Assembly: GCA_028689665.1 (NCBI GenBank)
Contig: JAQVCR010000008.1
Span: 1-64,000, forward strand
Source: Muribaculaceae bacterium
Lineage (GTDB): Bacteria; Bacteroidota; Bacteroidia; Bacteroidales; Muribaculaceae
DNA: 64,000 bases
Direction of reading: 5' to 3'
Both the position numbers and the translations under genes were made by a program. The notes beneath the pieces are model-generated. The model ran no database searches. It was not told where the DNA came from and worked only from the letters and a program-made list of their open reading frames with translations. Below are positions 1 through 64,000 of the stretch, in pieces (position 1 is the stretch's first letter; the number at the start of each line of letters is the position of its first letter).

Positions 1-906
1 TTATAAAAATAATGATTCGGGATATTCGCCTTTGCTGTGTAGCTCGGCAAATTTTGCTACTACTGCCGGGCGATCGGCGGCGTAAGTTACGCCAAACCAT
101 TTTGAGGTTGTGTCGAGTACCTTTACTGTGGCTTTATTAGTTAACACTAACTCATTTACTAATAATGGTACATAGAATTCGGCTTTCATATTATCTTTGT
201 TTTCGACAAGAAAACGCTTGAAATAATCTGTCGAATAATCAAAATAATCGGGCGTAAAGCCCCACATATTCATCGACACGGGGGTGTTCTCTGATACGAT
301 CTGCTCGTTTTTATTCTCGTCGATAAAGCTTATTTCGCCTTTTGAATTATAGCCTATCGCTGTGCGTTCTACTACCGATGTAAGCAAGCCGTTGTCCGTT
401 TCACACAGTCCTCTTGCTACCGTTCCACTCTCCGACATGGTATTTCCTATACGAAATCCAACCATACAATAGCTATCTTTTTTCCCTTCACTGGCGGTCA
501 ATTCCTTTGCTATTACTGCAAAGCTGTCGCGTCCATAGAAGTCATCGGCATTAATTATTGCAAATGGTTCGTGTATGGCTTTTGCGCCCATCATTAGCGC
601 GTGATTTGTTCCCCATGGTTTTGACCTTTCTGCCGGGCAGATAAAGCCTTCGGGTAAATCATTTATCGACTGAAAAACTACATCTACGGGGATATGATTT
701 TCATATTTCGATAATATCTTTTCTCTAAATTCGCTTTCTATATCTTTACGAATTACAAAAACTACTTTCCCAAAGCCGCTTCTTATTGCATCATAGATTG
801 AATAGTCCATAATTGTCTCTCCGTGAGGGCCTAGTCCATCTAATTGTTTCAAACCTCCATAACGGCTGCCCATTCCTGCCGCTAATACAAATAACGTTGG
901 TTTCAT
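1..906 (-). CDS. NDP-sugar pyrophosphorylase / nucleotidyltransferase family protein
   Basis: N-terminal LAAGMGSRYGGLKQLDGLGPHGETIMDYSIYDA is the nucleotidyltransferase G-x-G-x-R-x(n)-K signature; INADDFYG metal-binding segment. Ends at the window edge with a TAA stop. Confidence 0.85.
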   Translation of the reverse strand: MKPTLFVLAAGMGSRYGGLKQLDGLGPHGETIMDYSIYDAIRSGFGKVVFVIRKDIESEFREKILSKYENHIPVDVVFQSINDLPEGFICPAERSKPWGTNHALMMGAKAIHEPFAIINADDFYGRDSFAVIAKELTASEGKKDSYCMVGFRIGNTMSESGTVARGLCETDNGLLTSVVERTAIGYNSKGEISFIDENKNEQIVSENTPVSMNMWGFTPDYFDYSTDYFKRFLVENKDNMKAEFYVPLLVNELVLTNKATVKVLDTTSKWFGVTYAADRPAVVAKFAELHSKGEYPESLFL

Positions 907-909
907 CTA

Positions 910-1953
910 TTATTTATTTTTAAATACGAATTCTATAATTTGGTTATATTCTTCACCTGCTTTATAAAGCTGTGAAGGAAATTGTGGTTGATTAGGGGCG
1001 TCGGGCATTCCTTGACATTCTATTGCCACGCCGTCATAGTCGTTATAATCGTTTCCGCTCTTACTCTTTGGCGAGCCACTTAGCCAATTGCCGGTATACA
1101 CTTGTGCTGCCGGCTGAGTAGTATATACATCTAGCTCTATTCCCGATTTCTCGCTTTTTAATGTAGCGGCTAATTGCTTCTTGCCTTTTTTCCAGCCGTC
1201 TATTACCCAGCAATTGTCGTAGCCTTTACCATAATTTAATGCTGGAAAATCTGCCTTTATATCTTTCCCCAGCTCTTTAAAATCGCTAAAATCCATTGGA
1301 GTATCACACACTGCTGAATATTCTCCCGTTGGAATAAGGGTAGAATCGGTAGGCAGATATTGCGAACAGGCTAATTTTAATTTATGATTTAGCACTGTGC
1401 CTGCATTCTCGCCATCTAAATTAAAATATGAATGGTTAGTAAGATTTATCACTGTATCGGAATCGGAAACAGCACTTAACTTAACACTCAATGTATTATC
1501 TTCACTCCATTGATATTCTACTTTTACTTTCAAATTACCCGGATAATGCTCTTCTCCATCTTCGCTTAAGCGTGTGAATGTTACTGTATCGCCCGTTACA
1601 GAATGCTCCCATATCCTGTTTTGAAAGCCACCGGGACCTCCATGCAGTGCATTTGGTCCATTATTAATATTTAGCTGATACAGCTTACCGTTAATTGCAA
1701 GATGTCCGCCTGCTATTCGATTGGCATATCGCCCGGGGACTTTTCCTGCACACGGTCCATCATTGATATAGTCTCTCGCATCGGCATAGCCTAAAACTAC
1801 ATCTCTCATTTCTCCATTCTTATCAGGAACTATTATCGAATTTATCCCTGCGCCCAGACTAGAAAGATCAACACTTGCACCCGAGCTGTTTGTTAATTTA
1901 TAAATAGTAATATCCCCAATTGGAGATATTACTATTTGCTTCGTTACTACCAT
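910..1953 (-). CDS. galM: aldose 1-epimerase (galactose mutarotase)
   Basis: NRIAGGHLAINGKLYQLNINNGPNALHGGPGGFQNRIW and NLTNHSYFNLDG motifs typical of GalM; adjacent to galK. Confidence 0.93.
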   Translation of the reverse strand: MVVTKQIVISPIGDITIYKLTNSSGASVDLSSLGAGINSIIVPDKNGEMRDVVLGYADARDYINDGPCAGKVPGRYANRIAGGHLAINGKLYQLNINNGPNALHGGPGGFQNRIWEHSVTGDTVTFTRLSEDGEEHYPGNLKVKVEYQWSEDNTLSVKLSAVSDSDTVINLTNHSYFNLDGENAGTVLNHKLKLACSQYLPTDSTLIPTGEYSAVCDTPMDFSDFKELGKDIKADFPALNYGKGYDNCWVIDGWKKGKKQLAATLKSEKSGIELDVYTTQPAAQVYTGNWLSGSPKSKSGNDYNDYDGVAIECQGMPDAPNQPQFPSQLYKAGEEYNQIIEFVFKNK

Positions 1954-1965
1954 ATTATTATCGTT

Positions 1966-3099
1966 TTATTCACATTTATGCGCTCCATCTGAGATAACGA
2001 CTTCATAAACTTTTGGCTCATGACCATATTTTGACGCAAATTTTTCTTTTGCCGTAGTTATGAACTTGTCGTATAACTCATCTTTTACGAGATTGATTGT
2101 GCATCCGCCGAAGCCTCCGCCCATTATTCGTGAGCCGGTTACTCCACATTCCTTTGCTATATCGTTTAGATAATCAAGCTCTACACAGCTCACTTCATAA
2201 TCTTTTGACAGCCCGTCGTGGGTTTCATACATCTTAACCCCAACTGTCGCATAGTCATTGTCTTGTAAAGCAAAACTTACATCCAGCACACGCTGCTTCT
2301 CTCCAATTACAAATTTTGCACGTTTAAAGTCTTCGTCGCTAATTTTGCCCTTGACACTCATCAGCATATCCATATTTGCATCTCTCAATGTCTCTACACC
2401 TAAAAATTTAGAAACACGTTCGCACGATTCACGACGCTTATTATAAGGCGAGTCGACAAGCTCGTGCTTAACAACCGAGTCGACCAACACTAACTTATAT
2501 CCTTTTGGCTCGAATGGGAAATATTTAAATTCCATTGAACGACAATCTAAGCGCATCAAGCAATTTTTCTTGCCAAATATTGAGGCAAATTGATCCATAA
2601 TGCCACAATTAACGCCACAATAATTATGCTCGGTCGATTGTCCTATCTTTGCCAATTCAAATTTATCAATCTTATTATCATTAAACAAATCGTTAAGCGC
2701 AAAGGCAAAACACGACTCTAATGCCGCCGATGAAGACAGCCCTGCCCCCAATGGAACATTGCCGGCAAACACCGTATCAAATCCTCCAACTTTTCCGCCA
2801 CGCTTAATTATCTCGCGACACACGCCAAAGATATAGCGAGCCCATTGAGCTGTGGGTGCATCTTCCTCTTTCAAGCCAAACTCGACATACGAATCTATAT
2901 CAATAGAATATACTCTCACCTTATCGCTCCCATTCGGCTTTATCTCAGCCATAATACACTTATCAATAGCTCCGGGAAAAACAAAGCCACCATTATAATC
3001 GGTATGCTCCCCTATCAGATTAATTCTTCCCGACGATGCATAAAACACACCCTCGCTATTAAATCTCGCTACAAATTCTTTGTTTATATTTTCTTTCAT
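1966..3099 (-). CDS. galK: galactokinase
   Basis: GRINLIGEHTDYNGGFVFPGAID (galactokinase signature), VPLGAGLSSSAALE (GHMP motif), GSRIMGGGFGGC. Confidence 0.96.
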   Translation of the reverse strand: MKENINKEFVARFNSEGVFYASSGRINLIGEHTDYNGGFVFPGAIDKCIMAEIKPNGSDKVRVYSIDIDSYVEFGLKEEDAPTAQWARYIFGVCREIIKRGGKVGGFDTVFAGNVPLGAGLSSSAALESCFAFALNDLFNDNKIDKFELAKIGQSTEHNYCGVNCGIMDQFASIFGKKNCLMRLDCRSMEFKYFPFEPKGYKLVLVDSVVKHELVDSPYNKRRESCERVSKFLGVETLRDANMDMLMSVKGKISDEDFKRAKFVIGEKQRVLDVSFALQDNDYATVGVKMYETHDGLSKDYEVSCVELDYLNDIAKECGVTGSRIMGGGFGGCTINLVKDELYDKFITTAKEKFASKYGHEPKVYEVVISDGAHKCE

Positions 3100-3166
3100 G
3101 ATTTAGCTTAATAAATTATTAATTCAAATTTACATTTTAAAATTTAAAAACTCTGTATAATATGTA

Positions 3167-5599
3167 TTATTTTGTCGTAATTGTAATTTTAGCCGACTTA
3201 ACCCCTTTTGCACCAGCCTCAAATGTTATAGCTCCTGCTTCTTCACTACTTTGCACTATTGCAGTCAAAGCCCCACTAAACAAAGGCATTTCGGGATTTT
3301 GGAAAGGATAAAGACAAGTAGCATCGCCATTTGCAGTGGCTCTGAATGAACCATTACCACTCACCTTGAATTTTACCAATCTATTATCGGGCACAATAAT
3401 ATTTCCATCTTTATCTGCCATCTGAACGGTTATATACACCAAGTCTTCCCCATCGGCAGTCATCGATGATTTATTCGTTGAAAGCACTAAATGATGAGCT
3501 TTTCCGGCAGTCTTAACCACTTTCGACATCATCGCTTTGTTATCTTTGTCGTAAGCGACCACTTTCACTTCACCCGGTTCATATTTTACTTCATTCCACA
3601 TTAAACGATAACGATTTACTATCGTAGAATCATTCTTTTCTCTGACACCTTTACTCACTCCATTAATGAAAAGCTCGGCTTTAGGGTAAGATGTGTACAC
3701 AAATACAGGAGTAATCTCACCTTCACGACCTGCCCAATTCCAATGAGGAAGTATGTGAAGTGTAGGTTCACTCTTATTCCATAAGCTGCGATATAAATAA
3801 AATCTATCTTTAGGAATTGATGCTAAATCTATAATGCCAAACATACTGCTATGATTAGGCCATGCATCGGTATCATACGGGCTAGGCTCACCAAGATAAT
3901 CAAATCCTGTCCATACAAATTGTCCTATATTATATTCTAAATCTTCATCGGCGGCAAAATCTATATCAGGGATATTCGACCACGAGCAATATTCATTATC
4001 GTAAGACGAACATTGATGATCATCATACATCATAGAGTGATTAAAAGCTACAGGAAACTTATACACTCCGCGCGAAGACACAGTAGATGCAGTCTCGCTA
4101 CCCATCAATAAATTTTGTGGCAACAATTTATTTGCTTCAGGGTATCGCTTCGGTTTATAATTGAAACCTGCGATATCAAGCACAGCACCAAAACCATTAT
4201 TTACCACTGCATCAAAATGATCCATACCGCAAGTTACAGGACGTGTAGGATCTTCGCGATGACAAATATCTTGCAAGAATGTAGCTTCTCTTATCCCGGT
4301 CTCTGAATATTGATTAGGCACTTCATTCCCAATGCTCCACATTATCACTGAAGCATTGTTACGATAATGATGAATCATATTTATCATATCTTTCTCTGCC
4401 CAATCATTAAATAATCGGTTATAATCATTCTTGCATTTTGGTGAAAAATTCCAGTCATCAAATGGCTCAACCATCATCATAAAGCCCATTTCATCACAAA
4501 GCTCAACCAATTCAGGTGCCGGCATATTGTGCGATGTTCTTATCGCATCACAGCCCATATCTTTCAATAATTCAAGTTGATGTCTTATTGCTGATTTATT
4601 CACAGCAGCTCCCAAAGGGCCTAAATCGTGATGATTGCACACCCCTTGTATTTTTCGCATCTTTCCATTTAAGAAAAAGCCCTTTCCTGCTCTTAGTTCG
4701 ATGCTTCGGATTCCAAAGCGAGTGTTATAAGTATCTACAACTTTACCGTCTTTCAAAACTTTAGTTTCGGCAATATACAGATTTGGGGTTTCGGGCGACC
4801 ATAATCGCGGAGCATTTACAGTGAACGCTTGAGTGAAAGGTACATCTTCAAAAACCTTATAAATTTTATTCGAGCTAGCTACTGTTACATTATTATCGTC
4901 TTTAATATTTGTTTCTAAAGTAATATAATCGCCGGTATTCACCCCTTCCAGCTTTGTGATTAAGTTTACAGTAGAATATTCCTCGCTGACGTATGGAGTA
5001 GTAATATATGTTCCCCACACAGGCACATGCACCTTATCTGTAACTATTAAATGTACATTTCTATATAATCCTGCTCCCGAATACCAACGCGACGATTCTT
5101 CAAAATTTTCAAGATGAACCTGTAGCTTATTTTTTCCGGGTTTCACCACCGAGTCGATATTACAATGAAAAGAATTATAGCCATAAGGCCAATAACACAC
5201 TTCCTTATCATTGACATATATATGAGCCTCACTCATAGCCCCATCGAAAACTAAAGATATACTCTTATCATTAGTATCAGCCACTTCAAATTCTGTTCTG
5301 TAAACGCCGACTCCTTCATAAGGCAATCCACCGGTTCGCCCTGTCTTATACGATTTTTCGGTCTCAAGATTCTGCGTAACCACTACATATTGTAAATCAT
5401 TTTTACGGTCGAAAGGTCCATAAATAGCCCAATCGTGAGGTACCGATACCGCCTTCCATTTCGCTTGTGGCGATTCTTCCCCCTTACAAAATTGCCAAGA
5501 ATCTCTCAATAGAAACTCTCGGCGTGAGCCGAAAGAATCTACTGATATTGAGATTAATAGCAACAACACAAATAATATCTTATTATACATTCTCATCAT
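3167..5599 (-). CDS. glycoside hydrolase family 2 protein (beta-galactosidase-like)
   Basis: Signal peptide; jelly-roll N-terminus; NHHDLGPLGAAVNKSAIRHQLELLKDMGCDAIRTSHNMPAPELVELCDEMGFMMMVEPFDDW and MWSIGNEVPNQ are GH2 catalytic-domain motifs. Confidence 0.93.
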   Translation of the reverse strand: MMRMYNKILFVLLLLISISVDSFGSRREFLLRDSWQFCKGEESPQAKWKAVSVPHDWAIYGPFDRKNDLQYVVVTQNLETEKSYKTGRTGGLPYEGVGVYRTEFEVADTNDKSISLVFDGAMSEAHIYVNDKEVCYWPYGYNSFHCNIDSVVKPGKNKLQVHLENFEESSRWYSGAGLYRNVHLIVTDKVHVPVWGTYITTPYVSEEYSTVNLITKLEGVNTGDYITLETNIKDDNNVTVASSNKIYKVFEDVPFTQAFTVNAPRLWSPETPNLYIAETKVLKDGKVVDTYNTRFGIRSIELRAGKGFFLNGKMRKIQGVCNHHDLGPLGAAVNKSAIRHQLELLKDMGCDAIRTSHNMPAPELVELCDEMGFMMMVEPFDDWNFSPKCKNDYNRLFNDWAEKDMINMIHHYRNNASVIMWSIGNEVPNQYSETGIREATFLQDICHREDPTRPVTCGMDHFDAVVNNGFGAVLDIAGFNYKPKRYPEANKLLPQNLLMGSETASTVSSRGVYKFPVAFNHSMMYDDHQCSSYDNEYCSWSNIPDIDFAADEDLEYNIGQFVWTGFDYLGEPSPYDTDAWPNHSSMFGIIDLASIPKDRFYLYRSLWNKSEPTLHILPHWNWAGREGEITPVFVYTSYPKAELFINGVSKGVREKNDSTIVNRYRLMWNEVKYEPGEVKVVAYDKDNKAMMSKVVKTAGKAHHLVLSTNKSSMTADGEDLVYITVQMADKDGNIIVPDNRLVKFKVSGNGSFRATANGDATCLYPFQNPEMPLFSGALTAIVQSSEEAGAITFEAGAKGVKSAKITITTK

Positions 5600-6654
5600 T
5601 AATTTTCTTTAAATGCATCAAGAGCAACTGTTGGCATTCCATCTTTAAAGCACCCTTTAGTATATCCATCGGTCGATTCAGGTTCCGATTCAGGTTCCCA
5701 ATAGAAAATTCCTTTACACATTCCCTCGGTCGACGTTTCACTCTTAGTCTTTAACAACGAAATAAATTGCTTGCACACATCAGCCTCATCATACGACATT
5801 CCAATCTCACAAATCATAACCGGTTTGCCATATTTCTTGCTCACTGTGTTAATGTTAGAAATACAATCATTAACCACCGACTCCCAATTATCTACTTCGG
5901 GATATAATGACATTCCGATCATATCGTATTTACCATTGTTGGTGGCAAGATAGTCGAACATTCTGGTATACAAATATAACTCGTTGCCACAATCTACATG
6001 GATTATCACTTTCGACTCAGGGAATATAGCTTTTACAGCATCGTAACCGGCATTGACAAGACCCGCAAAATTTGCTCCATTATCTATTTTACCTAGTGGG
6101 TATAGCATTCCTGTGCGCGATTCATTACCTATTTGCACCCATTCTGGCTCAATATTATATGCTGCCAGCTTGTTCATCATCTCACCTACATGATCGGCTA
6201 CTGCTCCTTTTAATTCATCTAAATTATAATCTACCCATGCAGCCGGTGTAGCTTGCTGTGCTGGATCTGCCCATGTATCGCTAAAGTGAAAATCAATCAT
6301 TAACCGCAAGCCCAACTTATTAGCACGAATTGCCTTTACCATTACATCATCAATATTATTCCACCCGTCAACCGGATTAACCCAAACTCGAAGTCTGATA
6401 GAATTAACCCCACATTGAGTTTTAAGCAGCTCCATACATTCCGTTTCCACACCATCGCTAGTAGAATAAGTATAACCTTTTTTCTCCAGCTCTGTAAGCC
6501 AACTTACATCGGCACCTTTGGCAAAAGTGGTGCGATCGATAGGTGTAGATTCCGGTATAGGAGGATTTGTCTTAGGGCTATCTTGGGTGCAAGCCCCAAG
6601 AATAGCCAATGAACTAAATAATATTACCGATAATATTCTATTGATTATTTTCAT
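5599..6654 (-). CDS. arabinogalactan endo-beta-1,4-galactanase (GH53), lipoprotein
   Basis: Lipobox LAILGAC; FAKGADVSWLTELEKKGY, NSIRLRVWVNP, DFHFSDTWADPAQQ, VQIGNE and MICEIGMSY are GH53 motifs. Confidence 0.95.
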   Translation of the reverse strand: MKIINRILSVILFSSLAILGACTQDSPKTNPPIPESTPIDRTTFAKGADVSWLTELEKKGYTYSTSDGVETECMELLKTQCGVNSIRLRVWVNPVDGWNNIDDVMVKAIRANKLGLRLMIDFHFSDTWADPAQQATPAAWVDYNLDELKGAVADHVGEMMNKLAAYNIEPEWVQIGNESRTGMLYPLGKIDNGANFAGLVNAGYDAVKAIFPESKVIIHVDCGNELYLYTRMFDYLATNNGKYDMIGMSLYPEVDNWESVVNDCISNINTVSKKYGKPVMICEIGMSYDEADVCKQFISLLKTKSETSTEGMCKGIFYWEPESEPESTDGYTKGCFKDGMPTVALDAFKEN

Positions 6655-6666
6655 GATTATATTTTT

Positions 6667-8370
6667 TTATTTCTTCGTTAATGAATAAGTACCTTTACAC
6701 AAATCGACAGTCAAAAGACAAGTGCTGCCTATCATTGATGAGTCATAAGTAAGTCCATTACCACTATATGACAAACTACCATCGGAGCCTCCAAAGAAGT
6801 AATCCCACGATTGATTTAGATAAATCTTAAATCCCCACGGTGCATCGGCTGTAATATTTACAGTTGCTGTAAACTCTCCTGTTGTTGCACTTGGTGTCAT
6901 ATCAATCATAGTCCAATCATCGTTAATTCCTGCACATTGTACGCTGCCAATTGCAACAGTGAAATAAGTGAGCTTCTTCATAGATGCTTGAATTAAATAT
7001 AATCCGGGAGTTGAAGCTGGCAAATTTACTTCAGAAGCAGCAACCAGAGTTCCGGCAGCAAAATCTCCTTCGCCAAGACCGTAAGCACTATCCCAATTGT
7101 CTTTCTCGGTATAGAATTTATAGCCCCATAGAGAATTTACATTGCAAACTCCGGCATAGCTTAATTCGTCTTCGTTATACAAAGTTATAAAATTATCAAA
7201 TGTCCAGCTACCACTTATACCATCATCGATACCCGAAAGATATAAATATTTCGCAACCTCTACCGGGGTATCACCTCCTGCTACAACCTCACAAACCCAC
7301 GATTTAGGATTGCTAAGATTAAGGACGACACTCATTTCGCCTGCGGCAGGTACACTGACAGTAATATTTGAAGCTGTCTCTCCGAAAGTGATGTTTGAGC
7401 CACTCATGCCAAAAGCTACCGGAGTATCAATTGCCAAAGCATCATCTGTGCCTGTGCTTACATTATAAAGCTTACCTGTTCCAGAAATTTTAAATGTAAT
7501 ATCGCCTGCTTTAGTTGCACTAAATATATATACCCATTTATTATCAGCTTTATTATATACCATCTCGCCATTTACATCACCACTAATTGCTAATGTAGGA
7601 ATATATAATGCACTCCATTCAGCCTTTGTTGTATTAAGATCGACATAATAACAACCAGTCAAGCCGGGGAACCAGAAATTCCATTTCTCATCATTATTCG
7701 ACATTTTAAATGCGACACCGCCGCCATCATCTCCAATGTTACCCCATACAGAACCTTCGCCCTCTTGAAGGAAGAAATTATACCAAGCACCGACACCCAT
7801 AAATCCTTTATAGTCGCCATTTGCCGTTTCAGAGTTAAGAGTAAGTCCGGTATCGGCTTTATCCTTATCAAGGATAAAAGCAACAGTCATATCTATAACA
7901 TAAGGCGTAACATTAATAGTAATAGTATTGCTATAAGTAGCAGCAATATTAGCTCCCAGCTCCGACTTCACCCTAATATATAAAGGTTTAGAAACTCCAC
8001 CTTCAAATCCAAGTCGGCCAAGTAGAGCATTAAGCTCATACACTGTGTATTGACGCTGATATACGCCTTCATTCATAAGTTGGTCGACAGTTACGTCAAA
8101 GCTTTCACTAGCCGATAATTGAATAGTATTAGCAGTTGCATTATCGGGAGCTGCCACTTCGGGATCGCTCAATGTGAGTTTACCATTATCAGTCCAATAA
8201 ATAGTTAATGCTAATTCTTCGGCTCTATCAAAATCGAGAACAATATCACCCGATCCATTCAATAGGACATCGCCGTTGGCACCCGCTGTCAATATATCGC
8301 CATCTTTGTTACACGAAGCTAGCAATACTGCGATAAGACATAAATATATATATTTTAAATTCTTCATCAT
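6667..8370 (-). CDS. SusE/SusF-like outer-membrane starch-binding-type lipoprotein
   Basis: Lipobox (LLASC); SusE-type N-terminal domain (LDFDRAEELALTIYWTDNG) with repeated C-terminal binding modules; directly after SusD in the operon. Confidence 0.85.
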   Translation of the reverse strand: MMKNLKYIYLCLIAVLLASCNKDGDILTAGANGDVLLNGSGDIVLDFDRAEELALTIYWTDNGKLTLSDPEVAAPDNATANTIQLSASESFDVTVDQLMNEGVYQRQYTVYELNALLGRLGFEGGVSKPLYIRVKSELGANIAATYSNTITINVTPYVIDMTVAFILDKDKADTGLTLNSETANGDYKGFMGVGAWYNFFLQEGEGSVWGNIGDDGGGVAFKMSNNDEKWNFWFPGLTGCYYVDLNTTKAEWSALYIPTLAISGDVNGEMVYNKADNKWVYIFSATKAGDITFKISGTGKLYNVSTGTDDALAIDTPVAFGMSGSNITFGETASNITVSVPAAGEMSVVLNLSNPKSWVCEVVAGGDTPVEVAKYLYLSGIDDGISGSWTFDNFITLYNEDELSYAGVCNVNSLWGYKFYTEKDNWDSAYGLGEGDFAAGTLVAASEVNLPASTPGLYLIQASMKKLTYFTVAIGSVQCAGINDDWTMIDMTPSATTGEFTATVNITADAPWGFKIYLNQSWDYFFGGSDGSLSYSGNGLTYDSSMIGSTCLLTVDLCKGTYSLTKK

Positions 8371-8379
8371 TTTAAGATA

Positions 8380-9975
8380 TTAATAGTTTGCATTGTTTAA
8401 ATTAGGATTAGCTCTCAATTCAGCAGTTGGAATAGGAAATACATTATATCTTGCATTTGTAGAACGTCCATCAGGCACGCCCCCTTTCCATTGCCAAATA
8501 TAATTGCCACCCGTGAATTGATTAAAACGAATTAAGTCGGTACGACGCGTACACTCCCAATACATCTCTCTTGCTCGCTCATCAATAATATATTGCAAAT
8601 CCATCTGACTGTCATTTATGTTTCCTGAAGCATCGCCATAAGCACGCTCGCGAATACGATTCAAGAAATCTAACGCATCGCTCCTTGAATAGCCACTACC
8701 ACCTCTAATCACAGATTCTGCAACCATTAAATATACATCGGCTAATCTAAATACCGGATAATCGGTATCACTATGAGGTTTACGGTCTTCACGGAATGTG
8801 CCATCATCTTTAAGATTAGAAAATTTCTCGCCAAAGTAGCCTAGAGTTTGATTATCAATTGCTTTATCGAGCCACTGAGATTGACCATCGGTATAAAATA
8901 AGCAACGGCTGTCGGTAGATGATGCTACATCGCCAAATTTTGCCGGAAGCTCGCCTCTTACTCTGAACATTCCCCAGCCACTGGTTAAGCCATATTTTGT
9001 AGGATCTTGACTACTCGAATTACCACATTCGCCACATATTATATATGTCGTAGCACCCCACGAAACGATATTATCACAATCAAGCACAAATGGGAATATT
9101 ATTTCATTAGTTCTCAGCTCATTACTTGCATTGAATAATTTTGAATAATCTTTCTCTAACGAATACCCTGCACCAATTACTTTCTTACAATATGTGATAC
9201 AATCGGTATAGCGACCTTCGCCCGTATATACTTCGGCATTAAGATACATCTTTGCTAATAAAGCCCATGCTGCTGCCTTAGATGCACGCCCATATTCACA
9301 CACTGAAGGATCGCTAAGATCATTTTCTACATTATCTTTTAATTCACTTTCGATATAAGCAAATAGTTGCTTATTAGTATATGCTTCGGGGACAAATGCT
9401 ACTACCGACATAGTTTCATCGACATAAGGGCCTTGTCCAAACGAATCGAGTACATAATAATAAGATAATGCTCTAAGAAATCTAGCCTCAGCTTTATAGC
9501 TCTTTATATCAGTCTGTTCTTGTGCAGTAAATTTAGAAATTTCGGAATCACTCGAGTGTCTTATTAACTCATTACACATTGCAATAGTATAATAAAGGCG
9601 ATAATAAGTATCGGCAACCCAAGGGTCGTTAGCGTCCCATGACATATAAGACAGCCCTTCCATTTTATCACCTTCAAGCCACGTTGCCGCCATCTCGTCG
9701 GTAGCTCCTTCTTGCAAATTGAAATAGCAACGTAAGAAATCGTACCCATTATTGCTTGAGATATCGGCATTTCCGCCACCCGACTCTTGTCCGGCAATTA
9801 CAAATGATGCATATAATTTAGCTAGCACCATCTTGTAATTAGCAGCTTCGCTATATACCGTTTCGGCATCTGTCTCAGCAACAGGGCGTTGATTTAAATC
9901 GTCTGTGCATGAAGCTACTAGTAGCATCAGCAAGGTTAATGTTGAATATATTATCTTTTTCATTTTGTTCTTCAA
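8380..9975 (-). CDS. RagB/SusD family nutrient-binding outer-membrane lipoprotein
   Basis: Lipobox VASC followed by TDDLNQRP; AEARFLRALSYYYVLDSFG and YPVFRLADVYLMVAESV SusD motifs; C-terminal FPIPTAELRANPNLNN. Confidence 0.95.
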   Translation of the reverse strand: MKNKMKKIIYSTLTLLMLLVASCTDDLNQRPVAETDAETVYSEAANYKMVLAKLYASFVIAGQESGGGNADISSNNGYDFLRCYFNLQEGATDEMAATWLEGDKMEGLSYMSWDANDPWVADTYYRLYYTIAMCNELIRHSSDSEISKFTAQEQTDIKSYKAEARFLRALSYYYVLDSFGQGPYVDETMSVVAFVPEAYTNKQLFAYIESELKDNVENDLSDPSVCEYGRASKAAAWALLAKMYLNAEVYTGEGRYTDCITYCKKVIGAGYSLEKDYSKLFNASNELRTNEIIFPFVLDCDNIVSWGATTYIICGECGNSSSQDPTKYGLTSGWGMFRVRGELPAKFGDVASSTDSRCLFYTDGQSQWLDKAIDNQTLGYFGEKFSNLKDDGTFREDRKPHSDTDYPVFRLADVYLMVAESVIRGGSGYSRSDALDFLNRIRERAYGDASGNINDSQMDLQYIIDERAREMYWECTRRTDLIRFNQFTGGNYIWQWKGGVPDGRSTNARYNVFPIPTAELRANPNLNNANY

Positions 9976-9987
9976 GTTATTTTATTG

Positions 9988-12966
9988 TTAGAAATCAAGT
10001 CCAAGTGTCAATGAATAGATTCGTGGACGCGGATACACCGACATATCAATTCCGCTTTGACTCTCTGGATCTACACCTTTATATTTAGTAATCGTGAATA
10101 CATTCTGCACCATTACAGATGCATTAAGACCTAACCATTTAGTTATTCTTCCAAAGTTATAACCTAATTGGATATTGTCCATCTTTAAGAATGACGCATT
10201 TTCTACATAGTAATCGGTCTCGTATTGACGAGACTTAAATCCCGTTGAAAGATAGCTCTTATTCAAGTTATTTAATTGATAGTCGTTATACGACATTGTG
10301 TTCCACGCACCGGTATTCATCGCCATTCCATTATATAGATAGTTTCCTATATTTGCACGCAACGATGTGCTTAGTGTCCATTTCTTATATTGTAACGATG
10401 TGCTGAATCCTAATATCCAATCCGGAGCCGGTGAATGATAATGATAAAGGTCGTCGGAATCTATTTTGCCATCGCCACTCAAGTCGGCATATAATCCTTC
10501 TATTGGTTTACCTGTTGCCTCATCATATATTTGTTTATACACATAGTAGCTATATGGAGCATAGCCTTCTGATAGCACTTGCACATAGTGTGATTCTATT
10601 GCACCTGCCGGGGTATCGGTAGCCGGTGTGCTTTCGGTTAGTTTTAAATTGGTAATACGATTCTTCTGCCATGTAGCATTTGCGCTTACTGTCCAAGTCA
10701 AATCTTTTGTCTGAATGGGTGTCGCACTAATTGACAATTCTACACCGCTACTGCTTACATTACCAACATTAGTCAACATCTGTTTGTCAAAATTTGTTCC
10801 GGCAGCTATTGGAACTGTTGATAGCAAATCTTTTGTTTTGCGATTATAATAATCAAACGACCCTGTGATGCGATTGCTCAAAAATCCAAAATCAAATCCT
10901 GCATTATATGCTTCGGTAGTTTCCCATTTTAAGTCTGAATTATATGCTTGTGGACGATAAGTATTAATTGGAGTGCCATTAAACATATATTGCGCTCCGG
11001 CTTGACTAATTGTGTAAACCGGGATATAGCTGTAATTAGCAATTCCATCTTGTTGTCCTGTTACACCATAGCTTAAACGGATCTTAAAGTCGTTCATTAT
11101 TCCACTTATTGGCTCGTAGAACGATTCTTTAGATAATCTCCACGCCAATGCTATTGAGGGGAATGTTCCCCAACGATTAGTTTCGCTAAAACGAGACGAT
11201 CCATCACGACGCATGGTAGCAGTCAATAAATATTTAGAATCGAATGTAACATTTGCTCTTCCATAATAAGATAGTAACACGTGGCGTTGATCGACGGGCG
11301 AACTTGTACTTTTCACTTCACCTGCGACATTTGTTTCGGTATATTGATCCCATGTATATTTCCAATACTGATAATCATATCCGGCTGTTACATCGACAGT
11401 AGTCTTTATATCTTTAAATTCTTTATTATAATTCAAATATATTGTCAACAATTTGTTATAATTTTTCTGTGGACCATAATGATAGTTTCGTCCGCCTGAG
11501 GTATAATATTGATAAGCATCGGCTGGGACATATACATCTCCACTGCCTTTAGAATAGTCATAGCCCACTGTTCCATGTAGTCTCAATTCGGGAAGAAAAT
11601 GCATGGTGTAATCGACATCGGCATTTGCTATCATTCGATACACATCACTAGTCGAATTATAATTCATTAATGTTCCTAGCGGGTTCCCAACTGCTCCGGT
11701 AATAGGTTCGCCATTAGCATCGGCAGCCTCGTTAAAACCACCATGGAATGTACTATTTGCTGTGTAGACCGGTACTGTCGGATTAAGAGTTGCACCGCCC
11801 CATATTGCATCGGTATTGGCAAATGTGTTTTTGCTCATAGTGCCTTTACCATTAAAGACAAATTTCAAATGATTATCGAAGAACGATGGCGATAACGAAA
11901 CCGTTCCGGTATAGCGCGTGGCATTATCGGTCTTTAATATACCATCTTGATTATAATATCCAAATGATACACGAAAAGGAAAATCTTTTGTGAAACGCCC
12001 TGCGACACTTAGATTATTATCTGTCCCAAATGCTGTTTTATATATTTGATCGTTCCAATCTGTATTGCTCTCGCCTATCAACGATTTTTGATTATCGGTA
12101 CCTTGAGCGTTTACCAAATCAATAAATTCTTGACGCGAAAGCATATCGGCTGTCTTTGTCTTTGTCTGAAATGAATTTGTTGTTGAAAAACTTACTTTTA
12201 TTTTATCACTTCCACTTCCTTTCTTGGTAGTGATGATGATTACGCCATTTGAAGCACGCGAGCCATAAATTGCTGTCGACGACGCATCTTTCAATATTGT
12301 CATTGACTCTATGTCGTTAGGATTGATCAAACTTAAAAAGTTACCACTTCCTGTTACCGAGCCACCTACTTCCATTGGCACTCCGTCAAGTACTACTAAT
12401 GGTTCATTTGAAGCATTTAACGATGCTCCTCCACGTATTCTGATTGTACTTCCTGCTGTTGGCGAGCCTCCGCTATTTACAATTTGTACACCGGCAACTT
12501 TTCCGTTGACAAGCTGCTCGGGCGAAGAAATAAGCCCTTGATTGAAATCTTTCTCACCAATAGATGATACCGACCCGGTCAAATCGTCTTTCTTCTGTGT
12601 TCCATAGCCTATAACGACTACCTCATCAATCACCTTTGTATCGGGATTCATCGTTACTTTAATTCTTCTCGTCGAAGGAATTGTTACAATCTGTTTCTCG
12701 TAACCAATATAAGAAAACTCTATTTTCGATGCTCCACTAGGCACATTCACCGAGAAATTTCCCTCAAAATCGGTTGATGTTCCTACACTGGTTCCCTGCA
12801 CCATTACTGTTACTCCCAATAGTGGCGAAGACGACTCATCGACTACAATACCTGTTACTACACTTGCACCCTTCTGTGCAAATAGGAATGATGGAAAAGT
12901 TATCGCCAATATTAAAGGCAATAAGACCAACATTTGGCATAAAAATACTTTACGCTTACATTTCAT
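9988..12966 (-). CDS. SusC/RagA family TonB-linked outer-membrane protein
   Basis: CarboxypepD_reg-like N-terminus (GIVVDESSSPLLGVTVMVQGTSVGTSTDFEGNFSVNV), plug (VVIGYGTQKKDDLTGSVSSI), SNGVIIITTKKG, C-terminal beta-strand ending YSLTLGLDF. Confidence 0.96.
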   Translation of the reverse strand: MKCKRKVFLCQMLVLLPLILAITFPSFLFAQKGASVVTGIVVDESSSPLLGVTVMVQGTSVGTSTDFEGNFSVNVPSGASKIEFSYIGYEKQIVTIPSTRRIKVTMNPDTKVIDEVVVIGYGTQKKDDLTGSVSSIGEKDFNQGLISSPEQLVNGKVAGVQIVNSGGSPTAGSTIRIRGGASLNASNEPLVVLDGVPMEVGGSVTGSGNFLSLINPNDIESMTILKDASSTAIYGSRASNGVIIITTKKGSGSDKIKVSFSTTNSFQTKTKTADMLSRQEFIDLVNAQGTDNQKSLIGESNTDWNDQIYKTAFGTDNNLSVAGRFTKDFPFRVSFGYYNQDGILKTDNATRYTGTVSLSPSFFDNHLKFVFNGKGTMSKNTFANTDAIWGGATLNPTVPVYTANSTFHGGFNEAADANGEPITGAVGNPLGTLMNYNSTSDVYRMIANADVDYTMHFLPELRLHGTVGYDYSKGSGDVYVPADAYQYYTSGGRNYHYGPQKNYNKLLTIYLNYNKEFKDIKTTVDVTAGYDYQYWKYTWDQYTETNVAGEVKSTSSPVDQRHVLLSYYGRANVTFDSKYLLTATMRRDGSSRFSETNRWGTFPSIALAWRLSKESFYEPISGIMNDFKIRLSYGVTGQQDGIANYSYIPVYTISQAGAQYMFNGTPINTYRPQAYNSDLKWETTEAYNAGFDFGFLSNRITGSFDYYNRKTKDLLSTVPIAAGTNFDKQMLTNVGNVSSSGVELSISATPIQTKDLTWTVSANATWQKNRITNLKLTESTPATDTPAGAIESHYVQVLSEGYAPYSYYVYKQIYDEATGKPIEGLYADLSGDGKIDSDDLYHYHSPAPDWILGFSTSLQYKKWTLSTSLRANIGNYLYNGMAMNTGAWNTMSYNDYQLNNLNKSYLSTGFKSRQYETDYYVENASFLKMDNIQLGYNFGRITKWLGLNASVMVQNVFTITKYKGVDPESQSGIDMSVYPRPRIYSLTLGLDF

Positions 12967-13017
12967 GATTCGATTTGTTTAGTTTTTATGGTTTATATTA
13001 ATTCAATTATGTCCATT

Positions 13018-15555
13018 TTATCGTAACCAGATACCATATAATTTTATAGTGGTATCAGATTTTTCAGGCATTCCCTTTATTCTAATTTCTATTCGCTCTA
13101 TATCGCCTATCTTTAAATCTAGGTTCTCGTCGGGGACAAATTCACGTTTTAAAAATATTGGATATGGTGCGGGTATTAGAGTCGTGCTACATTGTGTAAA
13201 TGCGGATAGACTTATCGGCTTTCTATTATTCTCACGGGTGAAAGGTACATTATAACTTATCCCTAAATTAGAAATTAATACAATTTCGATAGATTCCCTA
13301 TTGCTAAAATCTAAATCTACTATTATTTCAGATTTCTTACTTATATTCTTATAATCTGCCACTATATCACCTACATATTTCGTGATAAATCCTTCTGTTT
13401 CATTACTGTTTGGGCATATTTTGTATTCTATATAGCTTCTTTCTATCGGCTCTTTATCGACATATTTAGTTTTATTTCTTCCTCCGCCTTCCGGAATTAT
13501 TGCTGTCTCTATCCCATTTAGATTATTATCGGCTTTCACTAATACTATTGGCGAATTAGCATCAACTATCGAAGTGGTATAATAACTGGTTACGGCATAA
13601 TCCCATGTAATTGGTGTCCCTTCGGTACCTTGAGGATATGTCGATGCTCCTGAATTATCAAAAACCACTATATTATATTTAAATTTTTCTGCCATTTTTT
13701 CTGTTGGGATTACTGCTTGATAGTCATAACCGCCAATATGTTTCATTGTGTAAAGTACATTGTTATCGTTCCAGAACGATACTTCTTGCGGATACACCAC
13801 AACAGAGTCGGGCAACTCACTGCCAAATACTGTGGCTTTAACTATAAGATTATTGCCTTTTTCTATCACCATCTTGGGAGTATGAATTACTACATTCTTT
13901 ACTTTAGTATTCTCGGGTGCTGCATACTCCCCCATCTTGATGTTTTTATATTGGCTTTGCGCTGTCAAGTCTTTGTTTATATCGACTGATGACAATAAAT
14001 AAACACCCGGATAAACCTTAAAACTGCCTTCTTTAGCCTTCCCTGTATAATTATTTCCTTCGTTTATTCCTTTTATTTTATAATTTTTGCCTAGACGCGG
14101 CAACTCTAACGACATAAGATGTGTGCTATATACAATCTCACCAACTTTTCTACTCAGCGACGGCTTTTCAAAGGGGTCTTTTGTTAGCATAATATCGGGC
14201 ATAACCTCTAGACGCCACGTATTTTGATCTATCTTATCGATAAAATATGCTCCTGTGCCTGAATACTTCACAATTGCAGAACTTCCTACTCCGGCTATCT
14301 CTTTTAATGAATCTATATTAATTGGAAATGAAGTAGTTGTATTTGAATAAAAGAATTTATCACTGCTATTCATTTCACTCAAATTAGATTTATAGCTTAT
14401 CTTAAAATCACCAAAAATAGTATCTTGTGGATATTTTGCAAATTTTTCTCCTCGCTTTACATTTCTTGCTACTTCGGCGGCAATCTTCATTCCTATCGCT
14501 TTGCTTGGCGTATATGCCAAATTTAAATAGTGTGTCTGATACTCGGTATTTGCCCACGCAATATCCATTGGATCGTAAGCAAATTGTGTTATCCATTGAA
14601 AACCTGCCGACCTGAATGTCCGCGCCATTGCTGTGTGCATAAAAGAGTATAAATTATCTGCCGGATCAAATTCATATACAATTCTTGCCTTGTTTTTATA
14701 ATTTGGTATTGTATCGAATGGTATATTATAAAAATCTACAGCAGGAAGATAATTCCCTTTTCTCATTTTTCCAGCCACTAAACCCATAGGATACCATTGA
14801 TATGTAGTCCCTTGAATTTTTGAATCATAAAACGATTCGGTTGCATACATATTATGGCTCACATTATATAATATAGGGGCTTTCAATCCGGTTTTCCTCA
14901 TTGCCTCTACCATACGATTAATATATCTTTTTATTTCTTTCTCACTGCCACTATGGCAAGGCTCGTTATTAATCTCGTATGCAATAATCATATTATCTTT
15001 GCTATAATTTTTGCCTGTGTAGCTATTTTTATGACTCAACAATTGGCTCACATAGCGTTCTTGTGCCTTTATTGCACTCTCTGTGTCATGCACTTTACAT
15101 TTATCATAATGATAGCTGTAGCCTCCCGTATTGATATTTCGCTCGGGATAACCATTACCAAAGTTTGTCTGCGTTGTAATTATAACTCTTATATCTCGTT
15201 TTTCTAATTCTGAGATAAGATAATCAAGTAAATCAAGATGATCATTGTTTATTATATTGCCTATCGAATCAGTTATTTCTACATCCCATATATGAATACG
15301 ATATGCGTTAAATCCTAAGCGTGAAAAGTGATACACATCTTTGTCGATTGCTGCTTTATGATTTTTCCCTAAGGCATCGATTGCTCTATATGCATGAGCA
15401 AATGGCAAGGTGTAATTCACACCATAATATGATACTTCTTGTCTTGTATCATCTCGGCGCATAACGCCCTCTTTATCTACATAGATATTGTATTGCGAGG
15501 CTTCGCAATACCCAAAGATAATAAAACTAATGAGTGCTAAAATTGTTCTGTTCAT
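13018..15555 (-). CDS. GH-A clan (GH5/cellulase-like) glycoside hydrolase
   Basis: Likely start at 15555 (MNRTILALISFIIFGYCEA signal peptide) rather than the longer ORF start at 15621. YGVNYTLPFAHAYRAI...GFNAYRIHIWD, EINNEPCHSG (NEP acid/base motif), RIVYEFDPADN (candidate nucleophile E). Confidence 0.75.
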   Translation of the reverse strand: MNRTILALISFIIFGYCEASQYNIYVDKEGVMRRDDTRQEVSYYGVNYTLPFAHAYRAIDALGKNHKAAIDKDVYHFSRLGFNAYRIHIWDVEITDSIGNIINNDHLDLLDYLISELEKRDIRVIITTQTNFGNGYPERNINTGGYSYHYDKCKVHDTESAIKAQERYVSQLLSHKNSYTGKNYSKDNMIIAYEINNEPCHSGSEKEIKRYINRMVEAMRKTGLKAPILYNVSHNMYATESFYDSKIQGTTYQWYPMGLVAGKMRKGNYLPAVDFYNIPFDTIPNYKNKARIVYEFDPADNLYSFMHTAMARTFRSAGFQWITQFAYDPMDIAWANTEYQTHYLNLAYTPSKAIGMKIAAEVARNVKRGEKFAKYPQDTIFGDFKISYKSNLSEMNSSDKFFYSNTTTSFPINIDSLKEIAGVGSSAIVKYSGTGAYFIDKIDQNTWRLEVMPDIMLTKDPFEKPSLSRKVGEIVYSTHLMSLELPRLGKNYKIKGINEGNNYTGKAKEGSFKVYPGVYLLSSVDINKDLTAQSQYKNIKMGEYAAPENTKVKNVVIHTPKMVIEKGNNLIVKATVFGSELPDSVVVYPQEVSFWNDNNVLYTMKHIGGYDYQAVIPTEKMAEKFKYNIVVFDNSGASTYPQGTEGTPITWDYAVTSYYTTSIVDANSPIVLVKADNNLNGIETAIIPEGGGRNKTKYVDKEPIERSYIEYKICPNSNETEGFITKYVGDIVADYKNISKKSEIIVDLDFSNRESIEIVLISNLGISYNVPFTRENNRKPISLSAFTQCSTTLIPAPYPIFLKREFVPDENLDLKIGDIERIEIRIKGMPEKSDTTIKLYGIWLR

Positions 15556-15670
15556 GGTTAGCTTTTTTAGTGATGCAAATATATAATGAGCATTTTCACT
15601 AGTCAAGCACAAATCGGACAATGTAGGACAATTTTAAGACACACATCGTATATAGCTATATACTAGATAG

Positions 15671-18600
15671 TTATCGTTCCATTTCGTCTAAATATTGTCG
15701 TGGTGTTTTTCCAAATTGAGACTGAAAACACTTTGAAAAATAAGAAGATGAAGAGAAACCAACCATATACATAACCTCTGATATATTAAATTTTCGCTGT
15801 TGCAACAGCATCGACGCTTTCTTCATCCTTATCTGTTTTATATATTCAACAGGAGTTATGCCTATATATTGACGTATCTTGCGATACAATTGTTTTGATG
15901 TTATGCCTAATTGCTCGGCTACAAAATTGACACTTAAATCGGAATCGGCAATATGATCTTCTATCACTTTAATTATTTCGGCCAATAATTTTTCATCTAC
16001 CGACTCTGCCTCGATACTTGAAACAAATGTTATTTCTTCTATCCTTACTTGTGTGCGTATCTCTTCTTTTGAATTGAGCAATTGCCCTACCCTCGATAAT
16101 AATATTGATGGATCAAATGGCTTTGACATAAACACATCGATGCCAATATCTACACTCTTGGCTTCGGTATCTACATCATCTTTCGCTGTGAGCATTATTA
16201 TTGGTATAGTCGAAAGTGAAACATTCTTCTTGATTCTTTTACTCATCTCTATACCATCCATTATTGGCATCATCAAATCTATAATCATCAAATCGGGAAT
16301 ATAGCCGTTACAAACTGCTAATCCTGCTTTGCCATTATTTGCTACAATGCAATTATATCGTTCCGACAAAATATCTTTTAAAAAGTCGGATATAGCCACA
16401 TTATCATCGACTATTAATATCGTCTTTCGTGTCTTATCTATTATCCCTTTTTCGGGCTCTACTTGCTGATTGGGTTCTTGCTCGGCAATTGTAATAGGTA
16501 TAGTTATGGTAAATACTGTGCCTATATCTTCGTTCGACGAGACTGAAATACTGCCTTTGTGCATCTCTAGATAGCTCTTTGCCAGATATAGTCCAATTCC
16601 TGCACCATCGTTATTTCCTTGCGTATTAGTCGATTGATACAAACGTTGAAATATAAATGGTATATCTCCTTGTGGTATGCCTATCCCATCATCTGAAATC
16701 TTTACCTCTAAATAATTCCCATTCTGCAATATAGATAATACTATTGTTGCATTCTCCTTTGAATATTTGCAAGCATTACCTATTATATTAGTAAATACCG
16801 ACTCTAGCTTAACAACATCGGCTTCGGTATATATTTTATTAATCGCCGCATTAAATATGAAATTCTTATCGCTGTGAGTCTCTTTAAACACATCGAAAAT
16901 ACTTCGGCAAAATTCAACTACTTCGACTTTTGAAAATATCAATAGATTATCTCCATTTATGTCGATCCTATTAAATTCTAAAGCTCGATGAATCAACGAA
17001 TTTAATTTTACGGCATTGTTCTGAATCAATTTTAGTTGTTTCTCGGTCGCCTTATCTTTTACCTCACTCAGCATTTTTGCTACCGGCGCAATGATCATTG
17101 ACAATGGAGTTTTCAATTCATGCGATATATTAGTGAAAAATTCCATCCTCGACTTAGCCTGCTCCATTGTTCTATCTCGGTCGAGTCGCTCTAATTTTAG
17201 TCTGTTCTTAACTCTAAAAAAGTTTATAACCCACACTACAAAAGCAATAAACAATACAGCATAAATTAATCGTGCCAATAAAGAATTATACCATGCCGGC
17301 TTTATCTTTATGATAATTTCCTTCTTTATGGTTTCTCCTTTTTCAATAGCATCATATTCTTTTATTACCAACCTATGCACGCCGGCTTCAAGATTTGAAT
17401 ATAATATTCTATTCTGCCCTTCGGATAACAAATTCCACTCTTTATCTACATCTTCTATTTTATACAAATATCTGCCTTTATATCCTTCAGAATAATTTAA
17501 ATCAGAAATCTCTATTATTAGATGATTCTGTGTATGATCTAACTCTATTTTATCTATATCTCGAATACTTCTGTTTGCTATGACAAGAGCCTTATCGTTA
17601 ACGCTTATTGCCGTTATTATTAATTTCCTATTCTTATTTTCGGGGAGCAACGACTGCGATTTTACTTTTATTATTTCATCTACTGTGCCTAGATACACTA
17701 AATCTTCAACACTATCGTAATATATACTCGTATATGCCTTGGTGGGCAATGGCATTAGCTCTACTTTTTTATTTTCAATATTCACTCGCCATACTCCATC
17801 GGCGGTCGATATCCATATATATTCGCCAATCTCGCACATCGCATATATCGTTCCTCCAAACGATTCACTTAGCTTTATTGTCCTTTCTAACTTGCCTAAA
17901 TTATTTAATATGGCTATCCCACCCGAATAACCACACCATAAACAATTATTCTTATCAAGCACCAATGTCGACGGATAACCTTCTACCAAGCTGTTTATAT
18001 CTATTCTTTTATATTTACTTCCGCCGGGAAACATGCGATAAAGTCCACCACCACCCTTATATAATAGCACCCACGCTCCACCATCGGCGGTACTTATCAT
18101 TTGATTTATATAAGCATTTGGCATACCAAATGTTATGTTTATATCGGCTTCGCAAATCCCATCGCTAGTCGAAATTAGCTTCTCTCGATTGATAATAAAG
18201 ACTCCGCCTAAAAATGTTGCTACCCAAATATTATCTTTATCATCTTCAAATATCCTATAAGCCCAATTGGCATTTAATTTATGACTCTTATCTTCGATAA
18301 GGTACTGCTCAAATTGATTTGTATCATAATTATACCTGTTCACACTGCCATCGGTAGCTATCCATAGATTATTATATCTGTCTTCATAAATATCTCTTAT
18401 GCGATTATGCGAAATATAAAATTTCGACTCTTCCATATTATACCATTTTGAGCTACCGGTTGATTGATCATATTTAATCAATCCATTAGAGCCACCAAGC
18501 CAAAGAAAACCTCGTGAATCTTTTAAAATAGAATAAAAATTATTTCCATCTCCTTTTCCGGTCAATTCTGATACCGACATTATCTGAATATCTCCATTAT

Positions 18601-19546
18601 CGGGCATAAAAGACACTCCCGAGTCGGTTCCTGCCCACAAATTGTTATCCTTGTCGACATACACATTCCACACTATATTATTAAGTAATGATGTATATAT
18701 ACGAGAATCGTGTATGTAATGTTTTACTCTGCCCAATGAATAAATAAACAACCCATTATCAGTTCCCAGCACTAAATCATTATCTCCATTTAGCACCAAC
18801 GACTTTATTGTATTGTTTTTAAATTCTTTTATTTCTTCCGCTTTGCTTGAATTATAATCATACCGATATAAATCCCCTTCTGTACCTATCCAGAGACATT
18901 TTCTTAATTTATCTTCAACTATGGAATTTACAAATAGCGTATTTCTCTTACGATCTTTATTAATGTGAATCTGACGTATTAATGTGCTGTTTTTATCCTT
19001 TACTGCTAAGCCATCGTATGTACCTATATACAAGTCTTCACTCTCCGACACTAATAATGAATATATCGTGCGATGGGGCAACCCGTTAACGATAGATTTA
19101 AGCTCTTTTGTTTTTATATTATATTTATATAATCCATTCAATGTCCCTATCCACAAATCCCCTTTTAGCATTGCTAATGCTCGTATATCTTTAGGAAATT
19201 GAATATTATTATTACTTTCTATTATATCTTTTCGATAATTATAGATGCACAGCCCATTATCACTTCCAATATATAAATAATTATCGCCGGTAATAATACA
19301 ATTAATCTGAGTCCCTACACTTGAATCGGACGCATTAACTTTATGATAACTATAACCATCATAATTATATACTCCATGACTCGTCCCCACCCATATTAGT
19401 CCACTATTATCTTGTATTATACAATTAATTACAGTGCTGGCTGTCGCTACTTGAGTATTGAAAAATTTATCATTATATCTACTCCCTGCACATAGACCAC
19501 AGTGAAATAGAACAATTAGCATCAATATTAATTTTCTTAGGAGCAT
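15671..19546 (-). CDS. hybrid two-component system regulator (HTCS): sensor propeller, histidine kinase, receiver and AraC-type HTH
   Basis: Repeated beta-propeller blades (LWIGT.NGLYKY), Y_Y_Y domain, TM segment, FFTNISHELKTPLSMIIAPV (HisKA), GIGIPQGDIPFIFQRLYQ (HATPase), ILIVDDN...IDLMMPIMDG (REC), VGFSSSSYFSKCFQSQFGKTPRQYL (HTH). Confidence 0.97.
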   Translation of the reverse strand: MLLRKLILMLIVLFHCGLCAGSRYNDKFFNTQVATASTVINCIIQDNSGLIWVGTSHGVYNYDGYSYHKVNASDSSVGTQINCIITGDNYLYIGSDNGLCIYNYRKDIIESNNNIQFPKDIRALAMLKGDLWIGTLNGLYKYNIKTKELKSIVNGLPHRTIYSLLVSESEDLYIGTYDGLAVKDKNSTLIRQIHINKDRKRNTLFVNSIVEDKLRKCLWIGTEGDLYRYDYNSSKAEEIKEFKNNTIKSLVLNGDNDLVLGTDNGLFIYSLGRVKHYIHDSRIYTSLLNNIVWNVYVDKDNNLWAGTDSGVSFMPDNGDIQIMSVSELTGKGDGNNFYSILKDSRGFLWLGGSNGLIKYDQSTGSSKWYNMEESKFYISHNRIRDIYEDRYNNLWIATDGSVNRYNYDTNQFEQYLIEDKSHKLNANWAYRIFEDDKDNIWVATFLGGVFIINREKLISTSDGICEADINITFGMPNAYINQMISTADGGAWVLLYKGGGGLYRMFPGGSKYKRIDINSLVEGYPSTLVLDKNNCLWCGYSGGIAILNNLGKLERTIKLSESFGGTIYAMCEIGEYIWISTADGVWRVNIENKKVELMPLPTKAYTSIYYDSVEDLVYLGTVDEIIKVKSQSLLPENKNRKLIITAISVNDKALVIANRSIRDIDKIELDHTQNHLIIEISDLNYSEGYKGRYLYKIEDVDKEWNLLSEGQNRILYSNLEAGVHRLVIKEYDAIEKGETIKKEIIIKIKPAWYNSLLARLIYAVLFIAFVVWVINFFRVKNRLKLERLDRDRTMEQAKSRMEFFTNISHELKTPLSMIIAPVAKMLSEVKDKATEKQLKLIQNNAVKLNSLIHRALEFNRIDINGDNLLIFSKVEVVEFCRSIFDVFKETHSDKNFIFNAAINKIYTEADVVKLESVFTNIIGNACKYSKENATIVLSILQNGNYLEVKISDDGIGIPQGDIPFIFQRLYQSTNTQGNNDGAGIGLYLAKSYLEMHKGSISVSSNEDIGTVFTITIPITIAEQEPNQQVEPEKGIIDKTRKTILIVDDNVAISDFLKDILSERYNCIVANNGKAGLAVCNGYIPDLMIIDLMMPIMDGIEMSKRIKKNVSLSTIPIIMLTAKDDVDTEAKSVDIGIDVFMSKPFDPSILLSRVGQLLNSKEEIRTQVRIEEITFVSSIEAESVDEKLLAEIIKVIEDHIADSDLSVNFVAEQLGITSKQLYRKIRQYIGITPVEYIKQIRMKKASMLLQQRKFNISEVMYMVGFSSSSYFSKCFQSQFGKTPRQYLDEMER

Positions 19547-19636
19547 TAGAAATAGAAGTATAAGGTCAGACTTATAAATTATGATTTACAAATATACAAA
19601 ATGAATCATTCTGTGCAATAAAAAAATAGCACATAA

Positions 19637-19667
19637 AAAAACCTGACAGAATAATTTCCATCAGGCT
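19637..19667 (-). terminator. intrinsic terminator after tRNA-Glu
   Basis: Minus strand reads CCTGATGGAAATTATTCTGTCAGG followed by a T tract. Confidence 0.55.
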
Positions 19668-19674
19668 TAACTTG

Positions 19675-19746
19675 TAGTGAATCCGGGACTCGAACCCGGG
19701 TCTCCACCGTGAGAGGGTGGCGTGCTAACCGCTACACTAAATCACC
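19675..19746 (-). tRNA. tRNA-Glu (anticodon CTC)
   Basis: Minus strand GGTGATTTAGTGTAGCGGTTAGCACGCCACCCTCTCACGGTGGAGACCCGGGTTCGAGTCCCGGATTCACTA; anticodon loop CTCTCAC between CCACC/GGTGG stems; GGTTCGAGTCC T arm. Confidence 0.95.
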
Positions 19747-19864
19747 ATATTGTCCTTTCGACACTGCAAAGGTAATATTTCAATTTTATTCTGACAATAG
19801 TTTTACATCATTTTTTATAAAATAGGTAATTATAATTTCTTTCTAAATTATCTATTTGCAATTA

Positions 19865-21706
19865 TCATCTCTTGTTTAAATCATCATACGTGGCTTGTAA
19901 TATTGCCTTACCTTCTTTTATACGTTGTGCGCGACAGATATTATCTTTATCATTATCTTCCAATATTATTCCACCTTCATTATCATATACACTCTCGCCT
20001 GTGGAATCAAGAAATCCAAATCCGTTCATAAACGTATAGATTGCAAATGGATTTGCTTGATATTTTTTTGTCAGCACATTTCTACTAAATATAAATTCGT
20101 TATGCGAAATTCCTAGCTGCGATAACAATGTTGCCGCTATATCGCTTTGATTTATGGCATAATCGTAACGGCAAGTTTTTGTAACAGCCCCGCCGACCAT
20201 TAATAATGGTATTTTGAAGAATTGTGGTTGATATCGTTTCCCATTTACCGGATAATATATACCATGATCGGCTGTGATGATTAGTACTAAATTTTTCCAC
20301 TGATCGGTTTCTTTCAGCCTTTTAATAAATTTGCCTATACAATCGTCAGTGTATGCCATTGAATTTTCTATTCTGTCGCTAAATTTATTGAATGGCACAA
20401 CAAAAGGCTCATGGCTGCTTAATGTCAAGAATGTTATAAACCATTTAGATGTGGTTTCCTTTTTAGCAATATGTTGATACAGATAATCAAACATTATATC
20501 ATCGTTCACTCCCCACGCATTTGAAGTACGCTCGGGTATCGTAAAATTATTATCCGATACTAATTTATTATAACCAGTTCCCAACAAATAGCTCTTCATA
20601 TTAGTGAAATTAATATCGCCACCATATATAAATTCGCTAAAGTATCCATTTGCCGAGAGAGATTTTGCTATCGACGGCAGATTTCTACTTTTTATTGGCA
20701 TCTTCATTATTGAGGTATTTGGGTAGCTTAAATGTCCGCTTAAGGCACACACGGTACCTCGGTCGGTGCGAAAACTATTTCCATAGCACTGCGAAAATAA
20801 TACTCCTTCACGTGCCAATTCATTAAAATTGGGTGTAATATTGGCTTTTCCTCCTAGTTCGGAAATAAAATTAGAGCCGAAACCTTCTAATACAATTAAT
20901 AATACATTTGGCTCTTCATTTTTTATTATAGTATCTTGTTTACTATTGCTTTGTTCCTTTCCATATAATGATTTAAATATTGTTGCTGCCTCTTTGTCAT
21001 CAAGTAGTCTGTATTCTTGAGAGAAATCTTCGGTCTTACCTAATGAATAAAATAAGCTAAATGCAGGATTTACTGCCGAATGATTTAAAAATTGATTATC
21101 ACAAAAGTATGCTGTACCAACATTTGATGTCGACATTCCTACACCTCCTCTTATTGTCAATATTATTCCGGCAAAGATAAAAACATATAATGACGTTATT
21201 GCAAATTTATGCTTTGGCGTATCAAATCGGGTTGGCGTGATTCTGATTAATATATAGCTCGATATTGCTGTATATAGAATGATGGCTAATATTCTTGTTA
21301 CTGCATACCAAATAGATATACTCGCAACTGCATTTTCGGGCGATTGGAGATAAAAGAAAATTGTTGCATCGAGCTTAAATTGCCAAAATTCATACAGTGA
21401 GGTGTCGACAACAAATATTATTCCACATAGTAATGATATTATAATGTAATAAATCGCCAGAATCTTTTTATAATTTAGACTTACTACATATATACTTAAC
21501 AAAACTAATAGCGACGGGATTATAAATAAATATGAAGTTGTACTTAAATCTAGGCTTAACCCATGCCATAATACCGATAAATAATCTGTGAGGCTAATCG
21601 TTGATGTAGAAGATGAATTAAATATCATAAATAGAGGCTTCTGCATCACAAATATTGCTAAGATTGCAATATATATTTTTAATAGATATACAAATCTAAC
21701 TTTCAT
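19865..21706 (-). CDS. LTA synthase family / phosphoglycerol transferase-like sulfatase-fold membrane protein
   Basis: Five N-terminal TM segments; NVLLIVLEGFGSNFISELGG, GNSFRTDRGTVCALSG, FITFLTLSSHEPF, LVLIITADHGIYYP motifs of the LtaS/MdoB sulfatase family. Confidence 0.9.
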   Translation of the reverse strand: MKVRFVYLLKIYIAILAIFVMQKPLFMIFNSSSTSTISLTDYLSVLWHGLSLDLSTTSYLFIIPSLLVLLSIYVVSLNYKKILAIYYIIISLLCGIIFVVDTSLYEFWQFKLDATIFFYLQSPENAVASISIWYAVTRILAIILYTAISSYILIRITPTRFDTPKHKFAITSLYVFIFAGIILTIRGGVGMSTSNVGTAYFCDNQFLNHSAVNPAFSLFYSLGKTEDFSQEYRLLDDKEAATIFKSLYGKEQSNSKQDTIIKNEEPNVLLIVLEGFGSNFISELGGKANITPNFNELAREGVLFSQCYGNSFRTDRGTVCALSGHLSYPNTSIMKMPIKSRNLPSIAKSLSANGYFSEFIYGGDINFTNMKSYLLGTGYNKLVSDNNFTIPERTSNAWGVNDDIMFDYLYQHIAKKETTSKWFITFLTLSSHEPFVVPFNKFSDRIENSMAYTDDCIGKFIKRLKETDQWKNLVLIITADHGIYYPVNGKRYQPQFFKIPLLMVGGAVTKTCRYDYAINQSDIAATLLSQLGISHNEFIFSRNVLTKKYQANPFAIYTFMNGFGFLDSTGESVYDNEGGIILEDNDKDNICRAQRIKEGKAILQATYDDLNKR

Positions 21707-21734
21707 CTTTTAATGCTTTTATAAAAAAAGAAAA

Positions 21735-21759
21735 CCAACCACCTGTTTAAGATGATTGG
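21735..21759 (-). terminator. intrinsic terminator of the tRNA Gly-Gly-Leu cluster
   Basis: Minus strand CCAATCATCT-TAAAC-AGGTGGTTGG stem (with G-U pairs) followed by TTTTCTTTTTTT. Confidence 0.7.
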
Positions 21760-21772
21760 CTATATTTTCTTG

Positions 21773-21856
21773 TGTCCGAGATGAGATTTGAACTCACACG
21801 AGCGAACGCCCACTACCCCCTCAAAGTAGCGTGTCTACCAATTCCACCACCCGGAC
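21773..21856 (-). tRNA. tRNA-Leu (anticodon GAG)
   Basis: Minus strand GTCCGGGTGGTGGAATTGGTAGACACGCTACTTTGAGGGGGTAGTGGGCG...GAGTTCAAATCTCATCTCGGACA; long variable arm; anticodon GAG. Confidence 0.93.
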
Positions 21857-21861
21857 TCGAG

Positions 21862-21934
21862 AGCGAAAAACGGGACTCGAACCCGCGACCCTAACCTTGG
21901 CAAGGTTATGCTCTACCAACTGAGCTATTTTCGC
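21862..21934 (-). tRNA. tRNA-Gly (anticodon GCC), copy 2 of a tandem pair
   Basis: Minus strand GCGAAAATAGCTCAGTTGGTAGAGCATAACCTTGCCAAGGTTAGGGTCGCGGGTTCGAGTCCCGTTTTTCGCT; anticodon loop TTGCCAA. Confidence 0.96.
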
Positions 21935-21986
21935 ATTTGCTGTCTTTCTGTCGCTCGTTACAGCATTATTAAGTTAAAGAACTCTG

Positions 21987-22059
21987 AGCGAAAAACGGGA
22001 CTCGAACCCGCGACCCTAACCTTGGCAAGGTTATGCTCTACCAACTGAGCTATTTTCGC
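21987..22059 (-). tRNA. tRNA-Gly (anticodon GCC), copy 1 of a tandem pair
   Basis: Identical to the copy at 21862-21934. Confidence 0.96.
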
Positions 22060-22158
22060 ATTTGCATTATAGGCAATTACTACCCCTTTTGCGCTTGCAA
22101 AGTTAATATCATTTTTTTAATTATGCAAGCCCCTAAGACACTTTTTTTGAGCAAATCC

Positions 22159-22752
22159 CTATTTAATCATATTCATAAAGTTGTTTCTCATCTCCGAATT
22201 TTCAAAGGCTCCTTTGTATTCCATTGTTAATGTGGTACTTTCTTGTTTCTCCACGCCTCGCATTTTCATACACAGATGCCCTGCTTCACAAATCACAATT
22301 ACGCCTTTTTTAGATAATTTATCACTCAAGAGTTGACAGATCTCGTGTGTTAATCGTTCTTGAACTTGTAATCTCTTAGCATACACGTCGACTATTCTTG
22401 CTAATTTGCTAAGTCCGACAATGCTTCCATCGGGGATATATCCTATTGTTATTTTCCCAAAAAACGGCAAAATATGATGTTCACATAGTGAGTAGAATTC
22501 AATATCTTTGACAACTACTATATTAGAACCTGCATATTCAAATATTGCAGAGTTTAAAACATCTTCGCCCGATTGATTGTATCCTCCGGTTACTTCTACT
22601 AATGCTTTCGCTGCTCGATAGGGAGTTTTAAGCAAGCCTTCTCTTTTTGTATCCTCTCCTATCAATTGCAATATTGCTTCATAATGTTCGGCTACTTGTT
22701 CGATTAAGGTTTCTCTTTCATCTTCAAGTAATCTATCATTAGATCTATTCAT
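22159..22752 (-). CDS. folE: GTP cyclohydrolase I
   Basis: YSLCEHHILPFFGKITIGYIPDGSIVGLSKLARIVDVYAKRLQVQERLT and KGVIVICEAGHLCMKMRGV are FolE signatures. Confidence 0.96.
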   Translation of the reverse strand: MNRSNDRLLEDERETLIEQVAEHYEAILQLIGEDTKREGLLKTPYRAAKALVEVTGGYNQSGEDVLNSAIFEYAGSNIVVVKDIEFYSLCEHHILPFFGKITIGYIPDGSIVGLSKLARIVDVYAKRLQVQERLTHEICQLLSDKLSKKGVIVICEAGHLCMKMRGVEKQESTTLTMEYKGAFENSEMRNNFMNMIK

Positions 22753-22758
22753 TATATT

Positions 22759-23235
22759 TTAGTCTATATTTATTCTATCTCTTACAATAATAACTTCTCT
22801 TGAATAGCCAGGAAATGCTTTTTTTATTTGATTCATCATTTCGTGAGCTTCTTCTTGTGTTTTAAAGTCGCCTACGCGTAGTCGCCATGCCGGTGCTTTA
22901 TAAGTGAGATACGTTTTTATTAAGGGGAAACGTGATGTTATATTTCGTTCCTTTATCATTGCTTCGCTCTTTGCTGTGCGATGATTATTATCCGAGAATA
23001 CTTGGATTCGGAAGCCAACCATTTTTCCTGAACTGCTCTGATGTGTTTCTTCTTCGAGCTCATCGGGCATAAGACGCTCATTAAGGCCTTCTGGTTGCAC
23101 AATATTTACCTTCTCATTGCTGGTGCCATGAAGATAATCGACTATGGTTGAATCCCGCTCTTGCGACATTAGTTTAGCCGAGCCGATGATAAGCAACATC
23201 ACAGTTGCAATAATAAACATTACCCTTTTCTCCAT
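22759..23235 (-). CDS. SPOR domain-containing protein
   Basis: N-terminal signal/TM; GFRIQVFSDNNHRTAKSEAMIKERNI...APAWRLRVGDFKTQEEAHEMMNQIKKAFPGYSREVIIV (SPOR). Confidence 0.85.
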   Translation of the reverse strand: MEKRVMFIIATVMLLIIGSAKLMSQERDSTIVDYLHGTSNEKVNIVQPEGLNERLMPDELEEETHQSSSGKMVGFRIQVFSDNNHRTAKSEAMIKERNITSRFPLIKTYLTYKAPAWRLRVGDFKTQEEAHEMMNQIKKAFPGYSREVIIVRDRINID

Positions 23236-23250
23236 AATAACTATAATTTA

Positions 23251-23284
23251 GGCTACAAAGATAATAAAAATCATCTTTGTAGCC
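23251..23284 (-). terminator. intrinsic terminator after tpiA
   Basis: Perfect 12-bp inverted repeat ggctacaaagat/atctttgtagcc with a 10-nt loop. Confidence 0.65.
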
Positions 23285-23308
23285 TTATAATATCTTATAT
23301 ATTTATCT

Positions 23309-24064
23309 TTAGAATGCTGTAACGATTCCCATAAATGATTCTGCATTGAGTGCAGCACCACCGATTAAGCCACCATCTACGTTTGGCTTTGAGAATAATG
23401 CTTTTGCATTTGTTGGTTTGCAGCTTCCTCCGTAAAGGATTGATGTATTTTCAGCTACTTCTTTGCCATATTTTGTTTCTACTAGGCTGCGAATATAAGC
23501 ATGGATTTCTTCGGCTTGGTCATCGCTTGCTGTTTTGCCTGTTCCGATTGCCCATACTGGCTCGTATGCCAAAATGATTTTGCCGAAATCTTCTGCACTT
23601 AAATCAAATAATGATTTTTCTATTTGATTTTTAACTACATCAAAGTATGTTCCGTTTTCACGTTCTGATAGCACTTCTCCGATACAGAAAATTGGAGTTA
23701 ATCCGTTTTCTAACGCTAAAAGAGTTTTTTCTTTCAATGTTTCTACAGTTTCACCATAGTATTGACGACGCTCTGAGTGTCCTAGAATTACATATTTTGC
23801 ACCGGTTGATGCTACCATTGAAGCTGATACTTCGCCTGTATATGCACCCGATTTCTTATCTGCGCAATTTTCTGCTCCGAGTCCTAGCTTATTGCTATCT
23901 ATTACAGCATTTACCGATGTTAAGTGAGTAAAAGGAACGCCTATTATTACATCACAATTAGGTGTAACGCCTTTCAATGCTTCATTTACATTTTTTGCTA
24001 ATTCTACGCCTTCGGCAACTGTAGTATTCATCTTCCAGTTTCCTGCTACGATATTCTTTCTCAT
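23309..24064 (-). CDS. tpiA: triose-phosphate isomerase
   Basis: [54 protein letters not shown]. Confidence 0.98.
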
Positions 24065-24087
24065 TTCCTATTTATTTAGTTAATAAA

Positions 24088-25401
24088 TTATTTATTATCT
24101 TTTTCAATGCGCAAAGTTACGCTTTTATTTTGATTTTTACTGTCCTTTAGTCGCCTAAAATTTATCACTTTATGACTACGATTTATTATTAATAACAACA
24201 TCATTGAGCCTAAATATAAAATAGTAAGCATTAAAAGCCATTTCTCTGATTCTAATTCTTCTACGACTTCGCTTAAGTCTTGATTTCCACTCACTAAGCT
24301 CTCTACCGGAATAGAACGCATCGTGCGTTTCCACTGAACGACTCCGTCTTTTAAATACACTATTGCGGGATTTCCTCGTGCTATCTGTTTTAGGACACTG
24401 TCATCGATTATATACATCGGGTAGCTTGCCATTGATATATCTCGCCACTCGCTTATGCTCCCCGAGTCGGCTGAAGTAAGACCAACGACGCTTATGCCTC
24501 TCGACTGTGCCATTTCATTAATCTCATTGATAACATAAGTGTATGATATTTCAACTTCACTGAGATTAGGGAATAGGAAAATTACTTGTTCTCCTTGCGC
24601 CAATATTATCGACTGCGTTATGTCTTCGCCTCCCTTAGAAATAACCAGCTCGCTATGGTCAACTTTTAATTCTTTTGCCTTTTCATATCTATCTACAAAT
24701 GTCCATTCCTCAGATGGTAGGCTGTCGACTGTAAATTCTTTCTTTTCGCCGGCTCGCTCGTATATAAATACATAGTTATCGCCATCGTCGACCTTTTCTT
24801 TGTCGATAGTGTGTATCAAGTTACCTCCATCTTTGAACGGTCTAAAATCGAGCAATGGCTGATAGAAATAGCCTATAAATGCTATTATTAAAATAAATAA
24901 CGAAGATAGCAACACTACTATCCATTGTACTGCTGCTCCATATATATTCTTTAATCGTTTGTTATAAAGTAACAGATATACCAATCCTGCCGTTATAAAT
25001 ATATTTTTTATAAATGTTGCCCAATTTGAGAGATCCACTACATCGCCAAAGCAGCCACAATTGCCTACGGCATCGGTTACTGCTATATACAGCGTCAACG
25101 GTAGCATTATTAGCATCATCAGGAGCAATAATATCGGTGCAACTCGACGATAGCAACCTAACAATATAAAAACCCCCAGCACAAATTCAAATGCACCTAC
25201 TACAATGGCTAGGAACGATACTAGTGGCAATAATCCCTCAAAGCCTAAGACATTTATGTATTCTTCAAATTTATAAAGACTCCCCCATGGGTCGATTGCT
25301 TTTACAAATCCCGAAAATATGAATAATGCGCCCACTAATACTCTTAGCGTGCCTACAATACTCATCTCTAATATTTTTCTACGCCTCTTTGCTTTCTCCA
25401 T
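24088..25401 (-). CDS. DoxX-like (BT_3928 family) integral membrane protein
   Basis: ILVGALFIFSGFVKAIDPWGSLYKFEEYI...LGVFILLGCYRRVAPILLLLMMLIMLPLTLYIA, CGCFGD motif and thioredoxin-like C-terminal segment. ORF track start is 25422; MEKAKRRRK at about 25401 is a plausible start. Confidence 0.75.
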   Translation of the reverse strand: MEKAKRRRKILEMSIVGTLRVLVGALFIFSGFVKAIDPWGSLYKFEEYINVLGFEGLLPLVSFLAIVVGAFEFVLGVFILLGCYRRVAPILLLLMMLIMLPLTLYIAVTDAVGNCGCFGDVVDLSNWATFIKNIFITAGLVYLLLYNKRLKNIYGAAVQWIVVLLSSLFILIIAFIGYFYQPLLDFRPFKDGGNLIHTIDKEKVDDGDNYVFIYERAGEKKEFTVDSLPSEEWTFVDRYEKAKELKVDHSELVISKGGEDITQSIILAQGEQVIFLFPNLSEVEISYTYVINEINEMAQSRGISVVGLTSADSGSISEWRDISMASYPMYIIDDSVLKQIARGNPAIVYLKDGVVQWKRTMRSIPVESLVSGNQDLSEVVEELESEKWLLMLTILYLGSMMLLLIINRSHKVINFRRLKDSKNQNKSVTLRIEKDNK

Positions 25402-25957
25402 AATGAAGTTTGATAAGAGCAAACAATGAATAATTAATCATATCCATATAATTTGCATCTATTCCTTCCGACACTAGTGTTGCGCCTTTATTATCTTCTA
25501 TCTGCTTAGTACGGAATATCTTGGATAATATCAAATCTGTATAAGAATTTATGCGCATCAGTCGCCACGCCTCTCCATAATCATGATTCTTGGCTAGCAT
25601 CAACTCGGTAGTTTTAGTTATATATTTATCATATAATTCTATAGCTTTGGTAGTGTCAATATCTTGTATCATAGTATCGCCTAATTCGAGCTGGATAAGC
25701 CCTATTATTCCATAATTTACGATACCAATAAATTCAGGGAAAATTCCCTCGTCTACCATTGCATTTCCTGTAGTTTCGAGTGTACGTATGCGTTGCGCTT
25801 TGATGAAAATCTGGTCGGTTATCGACGTTACCCTCATTATACGCCATGACGCACCATAGTCTTTGAGCTTTTTAATATACAACTCACGACAAATTCCAAT
25901 CACTGTATTAAATTGACTTTTAGTATCCTCCATAATGATTTTTATCTTTCTCCACAA
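25379..25957 (-). CDS. DUF1599 domain-containing protein
   Basis: Two repeated halves (KDYGASWRIMRVTSITDQIFIKAQRIRTLE / HDYGEAWRLMRINSYTDLILSKIFRTKQIE) typical of DUF1599; overlaps the downstream DoxX gene. Confidence 0.85.
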   Translation of the reverse strand: MWRKIKIIMEDTKSQFNTVIGICRELYIKKLKDYGASWRIMRVTSITDQIFIKAQRIRTLETTGNAMVDEGIFPEFIGIVNYGIIGLIQLELGDTMIQDIDTTKAIELYDKYITKTTELMLAKNHDYGEAWRLMRINSYTDLILSKIFRTKQIEDNKGATLVSEGIDANYMDMINYSLFALIKLHYGESKEA

Positions 25958-26138
25958 AGTTAAAAAACTTTCTTTAAATATCGACTATCTCAACATTATG
26001 ATAGTCTTTTATTATGAATTATTTATCTTTGGATAAGACAGGCTGCACTCGGGAAAACAAAAACATATAAACTTGTTTTATGTTCTTCGCTCATTTGCAT
26101 TATCTTTGTAAGATATAAGAATTTATCTCATTGATTTT

Positions 26139-26714
26139 ATGAAAAGCGAAAAAGAAAAAATGCTTAATGGCGAAGTATACAATCCATCGGATCCCGAGCT
26201 GATCGATCGCTGGCATAGAGCTAAACAATTACAAAAAGAATACAATAACTGCGACACTCTTGATGGGAACAAATTAGAGTCTATTCTGGAAGAATTAATA
26301 GGCGATCGAGGAGATAATGTATGGATTACAGCCCCTATATATGTAGATTACGGCGAAAATATTTATATAGGAAATAATGTGGAGATAAATATGGGTTGTA
26401 CATTTCTTGATTGTAACAAGATTACTATCGGTGATAATTCCGGAATAGGTCCGAATGTGCAATTTTATGCTGTTGGACATCCGATAAATGCTCAAGAAAG
26501 GCTTTCGGGAAATGGCGATTTATGGAAATCAAATTCTGCTCCAATAACTATAGGAAAAAATGTATGGATTGGAGGTGGAAGTATTATCCTTCAAGGTGTA
26601 ACTATCGGAAATAACACGACAATAGGCGCAGGCAGTGTAGTAACTAAAGACATACCATCAAATGTTTTGGCTGTTGGAAATCCTTGCAAGGTTATAAAGA
26701 ATCTTACGAATTAG
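26139..26714 (+). CDS. maltose/galactoside O-acetyltransferase-like sugar O-acetyltransferase
   Basis: Hexapeptide repeats (IYIGNNVEINMGCTFLDCNKITIGDNSGIGPNVQFYAVGHP, GKNVWIGGGSIILQGVTIGNNTTIGAGSVVTKDIP). Confidence 0.93.
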   Translation: MKSEKEKMLNGEVYNPSDPELIDRWHRAKQLQKEYNNCDTLDGNKLESILEELIGDRGDNVWITAPIYVDYGENIYIGNNVEINMGCTFLDCNKITIGDNSGIGPNVQFYAVGHPINAQERLSGNGDLWKSNSAPITIGKNVWIGGGSIILQGVTIGNNTTIGAGSVVTKDIPSNVLAVGNPCKVIKNLTN

Positions 26715-26876
26715 CTATTATCGCTATCGCTAGATAGCGTCTCATTTTACTATAATACGTGGCTAAAGTTCAATTTTAGCCTATCTATTCTGACCCTATA
26801 TTTGTTTTTGGCGCTACTCCTAAACATTTTCCTTATTCTTTTTCTTACTATTTATCCACAAGTTATAACGTTTTTA

Positions 26877-26999
26877 GCCTCACATTTTACTATTAGTCCA
26901 CATTTCATGTGGTTGGTCTAAATGGAAACTTTTAACCAGCCTCACATTTTACAATTAGGCACTACGAACCATTGTTTTAGCCTCACATTTTACAATTAG
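26877..26999. repeat. three-copy intergenic repeat GCCTCACATTTTAC[A/T]ATTAG
   Basis: Copies at 26877-26896, 26939-26958 and 26980-26999; two of them are followed by TCCACATTTCA. Confidence 0.85.
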
Positions 27000-27040
27000 T
27001 CCACATTTCACAATAGGGCTTCCGTTTAAAATTAGCCTAA

Positions 27041-27076
27041 AAAAAGCAGAGCCGAATTAAAAATAATTCGGCTCTG
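27041..27076 (-). terminator. intrinsic terminator of the 6S RNA candidate
   Basis: Perfect 12-bp stem cagagccgaatt/aattcggctctg (27047-27058/27065-27076) followed on the minus strand by GCTTTTTTT. Confidence 0.9.
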
Positions 27077-27275
27077 TATATTAGCCACATCAAAGGATGC
27101 GATGAAACTCCGTATGACAGGGTTTGAGAGCTACAGCTTTTCTGTAATCCACCTGGTTCGCAATAAGAACACCATAAAGGTTGGGGCCCGCCATTAAAGA
27201 CTATAACTTGTCTCGGCATTTCATTTAGTTTGATGAGTTTCCCAATCTACTTTGATGTGGTTTCTTTCAATCTTG
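27047..27275 (-). ncRNA. ssrS: probable 6S RNA (Bacteroidales type)
   Basis: Perfect 11-bp closing stem CCACATCAAAG (27250-27260) / CTTTGATGTGG (27085-27095), a nested 7-bp stem GAAACTC/GAGTTTC, central region able to fold further, own promoter (TTTG-N20-TATATTTG) and own terminator, no credible ORF, and located directly downstream of rplT. 5' end is approximate. Confidence 0.72.
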
Positions 27276-27280
27276 TATTG

Positions 27281-27312
27281 CAAATATAATAAGTTTAGTT
27301 TACTCTACCAAA
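27281..27312 (-). promoter_or_regulatory. Bacteroidetes-type promoter of the 6S RNA candidate
   Basis: Minus strand TTTG (27312-27309), 20-nt spacer, TATATTTG (27288-27281) matches the -33 TTTG / -7 TAnnTTTG consensus. Confidence 0.75.
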
Positions 27313-27325
27313 TAAAAGGCATAAA

Positions 27326-27348
27326 AAAAGCCCTCTAAGAGGGCTTTT
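27326..27348 (-). terminator. intrinsic terminator after rplT
   Basis: aaaagccctc-taa-gagggctttt perfect hairpin with T tract on the minus strand. Confidence 0.85.
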
Positions 27349-27365
27349 ACAATAGATTTTTATGA

Positions 27366-27716
27366 TTAAGCATTCTTTACCTTCTCAACTATTGCTTTGA
27401 AAGCAGCAGGATTGTTCATTGCAAGATCGGCAAGAACCTTACGGTTAATTTCGATACCGGCTTTATGAATCAAGCCCATCAACTTAGAGTAAGAAAGATC
27501 TTCTAAGCGAGCTGCAGCATTAATACGCTGAATCCATAATGCACGGAAATTACGCTTTTTATTCTTTCTATCACGATAGGCGTAAGTTAGACCTTTTTCC
27601 CAAGTATTTTTGGCAACTGTCCATACGTTTTTACGACAACCGTAATAACCTCTTGTAAGTTTTAAGATTTTTTTTCTTCTCGCTCTTGAAGCGACATGAT
27701 TTACTGATCTAGGCAT
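27366..27716 (-). CDS. rplT: 50S ribosomal protein L20
   Basis: [37 protein letters not shown]...[16 protein letters not shown]. Confidence 0.98.
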
Positions 27717-27823
27717 TTTTTCTTAATTTTTTGAATGTTAGCGGCTTTATGCTCTTTTTTTGCTAATCACTCGGTTTATAAAAATTTATAAAATCACGAA
27801 ATTTAAAACAAAAAAACTGGAGC

Positions 27824-28021
27824 TTACTTCAAGTTTAATAATAACTTAACGTTCTTTACGTCGGCAGAAACGACTGTCGTTACGTGTCCAAGATTTCTTT
27901 TCTGCTTTTTAGTCTTCTTTGTCAAGATATGACTTTTAAAAGCATGTTTTCTTTTGATTTTTCCTGATCCGGTAAGGGCGAACCTCTTTTTGGCACCGGA
28001 ATTAGTTTTAACCTTTGGCAT
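27824..28021 (-). CDS. rpmI: 50S ribosomal protein L35
   Basis: [44 protein letters not shown]. Confidence 0.98.
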
Positions 28022-28084
28022 TTTTTTAGTTTTTAAATTTTAATTGATTTAATATTTATGCTCGATTTTATCAAGTATAATTCG

Positions 28085-28672
28085 TTATTTCACTTTTTTG
28101 GGAGTAAGCATTATTATCATTCGCTTTCCTTCCAATACTGGCATTTGCTCTACTTTGCCATATTCTTCAAGCTCGTTGGCAAATCTTAACAACAAGACTT
28201 CGCCTTGTTCTTTAAATAAGATTGAACGACCTTTAAAGAATACATAAGCTTTGACTTTTGCGCCCTCTTTTAAGAACTCTATGGCGTGCTTGAGCTTGAA
28301 ATTGTAGTCGTGGTCATCGGTTTGTGGTCCGAATCTTATTTCTTTAACTACAATCTTAGTCGATTTTGCCTTTTGTTCTTTTAATCGTTTGCGCTGTTGA
28401 TACAAAAACTTCTGATAGTCTAGTATTCTACATACAGGAGGATCGGCATTAGGGGTGATTTCAATTAAGTCTAATCCTTTTTCGTCAGCTATACGTATAG
28501 CCTCGGCTGTAGGATAGATTCCTGGCTCTACATTCTCGCCTACTAGGCGCACTTCTTTAGCCCTAATACGCTCATTTATAGCGTGTAGGTCTTTATTCTC
28601 CCGGTTGTTGTCTCCTCTTCGGAATGGCCCACTTGGTCTTCTGGGACCTGCTCCTGATGGTTTTTTCTGCAT
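28085..28672 (-). CDS. infC: translation initiation factor IF-3
   Basis: [65 protein letters not shown]; downstream of thrS. Confidence 0.98.
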
Positions 28673-28681
28673 TCAGTAAAT

Positions 28682-30619
28682 TTATTGTTTTGTCAAATCT
28701 TCTATTTCGCAAGCAAAATTCTCTGCAAAGGTAGTAATTTTTATTGAACCTTTATCACCTTCGCCCTGTTTTCTTACAGAAATTTCATTATTTTGTGCTT
28801 CTTTTTCACCGACTACTAATAAATAAGGGATTCTCTTTAATTCGTTGTCGCGAATTTTCTTCCCTATTTTCTCATTTCGGTCGTCAATGAAGGCACGAAT
28901 GTCGTATTTATCCAGCTCGTTTACTACTTCTTGTGCGTAGTCGTTATATTTCTCACTAATTGGTAGCACTACTGCTTGGTCGGGGGTTAACCATAATGGT
29001 AATTTACCTCCTGTATGTTCTAGCAATACTGCAACGAAACGTTCCATTGAGCCGAATGGCGCACGGTGGATCATTACCGGGCGGTGCTTTTGATTATCCG
29101 AGCCGGTATATTCCAATCCAAAACGTTCGGGTAAGTTATAGTCTACCTGTATTGTTCCTAATTGCCATCTACGTCCTATGGCATCTTTTACCATAAAGTC
29201 GAGTTTAGGCCCATAGAATGCTGCTTCGCCTAGCTCTGTGCGTGCTTTCAAGCCTTTTTCTTCACAGGCTTCGATTATTGCACGTTCTGCTTTTTCCCAA
29301 TTTTCATCGCTTCCTACATATTTTTCTCTCTTGTTAGGATCGCGCAATGATATTTGAGCTTCAAAGTTATCGAATTTCAATGCTTTGAAAATATAGAATA
29401 TAATATCCATTACTTTCAAAAATTCGCCTTTTAGTTGATCGGGGGTACAGAATATATGCGCATCATCTTGGGTAAATCCGCGTACGCGCGTAAGCCCATG
29501 AAGTTCTCCACTTTGCTCATAGCGATACACGGTACCGAATTCGGCTAATCTTAGTGGAAGATCTTTATATGAACGTGGGAACACTTTATATATCTCACAG
29601 TGGTGAGGGCAGTTCATTGGCTTTAATAGGTATTCCTCTCCTTCTTCAGGTGTATGAATTGGTTGGAATGAATCTTTGCCATATTTTGCATAGTGTCCCG
29701 AGGTTACATATAGCATTTTATTTCCTATATGCGGGGTTATCACTTGCAAATATCCATATTTCTTTTGTATCTTTCTCAAGAAGTTCTCTAGACGTTCTCT
29801 CAATGCTGCTCCTTTTGGTAACCATAATGGTAATCCGGCACCTACATTTTGAGAGAATGCGAATAGCTCCATTTCTTTTCCGAGCTTGCGGTGATCACGT
29901 TTTTTTGCCTCTTCTAATAATACTAGATATTCATCTAGCATTTTTTTCTTTGGGAAAGTGATACCATATACACGAACTAGCTGATGACGCTTTTCATCGC
30001 CTCGCCAATATGCTCCGGCAAGCGACAAAACTTTCACAGCTTTTATTACGCCTGTATTTGGCAAGTGTGGACCTCTACATAGGTCGGTAAATGCTCCTTG
30101 TGTATATGTTGTTATCGTTCCATCTTCAAGCTCGCTTATCAACTCGCATTTATAAGTTTCATTTCTAGCTTCAAACATTTTCAATGCGTCGGCTTTTGAA
30201 ATATCAGCTCTTACTACTGCTTCTTTCTTTGATACAAGCTCTTGCATTTTTGCTTCTATTTTTGCAAAATCTGCGCTTGTAATTGTATTTTCTCCCGGAT
30301 CTATATCGTAATAGAATCCGTTTTCAATTGCCGGGCCGATTCCAAATTTCACTCCAGGGTACAACTCTTGAAGTGCTTCGGCTAGTAAGTGTGCCGATGT
30401 ATGCCAGAATGCATGCTTGCCTTCGGCATCGTCCCATTTAAATAATTTAATTGATGCATCTTGCTCAATTGGTCTTGATAAGTCCCATTCTGCTCCATTT
30501 ACGCTTGAAGCTAGAACGTCTTGTGCAAGGCGGGGGCTAATACTTTCTGCAATTTGTAGTGGTGTTACACCTACTTCATATTGCTTTTCACCTCCATCGG
30601 GAAATGTTATTTTTATCAT
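28682..30619 (-). CDS. thrS: threonyl-tRNA synthetase
   Basis: TGS domain, [59 protein letters not shown]; infC-rpmI-rplT follow. Confidence 0.98.
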
Positions 30620-30731
30620 AATTATATTTTTAAAGCCGTGTCATACAACAACACGAGAATTTGGTCGCAAAATTAACTATTTTTTTAGTATTCAAGAAGT
30701 TTATCGCTGTTTTTTTTACTAATTATATTTT

Positions 30732-32768
30732 CTATTTGCTCATTCTTTTAAGAACGCTGTAAGATGGTGTTACTCCATATTCGCCTGCTTTACTCAAATC
30801 GGAAACACCACTCTCTTTATTTCCTAAGCGCAGATACACTAATCCTCGATTATAATAAGCTTCACCAAAGTCGGGTTTTAACTCTATCGTTTTTGTAAAT
30901 GCGCTTATTGCTGATGTGTTATCTTGCATTTGAAGATACACACAGCCTTTATCATAAAGGGCATAAATCATCTTTGGCGACAACTCTAACACTTTATCCA
31001 AATCTTTATTAATCTCGATTAATCTATGTTGATTCATTTTTTCTCTCAGCATAACATCACTGCCGGTTACTGTGCCTGTTGTTGATGTCTCTGAATCGGC
31101 ACCATTCTTTATATTGAGCCATTGGCGATATTTTGCATTAGCTCTGGCAAAATAAGCTAAAGTAAATTTCTCACTTAGGGCTATTGCTTTATCTAAATCT
31201 AAAATTGCCGCATCGTAATTTTTTACCATCATATAGTCCATTGCTCTTGCTAGATAGTCGATTGCTCGCGGCGATTCAGCTCCTATTATTCCGGTATAAT
31301 AATCTATCGAATTAAAATGCTTTGTTATTTGCTCTTCATATAGTCGAGGCTCGGATAACGACATTACTAAAGTGAAGGGCAACAATTTTGCTTCATTAAT
31401 CTCACTTAGCTCTCGGGTATATGTTGTGCTATAATTCAGCTCGCTCTCTATTGCATAATAAGATAATGTAAATAAAGGCTCGGCATCTATCTTAAAATTA
31501 TTATCTTGTATTTTGCCTCTCGACTTATTATCATATTCGGGCTTCACGCCATTGTCATTCTCAATAGTTAAGAGTGTCTTAAACTTATTCTTAACCACTT
31601 CGGCCGATTCAGCATCGTTTTTTATTGCCTCATCGGCTGTGTCGGAATTATATTCTGTTTTCTTCTTCTCCTTAAATAGCTTCCTCGATTTGTTATAATC
31701 TTTCTCGCCGCCCACTAAGTCGCCACTCAAGCGTTTACACTCGCTTCGTGCATAATAGATTCCCGACATATCGGGGACTTTCTCTATCACTACATCATAA
31801 TCTTTTACAGCTTTCTTATATTGTTTTGTCCTTGAATACAGCTCTGCCCTATTATATCTTGCCATAATATTAGACGGCTCTCGGGCTATAACAAAAGAAA
31901 AATCTTCGATGGCTTTATTATTATCTCTCACCTCGGATAGTAATAGAGCTCTATTAAATCGTGCTGTAATATTCTCGGCATCAAGCGAAATTGCATAGTC
32001 GTAATCTGCCATTGCTCCAAAATAATCGTCTTGATTATATTTTAAGAATGCGCGATTAATGAAATATCCCGCAAAATGTGGCTCTAGCTTAATCGCTTCG
32101 TCCATATCTTTCAATGCTTCGCCATATTTCTTCCCATAATTCATATTTATATCGGCTCTTAGCACATAAGCATTCGAGTTGTTTTTGTCGATTTCTATAC
32201 ATTTATCTACATCGGCGATGGCTTTTATTGTATCGCCTTTAGATAGATAAAGCTGTGCCCTGCCTAGATAAGCATTATCAAACTTAGGATACAGCCTCAC
32301 TAGCCGCTCATAGGTAAGCTCTGCATTTTTGAAATCTTTTATCTCCGATTCGGCTACAGCTTTATTTATTAGCAGCACGCGATGTTCGGGTAGCTGTTTT
32401 AATCCCAGCTCATAATCGGCTATCGCTTCTTTGTTTTTCTTTAATGACTGGCGTGCAATTCCACGCACTTGATATGCATCTACAATAAATGGATTTCTCT
32501 CTATTGCCATAGTACAATCTTCTTCGGCGCCTTGATAATCCTCGAGCGACAACTTCGCTACTGCCCTGTAAAAATAAGGATCGGCTAGATGCGGCTTCAC
32601 TTTTATTACTTGATTAAAATATTGTATCGACAAAATATAATCTTCAAAGTAGAGAGCATTTCTACCGATATTCATAACCTGATCTGTATTTATCTGCGAG
32701 GTCGCACTATTTGAAAATGCTATTGCAGCAAAAAACAGCAAGATAATTCGTATATATTTTTGTTTCAT
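30732..32768 (-). CDS. tetratricopeptide repeat protein
   Basis: Signal peptide; many TPR units (e.g. ADPYFYRAVAKLSLEDYQGAEEDCTMAIERNPF). Confidence 0.92.
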   Translation of the reverse strand: MKQKYIRIILLFFAAIAFSNSATSQINTDQVMNIGRNALYFEDYILSIQYFNQVIKVKPHLADPYFYRAVAKLSLEDYQGAEEDCTMAIERNPFIVDAYQVRGIARQSLKKNKEAIADYELGLKQLPEHRVLLINKAVAESEIKDFKNAELTYERLVRLYPKFDNAYLGRAQLYLSKGDTIKAIADVDKCIEIDKNNSNAYVLRADINMNYGKKYGEALKDMDEAIKLEPHFAGYFINRAFLKYNQDDYFGAMADYDYAISLDAENITARFNRALLLSEVRDNNKAIEDFSFVIAREPSNIMARYNRAELYSRTKQYKKAVKDYDVVIEKVPDMSGIYYARSECKRLSGDLVGGEKDYNKSRKLFKEKKKTEYNSDTADEAIKNDAESAEVVKNKFKTLLTIENDNGVKPEYDNKSRGKIQDNNFKIDAEPLFTLSYYAIESELNYSTTYTRELSEINEAKLLPFTLVMSLSEPRLYEEQITKHFNSIDYYTGIIGAESPRAIDYLARAMDYMMVKNYDAAILDLDKAIALSEKFTLAYFARANAKYRQWLNIKNGADSETSTTGTVTGSDVMLREKMNQHRLIEINKDLDKVLELSPKMIYALYDKGCVYLQMQDNTSAISAFTKTIELKPDFGEAYYNRGLVYLRLGNKESGVSDLSKAGEYGVTPSYSVLKRMSK

Positions 32769-32997
32769 CTAATTGCTTCGTGATTTATTTATTTAATTAA
32801 CGTGTGGCTCTTATTATTATTATCACATCGTTTTAATACTACAAAGATATTAACTTCCGACATATTTATGCTACAAGATTTGCGTTAGTACGACATTTTT
32901 GCTTTTTATATTGATAAATCATTGCTATTTTGCACATTTTTAATAATTCACTTTTACATAAACGCAACCACAAATTTGTCATTTCAATTTAATTAAC

Positions 32998-33005
32998 TAA
33001 CTTTG
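32998..33005 (+). promoter_or_regulatory. -7 element (TAACTTTG) upstream of the NADH dehydrogenase gene
   Basis: Matches TAnnTTTG; 42 bp before the start codon. Confidence 0.45.
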
Positions 33006-33046
33006 AAACTTAATTATTACTTATAACTTAACACTTTCCTATAACG

Positions 33047-34336
33047 ATGACATCATTAACCAAAAAAGAGCATATAGTAGTAGTTGGCGGTGGATTTGCA
33101 GGTTTAAATGCAATTAAAGCTTTGAACAAAGAGAAATACGACATAACTCTTATCGACCGTAATAATTTCCACTCATTTCCTCCACTTTTTTATCAAATTG
33201 CATCTTCAGGACTCGATTCAGGTAGTATTTCATTCCCTTTCCGTCGTGAGACTCGCAAAATGGAGAATGTAAAATTTCAAATGGGCGAAGTTCGCAACGT
33301 AGACACTACTGCAAAAACTATTACAACACAATTTGAAACCCTTAATTACGACAAATTAATTATTTCGGCAGGAACGACAAACAACTTCTTCGGAATGAAT
33401 AATTTGCTCGAGACAGTATATACACTAAAGTCGACTGCCGAAGCAATAAGACTAAAAAACGAAATTCTTGACAGGCTTGAACGTGCAAGCCTGTGCAAAG
33501 ATGCATCTCATCGCCGTGAGCTACTTAGCTTTGTAGTTATCGGTGCCGGACCTACCGGTGTCGAAGTTGCAGGAGCTTTGGGCGAAATGAAACGATATAT
33601 CCTTCAACGCGAATATCCCGAAATAAATAAAGATGATATATCTATAACTCTAATAGAAGGTACCGACCGCGTTCTTCGAACCATGAGCAAAGAAGCTTCA
33701 CAGAAAGCCTACGAATATCTTGGACACCTTATGGTCGATGTAGTCTTAGAAAAGACAATGACTAAATATGAGAACAACGTCGCCACACTATCTGACGGAA
33801 AAGAAATATATTGCGAAACTTTAGTTTGGACTGCCGGTATTACCGGAGAGAAAATTGAAGGTTTCGCTAAAGAAACTTTCGGTCCCGGAAATCGCTTCAT
33901 CGTCGACCAATATAACAGAGTCAAAGGATATAACGATATTTATGCACTCGGTGATATTGCATTTCTAACAAGCGACGAATTTCAACGTGGATATCCCCAA
34001 ATGGCTCAAGTAGCAATACAACAAGCCATAAATCTTGCTCGAAACCTTAATGGCGAATCTTTCAAGAAGCCGTTTAGCTACAAAGACAAGGGCTCGATGG
34101 CTACAGTAGGTCGTAATCGCGCCGTTGCCGACCTTAATCATCTACATTTGTATGGTCGCCCGGCATGGCTTACATGGATGTTTATCCACTTAATTTCTCT
34201 TCTAGGAATGAGAAACAAAATAAATGTTCTTATCAACTGGGTGTGGGCATATTTCACTTACAGCACTTCGCTAAGATTGTTAGTTCACACAGCTAAATAT
34301 CCACTACGCCGTCGATGGGACGAGCTAGGACACTAA
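33047..34336 (+). CDS. NAD(P)/FAD-dependent oxidoreductase, type II NADH dehydrogenase-like
   Basis: IVVVGGGFAGLNAIKAL, IDRNNFHSFPPLFYQIASSGLD, VIGAGPTGVEVAGALGEM, ALGDIAF, C-terminal membrane anchor. Confidence 0.92.
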   Translation: MTSLTKKEHIVVVGGGFAGLNAIKALNKEKYDITLIDRNNFHSFPPLFYQIASSGLDSGSISFPFRRETRKMENVKFQMGEVRNVDTTAKTITTQFETLNYDKLIISAGTTNNFFGMNNLLETVYTLKSTAEAIRLKNEILDRLERASLCKDASHRRELLSFVVIGAGPTGVEVAGALGEMKRYILQREYPEINKDDISITLIEGTDRVLRTMSKEASQKAYEYLGHLMVDVVLEKTMTKYENNVATLSDGKEIYCETLVWTAGITGEKIEGFAKETFGPGNRFIVDQYNRVKGYNDIYALGDIAFLTSDEFQRGYPQMAQVAIQQAINLARNLNGESFKKPFSYKDKGSMATVGRNRAVADLNHLHLYGRPAWLTWMFIHLISLLGMRNKINVLINWVWAYFTYSTSLRLLVHTAKYPLRRRWDELGH

Positions 34337-34357
34337 TTATCAACTTAATTCATAAAA

Positions 34358-35236
34358 ATGACAACAAATCAAATTTTAATTTTAGCTATTTCAGGGCTAC
34401 TTGGTTTAGCAAGCTGTAGCATTTTCAAAAAATCAGAGACCATTGTGGCAACACCTACTACCGAGAAAGAATTTGAAGAAGAAGAAGCCGACAGTGTCAC
34501 TCCGACGAAAATATTACCAACCACCATCAGTACACTTGCCGACAAACATATTGCCGGAGAATGGACTATAATATCTGTATTTGGCAAAAAAATAAATATG
34601 GAGGAAATGCCATTTCTAAACTTTGATATTTCGACAAACAAAATGTATGGAAATAATGGTTGCAACGTTATAAATGGCTACTTCAAGACCGGGAAAAATA
34701 AAGAATTAGAATTCGACCAAGTTATTACATCTCTTATGGCTTGCCCCGATGTGAAAGTTGAAACATCGATAATGAAAGCGATCAATGAGACTCGCTCTTA
34801 TTCCTACTCTACAATCAAAGGAATCATTCATCTTAATTTCCTTGACCACCGAGGAGCTGCGATTTTAACCCTGAAGCGTCATAATCTCGACGGGCTTAAT
34901 GGCTCATGGACTGTCAAAGAAATTGATGGCAAGAGAATGGAAAGCGACAAAGTTCGCCTAGTCATCGACATACAAGAGTTAAGAATACATGGTAATTCGG
35001 GGTGCAACATTATTAATGGTGTAATAGTTCTCGACCCAAAAAAGAATAGCGCCATACAATTTTCACAAATTGCATCTACCCGTATGGCTTGCCCGGATAT
35101 GAAAATTGAAACAGCTCTTCTTGTTGCACTAGAAGAAGTAGAATTTTTCAAGAAAAAGAACTCTAACGAATTAGAATTTTTCGACAATAAAAATCAGAAA
35201 GTACTCATTTTTAAACGTCTGCCTCTTCTAAAATAG
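34358..35236 (+). CDS. META domain (HslJ-like) lipoprotein, two tandem META domains
   Basis: Lipobox GLASC; two repeats with GNNGCNVINGYF...SLMACPD and GNSGCNIINGVI...TRMACPD. Confidence 0.88.
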   Translation: MTTNQILILAISGLLGLASCSIFKKSETIVATPTTEKEFEEEEADSVTPTKILPTTISTLADKHIAGEWTIISVFGKKINMEEMPFLNFDISTNKMYGNNGCNVINGYFKTGKNKELEFDQVITSLMACPDVKVETSIMKAINETRSYSYSTIKGIIHLNFLDHRGAAILTLKRHNLDGLNGSWTVKEIDGKRMESDKVRLVIDIQELRIHGNSGCNIINGVIVLDPKKNSAIQFSQIASTRMACPDMKIETALLVALEEVEFFKKKNSNELEFFDNKNQKVLIFKRLPLLK

Positions 35237-35268
35237 TAATAATAATTCTAGAATTAAAGATTATACGT

Positions 35269-35302
35269 AAAGCCCCAAAAGTGTTCCTGCTTTTGGGGCT
35301 TT
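35269..35302 (+). terminator. intrinsic terminator after the META-domain gene
   Basis: 13-bp stem aaagccccaaaag/cttttggggcttt, 8-nt loop. Confidence 0.8.
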
Positions 35303-35389
35303 ACTCTGTCTTAAACAGCTTATTCTTGTGTAATTATAAAATCTAAATCTCAGTAATGATAATATCAATAATTAGCAATCTGAAAGAAT

Positions 35390-38299
35390 TTAATACCAAT
35401 CCACACCGTTGCTATTGCTGCTTCGTTTGTCGTATTTAAGATCACTAAGCATTGATGATTTCACCGCTATATGGAAATTATATGATTTATACGGACCGAC
35501 AGGGACAAAACTTGCACTCATAGTGAAACAGTGTAAATCTCTCGATATAGTACAATTCATATATGCTATTTTACCGGTATCAAAATTATAACTTGCCGAT
35601 AGATTGAAATTCCAATTTTTCGTCGGTCGGATATTCCCCGAGAAACTTAAATTCTGGGTAAACTTGCCGTCATATTCCAGCTTCTCTTTATTAAACGTAC
35701 CATAGCCATAATTTACCGAATAGTTCACAGTCAAGCTCCATGGACAATCCCACTTGACATATCCATCGGGATTTAAAGATAGTTCGTCTTTCTTTTTATC
35801 ATCTTTTCCATCCGATGGTTCATCGTCTTTTCTATATTTATCTATTGCAGGCGAAGTATTATTATTTTCATCGCTTGCCGTTTTTTCTTTCTTCTTTTTC
35901 TGGAATGTCTGATTATTAAATGTATATGAGAACGATGTTCCGGTGCTTGACAATTTGCCTAACCCTTTACCGGCTTCCCAACGAGGAATATTTACCCTCA
36001 CAGGATTGCCCGAGCTATTTAGCTGATACGTATAGACGTCCCATGTTGCCGAAAGACTTAAGTTGAAATTTTTTACTAGTCGCAACATCAACGATGTGTT
36101 TATATTACTCCACCTCATTGAGTCGGCGGCAAAATTGTAAGATTGACTGATCGATAAATTTTCTATCAACGACACTTTCTTCACGCCCGTGCTATCGGCA
36201 TCACTTTTCACCTTCATTTCAAGGTTATTTGCCAGCGACCAACTTACGGCTCCGGTTTTACCTTCTCCTACCGAGCCAAACATTCCATGCTGGAAATATG
36301 AATATTTCTTATTTATCACCTGCCCATCTTGTGTGTAATTATAATTTCCATAGTAGCCCCACGTTGGCGAGCTAAAATCGGGGGACGCACTAAATGATAT
36401 AGTCGGAGTTAAAACGTGGCGTATAACTTTTACTTTATCGCCTAAGAATTTCATCGGTTGAAAAAATCCATAGATTTTAGTATCCAGCGACACTGCACCA
36501 TTAAAATCGAACACATTATAGAAATTATAAACTGTATCCATATTAATTTCTCTAGATGCGTCGGGGTCCCACGCTTTACGTATCTTATTTGAATACATTC
36601 GATCGTTAAGAGTTATGCTGGGAGTAAGATTTATATATTTTAATATATTAAAAGTTGCCGAAATTGGCACTGAGTGTTTCATTCCATTCTTCCAGTCTTT
36701 TATTAAGCTCTTCTGGAAAAATTCATCTTGCTTTGCTGTTAAAGAATTTTGGAAATATCCCGAATACGACATTTTAATCTTTTCATACCACCTTTCATTT
36801 CCGACGGCTCGCTTACGCTTAAAAGGGGCTACTTGCGACATCGTTACCGACACGTTAGGAAACGACACTGTCAATGTCGAGTCGGCTGTACGTTGCGACA
36901 CATTAGCTGTTGTCGAAAGGCTCCATTTTGAATTGGGAAATCTATATGTCATATTCACAGTACTACTCTTAGTATTCTCTGTAAATGAATTGTTATAATA
37001 GCTATTTAAATCGTTTCTTGAATATCCCGATGTTGCAAAGTTTACACTTGCCGAAAAGCTCATATTTGGGTTTGCCTTTGAATCCTGAGTGTGAGTCCAC
37101 GCTAATTTAAAGTTATTCGATTTTAGATAGTCGGCACTTCCCTTATCGCCTTCGACGGTCGAAAGATAACTTATATCAAAACTTCCTGAAAATTTATAGC
37201 GTTTCACATAATTGGCTCGTCCGGTTATTCCCCACGAACCTTTTGTATATAACTCTCCGGTGAGGGCTAAATCTATATTATCATTTATGGCAAAGTAATA
37301 TCCACCATCGCGAAGATAAAATCCTTTGTTGTAATCTTCGCCAAATGTTGGCATAATAATTCCTGATGAATATTTATCACTGAATGGAAAGAAGCCAAAA
37401 GGCACTGCCAATGGTAGTGGCACATCGGCTAATACTAAATATACAGGACCTGTTACTATATTTTTTTTAGGTTTAACTTTGCCCTTAGTTATCTGAAAAT
37501 AGAAGTGTGGACAATCGTGGTCGTCGCAGGTAGTGTAGCGTCCATCTTTAATGTAATACTCATCATTTTCCATTTTCTTGGTTATTCCCCCGGTCAAATA
37601 TCCTTCGCCTTGTTGGGTAATGACATCGGTTATATAGCCTTTCTTTGTCTTAAAGTTATAACGCATTGTTTTCGACTCATATTCTCCACTTGGGTCTTTA
37701 AATATTGGATTGTCTTGTAAGTCGCCAACACTATCTTTACTTCCTACTGCATACACGGTATTATCACGCATATTCATTCTTATTTCACTTGCATCAAGCG
37801 ATATTGTACCATATTTCACAGCACTCTTACCATACATAAATGCTGTGCTTTTCCCATAAAATATGAGTGAATCTTTTGCCGAAAAGTCAACCGAATTATC
37901 TAAATCTACCATTTGCTTTACAAATTTCGATTTAGGTGCGCTATCATTTGCCAATGTATCATTAATGCTCTCTCGCTTGCCTATCGTTAATGAATCTGTG
38001 CCTAATTGATTTTTTAATAACGTGCTATCTGCCGATATCGTTATCGTATCGAGCTTCTGTTGTGGCTTTATTCCATCTACTATCCTGTTTATATTGTCTT
38101 TTTCAGCTTCTTTTATACTGGCGCTATCCACTTTTGGCTTGTGTCCACGCAACGATACACCTCCACCGACCGGCAAAGAGTTATCTGCCAACACAGACAA
38201 TGGCATCGTATTGATAACGACACCTAATATTATCAGTAGCAGAAATGCTATATATATATTGACTATCTTCAAACCTATATTTGCGAAAACTATTTGCAA
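35390..38299 (-). CDS. lptD: putative LPS-assembly outer-membrane protein LptD
   Basis: OstA-like N-terminal domain (KDSLIFYGKSTAFMYGKSAVKYGTISLDASEIRMNMRDNTVYA), long beta-barrel, placement typical of Bacteroidetes LptD. Confidence 0.8.
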   Translation of the reverse strand: MQIVFANIGLKIVNIYIAFLLLIILGVVINTMPLSVLADNSLPVGGGVSLRGHKPKVDSASIKEAEKDNINRIVDGIKPQQKLDTITISADSTLLKNQLGTDSLTIGKRESINDTLANDSAPKSKFVKQMVDLDNSVDFSAKDSLIFYGKSTAFMYGKSAVKYGTISLDASEIRMNMRDNTVYAVGSKDSVGDLQDNPIFKDPSGEYESKTMRYNFKTKKGYITDVITQQGEGYLTGGITKKMENDEYYIKDGRYTTCDDHDCPHFYFQITKGKVKPKKNIVTGPVYLVLADVPLPLAVPFGFFPFSDKYSSGIIMPTFGEDYNKGFYLRDGGYYFAINDNIDLALTGELYTKGSWGITGRANYVKRYKFSGSFDISYLSTVEGDKGSADYLKSNNFKLAWTHTQDSKANPNMSFSASVNFATSGYSRNDLNSYYNNSFTENTKSSTVNMTYRFPNSKWSLSTTANVSQRTADSTLTVSFPNVSVTMSQVAPFKRKRAVGNERWYEKIKMSYSGYFQNSLTAKQDEFFQKSLIKDWKNGMKHSVPISATFNILKYINLTPSITLNDRMYSNKIRKAWDPDASREINMDTVYNFYNVFDFNGAVSLDTKIYGFFQPMKFLGDKVKVIRHVLTPTISFSASPDFSSPTWGYYGNYNYTQDGQVINKKYSYFQHGMFGSVGEGKTGAVSWSLANNLEMKVKSDADSTGVKKVSLIENLSISQSYNFAADSMRWSNINTSLMLRLVKNFNLSLSATWDVYTYQLNSSGNPVRVNIPRWEAGKGLGKLSSTGTSFSYTFNNQTFQKKKKEKTASDENNNTSPAIDKYRKDDEPSDGKDDKKKDELSLNPDGYVKWDCPWSLTVNYSVNYGYGTFNKEKLEYDGKFTQNLSFSGNIRPTKNWNFNLSASYNFDTGKIAYMNCTISRDLHCFTMSASFVPVGPYKSYNFHIAVKSSMLSDLKYDKRSSNSNGVDWY

Positions 38300-38374
38300 A
38301 AGTACATAATAGTATTCATTGCACCATATTATTCTTTATAATTAAATATAAAGAATATTTGTAGTTTTTATTTT

Positions 38375-38914
38375 TTAACCGAAGAGTGTAATTAATTCCC
38401 CTAATCGTTGCATTGTTCCCTCTCCATATCTTGACATCTGAGATTTTACGTCTGCTATCGTTTTTGCCGGAGCTATTTTTGATTTAGAAAAAAAATTATC
38501 GGCATAGCACACTAATTTTTCTTCTATCGTCTGTGGCAAATAATCAACCATAGGCAATGGCAGTGATTGTTCTTTTATTTCTGCAGCTGTGAGTCCGGCT
38601 CCAATATGTCGTTCACACACTAGTGCATGACGATTCAAGCCTTCGGCTCGTAGCAATTTGGCTCCTATTATTCCATGACACAAATATGGCTCACTGCCAA
38701 AACAATAAATTGATGGAGCATTAGTCTGATATATTCCTATATCATGCAACATAGCTGCCTCGTACACAAAGTCCTTATCAATATTTGCTAATCCTTTAGC
38801 TTTTATAATACCCATTGCATATTCTGCAACCTGAGCCGAATGGCATATTAACAGCTTATATAAAGGCGTATCAGCAATATAATATTTATTAATTATTGAA
38901 AGATAATCGACCAC
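38375..38914 (-). CDS. HD domain-containing protein
   Basis: LLICHSAQVAEYAMGI...VYEAAMLHDIGIYQT...CHGIIGAKLLRAEG HD-hydrolase motifs. Confidence 0.88.
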   Translation of the reverse strand: MVDYLSIINKYYIADTPLYKLLICHSAQVAEYAMGIIKAKGLANIDKDFVYEAAMLHDIGIYQTNAPSIYCFGSEPYLCHGIIGAKLLRAEGLNRHALVCERHIGAGLTAAEIKEQSLPLPMVDYLPQTIEEKLVCYADNFFSKSKIAPAKTIADVKSQMSRYGEGTMQRLGELITLFG

Positions 38915-38934
38915 GAATATTTTGTTATAAAATT

Positions 38935-38963
38935 AAGTAGCGATGCTTATCACATCGCTACTT
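38935..38963 (-). terminator. intrinsic terminator after ilvE
   Basis: 11-bp stem aagtagcgatg/catcgctactt, 7-nt loop. Confidence 0.65.
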
Positions 38964-38981
38964 TATAATAATATTATATTA

Positions 38982-40010
38982 TTAATCTAGTATGGTAACC
39001 CAATTATGAGTATCTTCTTCATCGCCTAGTTGAATGGCACGAAGATGATTATATAGCTGTGTCGTTACTGCTCCGGGCTCTCCATCTTTTGATATTATAT
39101 ATTTCTTTCCTGTATCTATATCGTGTATCTCTGAGATTGGTGCAGTTACTGCTGCTGTTCCACATTCTGCGGCTTCGTCTACTACATCAAGCTCTTCTAC
39201 CGGCATTGGTCGTGCTTCTACTGCAAGTCCCATGTCTTTAGCAATCTGTTGAAGACTCATATTAGTTATCGATGGAAGTATTGAATCCGACTTTGGAGTG
39301 ATATATGTATTACCCTTTATCGCAAAGAAATTTGCCGGGCCACACTCGTCGATATATTTCTTTTCTTTAGGATCTAGATAAAGCACTGCTGCATATCCAT
39401 TATCTTGTGCTTTCTTTCCTGCCGAAAGACTAGCAGCATAGTTACCTCCTACTTTCCACTTTCCTGTGCCATTTGGAGCTGCACGATCATAGCCTCTTAG
39501 AATTGCTATCTTTGATGGCTTAAATCCATTCTTAAAATATGCACCTACGGGTGTAACAAATATCAAGAATGTATATTCTTTAGATGGCTTAACTCCTACT
39601 TGTGCCGATGTGCCTATTTCTAGCGGGCGAATATATAAAGATGCGCCACTTCCATAGGGAGGAATGAAGCGTTCATTTTTCTTAACTACCTCTATTACCA
39701 TTTTTTTAAATAGATCCAATGGCACCGGCTCCATCATGATACCCTCTGCCGATCGTTGAATACGCTTAGCGTTTTCTTCTAATCTGAAAATTCTAATCTT
39801 GCCATCTTTTCCGCGAAAAGCTTTTAGTCCTTCAAAGATTTCTTGACCATAGTGAAGACATGTAGCGGCCATGTGGATATTTACATGATCACTATCTGTA
39901 ACTTCCATATCGCTCCATTTTCCATCTTTAAATGCAGCTCTTACGTTATAATCCGTAGGCATATATCCAAAAGAGATGTTTGCCCAGTCAATATTCTCAT
40001 TCTTTTCCAT
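38982..40010 (-). CDS. ilvE: branched-chain amino acid aminotransferase
   Basis: HYGQEIFEGLKAFRGKDGKIRIFRLEENAKR, KVGGNYAASLSAGKKAQDNGYAAVLYLDPKEKKYIDECGPANFFAI. Confidence 0.95.
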   Translation of the reverse strand: MEKNENIDWANISFGYMPTDYNVRAAFKDGKWSDMEVTDSDHVNIHMAATCLHYGQEIFEGLKAFRGKDGKIRIFRLEENAKRIQRSAEGIMMEPVPLDLFKKMVIEVVKKNERFIPPYGSGASLYIRPLEIGTSAQVGVKPSKEYTFLIFVTPVGAYFKNGFKPSKIAILRGYDRAAPNGTGKWKVGGNYAASLSAGKKAQDNGYAAVLYLDPKEKKYIDECGPANFFAIKGNTYITPKSDSILPSITNMSLQQIAKDMGLAVEARPMPVEELDVVDEAAECGTAAVTAPISEIHDIDTGKKYIISKDGEPGAVTTQLYNHLRAIQLGDEEDTHNWVTILD

Positions 40011-40118
40011 AGGGGTATTATTTTATATAAATTTATATTCCAGAAAAAACATTTATATTATTAATATTAATTCTTTATGCCTTAATTTCAACTACTTACC
40101 ATCGTTATAAGATAATAA

Positions 40119-40457
40119 TTAGAGTGCTACTTTCTGTGTTATATTACCTATCTTAATAATATAAATCCCTCTTGAGGATATTTTTAATTCTGAAGTGCCG
40201 ACATTTAGTGTTGCTTGCGACACTAATTGCCCTAGAATTGTAAACACTCTCACTTGGATTTTTTTAGGAGTTCTAATTATTATTGTATTCTGTGTGGCAT
40301 ATATTTCTATGCCTTCAGTTTGATTTGGATCTGATAAGCTTGGCACGTTCACTTCTCTATTCGTTTCACGCCACATTAGTTGAGCTTCTATATCTACGCT
40401 CAACAACAATGACATAACAAATACTATGCACAATATTAACGTCTTAGTTATTCTCAT
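40119..40457 (-). CDS. short secreted protein with a T9SS C-terminal-sorting-domain-like sequence
   Basis: Signal peptide, about 35-aa linker, then IEIYATQNTIIIRTPKKIQVRVFTILGQLVSQATLNVGTSELKISSRGIYIIKIGNITQKVAL, which resembles a type A sorting domain. Confidence 0.6.
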   Translation of the reverse strand: MRITKTLILCIVFVMSLLLSVDIEAQLMWRETNREVNVPSLSDPNQTEGIEIYATQNTIIIRTPKKIQVRVFTILGQLVSQATLNVGTSELKISSRGIYIIKIGNITQKVAL

Positions 40458-40510
40458 TTTCTTCTTATCATTTCAATCTTCAAAGTTATGAAATAATTTT
40501 GATAAATATA

Positions 40511-40828
40511 TCATTTATCCCATTTATACTTTCTTTTTGGATTGCGTGGGAACCACCCTTTTTTCACTCGTCCTTCTTGCTCAAATATTTCAAGAATTGT
40601 CCAGAATGATGAGAAAGCCAAAACTCCAAGCAATGCAGAAATCAAGACATTTGATATTATTATTGATGCTACTGCCCCGACTATTCCCAACAGCAGGAAC
40701 CACCACCAGCACTTTGTGCCAAAGAAATATTCACATTTTATTACTATTGGGTGAAACAAGCCTATTATTAAAAATGTGCTTATGCCTATTACTAAGCCTA
40801 GTAATCCATATTGAGATAAGAACTCCAT
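40511..40828 (-). CDS. DUF4491 family membrane protein
   Basis: LIIGLFHPIVIKCEYFFGTKCWWWFLLLGI...FEQEGRVKKGWFPRNPKRKYK. Confidence 0.75.
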   Translation of the reverse strand: MEFLSQYGLLGLVIGISTFLIIGLFHPIVIKCEYFFGTKCWWWFLLLGIVGAVASIIISNVLISALLGVLAFSSFWTILEIFEQEGRVKKGWFPRNPKRKYKWDK

Positions 40829-40899
40829 ATTTTATTTTTTTTCAAATATACATAAAGGTGATATAAATAGCAAATTATTTTGCAGGGCTTACTTATAAA

Positions 40900-40933
40900 A
40901 AATGCGACATCTAATTTTTTAGATGTCGCATTT
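40900..40933 (-). terminator. intrinsic terminator after rpsA
   Basis: Long perfect stem aaatgcgacatctaa/ttagatgtcgcattt with T-rich loop. Confidence 0.85.
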
Positions 40934-40957
40934 ATATAATGAATCGTTTTTTATCGA

Positions 40958-42733
40958 TTATTTACCTGATAGCTTTTCTTTCAATGCAGCAAGTGCATCT
41001 AGATCGCCTAGTGTGGTTTTTTCGATTGTCGAATTGTTTGATTGACTTGGCTCTTCGCTCTTAACGGCTTTTTTAGCTGCTTTTTTAGCTTCTTGTTTAG
41101 CTTCGTCTTCAAATATACGACTGTGTGAAAGAATGATACGCTTAGCGTCTTTGTTAAATTCTATAACTTTGAAGTTAAGTTTCTCTTCTGCTTGTGCTTG
41201 AGTTCCGTCTTCTTTTACTAGGTGTTTAGGTGTTGCAAATCCCTCAACGCCATAAGGTAGAGCGATTACAGCTCCCTTTTCTAGCATTTGAGTAATTACG
41301 CCTTCGTGAATACTTCCTAATGTGAAGATTGTCTCAAATACGTCCCAAGGATTTTCTTCTAGTTGTTTGTGGCCTAAGCTCAAACGACGATTTTCTTTAT
41401 CGATTTCTAGTACTTGAACTTCAATATCTGCACCTATTTGAGTAAACTCTGATGGGTGTTTGATTTTCTTTGTCCAAGATAAATCTGAAATGTGGATAAG
41501 TCCGTCTACACCTTCTTCAATTTCTACGAATACGCCAAAGTTTGTGAAATTACGAACCTTTGCTGTGTGTTTTGAACCTACTGCATATTTAGTGTCGATA
41601 TTTTCCCAAGGATCATTTTTAAGTTGTTTGATTCCTAGGCTCATCTTACGTTCGTCGCGGTCTAATGTAAGAACTACTGCTTCTACTTCATCTCCAACTT
41701 TCATAAAGTCTTGTGCTGAACGTAGGTGTTGCGACCATGACATTTCGCTTACGTGAATAAGGCCTTCTACGCCCGGAGCGATTTCGATAAATGCACCATA
41801 GTCTGCCATAACGACAACTTTGCCTTTTACTTTATCGCCTACCTTCAAGTCTGCACTTAGTGCATCCCATGGGTGTGGTTGTAGTTGTTTCAAGCCTAGA
41901 GCTATACGTTTCTTCTCATCATCAAAGTCAAGAATAACAACATTCAATTTTTGATCTAGTGCTACTACTTCTTCCGGGTGGTTTACACGTCCCCAAGATA
42001 GATCGGTGATGTGGATAAGTCCGTCTACGCCACCAAGGTCGATGAATACACCATAAGATGTGATGTTCTTAACGGTCCCTTCAAGTACTTGACCTTTTTC
42101 AAGTTTTGCAATAATATCTTTCTTTTGTTGTTCTAGCTCAGCCTCGATAAGTGCTTTGTGTGAAACGACAACGTTCTTAAATTCTTGATTGATCTTAACG
42201 ACTTTGAATTCCATAGTTTTATCTACGAATACATCATAGTCGCGAATTGGCTTAACATCAATTTGTGACCCTGGTAAGAATGCTTCGATGCCAAATACAT
42301 CGACAATCATACCACCCTTTGTACGGCACTTGATGTAACCCTTAATAATTTCATTATTTTCAAGAGCTTCATTAACTCTATCCCAGCTGCGGCTTGCGCG
42401 TGCTTTCTTGTGTGATAGGATTAATTGTCCTTTTTTATCCTCTTGAGTTTCAACGTAAACTTCTACTTTATCGCCGACTTTCAATTCTGGATTGTAACGG
42501 AATTCGCTAAGTGGAATGATGCCGTCTGACTTGTAGCCAATGTTAACCACAACCTCTCTCTTATTGAGCGAGATAATAGTACCTTCAGTTACATCTTTGT
42601 CCTTAACTGTGTTAAGAGACGCGTCGTAGGTTTTCTCCTGTTCTTCGCGAGTTTTATCTCCTTGAGTCTCTCCATTTTCATAAGAGTCCCAATCGAAATC
42701 TTCGAGTGGAGAATTGTTTAATTCTTTGTTCAT
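40958..42733 (-). CDS. rpsA: 30S ribosomal protein S1
   Basis: Multiple S1 repeats (GTVKNITSYGVFIDLGGVDGLIHITDLSWGRVNHPEEV, etc.). Confidence 0.97.
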   Translation of the reverse strand: MNKELNNSPLEDFDWDSYENGETQGDKTREEQEKTYDASLNTVKDKDVTEGTIISLNKREVVVNIGYKSDGIIPLSEFRYNPELKVGDKVEVYVETQEDKKGQLILSHKKARASRSWDRVNEALENNEIIKGYIKCRTKGGMIVDVFGIEAFLPGSQIDVKPIRDYDVFVDKTMEFKVVKINQEFKNVVVSHKALIEAELEQQKKDIIAKLEKGQVLEGTVKNITSYGVFIDLGGVDGLIHITDLSWGRVNHPEEVVALDQKLNVVILDFDDEKKRIALGLKQLQPHPWDALSADLKVGDKVKGKVVVMADYGAFIEIAPGVEGLIHVSEMSWSQHLRSAQDFMKVGDEVEAVVLTLDRDERKMSLGIKQLKNDPWENIDTKYAVGSKHTAKVRNFTNFGVFVEIEEGVDGLIHISDLSWTKKIKHPSEFTQIGADIEVQVLEIDKENRRLSLGHKQLEENPWDVFETIFTLGSIHEGVITQMLEKGAVIALPYGVEGFATPKHLVKEDGTQAQAEEKLNFKVIEFNKDAKRIILSHSRIFEDEAKQEAKKAAKKAVKSEEPSQSNNSTIEKTTLGDLDALAALKEKLSGK

Positions 42734-42932
42734 TTAAATAAGTTAATAAATATGATTAATTAATTTAAGCCGGCACACAAAATTGCACTCCGACTTTCAG
42801 TCGACAAAATTAGTGATAATTTTCTAAACTACAATGTTTTTACTATTATTTTTTGCTCTTTTTCTATTGAATTTGATATATATTTTTGACGGCTATTTCA
42901 TATTATGGGTTTTTATTAATATGCCTTATTAT

Positions 42933-43769
42933 TTACATCCCTGTACGAAATTTGCGTGGCGACATATCGGTGAATTTTTTAAAATATGAGCCTAAGAAAG
43001 ACTGATTGGCAAAATTATATTCATATGCTATCTCTTGAATTGTCTTTTGCGTGCTTCTTAGCTCGCTTTTTATCTGCAATGTAACATAATTGTCAATCAT
43101 ATTTTTACAAGTACGTTGGGCTACCGAATTTGTTATATAGTTTAGATATTTGGGGGTTAGATGCATCTTCTCGGCATAATAGGCTACTTCTCTCGATCGC
43201 TTGAAGTCGCTGGTTAATAGTTGCATAAATGTACGGAAATGTTCTTCCAGACGATTAAAGCTAGGCAAATCATCACGCTTTGTCAATTCTTTTATACGAT
43301 CGGCCGCATAGCAAAACAGGGAACGTAATAAGCATAATGCTTGTTCATATTTATAAAAGCTACTGTCGTTTTGCTGTACGAATTTTAAATTTTCTATAAT
43401 GTTGAGAAAGAATTTCTTTCCACTTTCGGATGAAACGCTTGGTATCCACCTATTTTTAAAGAACGTCTCTAATATATAATGCTCAAATCGTGATATAGCC
43501 TCGCCTAATAGGCCTATACTTGCTAATAATACTGTAGCATTGAAATCGGTGTCGACATTCAATGCATCAACCTGTTCACAAGGATATATAAATAGCACGG
43601 AGCCTATTGCCAAATCATAAGATTGTCCTTTAATCTTCAGGCTTCCCGTACCACGATTGGTTAGTACTATTGCGCCGCAAGTTAGTGGCTTACATACACC
43701 ACAACAATCTTCTTTCTCTATATTTTTTACACAAAAATCGGCATCAGTAGTTAGTTCAAATATTTCCAT
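42933..43769 (-). CDS. AraC family transcriptional regulator
   Basis: C-terminal HTH_18: EVAYYAEKMHLTPKYLNYI...TIQEIAYEYNFANQSFLGSYFKKFTDMSPRKFR. Confidence 0.9.
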   Translation of the reverse strand: MEIFELTTDADFCVKNIEKEDCCGVCKPLTCGAIVLTNRGTGSLKIKGQSYDLAIGSVLFIYPCEQVDALNVDTDFNATVLLASIGLLGEAISRFEHYILETFFKNRWIPSVSSESGKKFFLNIIENLKFVQQNDSSFYKYEQALCLLRSLFCYAADRIKELTKRDDLPSFNRLEEHFRTFMQLLTSDFKRSREVAYYAEKMHLTPKYLNYITNSVAQRTCKNMIDNYVTLQIKSELRSTQKTIQEIAYEYNFANQSFLGSYFKKFTDMSPRKFRTGM

Positions 43770-43930
43770 TTATATTACATTTTTTCTTTGGGTGACCAAA
43801 TATATATATTTATACTAATCATTTACTTATGATTTCATATTTTATACATTAAATTATGCTTATTACACATTAATACACTACTACTATTATATCAAATAAG
43901 ATGTATTAATAAAATTTTACATATCATTCT

Positions 43931-45907
43931 TCATTTTTTGAGTCTTGATAATAATTCGTCGCCCAAACGTTTTTTTTCTGTGATATGATGTAATACCATT
44001 TTCACGAAGGGGTCGTTTTCAAATGCACCTCTCACTTGCTCAAAATCGAAGTTCTTTCGGTCGGCGCTGCCATCTACTCCAAATCCGGTCTTTGCTATTA
44101 ATGAAAATTCTTTTTGGGCATCATCATACAGCATTTTATCAATAAAAAGCACGCTGTCATACCATTTTTTTACAATATCTCTTATATCTGCAATTTTTAA
44201 TTCAGAAATTTCCTTTCCACACCATCTCTTCATATTCGACACCACCCAAGTCCACTCATATTCATAATAATTATCGTTATTATCACTGAATACTTTCTTT
44301 ATATCTTCCAGTTTATTGATTAAGCCCGATTCTATATTGTCGACCAAGTGTTTCACTTCGCTTTTGGGCATTATTAGACCGCTCAAATCCAGCCATTCGC
44401 CTGTCCCTTTTGCGACAGTTACGCTTAATGCCTGCTGTAAAATATTATCATCGATAATATCAATATTCTCTAATCGCTTGATTATTGAGTTTCCCATAAA
44501 TTTATCTATCGCATAATTATAATACTCGCGCCCTTTTCGCAACGCTCGCGGCTCAATTGTCATTGATAAATAGGTATATTTGTCGGCTGTAGCACCACTT
44601 GTAGCCTCTAGTGTGTCGAGCAAATCAATCCCCTCTTGCATCTTTCCTATGGTATAAGGGCTTAGTAAATTAAAGTTTACATAATCTAAATCGACATCGG
44701 TTCGTCCATCTCGCTTTGGCCATTTCATAGCATCGCGTATTGTGCCTACACTTTTTAGATTGACTCCCGGAACTAAATATGATCGTCCTCGATTCTCTAT
44801 GAGGTAAGAGAACGGTAATTTTGATGTATCGGGGTGCGACACATGCCTGCCCATAACAAGTGAAAATGCGCCTATCTTTGCCGGCCACAATATATAAGAA
44901 TCGCTCGTAGTTTTTGAGCCTCGTTCAACTATTCCTTGATGAATGGGGCCTAGCTTATACATGTGATTGCTCTGGTTGCTTCCACTTCCGGCATTAAGAA
45001 ATGAGAACATTCCGGCTATTAACAAACTTGATTTGTGCATACTCACTGTGTAAGGACCGGCAAATACTGCCGCGGCTTCACCATTTTCGCACGCACAATT
45101 AGCAAAAAATAATGAATCGTGGGCTGAAAACAGATGCGAGAAATGGCATGATTGACCGACATACACATTTTGCAATACTACTCCATCGGTTATTTTCGAG
45201 CCACTTGCAAATATAAAATTCTCTGCGATTACATTATTCCCTACTACGACGGGTGATTGCTGCGAGGAGCATAATGTACCTTCTTTTAGCTTGCTCACTC
45301 CTTCTATTTTTGCATATTCGCCTACCTTTACATTTTTAATAAGATTGGAATTTAATATTTTGGTATTTTTGCCTATATAGCCCATTTCACTTGTTTGTGC
45401 TGAGGCATAGTCGTCGACTAGCTGATTGATTTTTTCTATGGTGCTTGGCAAGTAACGATACATTGCCATCATATATGCTATATGCGATGACATATTATCA
45501 TAAATAGCAACTTCGCGTCCTCCGGTCTCGTTTAATACCGACACTCTCACTCCATTTCCAAATGTAGATTGCCCGCTGGCGATTATTCTATTTACATTTT
45601 CGATAAATACATTTTCTGCTATTTCATAATTAGCAATGTAATTTGCCACATCTGAGATATATACATTATCACAAATCTTGCATTGATGTATCTTTGCATT
45701 ATAGATTCCGGAATGTAATTTTATTCCTCCGTCTAGCGTAATAGTATTCTCAAATTTCCCAAGATATATATCACCCGAAAACGTAACACTTTTAATGTAA
45801 TCGGGCGTGAAATCTAACGATACATTTACTCTGCTCCAATCTTCACATACACAGCCGTTAAGACATAGCTGTGCCTCCTCTTCTGCTCTTAATTTTCTAA
45901 AATTCAT
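43931..45907 (-). CDS. DUF4954 family protein (hexapeptide-like left-handed beta-helix)
   Basis: Repeated hexapeptide-like turns (VKVGEYAKIEGVSKLKEGTLCSSQQSPVVVGNNVIAENFIFASGSKITDG); overall resembles Bacteroidetes DUF4954 proteins. Confidence 0.75.
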   Translation of the reverse strand: MNFRKLRAEEEAQLCLNGCVCEDWSRVNVSLDFTPDYIKSVTFSGDIYLGKFENTITLDGGIKLHSGIYNAKIHQCKICDNVYISDVANYIANYEIAENVFIENVNRIIASGQSTFGNGVRVSVLNETGGREVAIYDNMSSHIAYMMAMYRYLPSTIEKINQLVDDYASAQTSEMGYIGKNTKILNSNLIKNVKVGEYAKIEGVSKLKEGTLCSSQQSPVVVGNNVIAENFIFASGSKITDGVVLQNVYVGQSCHFSHLFSAHDSLFFANCACENGEAAAVFAGPYTVSMHKSSLLIAGMFSFLNAGSGSNQSNHMYKLGPIHQGIVERGSKTTSDSYILWPAKIGAFSLVMGRHVSHPDTSKLPFSYLIENRGRSYLVPGVNLKSVGTIRDAMKWPKRDGRTDVDLDYVNFNLLSPYTIGKMQEGIDLLDTLEATSGATADKYTYLSMTIEPRALRKGREYYNYAIDKFMGNSIIKRLENIDIIDDNILQQALSVTVAKGTGEWLDLSGLIMPKSEVKHLVDNIESGLINKLEDIKKVFSDNNDNYYEYEWTWVVSNMKRWCGKEISELKIADIRDIVKKWYDSVLFIDKMLYDDAQKEFSLIAKTGFGVDGSADRKNFDFEQVRGAFENDPFVKMVLHHITEKKRLGDELLSRLKK

Positions 45908-45992
45908 ACTTGTATACTTTGGTTATGGTTATAATAATCCGCTTATCGTGCGGTTGAAAATCCTTTTTCTTTGAATCTAGACGTGCTGGCAG

Positions 45993-47210
45993 TTACTCTT
46001 CCTCATCATATTTTTGAAAGAGAAAATCATTATATGGGAAGCGTGCTGTATGAATTTCTTTTGCTTTCTGATACAGCCGTTCTTTTAGTTCCTCTATATT
46101 GATTTTGTTTTTGGCTGAGATAAAAATACATGAGTTATTTGCCTTTGCCATCCACGAGGCTTTTAGCTCGTCTAGCGAGACGTTCTCTCGCGTTTTAGGG
46201 GTAAGGTCGTCGTCGTCTTTTGGCGTATAACTGAATGCATCTATCTTATTAAACACCAAAATCGAATCTTTATCGCCCGAGCCACATACTTCTTGCAGTG
46301 TCTTATTCACCACTTCTATCTGTTCTTCAAATTGTGGATGCGAAATATCGACCACATGAACTAATATATCGGCATCACGCACTTCGTCGAGCGTACTCTT
46401 AAAAGAATCGACCAGATGCGTTGGCAGCTTTCTTATAAACCCTACGGTATCGGTTAATAGAAATGGTAAATTATCTATTATCACCTTTCTTACTGTAGTA
46501 TCTAGTGTCGCAAAAAGCTTATTTTCGGCAAAAACTTCACTCTTGCTAAGCAGGTTCATTATTGTGGATTTACCGACATTAGTATATCCTACCAATGCTA
46601 TGCGAGTGAGCTTGCCTCGATTCTTTCGCTGTATGGTCTTCTGCTTATCTAAATCTTTTAATCGCTCTTTTAATAGTGCTATCTTATCTAATATTATACG
46701 TCGGTCGGTTTCTATCTGTGTTTCACCCGGACCGCGCATTCCTATTCCTCCTCGTTGACGCTCTAGGTGTGTCCACATCCTTGTAAGTCGCGGTAACAGA
46801 TATTGATATTGCGCTAGCTCTACTTGCATTTTTGCATTTGCCGTCTGCGCTCGCTTTGCAAATATATCTAGAATCAAACTCGTTCGGTCAAGAATTTTTA
46901 CTTTAAGCTCATTTTCTACATTCGATATCTGCTTTGTCGTGAGATCATCATCAAATATAGCCAGACCTATCTCGTTTTCCTCTACATATTGTTTTATTTC
47001 TTCCAGCTTGCCTTTTCCTACAAACGTACGTGGATTGGGATTATCACAACGTTGCAGAAATTTTTTGACTGTTACAGCACCTGCAGTATCGGCAAGAAAT
47101 GCTAACTCATCGAGATACTCGTTCGATTTAGCTTCATTCTGTTGCGGTGTTATCAGCCCTACAAGTACTGCTTTCTCTGTAGTCTGCTCGGTTAGTATGT
47201 GATCTATCAT
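45993..47210 (-). CDS. hflX: GTPase HflX
   Basis: RGGIGMRGPGETQIETDRR, ALVGYTNVGKSTIMNLL, LTDTVGFIRKLPTHLVDSFKSTLDEV. Confidence 0.97.
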   Translation of the reverse strand: MIDHILTEQTTEKAVLVGLITPQQNEAKSNEYLDELAFLADTAGAVTVKKFLQRCDNPNPRTFVGKGKLEEIKQYVEENEIGLAIFDDDLTTKQISNVENELKVKILDRTSLILDIFAKRAQTANAKMQVELAQYQYLLPRLTRMWTHLERQRGGIGMRGPGETQIETDRRIILDKIALLKERLKDLDKQKTIQRKNRGKLTRIALVGYTNVGKSTIMNLLSKSEVFAENKLFATLDTTVRKVIIDNLPFLLTDTVGFIRKLPTHLVDSFKSTLDEVRDADILVHVVDISHPQFEEQIEVVNKTLQEVCGSGDKDSILVFNKIDAFSYTPKDDDDLTPKTRENVSLDELKASWMAKANNSCIFISAKNKINIEELKERLYQKAKEIHTARFPYNDFLFQKYDEEE

Positions 47211-47354
47211 TATTTATTTCTATATTTTAATTGGCACAAAAATAGTATGTAAGTTTGTATTAAACAACAAGATTTAAATCCATTTTTATAAAATCAAAAA
47301 AGGGACTATCAATTTTTTTGACAATCCCTTTCATATTATATTTTTGATAAAAGT

Positions 47355-47960
47355 CTATTTTTTTGCTTCTACTTTGTTGTAGCGGGCATTTAGACCTTTG
47401 ATAATATCATCGGTTATATCATATTTTGAATCAATAAAGAATGTTGCTGCTTTATCTAGTATTGCATCATATCCTTTTTCTTTATTATATATTTTAATGA
47501 AATTTTCTACGCTGTCATTCAATTGAATGTTATTTTGCATCATTTCATTTTGAATCGAGCGTTGAAGGTTTCCTAAATAGTTCTCAGCATCTACTTGCAT
47601 TCTTTGCAATTTCTGTTGATCTGCATTGAAACTTGCTTCGCTTAAATATCCGTTTGTCTGATATTTGTTTTGCACTACGGCAGCAAATTTCTGTATTTCT
47701 CCTGCCTTTTGTCGTTGAGCAGCCTCATACTTATCCGAAGTACGCAACATTGCTTCATTTAAATCCTTTGCTAGATTGTAATTTCTGAGCAATGAATCTT
47801 TGTCGATGTAACGTATGTTCAGCATGGTTGTGCTATTCGATTTAGGTCCTGCTTCGCCAACTTTCTCTCCGTCTTTTCCTTGTGTACCGGCACATGAGGC
47901 AAATAATGCAACAAAAGTTACGAATAAAGCAAACTTTGTAGAGCTTGTAAAAATCTTCAT
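47355..47960 (-). CDS. OmpH/Skp family outer-membrane chaperone-like protein
   Basis: Lipobox LFASC; RYIDKDSLLRNYNLAKDLNEA...coiled-coil...LNDSVENFIKIYNKEKGYDAILDKA. Confidence 0.85.
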   Translation of the reverse strand: MKIFTSSTKFALFVTFVALFASCAGTQGKDGEKVGEAGPKSNSTTMLNIRYIDKDSLLRNYNLAKDLNEAMLRTSDKYEAAQRQKAGEIQKFAAVVQNKYQTNGYLSEASFNADQQKLQRMQVDAENYLGNLQRSIQNEMMQNNIQLNDSVENFIKIYNKEKGYDAILDKAATFFIDSKYDITDDIIKGLNARYNKVEAKK

Positions 47961-48275
47961 TTTTATATCACTTGTTATTATTAATTTATTTTATACTTCA
48001 GAATTTTTTCTTTCTCATCGCTGAAGATTTTTTTTAATTTAATATCTACATCATCGGGCTTATATACCATTTTACGTAAATAATCAACCTTAATTTATCT
48101 CCATTTCGATGTATTTGAATAAATTTGTCTGCAAATATATGAAAACATTGTCGTTTTTCATTCTTAACTCTAATTTATTTTGTAACTTAGTGGTGATTTA
48201 TCGAGAGTTTTAACAAAATTTTATTGAACTCTCTTTTACTGACAAATTTTTTCAACATCTAACTCATAATTAATT

Positions 48276-49736
48276 ATGGATATTAAAGATTTAAAACCTG
48301 CACTTATCTGGAATATTTTCGACCAGATTACCAAAGTGCCTCGCCCTTCTAAAAAAGAGGGTAAAATTAGAGAATTTCTTATTGATTTTGCCAAGAAGAA
48401 TAACATCACGGCAAAAACTGACAATATAGGTAATGTGCTTATGACAAAGCCCGCCTCGGCTGGTTGCGAAAAAGCGCCTGTTATTATTCTTCAAGGACAC
48501 ATGGATATGGTGTGCGAAAAGAATAATGATGTGAAACACGACTTCGACAACGACCCTATTACTACTGTAGTTGAAGGTGAATGGGTAAGAGCTAATGGAA
48601 CTACACTCGGTGCTGATAATGGTATAGGTATGGCTGCCGCTTTAGCTGTTCTTGTCGACGACTCTCTCACTCACGGCCCAATTAAAGCCCTATTCACTGT
48701 CGATGAAGAGACCGGACTTACCGGTGCTGTCAATCTTGGCGAAGGAATGATCGACGGAGACATCTTGCTTAATCTAGACTCGGAAGACGAAGCCGAAATA
48801 TTTATTGGTTGCGCCGGCGGTATCGACACTACTGCCACCTTTAAATATAAGAAATCTATTTCTCCCGAAAATTTCCAATATTTTAAAGTCGATTTCACAG
48901 GTATGCACGGAGGGCACTCAGGAACCGACATCGACAAAGGACGCGCTAACGCCAATAAGCTTATGGCTCGCTTCTTGTGGGAAATAATGCAACGTGTCGA
49001 GATTACAATAGCTAAGATTCATGGAGGAAATCTTCGCAATGCTATTGCTCGCGAAGCCAGTGTTGTGGTAGGTATCCACACCGACCTAAAAGAAGACCTA
49101 AGAATACAGCTTAATAATCTTATTGCCTATCTTGAAGAGGAATATAAAGGTATTGAAAATCTAAAAATTACCCTTGAGTCGGTTAAAACCCCTGATTTCT
49201 GTATAGATTCCGACACTTCTATCGCACTCGTTCGCGCTCTTTATGGTTGCCCTCACGGTGTGATTTCTATGTGTGCCGACATTCCCGGACTTGTAGAGAC
49301 TTCTACTAACCTCGCTTCGGTTAAAATGATTGAAGATAATCAGATTCTTGTTACCACTTCTCAACGCAGCTCGGTTGAATCTCGCAAATACGACATTGCA
49401 AATCAAGTAGAAGCTGTGTTCCAACTTGCCGGCGCTAACGTTACTCACGGAGATGGCTACCCCGGATGGGCTCCTAATGTAAACTCAAAGATTCTTAAAA
49501 CTGCAATTAAAGCTTACGAAGATTTATACGACATTACCCCTGCCGCTAAAGCTCTTCACGCCGGTCTTGAATGTGGATATTTCTTGAAATGCTATCCTAA
49601 TCTCGATATGATTTCTTTCGGACCTACATTGCTCGATGTACACTCTCCTAAAGAAAGAATGCATATCCCCGCTGTCGATAAATTCTGGAACCACCTTGTT
49701 AAGATTTTAGCAATGGTAGCCAAAGAAACAAAATAA
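48276..49736 (+). CDS. pepD: aminoacyl-histidine dipeptidase (M20 family)
   Basis: VIILQGHMDMVCEKN, TTLGADNGIGMAAALAVL, TVDEETGLTGAVNL, DFTGMHGGHSGTDI, LHAGLECGYF. Confidence 0.96.
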   Translation: MDIKDLKPALIWNIFDQITKVPRPSKKEGKIREFLIDFAKKNNITAKTDNIGNVLMTKPASAGCEKAPVIILQGHMDMVCEKNNDVKHDFDNDPITTVVEGEWVRANGTTLGADNGIGMAAALAVLVDDSLTHGPIKALFTVDEETGLTGAVNLGEGMIDGDILLNLDSEDEAEIFIGCAGGIDTTATFKYKKSISPENFQYFKVDFTGMHGGHSGTDIDKGRANANKLMARFLWEIMQRVEITIAKIHGGNLRNAIAREASVVVGIHTDLKEDLRIQLNNLIAYLEEEYKGIENLKITLESVKTPDFCIDSDTSIALVRALYGCPHGVISMCADIPGLVETSTNLASVKMIEDNQILVTTSQRSSVESRKYDIANQVEAVFQLAGANVTHGDGYPGWAPNVNSKILKTAIKAYEDLYDITPAAKALHAGLECGYFLKCYPNLDMISFGPTLLDVHSPKERMHIPAVDKFWNHLVKILAMVAKETK

Positions 49737-49750
49737 ATTAATTTAAGTTA

Positions 49751-49782
49751 TTGAGCCGACACATCAAAAAGTATCGGCTCAA
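49751..49782 (+). terminator. intrinsic terminator after pepD
   Basis: ttgagccga/tcggctcaa stem followed by tactattttt. Confidence 0.7.
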
Positions 49783-49802
49783 TACTATTTTTATTTATAT
49801 CT

Positions 49803-50534
49803 ATGAATACCTTTAAAACACCTTTCCTTTTTTTCATTTTCCCGTTTTTTTTCTCCAGTCTTGTAGTCGCACAAAATATCGACTCAATACCCGCTATTGT
49901 GCCTCTGGAAAAACAATATCAATACGACTTCATTGAACGTGATTCTCTCACCAGATACACGAAACTAACCGAGGAAGATTACGACAAGATTGCTCAAGAA
50001 TTAGATATTGAAATTGCCGCTATTAAAGCTGTAGTAAGCATTGAAGCAGGAAAATCACATAAAGGCTTTGCCGAACCGGGTGTTCCTATTATAAATTTTG
50101 ATAAAAATATCTTTGTCAAGTTCCTATCTAAAGCAGGAATATCTACGCAAAAATATAAAGGAAATATAGCTTTCTCAAGAGTAAATATTAAAAAGTATGG
50201 GTCGTATTCTAAAGCTCAATTTGCTCGCCTGAATGCTGCTAAAGAGATTAATGCCGACATCGCCAACATGGCGACATTTTGGGGTATGTTTCAAATAGGT
50301 GGATTCAATTGGAAAAAATGCGGAGCTTCGAGCATCGATGAGTTTGTGTTTCAAATGAGCTATTCCGAAGAAATGCAACTCGAATTGTTTGCTCGTTTTC
50401 TTATCAACTCCGACCTCGTGAAATATCTAAAAGCAAAAAACTGGAGAGCTTTTGCTCGTGCTTATAATGGACCTTCGTATGCATCAAAAGGCTACCATAA
50501 AAGCCTTGCATCGGCATATAACAAATATAAATAA
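49803..50534 (+). CDS. N-acetylmuramidase-like (DUF3380) secreted protein
   Basis: Signal peptide; IAAIKAVVSIEAGKSHKGF, ASWGMFQIGG-like segment (ATFWGMFQIGGFNWKKCG), WRAFARAYNGPSYASKGYHKSLASAY. Confidence 0.82.
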   Translation: MNTFKTPFLFFIFPFFFSSLVVAQNIDSIPAIVPLEKQYQYDFIERDSLTRYTKLTEEDYDKIAQELDIEIAAIKAVVSIEAGKSHKGFAEPGVPIINFDKNIFVKFLSKAGISTQKYKGNIAFSRVNIKKYGSYSKAQFARLNAAKEINADIANMATFWGMFQIGGFNWKKCGASSIDEFVFQMSYSEEMQLELFARFLINSDLVKYLKAKNWRAFARAYNGPSYASKGYHKSLASAYNKYK

Positions 50535-50581
50535 TAGCATATTCTCCATCGTTTAGACTCTTCTGAATATGCTGTCTATTA

Positions 50582-51268
50582 TTAATCTTCAGGGGAATGT
50601 AGTATTTCAAACATCAGTTCCCTATCCTTTACTAATATTTCGGATTGTGTAAACTCTATTGTACCGGAGACCTTTAAAGAGGTCAACGTACTTATAAGCG
50701 ATGATCGTTGCACTCCTAGCAATGTGCATAAATCTTTTTGTACATAAGCGAGTTTTATCTCTTTTCCGCCTCGCTGTGTCAACGAAACTATAAAGAATGC
50801 TAGCCGTTCGGCTAACGAACCTGTCGATAAAGCTAAAATCCCTTGTACCGATTTCTGAGAATTACGAGATAATGTATTCAATAGATTGAATAAAAAGACT
50901 TTATCACTCTGCAATATCCTTATATAATCAGATTTCTCTATTTGTAATATTCCGCAATCGCTTGCTGAATAAGCAGTAAATGGATATATTGTATCTCGCC
51001 CAAATAAATAATCGGCTCCTATTACATTCGGAGAATAAAGCACCTCACTTAATGTTACACTTTTATTTATACTCGAGAACTCTAGTCGCACGCTTCCTGA
51101 TATGATAAAACGAATGTGCTGGCATAAATCGCCGGCTTCGGCTATCACTTCACCTTCTTTATATTTTAGAAAGTGGAAACGTGTCTTTTCGATTAATTCC
51201 GACACTTTATCTCTACTTACTCCTTGGAAAAGTGGTAAATCCATTATCACTTCATACATGCTATTCAT
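50582..51268 (-). CDS. Crp/Fnr family transcriptional regulator
   Basis: cNMP-binding-like domain (KEGEVIAEAGDLCQHIRFIISGSVRLEF) and HTH (QKDLCTLLGVQRSSLISTLTSL). Confidence 0.9.
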   Translation of the reverse strand: MNSMYEVIMDLPLFQGVSRDKVSELIEKTRFHFLKYKEGEVIAEAGDLCQHIRFIISGSVRLEFSSINKSVTLSEVLYSPNVIGADYLFGRDTIYPFTAYSASDCGILQIEKSDYIRILQSDKVFLFNLLNTLSRNSQKSVQGILALSTGSLAERLAFFIVSLTQRGGKEIKLAYVQKDLCTLLGVQRSSLISTLTSLKVSGTIEFTQSEILVKDRELMFEILHSPED

Positions 51269-51452
51269 TTATGCTACTTTTTTTAAATTGTTATTTCAAC
51301 AAAGTTAACTGTTTTATAAATATAAATCAATACATTAATTCAAAATATTTCACAAAATTAAGTTATAATAAAATCACAAGAAGAACCCGACAATACTCAT
51401 TAATTATATCCTACTATTATGTTTTTACTTATCACTTTTTATCCACCTTTGA

Positions 51453-52349
51453 TTATATTGCGCCTTTCTTTGCCTTGAAATATAATTGAGACGAATTTAT
51501 AATATTTTGCCACGCTACATAAGCCGCCGGGGCTACCGATATTATAGGATTTAAATAAGTCATGGCTACCCATATTGCTAATATAGTGTTCTTCTGCCCC
51601 AGACCTTGCGCTCCAGCTACGGCATCGCCTAACCTGAAACCGATTCTTCTGCCTACATAGAATTGTGTGCAACACACCACCAGAGATACTAAGGCCAGCC
51701 ATATCATTTCGCTAAATTCTTTTGTTGGTTGCTTAATTATGAAACTCACAGAATTACCCACAACGATAAATAGCGCAACAGCCCAAAGATAAAACGATAC
51801 CGATTGATGATCTACAATTATCTTATGAAAACGCGGTGAAGAATAGCGTATCATCATTGCTACAATTATTGGTAATATCAATAGCGGCACTACTTCGGAA
51901 CAAATCTTCTGAAAAGAATCAACAAACTCTATCTGACGATAATCGCTTATCAACGATAAGAAAAACGGTGAAAGCAATGCAAACGTAATATTACTAAGGA
52001 GAGAATATGTTGCCAGTCGAGGGACACTACCACCTAACATTCCGGTTATTACCGGTGCCGATGTCGCCGTTGAAATAAAAAAACACACAAATGCTCCCTG
52101 TGCCAGCATCTCACTTATTGGCAACAATAACAAATATGAAGCCCAGCATCCTATAATCTGAACTGCCAACAGTACCCAATGAAATCGTGTAACCCGAAAT
52201 TCTCGTGGAGTAATGCGCATATATGTTATAAGCAACATTACAAAAATAAGATAAGGCGTGAGAAACTTTACATATCCTATATAATTATGAAATAGCACAC
52301 CTCCTACCATCGAAATAGGCAGCATCCACGTTTTTAAAATCTTTCGCAT
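51453..52349 (-). CDS. bile acid:sodium symporter (SBF-like) family transporter
   Basis: Polytopic; LMLITYMRITPREFR, ISTATSAPVITGMLGG, GAQGLGQKNTILAIWVAMTYLNPIISVAPAAYVAWQNIINS. Confidence 0.8.
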   Translation of the reverse strand: MRKILKTWMLPISMVGGVLFHNYIGYVKFLTPYLIFVMLLITYMRITPREFRVTRFHWVLLAVQIIGCWASYLLLLPISEMLAQGAFVCFFISTATSAPVITGMLGGSVPRLATYSLLSNITFALLSPFFLSLISDYRQIEFVDSFQKICSEVVPLLILPIIVAMMIRYSSPRFHKIIVDHQSVSFYLWAVALFIVVGNSVSFIIKQPTKEFSEMIWLALVSLVVCCTQFYVGRRIGFRLGDAVAGAQGLGQKNTILAIWVAMTYLNPIISVAPAAYVAWQNIINSSQLYFKAKKGAI

Positions 52350-52465
52350 AGCAAATATTTATGCCACAAAAGTACAATAAAATATTTGATTATTTTAGCT
52401 CTAGTTCCGGGAGTTTGACACTTGTTGTGAGTAATTATTTTTGTAACTAATTGAAAAAATTATTG

Positions 52466-53116
52466 TTAAATCCATTTTTTCAAATTTCGTTCACCGAGGT
52501 GAAGATGCTTGTCGCTCGTCGTGGAGACGAACCGTGAACTCGGCACGCCATAAGCCGAATAGTCGGTAGCCTGCACAAGCGTTCCATTCTCATCGACCAC
52601 AGCTCTCACACTCCCTTGATTGTCGTGGATATAATAGTTGTAAGTGCTTTTTGAATGCTCAAAATCTATATCAACATATCCACCTTCGATATATAGTCGG
52701 CTAGGGATAGTGTTTTGAAATACGAAATCACCCTTGTTGATATACATTGAGTTTTTATAACCTTTAGGTCGAGTACTTCCACTGCTGACAGTGGAAATTA
52801 TAGCCTCGCTCTCATTTCTCCCATAATATGTGCCGTCGCTACGGTAATAGTTGGTTAACGTGCTTCCATCGCTAAAGGTAAACTTTACGGGCTGATTGTA
52901 ATAATCGTATGTAATCGAGGTTATTCCTCTTGCCGGGTCGGAAGTGCGATTACCGTTGGCATCATAAGTCCATCCACTGCTGTAATCGCCTTTGTCGATA
53001 CTCGGAATGTCGGGATATTTTCGGGTTGCATAATCGCCAAACTTATCTTCAGCCGAGAGACCGAAGCAAATAGGAACGAGAAGAAATAAAATTGGTATGA
53101 ATTTTTGAATATGCAT
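52466..53116 (-). pseudogene. toxin-less RHS core fragment with its own signal peptide (possible remnant or donor cassette)
   Basis: Core repeat homologous to the full-length RHS gene from YPDIPSIDKG to DKHLHLG, then abruptly ends ERNLKKWI*; lacks the GLEWQPMKGIYGYYNNARFRDA...GNP segment and any tip. N-terminus MHIQKFIPILFLLVPICFGLSA is a signal peptide not shared with the other copies. Confidence 0.7.
52494..53016 (-). repeat. RHS core repeat, copy 4
   Basis: DNA-level match to 57260-57933; shares variants with copy 3 (cgtgaactcggcacgcc, gtagcctgc). Confidence 0.9.
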
Positions 53117-53119
53117 TGT

Positions 53120-53656
53120 TTATATTTTTGAGGGTTCAAATAATTTGGTAATAAAATCAATTAACTCTTGCGAAGTTTCATATCGTTCTCTTCCTATATC
53201 TGTAAAGAAATAACCTATCCAAATAATCTCTTTTTCACCACTCTTGTTGTATATGACAAGTTGAACTCTTATATCATTATTATCTTTGCCAATCCAAAAT
53301 AGAGACTTTCCATCTGGTGTTATATTAGAATTTAGAAGTAACTCATTTGTGTTTATCCGAAGATTTTTCTTAAACTTCAATAAATTTAAATATGTTATCA
53401 ATATTTTGGATGAATCTTCCTTGATAATTTGAGTCTGTTTTCCTTCTGCTTTCCAATGACTTTCGAAATATTCACGCCCAATTGTAACTGGAGTAAATAG
53501 ATCCCAAGTTATATATTTTACCAATATGCTGTCCACACTTGATTCTTTTATTTTACCATAGCACTCCGAATTCCCGAATGCTACAATTATTAACGTCAAT
53601 ATTAATAAGATTTTCTTCATTATTAATTGTCTTTTAGTTGGAAATTTCAACCCCAC
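53120..53656 (-). CDS. small secreted protein; candidate immunity protein for the preceding RHS tip
   Basis: Signal peptide MKKILLILTLIIVAFGNSECYG; overlaps the 3' end of the RHS cassette 53634-54515. Confidence 0.6.
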   Translation of the reverse strand: MGLKFPTKRQLIMKKILLILTLIIVAFGNSECYGKIKESSVDSILVKYITWDLFTPVTIGREYFESHWKAEGKQTQIIKEDSSKILITYLNLLKFKKNLRINTNELLLNSNITPDGKSLFWIGKDNNDIRVQLVIYNKSGEKEIIWIGYFFTDIGRERYETSQELIDFITKLFEPSKI

Positions 53657-54515
53657 CAGTTATATCATCAAGATCTCTCGCTGTAGGTGAGGAAACATCT
53701 AAATAAGTACCAAAATGATTCTTACGGGTAGTTTCTCCCTCTTTTAGTTTACCTAATTTTTTAGCAACCTCTTGTTCGGATCCTGTAATTACTCGTTTTT
53801 CTTCTTTATTCCCATAAACAGAATCGGTTGTACCCTTATCTTTGGTTTGGATTTCTGTGGCATTTTCATTCTGATTGGCATGGTCTGATTCATGACTTAA
53901 GATTTCGGCAGGAGATAGTAAGTATGCATTTTCATCCGTTAAAATTCCCTTGGTAGGTGCCCACATAATAGTTCTAGTATTAGGGATAAACTTAGATTCT
54001 TTCCCTTCAACGATATGATAAGTAGTTTCCTGTGATTCTATGAGCTTGTCTATTTGTTCGCTACATCCATTTTCTTTAAGATATGTATAAGCAGTATTAT
54101 AATTATTTTTAAACTCATTTGTAGCTCCAGGAAAATCAACTTTCAACCCATCAGCATCTTTATAACGAATTGGATTTCCGGCGGCATAGTGATATGGTGT
54201 GAAAGGGTAATATTTTTCGGCTAGGGGGTCTTGTTGGTAGAATGTGCCGGCGAGGATTGCATCGCGGAAGCGGGCGTTGTTGTAATAGCCGTAAATACCT
54301 TTCATCGGTTGCCACTCAAGCCCGAGGTGAAGGTGCTTGTCGCTCGTCGTCGAGACGAACCGTGAACTCGGCACGCCATAAGCCGAATAGTCGGTAGCCT
54401 GCACAAGCGTTCCATTCTCATCGACCACAGCTCTCACACTCCCTTGATTGTCGTGGATATAATAGTTGTAAGTGTGGTTACTTTGTAGTAAACTTGTATC
54501 AATTAATATCTTCAT
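53634..54515 (-). CDS. truncated RHS cassette with metallopeptidase-like C-terminal tip (HESDH)
   Basis: Short N-terminus MKILIDTSLLQSN then RHS core TYNYYIHDNQGSVRAVVDENGT...YHYAAGNPIRYKDADGL; tip contains SPAEILSHESDHANQNE (HExxH). Confidence 0.8.
   Translation of the reverse strand: MKILIDTSLLQSNHTYNYYIHDNQGSVRAVVDENGTLVQATDYSAYGVPSSRFVSTTSDKHLHLGLEWQPMKGIYGYYNNARFRDAILAGTFYQQDPLAEKYYPFTPYHYAAGNPIRYKDADGLKVDFPGATNEFKNNYNTAYTYLKENGCSEQIDKLIESQETTYHIVEGKESKFIPNTRTIMWAPTKGILTDENAYLLSPAEILSHESDHANQNENATEIQTKDKGTTDSVYGNKEEKRVITGSEQEVAKKLGKLKEGETTRKNHFGTYLDVSSPTARDLDDITGGVEISN
54175..54474 (-). repeat. RHS core repeat, copy 3 (partial)
   Basis: Begins at the GNP delimiter region and stops abruptly at gtaagtg, where copies 1, 2 and 4 continue. 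Confidence 0.9.
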
Positions 54516-55024
54516 TTCTTCATATTAAAATAAATTTGCAAATTACCTATTGTGGTTTCTATTGGATAATATTTTCTATCTCTGTAAGTTAATAAATTAT
54601 TTACTAAAATATCCCACCTTTCTTTACTTAATTGTGGATTGTCGTTATGAAACAATTTATTCACGAACTTTAATACTTTAATTTTATCTTTTTCCCAATC
54701 ATATAGACGATATTCATTACCTATCTTTAATAGAACAAAGTCCCAACCATCATTTATCCCATAATAAGATACATAATATGCTTCAAATTCTGAATTTATA
54801 TTTATAATAGGAACATAACTCATATCTTTTGAGCATAAATCTCTTAAATTGAAACGGTCAGTAAGTTTTATTGATGATGTAACATATTCAGAATGTTCAG
54901 GCTCATAAAACCTAAAGACAGAATCCAAAGAATTATATATCGATTCATTATCTGTATTTAAAGGTTTCCCTAAACAGCTAAGTATGGATGTTATTAACAA
55001 TAACAAAAATAATTTATTTTTCAT
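54512..55024 (-). CDS. small lipoprotein; candidate immunity protein for the HEGTH RHS tip
   Basis: MKNKLFLLLLITSILSCLGKP (lipobox LSC); overlaps the upstream cassette (55014-55024) and the downstream cassette (54512-54515). Confidence 0.6.
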   Translation of the reverse strand: MKNKLFLLLLITSILSCLGKPLNTDNESIYNSLDSVFRFYEPEHSEYVTSSIKLTDRFNLRDLCSKDMSYVPIININSEFEAYYVSYYGINDGWDFVLLKIGNEYRLYDWEKDKIKVLKFVNKLFHNDNPQLSKERWDILVNNLLTYRDRKYYPIETTIGNLQIYFNMKK

Positions 55025-56183
55025 CTTGTATTTTTTCTAACTCTTTAATATGTTTTTTCTCATTAATATCAGGTAATACTTCTGTATCAGTACTGTTCTT
55101 GGCACTTGTTACGTTAGATTCTTTGTCAGTAGCATGCGTACCCTCATGTACACCTATAGCACCAAGTACATCTTCTTCAGAAAGATTATCATTTAAGATA
55201 TGATCACCTATATTTTTTCTTTGAATAATCGACTTATTGTAAATTACAATCTTAGCTGAATGAATACCAAACTTTTTATTGCCTTCGGATACTGTTTTGC
55301 CAAATTTATCTATCTCAGTATCATTATCAATCGTTATACTTATTTTATGAGGAGCTTCAATCATACTATTTAAAACATCTCTTCCAATTTTTGTTTTCAT
55401 CATTGCATTGCCAACCATTTTGATATCTGCTGTAGCATTTTTAGACCAACCATTCTTCACTGAATATGTAACTCTACGATTTTTGTTATCCACTAAATAC
55501 TTACCTGTGAGATCAATATATATACAAGGGTTTCCGGTGGCGTAGTGATATGGGGTGAAGGGGTAGTATTTTTCGGCTAGGGGGTCTTGCTGGTAGAATG
55601 TGCCGGCGAGGATTGCATCGCGGAAGCGGGCGTTGTTGTAATAGCCGTAAATACCTTTCATGGGCTGCCACTCAAGTCCGAGATGAAGATGCTTGTCGCT
55701 CGTCGTCGAGACGAACCGTGAGCTCGGCACACCATAAGCCGAATAGTCGGTAGCTTGCACAAGCGTTCCATTCTCATCAACTACAGCCCTCACGCTCCCC
55801 TGATTGTCATGGATATAATAGTTATAAGTACGTTTTGAATGTTCAAAATCTATATCAACATATCCACCTTCGATATATAGTCGGCTAGGGATAGTGTTTA
55901 GAAATACGAAATCACCCTTATTAATATACATTGAGCCTTTGAAAGAGCTTGCTTTAGTACTTCCACTATTGACAGTAGAAATTACAGCCTCACGCTCATT
56001 TCTCCCATAATACGTGCCGTCGCTACGGTAATAGTTGGTTAACGTGCTACCATCACTAAAGCTAAACTTTACGGGTTGGTTGTAATAATCGTATGTAATC
56101 GAGGTTATTCCTCTTGCAGGGTCGGAAGTGCGGTTACCGTTGGCATCATAAGTCCATCCACTACTGTAATTTTTATGGTTCAT
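55014..56183 (-). CDS. truncated RHS cassette with metallopeptidase-like C-terminal tip (HEGTH)
   Basis: MNHK then RHS core from NYSSGWTYDANGNRTSDPARG to YHYATGNPCIYIDLTGKY; tip contains VLGAIGVHEGTHATDKE (HExxH). Confidence 0.82.
   Translation of the reverse strand: MNHKNYSSGWTYDANGNRTSDPARGITSITYDYYNQPVKFSFSDGSTLTNYYRSDGTYYGRNEREAVISTVNSGSTKASSFKGSMYINKGDFVFLNTIPSRLYIEGGYVDIDFEHSKRTYNYYIHDNQGSVRAVVDENGTLVQATDYSAYGVPSSRFVSTTSDKHLHLGLEWQPMKGIYGYYNNARFRDAILAGTFYQQDPLAEKYYPFTPYHYATGNPCIYIDLTGKYLVDNKNRRVTYSVKNGWSKNATADIKMVGNAMMKTKIGRDVLNSMIEAPHKISITIDNDTEIDKFGKTVSEGNKKFGIHSAKIVIYNKSIIQRKNIGDHILNDNLSEEDVLGAIGVHEGTHATDKESNVTSAKNSTDTEVLPDINEKKHIKELEKIQDEK
55530..56170 (-). repeat. RHS core repeat, copy 2
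   Basis: DNA nearly identical by eye to copy 1 (57260-57933) over more than 600 bp. Confidence 0.92.
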
Positions 56184-56185
56184 AA

Positions 56186-56683
56186 TTATAAATTATCTTT
56201 AACTTTATAATAATACTTTGTACCACTAATTTTATAAATGTAATTTAATTCATTTTTAAAACTATTTTCATTAGGAATAGTATCGCATAATGTAAAATAG
56301 TAATAAACAATACTATAAAAAATGTAGTCTATTACTTTCTCTTGTTGCCCTTTTTTAATTGAGTTAAGATATTTTTTCAAATAGCAAATTTCATTTGGAT
56401 TTTTTTTATAATAATTATATAGGATGCTATCAAGTTCTTCATCAAATTCTTCATTTATGTGGTGAAGGGCATAACTAAACAAAGCCTTATAATCAGCATA
56501 ACTGCTATTTGTATTTTTAGCGAAGCTCGAATTAAGAGCTAAGTACTCAGCTCTTATACTATCTTCATTTGCTGATAGCTCTAATTGGATATCTTTATAA
56601 AACTCTAGTTTATTTGTTTGTCCTTCTGCCCTAATACTTAGAACAATGATGAACAGATGTATTATAATAATAATATTTTTCAT
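56186..56683 (-). CDS. small secreted protein; candidate immunity protein for the L,D-transpeptidase-like RHS tip
   Basis: Signal peptide MKNIIIIIHLFIIVLSIRAEGQ; lies 11 bp after the full-length RHS gene and 2 bp before the next cassette. Confidence 0.6.
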   Translation of the reverse strand: MKNIIIIIHLFIIVLSIRAEGQTNKLEFYKDIQLELSANEDSIRAEYLALNSSFAKNTNSSYADYKALFSYALHHINEEFDEELDSILYNYYKKNPNEICYLKKYLNSIKKGQQEKVIDYIFYSIVYYYFTLCDTIPNENSFKNELNYIYKISGTKYYYKVKDNL

Positions 56684-56694
56684 ATTTATTTACT

Positions 56695-59600
56695 CTAAGG
56701 ATTCGCAATTACTTCTGGGATATTGCCACCATTATATATAACAATCTTATATTTATCTTTTTCATTGTATTGAATGGGCTTATTCAAATCATCTTTAACT
56801 ACAAGTTCCCCTGCTTTTTCTTCTGAATCGGTAGCCTCCAATTGGTCGGTAACTGTTTTCATCTCTTTAATATCTTCATCAGACATTCTTATGCATCCAT
56901 GTGTGCCAACTAGTTCAGGTTTTTGTTTATTTCCTCCATGAGTATGCATCCCATTTCGGTCCTCACCTTCTCCTGAAATATAATCTTGTGCAAGGAGATC
57001 ATTAGGGCCATATGATTCAGTATTATATTTAGTTCCAACACCAGTTTTCCTCCATTCTAAAATCTTATAATTACCTTGAGGAGTATCTGCATTTTGTTTG
57101 TTCCTTTCTCTATAATTACCCCTAACCTTCACAACCGTTTGAAAAATAATATTATCCGATTTATTTGTAACTGTGTATAATGCATAGGGATGCTGACCCC
57201 TGTCGCTGGATGAACTAACTTTAACACTCCATAGCCCAGTGGGGTCTATGTCACGCATTGGATTTCCGGCAGCGTAGTGATAGAGGGTGAAGGGGTAGTA
57301 TTTTTCGGCTAGGGGGTCTTGCTGGTAGAATGTGCCGGCGAGGATTGCATCGCGGAAGCGGGCGTTGTTGTAATAGCCGTAAATACCTTTCATGGGCTGC
57401 CACTCAAGTCCGAGATGAAGATGCTTGTCGCTCGTCGTCGAGACGAACCGTGAGCTCGGCACACCATAAGCCGAATAGTCGGTAGCTTGCACAAGCGTTC
57501 CATTCTCATCAACTACAGCCCTCACGCTCCCCTGATTGTCATGGATATAATAGTTATAAGTACGTTTTGAATGTTCAAAATCTATATCAACATATCCACC
57601 TTCGATATATAGTCGGCTAGGGATAGTGTTTAGAAATACGAAATCACCCTTATTAATATACATTGAGCCTTTGAAAGAGCTTGCTTTAGTACTTCCACTA
57701 TTGACAGTAGAAATTACAGCCTCACGCTCATTTCTCCCATAATACGTGCCGTCGCTACGGTAATAGTTGGTTAACGTGCTACCATCACTAAAGCTAAACT
57801 TTACGGGTTGGTTGTAATAATCGTATGTAATCGAGGTTATTCCTCTTGCAGGGTCGGAAGTGCGATTACCGTTGGCATCATAAGTCCATCCACTGCTGTA
57901 ATTCCCTTTATCGATACTCGGAATGTCGGGATAGAGTCCGTCGGCAGGTTTGCTTTCGCCTATCGAAGCAATCTGATTGCCATTATAATCGAGGCTGAGA
58001 TACTGAACAGGATTGGCATTAACCTTTCCTCTACTTATAATAACGGGATTCCCATTACGATCGTAAGAGAAGCCCTCGTTGAATACTGAATTGACATCTA
58101 CAGAGCTCTTCGACTCAACAGAGATGAGTCGGTCAAAACCATCATATCTATATCCTACTGAAAGAGAGTCAATACTCAAATCATTGTCCACGCTTGTAAA
58201 TGTCATCGCAGAAGGAGAGCCATTCCATCGTGGCGCAGTGCCGGTGTTATTGGTGTTGTAATACAAAGATTGTGTGAATAGTGGAGACTTGATTGCTGTC
58301 ATCCAATTCCTTAGATTATACTGATAATCAATGTCGCAACCTTTATCTGTACATTTCCTCGGTTGTATCTTTTTGTGCGTCAATCTTGCGACATTGTCAT
58401 ATCTGTTTTCATACAATATAGTCCAACTGTCATTATTAAATCTGTGTCTTGCTGATACAGGCATTCCCCAATTATCGTAACTGTAGGAATATTCACTTGC
58501 ATAATGAACATCTAAGTCACTACTGTTCAATACAATTTTCTTATTAGTTAAGTCGCCTACAAAATTATACTTATAATGTGTTGTAACATTATCTAATAAG
58601 TCAAGGTCATAATCACATCCTACTACAATCCTTTTTCTATCGTCGTAACGATAAGATGACATTATCACATACCACTCGCCCCAAACGGCTTTTCCTGTAA
58701 GCAAGCCTGTCGCATTATCCATTCCCGATGAATAACCGCTTTCAAATGTTTGATTTGTCCTGACTATATTATGCCAAAAATCGTAGTTGTCATAAAAATA
58801 TGAAACGAGAGGCTTAAAGTTGGAGATACCACAAGTATCGGTATAAAACAGCTTGGAATCGTTATTTATGCTGGCTTGCAAACTTTCAACAGCTATTTTG
58901 TCTTTCCACTTCTCTTGCAGAGACAACCGCGTCTCGTTTGTGAAAGTGGCTATACCCTCTACAGCCTTTCTTAGACTTCCGTCAAATTTTGTAACAAACC
59001 ACTTATTCTCTTTCCTCATATTTCCGTCTTGACGGAATATTACATTATCAAGTTTATCATATATATAATATTCAGGTTCAGCCCCGGGCAGACGTTTTTC
59101 AACCAATCGACCATAATTGTCGTAAGAATAAAAATAACACAATTTTCTTATTGTCGTACTATTGCAGATACCATTACCTTGTGATACATAAATATTTGAT
59201 GCTTCAGGTGATAGCACATAAATCAATTGTCCTATTTTATTATATACATAATAGGTATCTAAGTTAATGCTTTCATCACACTTCCGTTCCAAAATCAATC
59301 TTTTGTCTCGGTCAAAGAATTTAATTATCCTCATATTATCCTCATCTACGACCTCCTCGTAATGTAACGTGCCGTCGCCATATCCATTGTTAAGTTTCAG
59401 CAAACCATCATTAGTGATGTCAAATCTGGCGCATCCATAATATCGGTCATGGTAGCTGTTCAGACCTCTATGTTTCGATATATATTTGTTATTGTCCCTC
59501 CATGCTTTACCCGGACTACGCTTATTCATCTCCATCACTTCCGGAGTTTGCGTGTATTCTGTTTCTGTATAAGGATATAGATCTCCATAAAATCCGGTTG

Positions 59601-59940
59601 CAGTTGTTTTTACTGATTCCGTAGCTAAAAAGCTGCCATCACACTGTGGACCTTCTACCGGAAGCCATTCGCGATATTTATTTCCGGCACAGTCATATTC
59701 TATAGCAGTATGAATGTCCTGAACCGCCCAACTAGAAGCCCCTTTTACATTTTGTATAGGACGTCCCAAGCCATCATAATATGTAACAGTATTTCTGGCA
59801 AAATCATAATCAGAAATAGGGTTACTGGTAAATCGTTCCAAAAACAAAGATTCTCTCACATAATTGCATGATTTGGTTTGTCCGGATATGTTATATATTG
59901 AGCAAATAATGAATATTATCACGGTAAAAGTTGACCTCAT
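56695..59940 (-). CDS. secreted RHS repeat protein (DUF6443-type N-terminus) with L,D-transpeptidase (YkuD)-like C-terminal tip
   Basis: Signal peptide; TVTYYDGLGRPIQNVKGASS; many YD repeats; core ending YHYAAGNPMRDIDPTGLW; tip with GMHTHGGNKQKPELVGTHGCIRMSDEDIKEM, matching the HG-x(n)-[ST]HGC[IV]R YkuD catalytic motif. Confidence 0.9.
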   Translation of the reverse strand: MRSTFTVIIFIICSIYNISGQTKSCNYVRESLFLERFTSNPISDYDFARNTVTYYDGLGRPIQNVKGASSWAVQDIHTAIEYDCAGNKYREWLPVEGPQCDGSFLATESVKTTATGFYGDLYPYTETEYTQTPEVMEMNKRSPGKAWRDNNKYISKHRGLNSYHDRYYGCARFDITNDGLLKLNNGYGDGTLHYEEVVDEDNMRIIKFFDRDKRLILERKCDESINLDTYYVYNKIGQLIYVLSPEASNIYVSQGNGICNSTTIRKLCYFYSYDNYGRLVEKRLPGAEPEYYIYDKLDNVIFRQDGNMRKENKWFVTKFDGSLRKAVEGIATFTNETRLSLQEKWKDKIAVESLQASINNDSKLFYTDTCGISNFKPLVSYFYDNYDFWHNIVRTNQTFESGYSSGMDNATGLLTGKAVWGEWYVIMSSYRYDDRKRIVVGCDYDLDLLDNVTTHYKYNFVGDLTNKKIVLNSSDLDVHYASEYSYSYDNWGMPVSARHRFNNDSWTILYENRYDNVARLTHKKIQPRKCTDKGCDIDYQYNLRNWMTAIKSPLFTQSLYYNTNNTGTAPRWNGSPSAMTFTSVDNDLSIDSLSVGYRYDGFDRLISVESKSSVDVNSVFNEGFSYDRNGNPVIISRGKVNANPVQYLSLDYNGNQIASIGESKPADGLYPDIPSIDKGNYSSGWTYDANGNRTSDPARGITSITYDYYNQPVKFSFSDGSTLTNYYRSDGTYYGRNEREAVISTVNSGSTKASSFKGSMYINKGDFVFLNTIPSRLYIEGGYVDIDFEHSKRTYNYYIHDNQGSVRAVVDENGTLVQATDYSAYGVPSSRFVSTTSDKHLHLGLEWQPMKGIYGYYNNARFRDAILAGTFYQQDPLAEKYYPFTLYHYAAGNPMRDIDPTGLWSVKVSSSSDRGQHPYALYTVTNKSDNIIFQTVVKVRGNYRERNKQNADTPQGNYKILEWRKTGVGTKYNTESYGPNDLLAQDYISGEGEDRNGMHTHGGNKQKPELVGTHGCIRMSDEDIKEMKTVTDQLEATDSEEKAGELVVKDDLNKPIQYNEKDKYKIVIYNGGNIPEVIANP
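57260..57933 (-). repeat. RHS core repeat, copy 1 (in the full-length gene)
   Basis: Reference copy for the other three core repeats. Confidence 0.92.
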
Positions 59941-60161
59941 GGCGTATCGACTTTGTCAGGTTTAATCTACTACTGTTTAATTGGATAAAGTTAATACATA
60001 ATTTACGTACTTACAAATATTGCAATAATTTAATTAAAAACATTTTTTTAATTTTCTGAATTTACACTTATTTAATATCAAAAACTTTATGGCTATATTG
60101 ATGTGGGAGGTTGGAGAAATCCAAGATTACGCTGCGGTGCCATAAAATAATTTAATTTGTT

Positions 60162-60171
60162 TTGTATACAA
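60162..60171. promoter_or_regulatory. palindromic candidate operator in the umuDC promoter
   Basis: TTGTATACAA perfect palindrome just upstream of a TATCTTTG -7 element and umuD. Confidence 0.4.
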
Positions 60172-60196
60172 TCGGCTTTTATTATCTTTGTGAATT

Positions 60197-60628
60197 ATGA
60201 ATGATTCTTCAATACACCCTATCTCTAAAAACGAGAATATTAAGCTGCCTATACTCGAAGGTATGATTCCTGCCGGCTTTCCAAGCCCGCTACAAGGCTT
60301 GGTACAAGATGCCATTGACTTAAATAGAGAATTAATCGACCACCCGGCTGCTACCTTCTGCGCTAGAGTTACCGGAAATTCTATGATAGAATCGGGAATA
60401 TCCGATGGTGATTTGCTCATTATAGATAAGTCGCTCGACCCTCAAGACAATTCTATTGCCGTGTGTTTTATTGATGGAGAATTTACGCTCAAACGCATCT
60501 CGATACGTAAAAATGGTGTTTTCCTTGTTCCCGCTAATCCTAAATATAAAGAAATAGCCATAAATGAAGATAGTAATTTTCAAGTATGGGGTATAGTAAC
60601 ATTTATCATAAAATCGGTGAATAGATAA
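60197..60628 (+). CDS. umuD: UmuD-like translesion error-prone DNA polymerase V autoproteolytic subunit (S24 family)
   Basis: GMIPAGFPSPLQ (cleavage region AG), ARVTGNSMIESGISDGDLLIIDKS, GEFTLKRI; adjacent umuC. Confidence 0.94.
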   Translation: MNDSSIHPISKNENIKLPILEGMIPAGFPSPLQGLVQDAIDLNRELIDHPAATFCARVTGNSMIESGISDGDLLIIDKSLDPQDNSIAVCFIDGEFTLKRISIRKNGVFLVPANPKYKEIAINEDSNFQVWGIVTFIIKSVNR

Positions 60629-60647
60629 TTTTTCACTCTATTATATC

Positions 60648-61907
60648 ATGCGTGCCTTAGTCGATTGCAACAATTTTTTCGTTTCGTGTGAACGAGTTTT
60701 TGCGCCTCAATTAAACGGATTACCCGTAGTCGTACTATCGGGTAACGATGGCTGTATAATAGCTCGCAGCAACGAAGCTAAAGCACTTGGAATTCCTATG
60801 GGTGCGCCTGTGTTTAAATGGCGCAATATTATCGAGAGCGAAAATATTAAATGCTTATCGGGTAACCATGCCCTTTATCTTGATATGTCTCGTCGTATTA
60901 TGACTTTACTATCCGAAATGGTAGAAAACCTTACTGTATATTCTGTCGATGAAGCTTTTTTTCAAATTCCAGAAGATTATTCCGAAAACGATTTATTCTT
61001 AATAGCTAAGCGTATAGAGAAATGTACCGGAGTTCCGGTAAGTATTGGCGCAAGCAAATCTCAAGTATTGGCAAAATTAGCTTCTCACATCGCTAAAAAA
61101 GAACGTCTTAAAACGACACACAGCTATATCCTTAACGATAAATCTGAAGTACACTGTCGCCTAAAGAACACTCCTATCGGCGACATCTGGGGTATAGGTA
61201 GAAAAATGAATGCCGCTCTTTCTGAAATTAATATTAATACAGCCTACGACTTTGCAATGCTGCCCAAGAAATGGGTTAAAGATCGTTTTTCTATCACTGC
61301 CGAACGAACTTGGCTCGGAATTCACGGCATAGATTGCGAAAACGCTATCCCGGTCGACTCGCAAAGACAGAGCATTACTGTGTCGCAAACTTTTTCTCAC
61401 CCTGTCCGAAATTACGTGGAATTAAGCGAAGCTATATCTTCTTTCGCAACTTCATGTTCCGAAAAACTTAGAAATGAAAAGAAAATAGCAACCAGAATAA
61501 TGATTTATATCGCCGGTGATCGATTCAACACTAGCGAAGCGCAATATTCTAATTCTGCTACTGCTAATATTTCTTATCCTACAAGTAGCACTATCGAGCT
61601 GGTGGAATATGCCACAAAGCTACTAAAGGGTATTTATCGTAATGAATTTGCTTATAAAAAAGCCGGGGTAATATTGACCGAACTTATACCTGCATCTAAT
61701 CTACAACTCAATCTTTTCAATCCCACCGACACTGCTAAGCACTCTAAATTAATGTCGGCTGTCGACAAAATTAACAACAACTGCCCTAACATATTAAAAC
61801 TAGCAGCTAACGGAATTGATAACGAATGGCGACCTCGATGTGCAAATAAATCTAAAGAATACACCACTTCTTTTAAAGATATATTAACTATCAATTGCAA
61901 TATTTAG
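60648..61907 (+). CDS. umuC: Y-family DNA polymerase V catalytic subunit UmuC
   Basis: ALVDCNNFFVSCERVFAPQLNGLPVVVLSGNDGCIIARSNEAKALGIPMGAPVFK, YSVDEAFFQI, GIGRKMNAAL. Confidence 0.96.
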   Translation: MRALVDCNNFFVSCERVFAPQLNGLPVVVLSGNDGCIIARSNEAKALGIPMGAPVFKWRNIIESENIKCLSGNHALYLDMSRRIMTLLSEMVENLTVYSVDEAFFQIPEDYSENDLFLIAKRIEKCTGVPVSIGASKSQVLAKLASHIAKKERLKTTHSYILNDKSEVHCRLKNTPIGDIWGIGRKMNAALSEININTAYDFAMLPKKWVKDRFSITAERTWLGIHGIDCENAIPVDSQRQSITVSQTFSHPVRNYVELSEAISSFATSCSEKLRNEKKIATRIMIYIAGDRFNTSEAQYSNSATANISYPTSSTIELVEYATKLLKGIYRNEFAYKKAGVILTELIPASNLQLNLFNPTDTAKHSKLMSAVDKINNNCPNILKLAANGIDNEWRPRCANKSKEYTTSFKDILTINCNI

Positions 61908-61993
61908 ATATTATTTTATCCAAAAATAAGCGTTTCTCAGAATATTATTAGCATATTTGCTTTCTATTAACTATTTAATCAAAATCGGTACAA

Positions 61994-62914
61994 ATGAAAA
62001 AGAAATTTTACTTCGTAGCAAGTTTTTTACTTTGTTGTAGTACGGTATTTGCTCAGCCAAAATCGGCAGGGACTCCGCAACTATTTATTAAATCACAGCA
62101 CAGCTTAATGGCTCCTGTATGGTCGCCCGATGGGACTAAAATTGCAGTTACCGGCGACAACTATTCTGGCATTTGGATAGCCGATGCTAATGGTGAGAAG
62201 CTCACTCAAATCACCACCGACGATGGTGCAGGTTACAAAATGCTTTGGAATGACGATAGTAAATCTTTACTTGCCCGCTCTAATCAAATGATTGGACAGA
62301 AGAAATACTATGAGGTTAAAACCTACAATGTAGTAAATGGAAGTTCTAAAGTAATTATTCCATCTACACGTGAACTAAAAGGGACTCCAACATGGAAAAA
62401 CACAACAGAAATACTCGTTTCTGACGCTAAAGGAACAGCGAAAATTAAAGGAAATGCGATAACCCATATTTCTGCTACTTCGCTATTCGACGCCATGGTT
62501 AACGACCCCGTTAATGTTGCAAAACGTTTCAGCGCATTAGCTCAATTCTCCGGTAAGATTATTATAAACCCCGCATTATCTCCCGACAAAAGCAAAATCG
62601 CTTTCCAAGTGCCGGGTAAAGGTATGTGGGTATGTAAAGCCGACGGAAGTGAACTTAAATCGATGGGCAAAGGCTCTTATCCTGCATGGCTACCCGACAA
62701 TGAGACCATTATTGTATCTCGTATTAAAGATAATGGTAACATTTTCACTGCTTCCGATCTTTATAGCATCGACAGCAAGACTGCTAATGCTACACTACTT
62801 ACAGGCGACACCGACCTAATTCCTATCACTCTTTCAGTTTCGCCCGACGGGAAAAAGGTAGCTTTTGAAAACGCCCCAAACGGTTATATTTATATTGTTG
62901 ACCTTAAATATTAA
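61994..62914 (+). CDS. TolB-like (PD40/WD40-like beta-propeller) secreted protein
   Basis: Signal peptide; repeated APVWSPDGTKIAVTGDN / INPALSPDKSKIAFQ / SVSPDGKKVAFEN units. Confidence 0.88.
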   Translation: MKKKFYFVASFLLCCSTVFAQPKSAGTPQLFIKSQHSLMAPVWSPDGTKIAVTGDNYSGIWIADANGEKLTQITTDDGAGYKMLWNDDSKSLLARSNQMIGQKKYYEVKTYNVVNGSSKVIIPSTRELKGTPTWKNTTEILVSDAKGTAKIKGNAITHISATSLFDAMVNDPVNVAKRFSALAQFSGKIIINPALSPDKSKIAFQVPGKGMWVCKADGSELKSMGKGSYPAWLPDNETIIVSRIKDNGNIFTASDLYSIDSKTANATLLTGDTDLIPITLSVSPDGKKVAFENAPNGYIYIVDLKY

Positions 62915-62922
62915 TATCCATT

Positions 62923-64000
62923 ATGAAAAAAATATCAAGAATAATAAGAAACGGAGCGATGGCTCTAGCACTATTAACGACTGCTGCTACCAGCACCAAC
63001 GCCGCCGAAATTACAGGATGGGGAGATTTTAAGCTTTTCCTTGACCCCGGACATGCCGGACATGAGAACTCTGGACTTTATGGATACACCGAAGCCGAAA
63101 AAGTTCTTAGAGTAGCATGGTCTATCAGAGACAACTTGAAACAATACACCGACATTCCCGAAGACTGCATAAAACTTTGTCGCGAAACAGATGCCGATTA
63201 CCTCGACCTTGATGAGCGTTCAGATATGGCTAATGCCTGGGGTGCCGACTTCTATTATTCTATCCACTCCGATGCTAGTGGCTCTTCAAACACTACTTTA
63301 TTCCTTTTCGGTGGTTGGTACGAAAATGGTGTTGGAGTTGAAAAAACACCTAACGGTGGTAAAAAATTTGGCGACATCCTTAATCCCAACTTAACCGGAG
63401 TTATGAAAATTGGAACTCGCGGAAATTGGTACGACCGCTATTTCTACGACAGAGTCGAAGACCACGATAATAGCTATCCTTATCTTTCTGTTAACCGCCG
63501 TACAACAATGGCGTCTCTTCTAAGTGAAGGTGGATACCACACACTTGCCGAGCAACAACAAAAGAACCTTAACGACAGCTACAAGAAACTTGAAGGTTAC
63601 GCTGCATTCCGTTCTATTCTCGAATTTAGAGGCCTTAGCAACCCTGTGCAGACTATCCTTACCGGTGTGATTACAAACTCGGAAAACAATGTTCCTATCA
63701 ATGGTGTAAAAGTAAGCGTAGGAGGACAAAGTGTCGTTACAGATACTTACGAATCTTTGTTCAACAAATACACTAACAACCAAAATCTTATTCACAACGG
63801 GTTCTATATGTTTGAAAATCTTGAAGCCGGAAAAGAATATGAAGTAACTTTTGAATCCGAAGAATTTGGTACTACTACTCAAAAAGTAACTATCGTTTCT
63901 GATCCTAAAGCCGCAGCCGCAGATAATATTACTTGGCTCGACATTCAAATGATTTCTAAAGCTCCTGCTAAAGTAGCTGCAACATCAATTGAAGATCCAC
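62923..64000 (+). CDS. N-acetylmuramoyl-L-alanine amidase (Amidase_3-like), truncated by window end
   Basis: Open frame from atg 62923 to the window edge, not in the supplied ORF track: MKKISRIIRNGAMALALLTTAATSTNAAEITGWGDFKLFLDPGHAGHENSGLYGYTEAEK...LDLDERSDMANAWGADFYYSIHSDASG...LLSEGGYH. Confidence 0.88.
   Translation, partial: MKKISRIIRNGAMALALLTTAATSTNAAEITGWGDFKLFLDPGHAGHENSGLYGYTEAEKVLRVAWSIRDNLKQYTDIPEDCIKLCRETDADYLDLDERSDMANAWGADFYYSIHSDASGSSNTTLFLFGGWYENGVGVEKTPNGGKKFGDILNPNLTGVMKIGTRGNWYDRYFYDRVEDHDNSYPYLSVNRRTTMASLLSEGGYHTLAEQQQKNLNDSYKKLEGYAAFRSILEFRGLSNPVQTILTGVITNSENNVPINGVKVSVGGQSVVTDTYESLFNKYTNNQNLIHNGFYMFENLEAGKEYEVTFESEEFGTTTQKVTIVSDPKAAAADNITWLDIQMISKAPAKVAATSIEDP

Follow-up and report, generated by a model that had tools for sequence, protein, structure and literature searches.

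A secreted RHS gene trailed by core-sharing tip and putative immunity cassettes in a Muribaculaceae genome

A 7.5-kb gene row in a Muribaculaceae bacterium is probably a polymorphic RHS toxin locus, in which a full-length RHS protein (FL) bears the active tip and displaced tip/immunity cassettes lie behind it. The row occupies positions 52466-59940, on the minus strand, of the 64,000-nucleotide stretch that we analysed (called the window here), and the host genome is a 2.3-Mb draft that is 87% complete. An RHS locus with orphan tip/immunity cassettes had been proposed in the initial annotation, a proposal borne out by the core repeats, the domains and the presence of the same tip families on full-length genes elsewhere. 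The annotation had also described a secreted 1081-aa RHS protein followed on the same strand by alternating immunity-like and RHS-tip genes; all seven open reading frames were recovered at the positions first reported, in the order FL, imm1, orphan 2, imm2, orphan 3, imm3 and a tip-less core stub. The features of the row are as follows.

56695..59940, minus strand: full-length secreted RHS protein, 1081 aa, with signal peptide, DUF6443, RHS repeats, core and YkuD tip
57285..57864, minus strand: FL stretch of 580 nt identical to orphan 2 (55553-56132)
56698..57231, minus strand: tip 1, YkuD-like C-terminal domain (YkuD at aa 947-1027) with HGCIRM catalytic motif
56186..56683, minus strand: putative immunity 1 (imm1), 165 aa, signal peptide, 11 nt after the RHS stop
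55014..56183, minus strand: orphan cassette 2, core and tip 2, 389 aa, own ATG, no signal peptide
55017..55502, minus strand: tip 2, HExxH metallopeptidase-like domain (HEGTH), with H, E and H invariant in relatives
54512..55024, minus strand: putative immunity 2 (imm2), 170 aa, lipoprotein-like signal, overlapping orphan 2, with homologues in genomes G097 and G172
53634..54515, minus strand: orphan cassette 3, core and tip 3, 293 aa, no signal peptide, 91.5% identical to FL over 317 nt
53637..54146, minus strand: tip 3, Peptidase_M91-like HExxH domain with a sub-cut-off M91 match and H-E-x-x-H invariant
53120..53620, minus strand: putative immunity 3 (imm3), 166 aa when started at the ATG at 53620, with signal peptide and a homologue in G071
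52466..53116, minus strand: terminal core stub, signal-peptide-like leader and core, no tip, 91.2% identical to FL over 524 nt

The genes are tightly packed. FL and imm1 are separated by 11 nt, imm1 and orphan 2 by 2 nt, and imm3 and the stub by 3 nt, while orphan 2 overlaps imm2 by 11 nt and imm2 overlaps orphan 3 by 4 nt (ATGA). Two of the overlaps originally listed, 55024/55014 and 54515/54512, are therefore correct, but 56186/56183 is the 2-nt gap, and the overlap at 53656/53634 depends on a GTG start for imm3; starting imm3 at the ATG at 53620 restores a proper signal peptide and leaves a 13-nt gap after orphan 3. No terminator-like site was detected on the minus strand, and a sigma-70 scan found promoter-like sites no more numerous than in shuffles. 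The spacing and the lack of a terminator-like site support a one-operon layout, in which the genes would be expressed together. The layout is far beyond chance, because FL and orphan 2 agree without a mismatch over 580 nt and the same arrangement is found in many relatives.

FL combines RHS repeats and a core with a variable C-terminal domain behind them, the composition of an RHS polymorphic toxin. Matches to DUF6443 (1.7e-22), RHS_repeat (1.3e-8) and YkuD (1e-5) exceeded the Pfam cut-offs, and Rhs_assc_core (1.1e-6) fell just under its cut-off in FL and over it in relatives. The HGCIRM motif of tip 1 is intact, and this YkuD-like, L,D-transpeptidase-like domain is predicted to modify peptidoglycan. 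Tips 2 and 3 are two different HExxH metallopeptidase-like domains. The H, E and H of tip 2 are unchanged in two relatives, of which one belongs to a full-length RHS protein; the likeness of tip 3 to Peptidase_M91 is weak but consistent across four members of its family, with below-cut-off E values of 0.0054 in the window and 4e-5 in a relative (locus L079). Single-sequence structure models of tips 2 and 3 were too poor to use (mean pLDDT 34 and 38), and no PDB chain matched the full FL protein. AHH nuclease and Lipase_3 domains are among the tips carried by relatives. FL gave no match to a PAAR domain, and its N terminus, signal-peptide-like and followed by DUF6443, is unlike that of T6SS Rhs effectors.

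Export through the type IX secretion system (T9SS) is a reasonable but unproved idea. Many relatives have an RHS-repeat protein of ~1000 aa and a protein of ~400 aa with a T9SS sorting tail adjoining their full-length genes, and the window's genome encodes many proteins with such tails, a mark of Bacteroidota. The idea goes no further because a search of that 87% complete genome yielded no full-length copy of the ~400-aa tail-bearing partner; FL itself has no T9SS C-terminal sorting domain.

The core repeats record recent recombination. Core identities were taken from direct blastn alignments, a codon-column comparison having been dropped since register shifts made identities falsely low. The cores of FL and orphan 2 are 98.9% identical over 644 nt, those of orphan 3 and the stub 98.7% identical over 153 nt, and FL matches orphan 3 and the stub at only about 91%; two core types are therefore present in the window. 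The mismatch-free 580 nt shared by FL and orphan 2 point to recent recombination in the core, and the cores flanking tip 1 and imm1 were a single sequence until recently. According to the initial annotation, each fragment repeats the core and then diverges at the GNPxxxxD region. This holds for the tip-bearing orphans 2 and 3, whose core identity stops at that junction, but not for the last fragment, which has no tip and ends earlier, within the core (HLHLG/ERNLKKWI). Among relatives, cores within one array are mostly 80-99% identical, and the best match of a stub in another genome is mostly 65-79% identical. Gene conversion also acts on these repeats, because in some arrays (L045 and L047) the cores do not become steadily less similar to the full-length core the farther away they lie. 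Of 27 full-length genes, 17 have a core repeat downstream within 3.5 kb, and two have one upstream.

We compared tips across some 80 loci in about 40 genomes from the family of the window, most of them draft assemblies in which repeats break contigs. A relative of the RHS body is encoded by 132 of the 397 genomes sampled in the family, and a scan of genome contigs gave one distant Bacteroides locus. Eighteen tip families had more than one member; ten of these have at least one full-length gene and one orphan among their members, nine of them across genomes. Tip 1 is found on the full-length RHS protein of G299 (tip 47-50% identical, core 32%). The orphan tips 2 and 3 belong to families carried by full-length RHS genes of other genera: tip 2 occurs on a full-length RHS protein in G097, whereas short genes carry it in G172 (an orphan) and G288, and the tip 3 family is represented by a full-length RHS protein in G107 and by orphans in G071 and G108. 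As expected of an orphan array, then, fragments downstream of FL share its core, and their C-terminal domains sit on full-length genes elsewhere.

Bodies and tips do not travel together. The nearest full-length relative of FL (G020, 53%) has an unrelated, lipase-like tip. The full-length RHS genes of G128 and G102 share 95.3% identity across 3644 nt, a match that ends at the tip junction, beyond which the tips are unrelated; since the downstream flanks of the two genes are not syntenic, this is not a clean single-locus exchange. Across full-length pairs, the median body identity was 28% with homologous tips versus 27% without, and body similarity is no predictor of tip similarity. A conserved body with a varying C-terminal domain is what defines RHS polymorphic toxins. 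The comparison with relatives supports an exchange of tips between genomes and favours the tip-switching reading of the initial annotation.

Each tip in the window is trailed by a small putative immunity gene, and all three products start with export signals, one of them lipoprotein-like. In G097 (E 3.9e-5) and G172 (7.7e-4) a homologue of imm2 comes after the gene for tip 2, and in G071 (E 4e-6) a homologue of imm3 comes after the gene for tip 3; imm1 had no family match above cut-off and no detected relative. In related loci, 68 of 86 first genes after tips carry an export-like signal, versus 92 of 255 other genes, and the gap between toxin and immunity gene is at most 30 nt in 81 of 92 pairs. 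Exported partner proteins would fit toxins that act in the cell envelope.

These data suggest the following course of events. A Sec-exported full-length RHS protein would bear the active, YkuD-like tip. A new tip would arrive through homologous recombination in the core: incoming DNA of the form core-tip-immunity-core would place the new tip on the body and shift its predecessor downstream, together with the accompanying immunity gene and a copy of the core. The immunity genes kept in the same row, with exported products, would guard the envelope against neighbours using older tips. The tip-less core at the end, most simply an eroded oldest cassette, would leave each tip/immunity pair with core sequence on either side.

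The orphans could instead be mini-RHS toxins, small proteins that are active and secreted in their own right and produced along with the full-length protein, so that several toxins are released together. We consider this quite unlikely. Orphan starts do adjoin the upstream stop, lying within 30 nt of it in 31 of 54 cases when the nearest start is chosen. Of 60 orphans, 22 had a signal-peptide-like leader, called with a simple hydrophobicity rule rather than SignalP, as did 7 of 23 stubs, whereas 534 windows taken at internal methionines of full-length proteins gave none. The leaders of L041, L045 and L058 resemble the full-length RHS leader of the same genome, and that of L076 resembles the leader of its adjoining tail-bearing partner (L049:432). 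However, orphans are enriched in leaders only relative to internal RHS starts; an enrichment over ordinary genes was rejected, the rates in these loci being 37% and 36%. In the window, orphans 2 and 3 each have a start but no signal peptide, and among the fragments only the tip-less stub has a signal-like leader. In known Rhs proteins the RHS shell encloses the toxin, and the fragments lack most of that shell.

Stubs are common and occupy the last position in 15 of 18 stub-bearing arrays (7.2 expected, p 1.5e-4), the first in two and a middle one in one; some are lone stubs (L077, L097, L056 and L083), and in G102 only an 88-nt core repeat is left, directly 3' of an immunity gene. Several terminal stubs retain only a truncated tip (L046, L057, L062 and L071), and many end abruptly inside the core, as would be expected if the row consisted of relics, decaying tandem duplications of the RHS 3' end with no selective role. 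This origin is nonetheless very improbable for the row as a whole: unrelated tips stand beside cores that are 90-99% identical, which plain duplication and divergence cannot produce, the tip reading frames and HExxH motifs are intact, and in other genera some of these tips are likewise followed by homologous immunity genes. The dN/dS of the window stub against FL, 0.12, likewise argues against a long-decaying pseudogene, although so low a value may also stem from a divergent core that arrived late.

Many stubs are explained as eroded remains of the oldest cassette, because several keep part of a tip. A stub retained as a homology arm, an acceptor site for cassette capture rather than an eroded cassette, is possible and would be expected to look the same, though we regard it as somewhat unlikely. 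The terminal position and low dN/dS would suit such a role, as would the 88-nt remnant of G102 and the finding that leader and core form one repeat common to orphans, beginning at the start codon or earlier (L045, L046, L047, L057 and L087). Against it, tip pieces remain in some stubs, the end point of the core varies widely, stubs also occur first or mid-array, and an oldest-last order with erosion alone would put stubs at the end. A broader scheme builds on the same role: tip/immunity pairs would be mobile cassettes between direct core repeats (n cassettes, n+1 cores), the start-bearing end core would be the acceptor, capture would proceed by plain homologous recombination without a recombinase, and signal-bearing orphans would be secreted as mini-toxins. 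No recombinase ORF was found within the gene row, but the scheme as a whole seems unlikely to us.

Together, this locus and those of its relatives show that tips are exchanged by core recombination, as known from enterobacteria, in a Sec-exported class of RHS proteins in Bacteroidota too. The combination of start-bearing orphans with export-tagged immunity proteins makes it testable whether the orphans are silent spares or working toxins, and the G128/G102 pair, with its closely similar bodies and different tips, is a natural experiment. The RHS body is present in about a third of the family genomes sampled, yet our literature search on DUF6443 returned no paper naming the domain.

Work on CDI and Rhs loci has already established the basic principle. 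Arrays of orphan CdiA-CT/CdiI and Rhs-CT/RhsI modules are known in enterobacteria (Poole 2011, PMC3150448; Koskiniemi 2014, PMC3967940), and, as in the window, a full-length gene is followed by core-bearing CT/immunity modules whose orphan CTs occur on full-length proteins elsewhere. Recombination through homologous core has been described in Salmonella (522 bp at 95%; PMC3150448, PMC3967940). The idea that orphan immunity genes protect is not new, since shielding against neighbours by co-expressed orphan immunities has been published for CDI (PMC3150448); orphan immunity is co-transcribed in the enterobacterial arrays, and the one-operon layout of our row is read from its sequence. Enterobacterial orphans generally lack translation starts and export signals (PMC3150448, PMC3967940), whereas each orphan of the window has its own start, often beside the preceding stop, about a third of the orphans in the family carry export-like leaders, and arrays often end in a core without a tip. 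These orphan features and the recurrent 3' core are new, as is the setting, a DUF6443-type secreted RHS protein that in relatives is often found beside a T9SS-tail partner.

Within Bacteroidetes, TANFOR toxins likewise have a Sec signal, a polymorphic toxin end and downstream immunity (Jana 2020, PMC7073777), and their link to T9SS substrates encoded nearby parallels the T9SS-tail partners beside the RHS genes of the window's relatives; FL differs in its DUF6443/RHS body and gave no NCBIfam match to the TANFOR domain (TIGR02542). The accessible part of a polymorphic toxin survey (Zhang 2012, PMC3482391) describes standalone toxin cassettes beside a full toxin and HExxH Tox-MPTase families with RHS in Bacteroidetes, and that part does not describe the array form of the window. 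Immunity gene arrays are also known in Bacteroidota from the rAID systems of gut Bacteroidales (PMC12247911), but those are recombinase-associated and consist of orphan immunity genes, whereas the row has no recombinase gene and retains its toxins. In Vibrio cholerae (Kirchberger 2017, PMC5361080), T6SS effector modules are displaced by newer ones while the old immunity genes are kept in arrays, as proposed here; there the old effectors are replaced, whereas the row in the window keeps the tip coding sequence too.

Two kinds of gene adjoin the RHS genes of relatives within the family, and the genome that holds the window carries a second core at another site:

L049:432-4556, L046:123-4650, L042:3655-8264 and other family loci: a protein of ~400 aa that carries a T9SS sorting tail, together with an RHS-repeat protein of ~1000 aa
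L005 (G000, contig C32), 10929-11165: another short core, whose tip (MDVWEINYQGEIVK...) is broken off

The ~400-aa and ~1000-aa proteins possibly form an export partner pair. The leader of an orphan, a core and tip gene lacking the full-length body (L076:9147-10031), is similar to the signal peptide encoded by the partner gene that carries the sorting tail (L049:432), a likeness suggesting that orphans may acquire export signals from adjacent genes.

In the window itself, a UmuD/UmuC-like pair assigned by eye (60197-61907, plus strand) points away from the divergent RHS gene, with which it shares an intergenic stretch of ~250 nt.

Two species retain a solitary core stub without a tip at matching syntenic positions (L077:5922-6242 and L097:5805-6038); the next gene is repeat-rich and by eye resembles a leucine-rich surface protein. 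At L056:5146-6855, where no toxin remains, two small exported genes flank a tip-less stub, an arrangement that looks like an immunity-only remnant.
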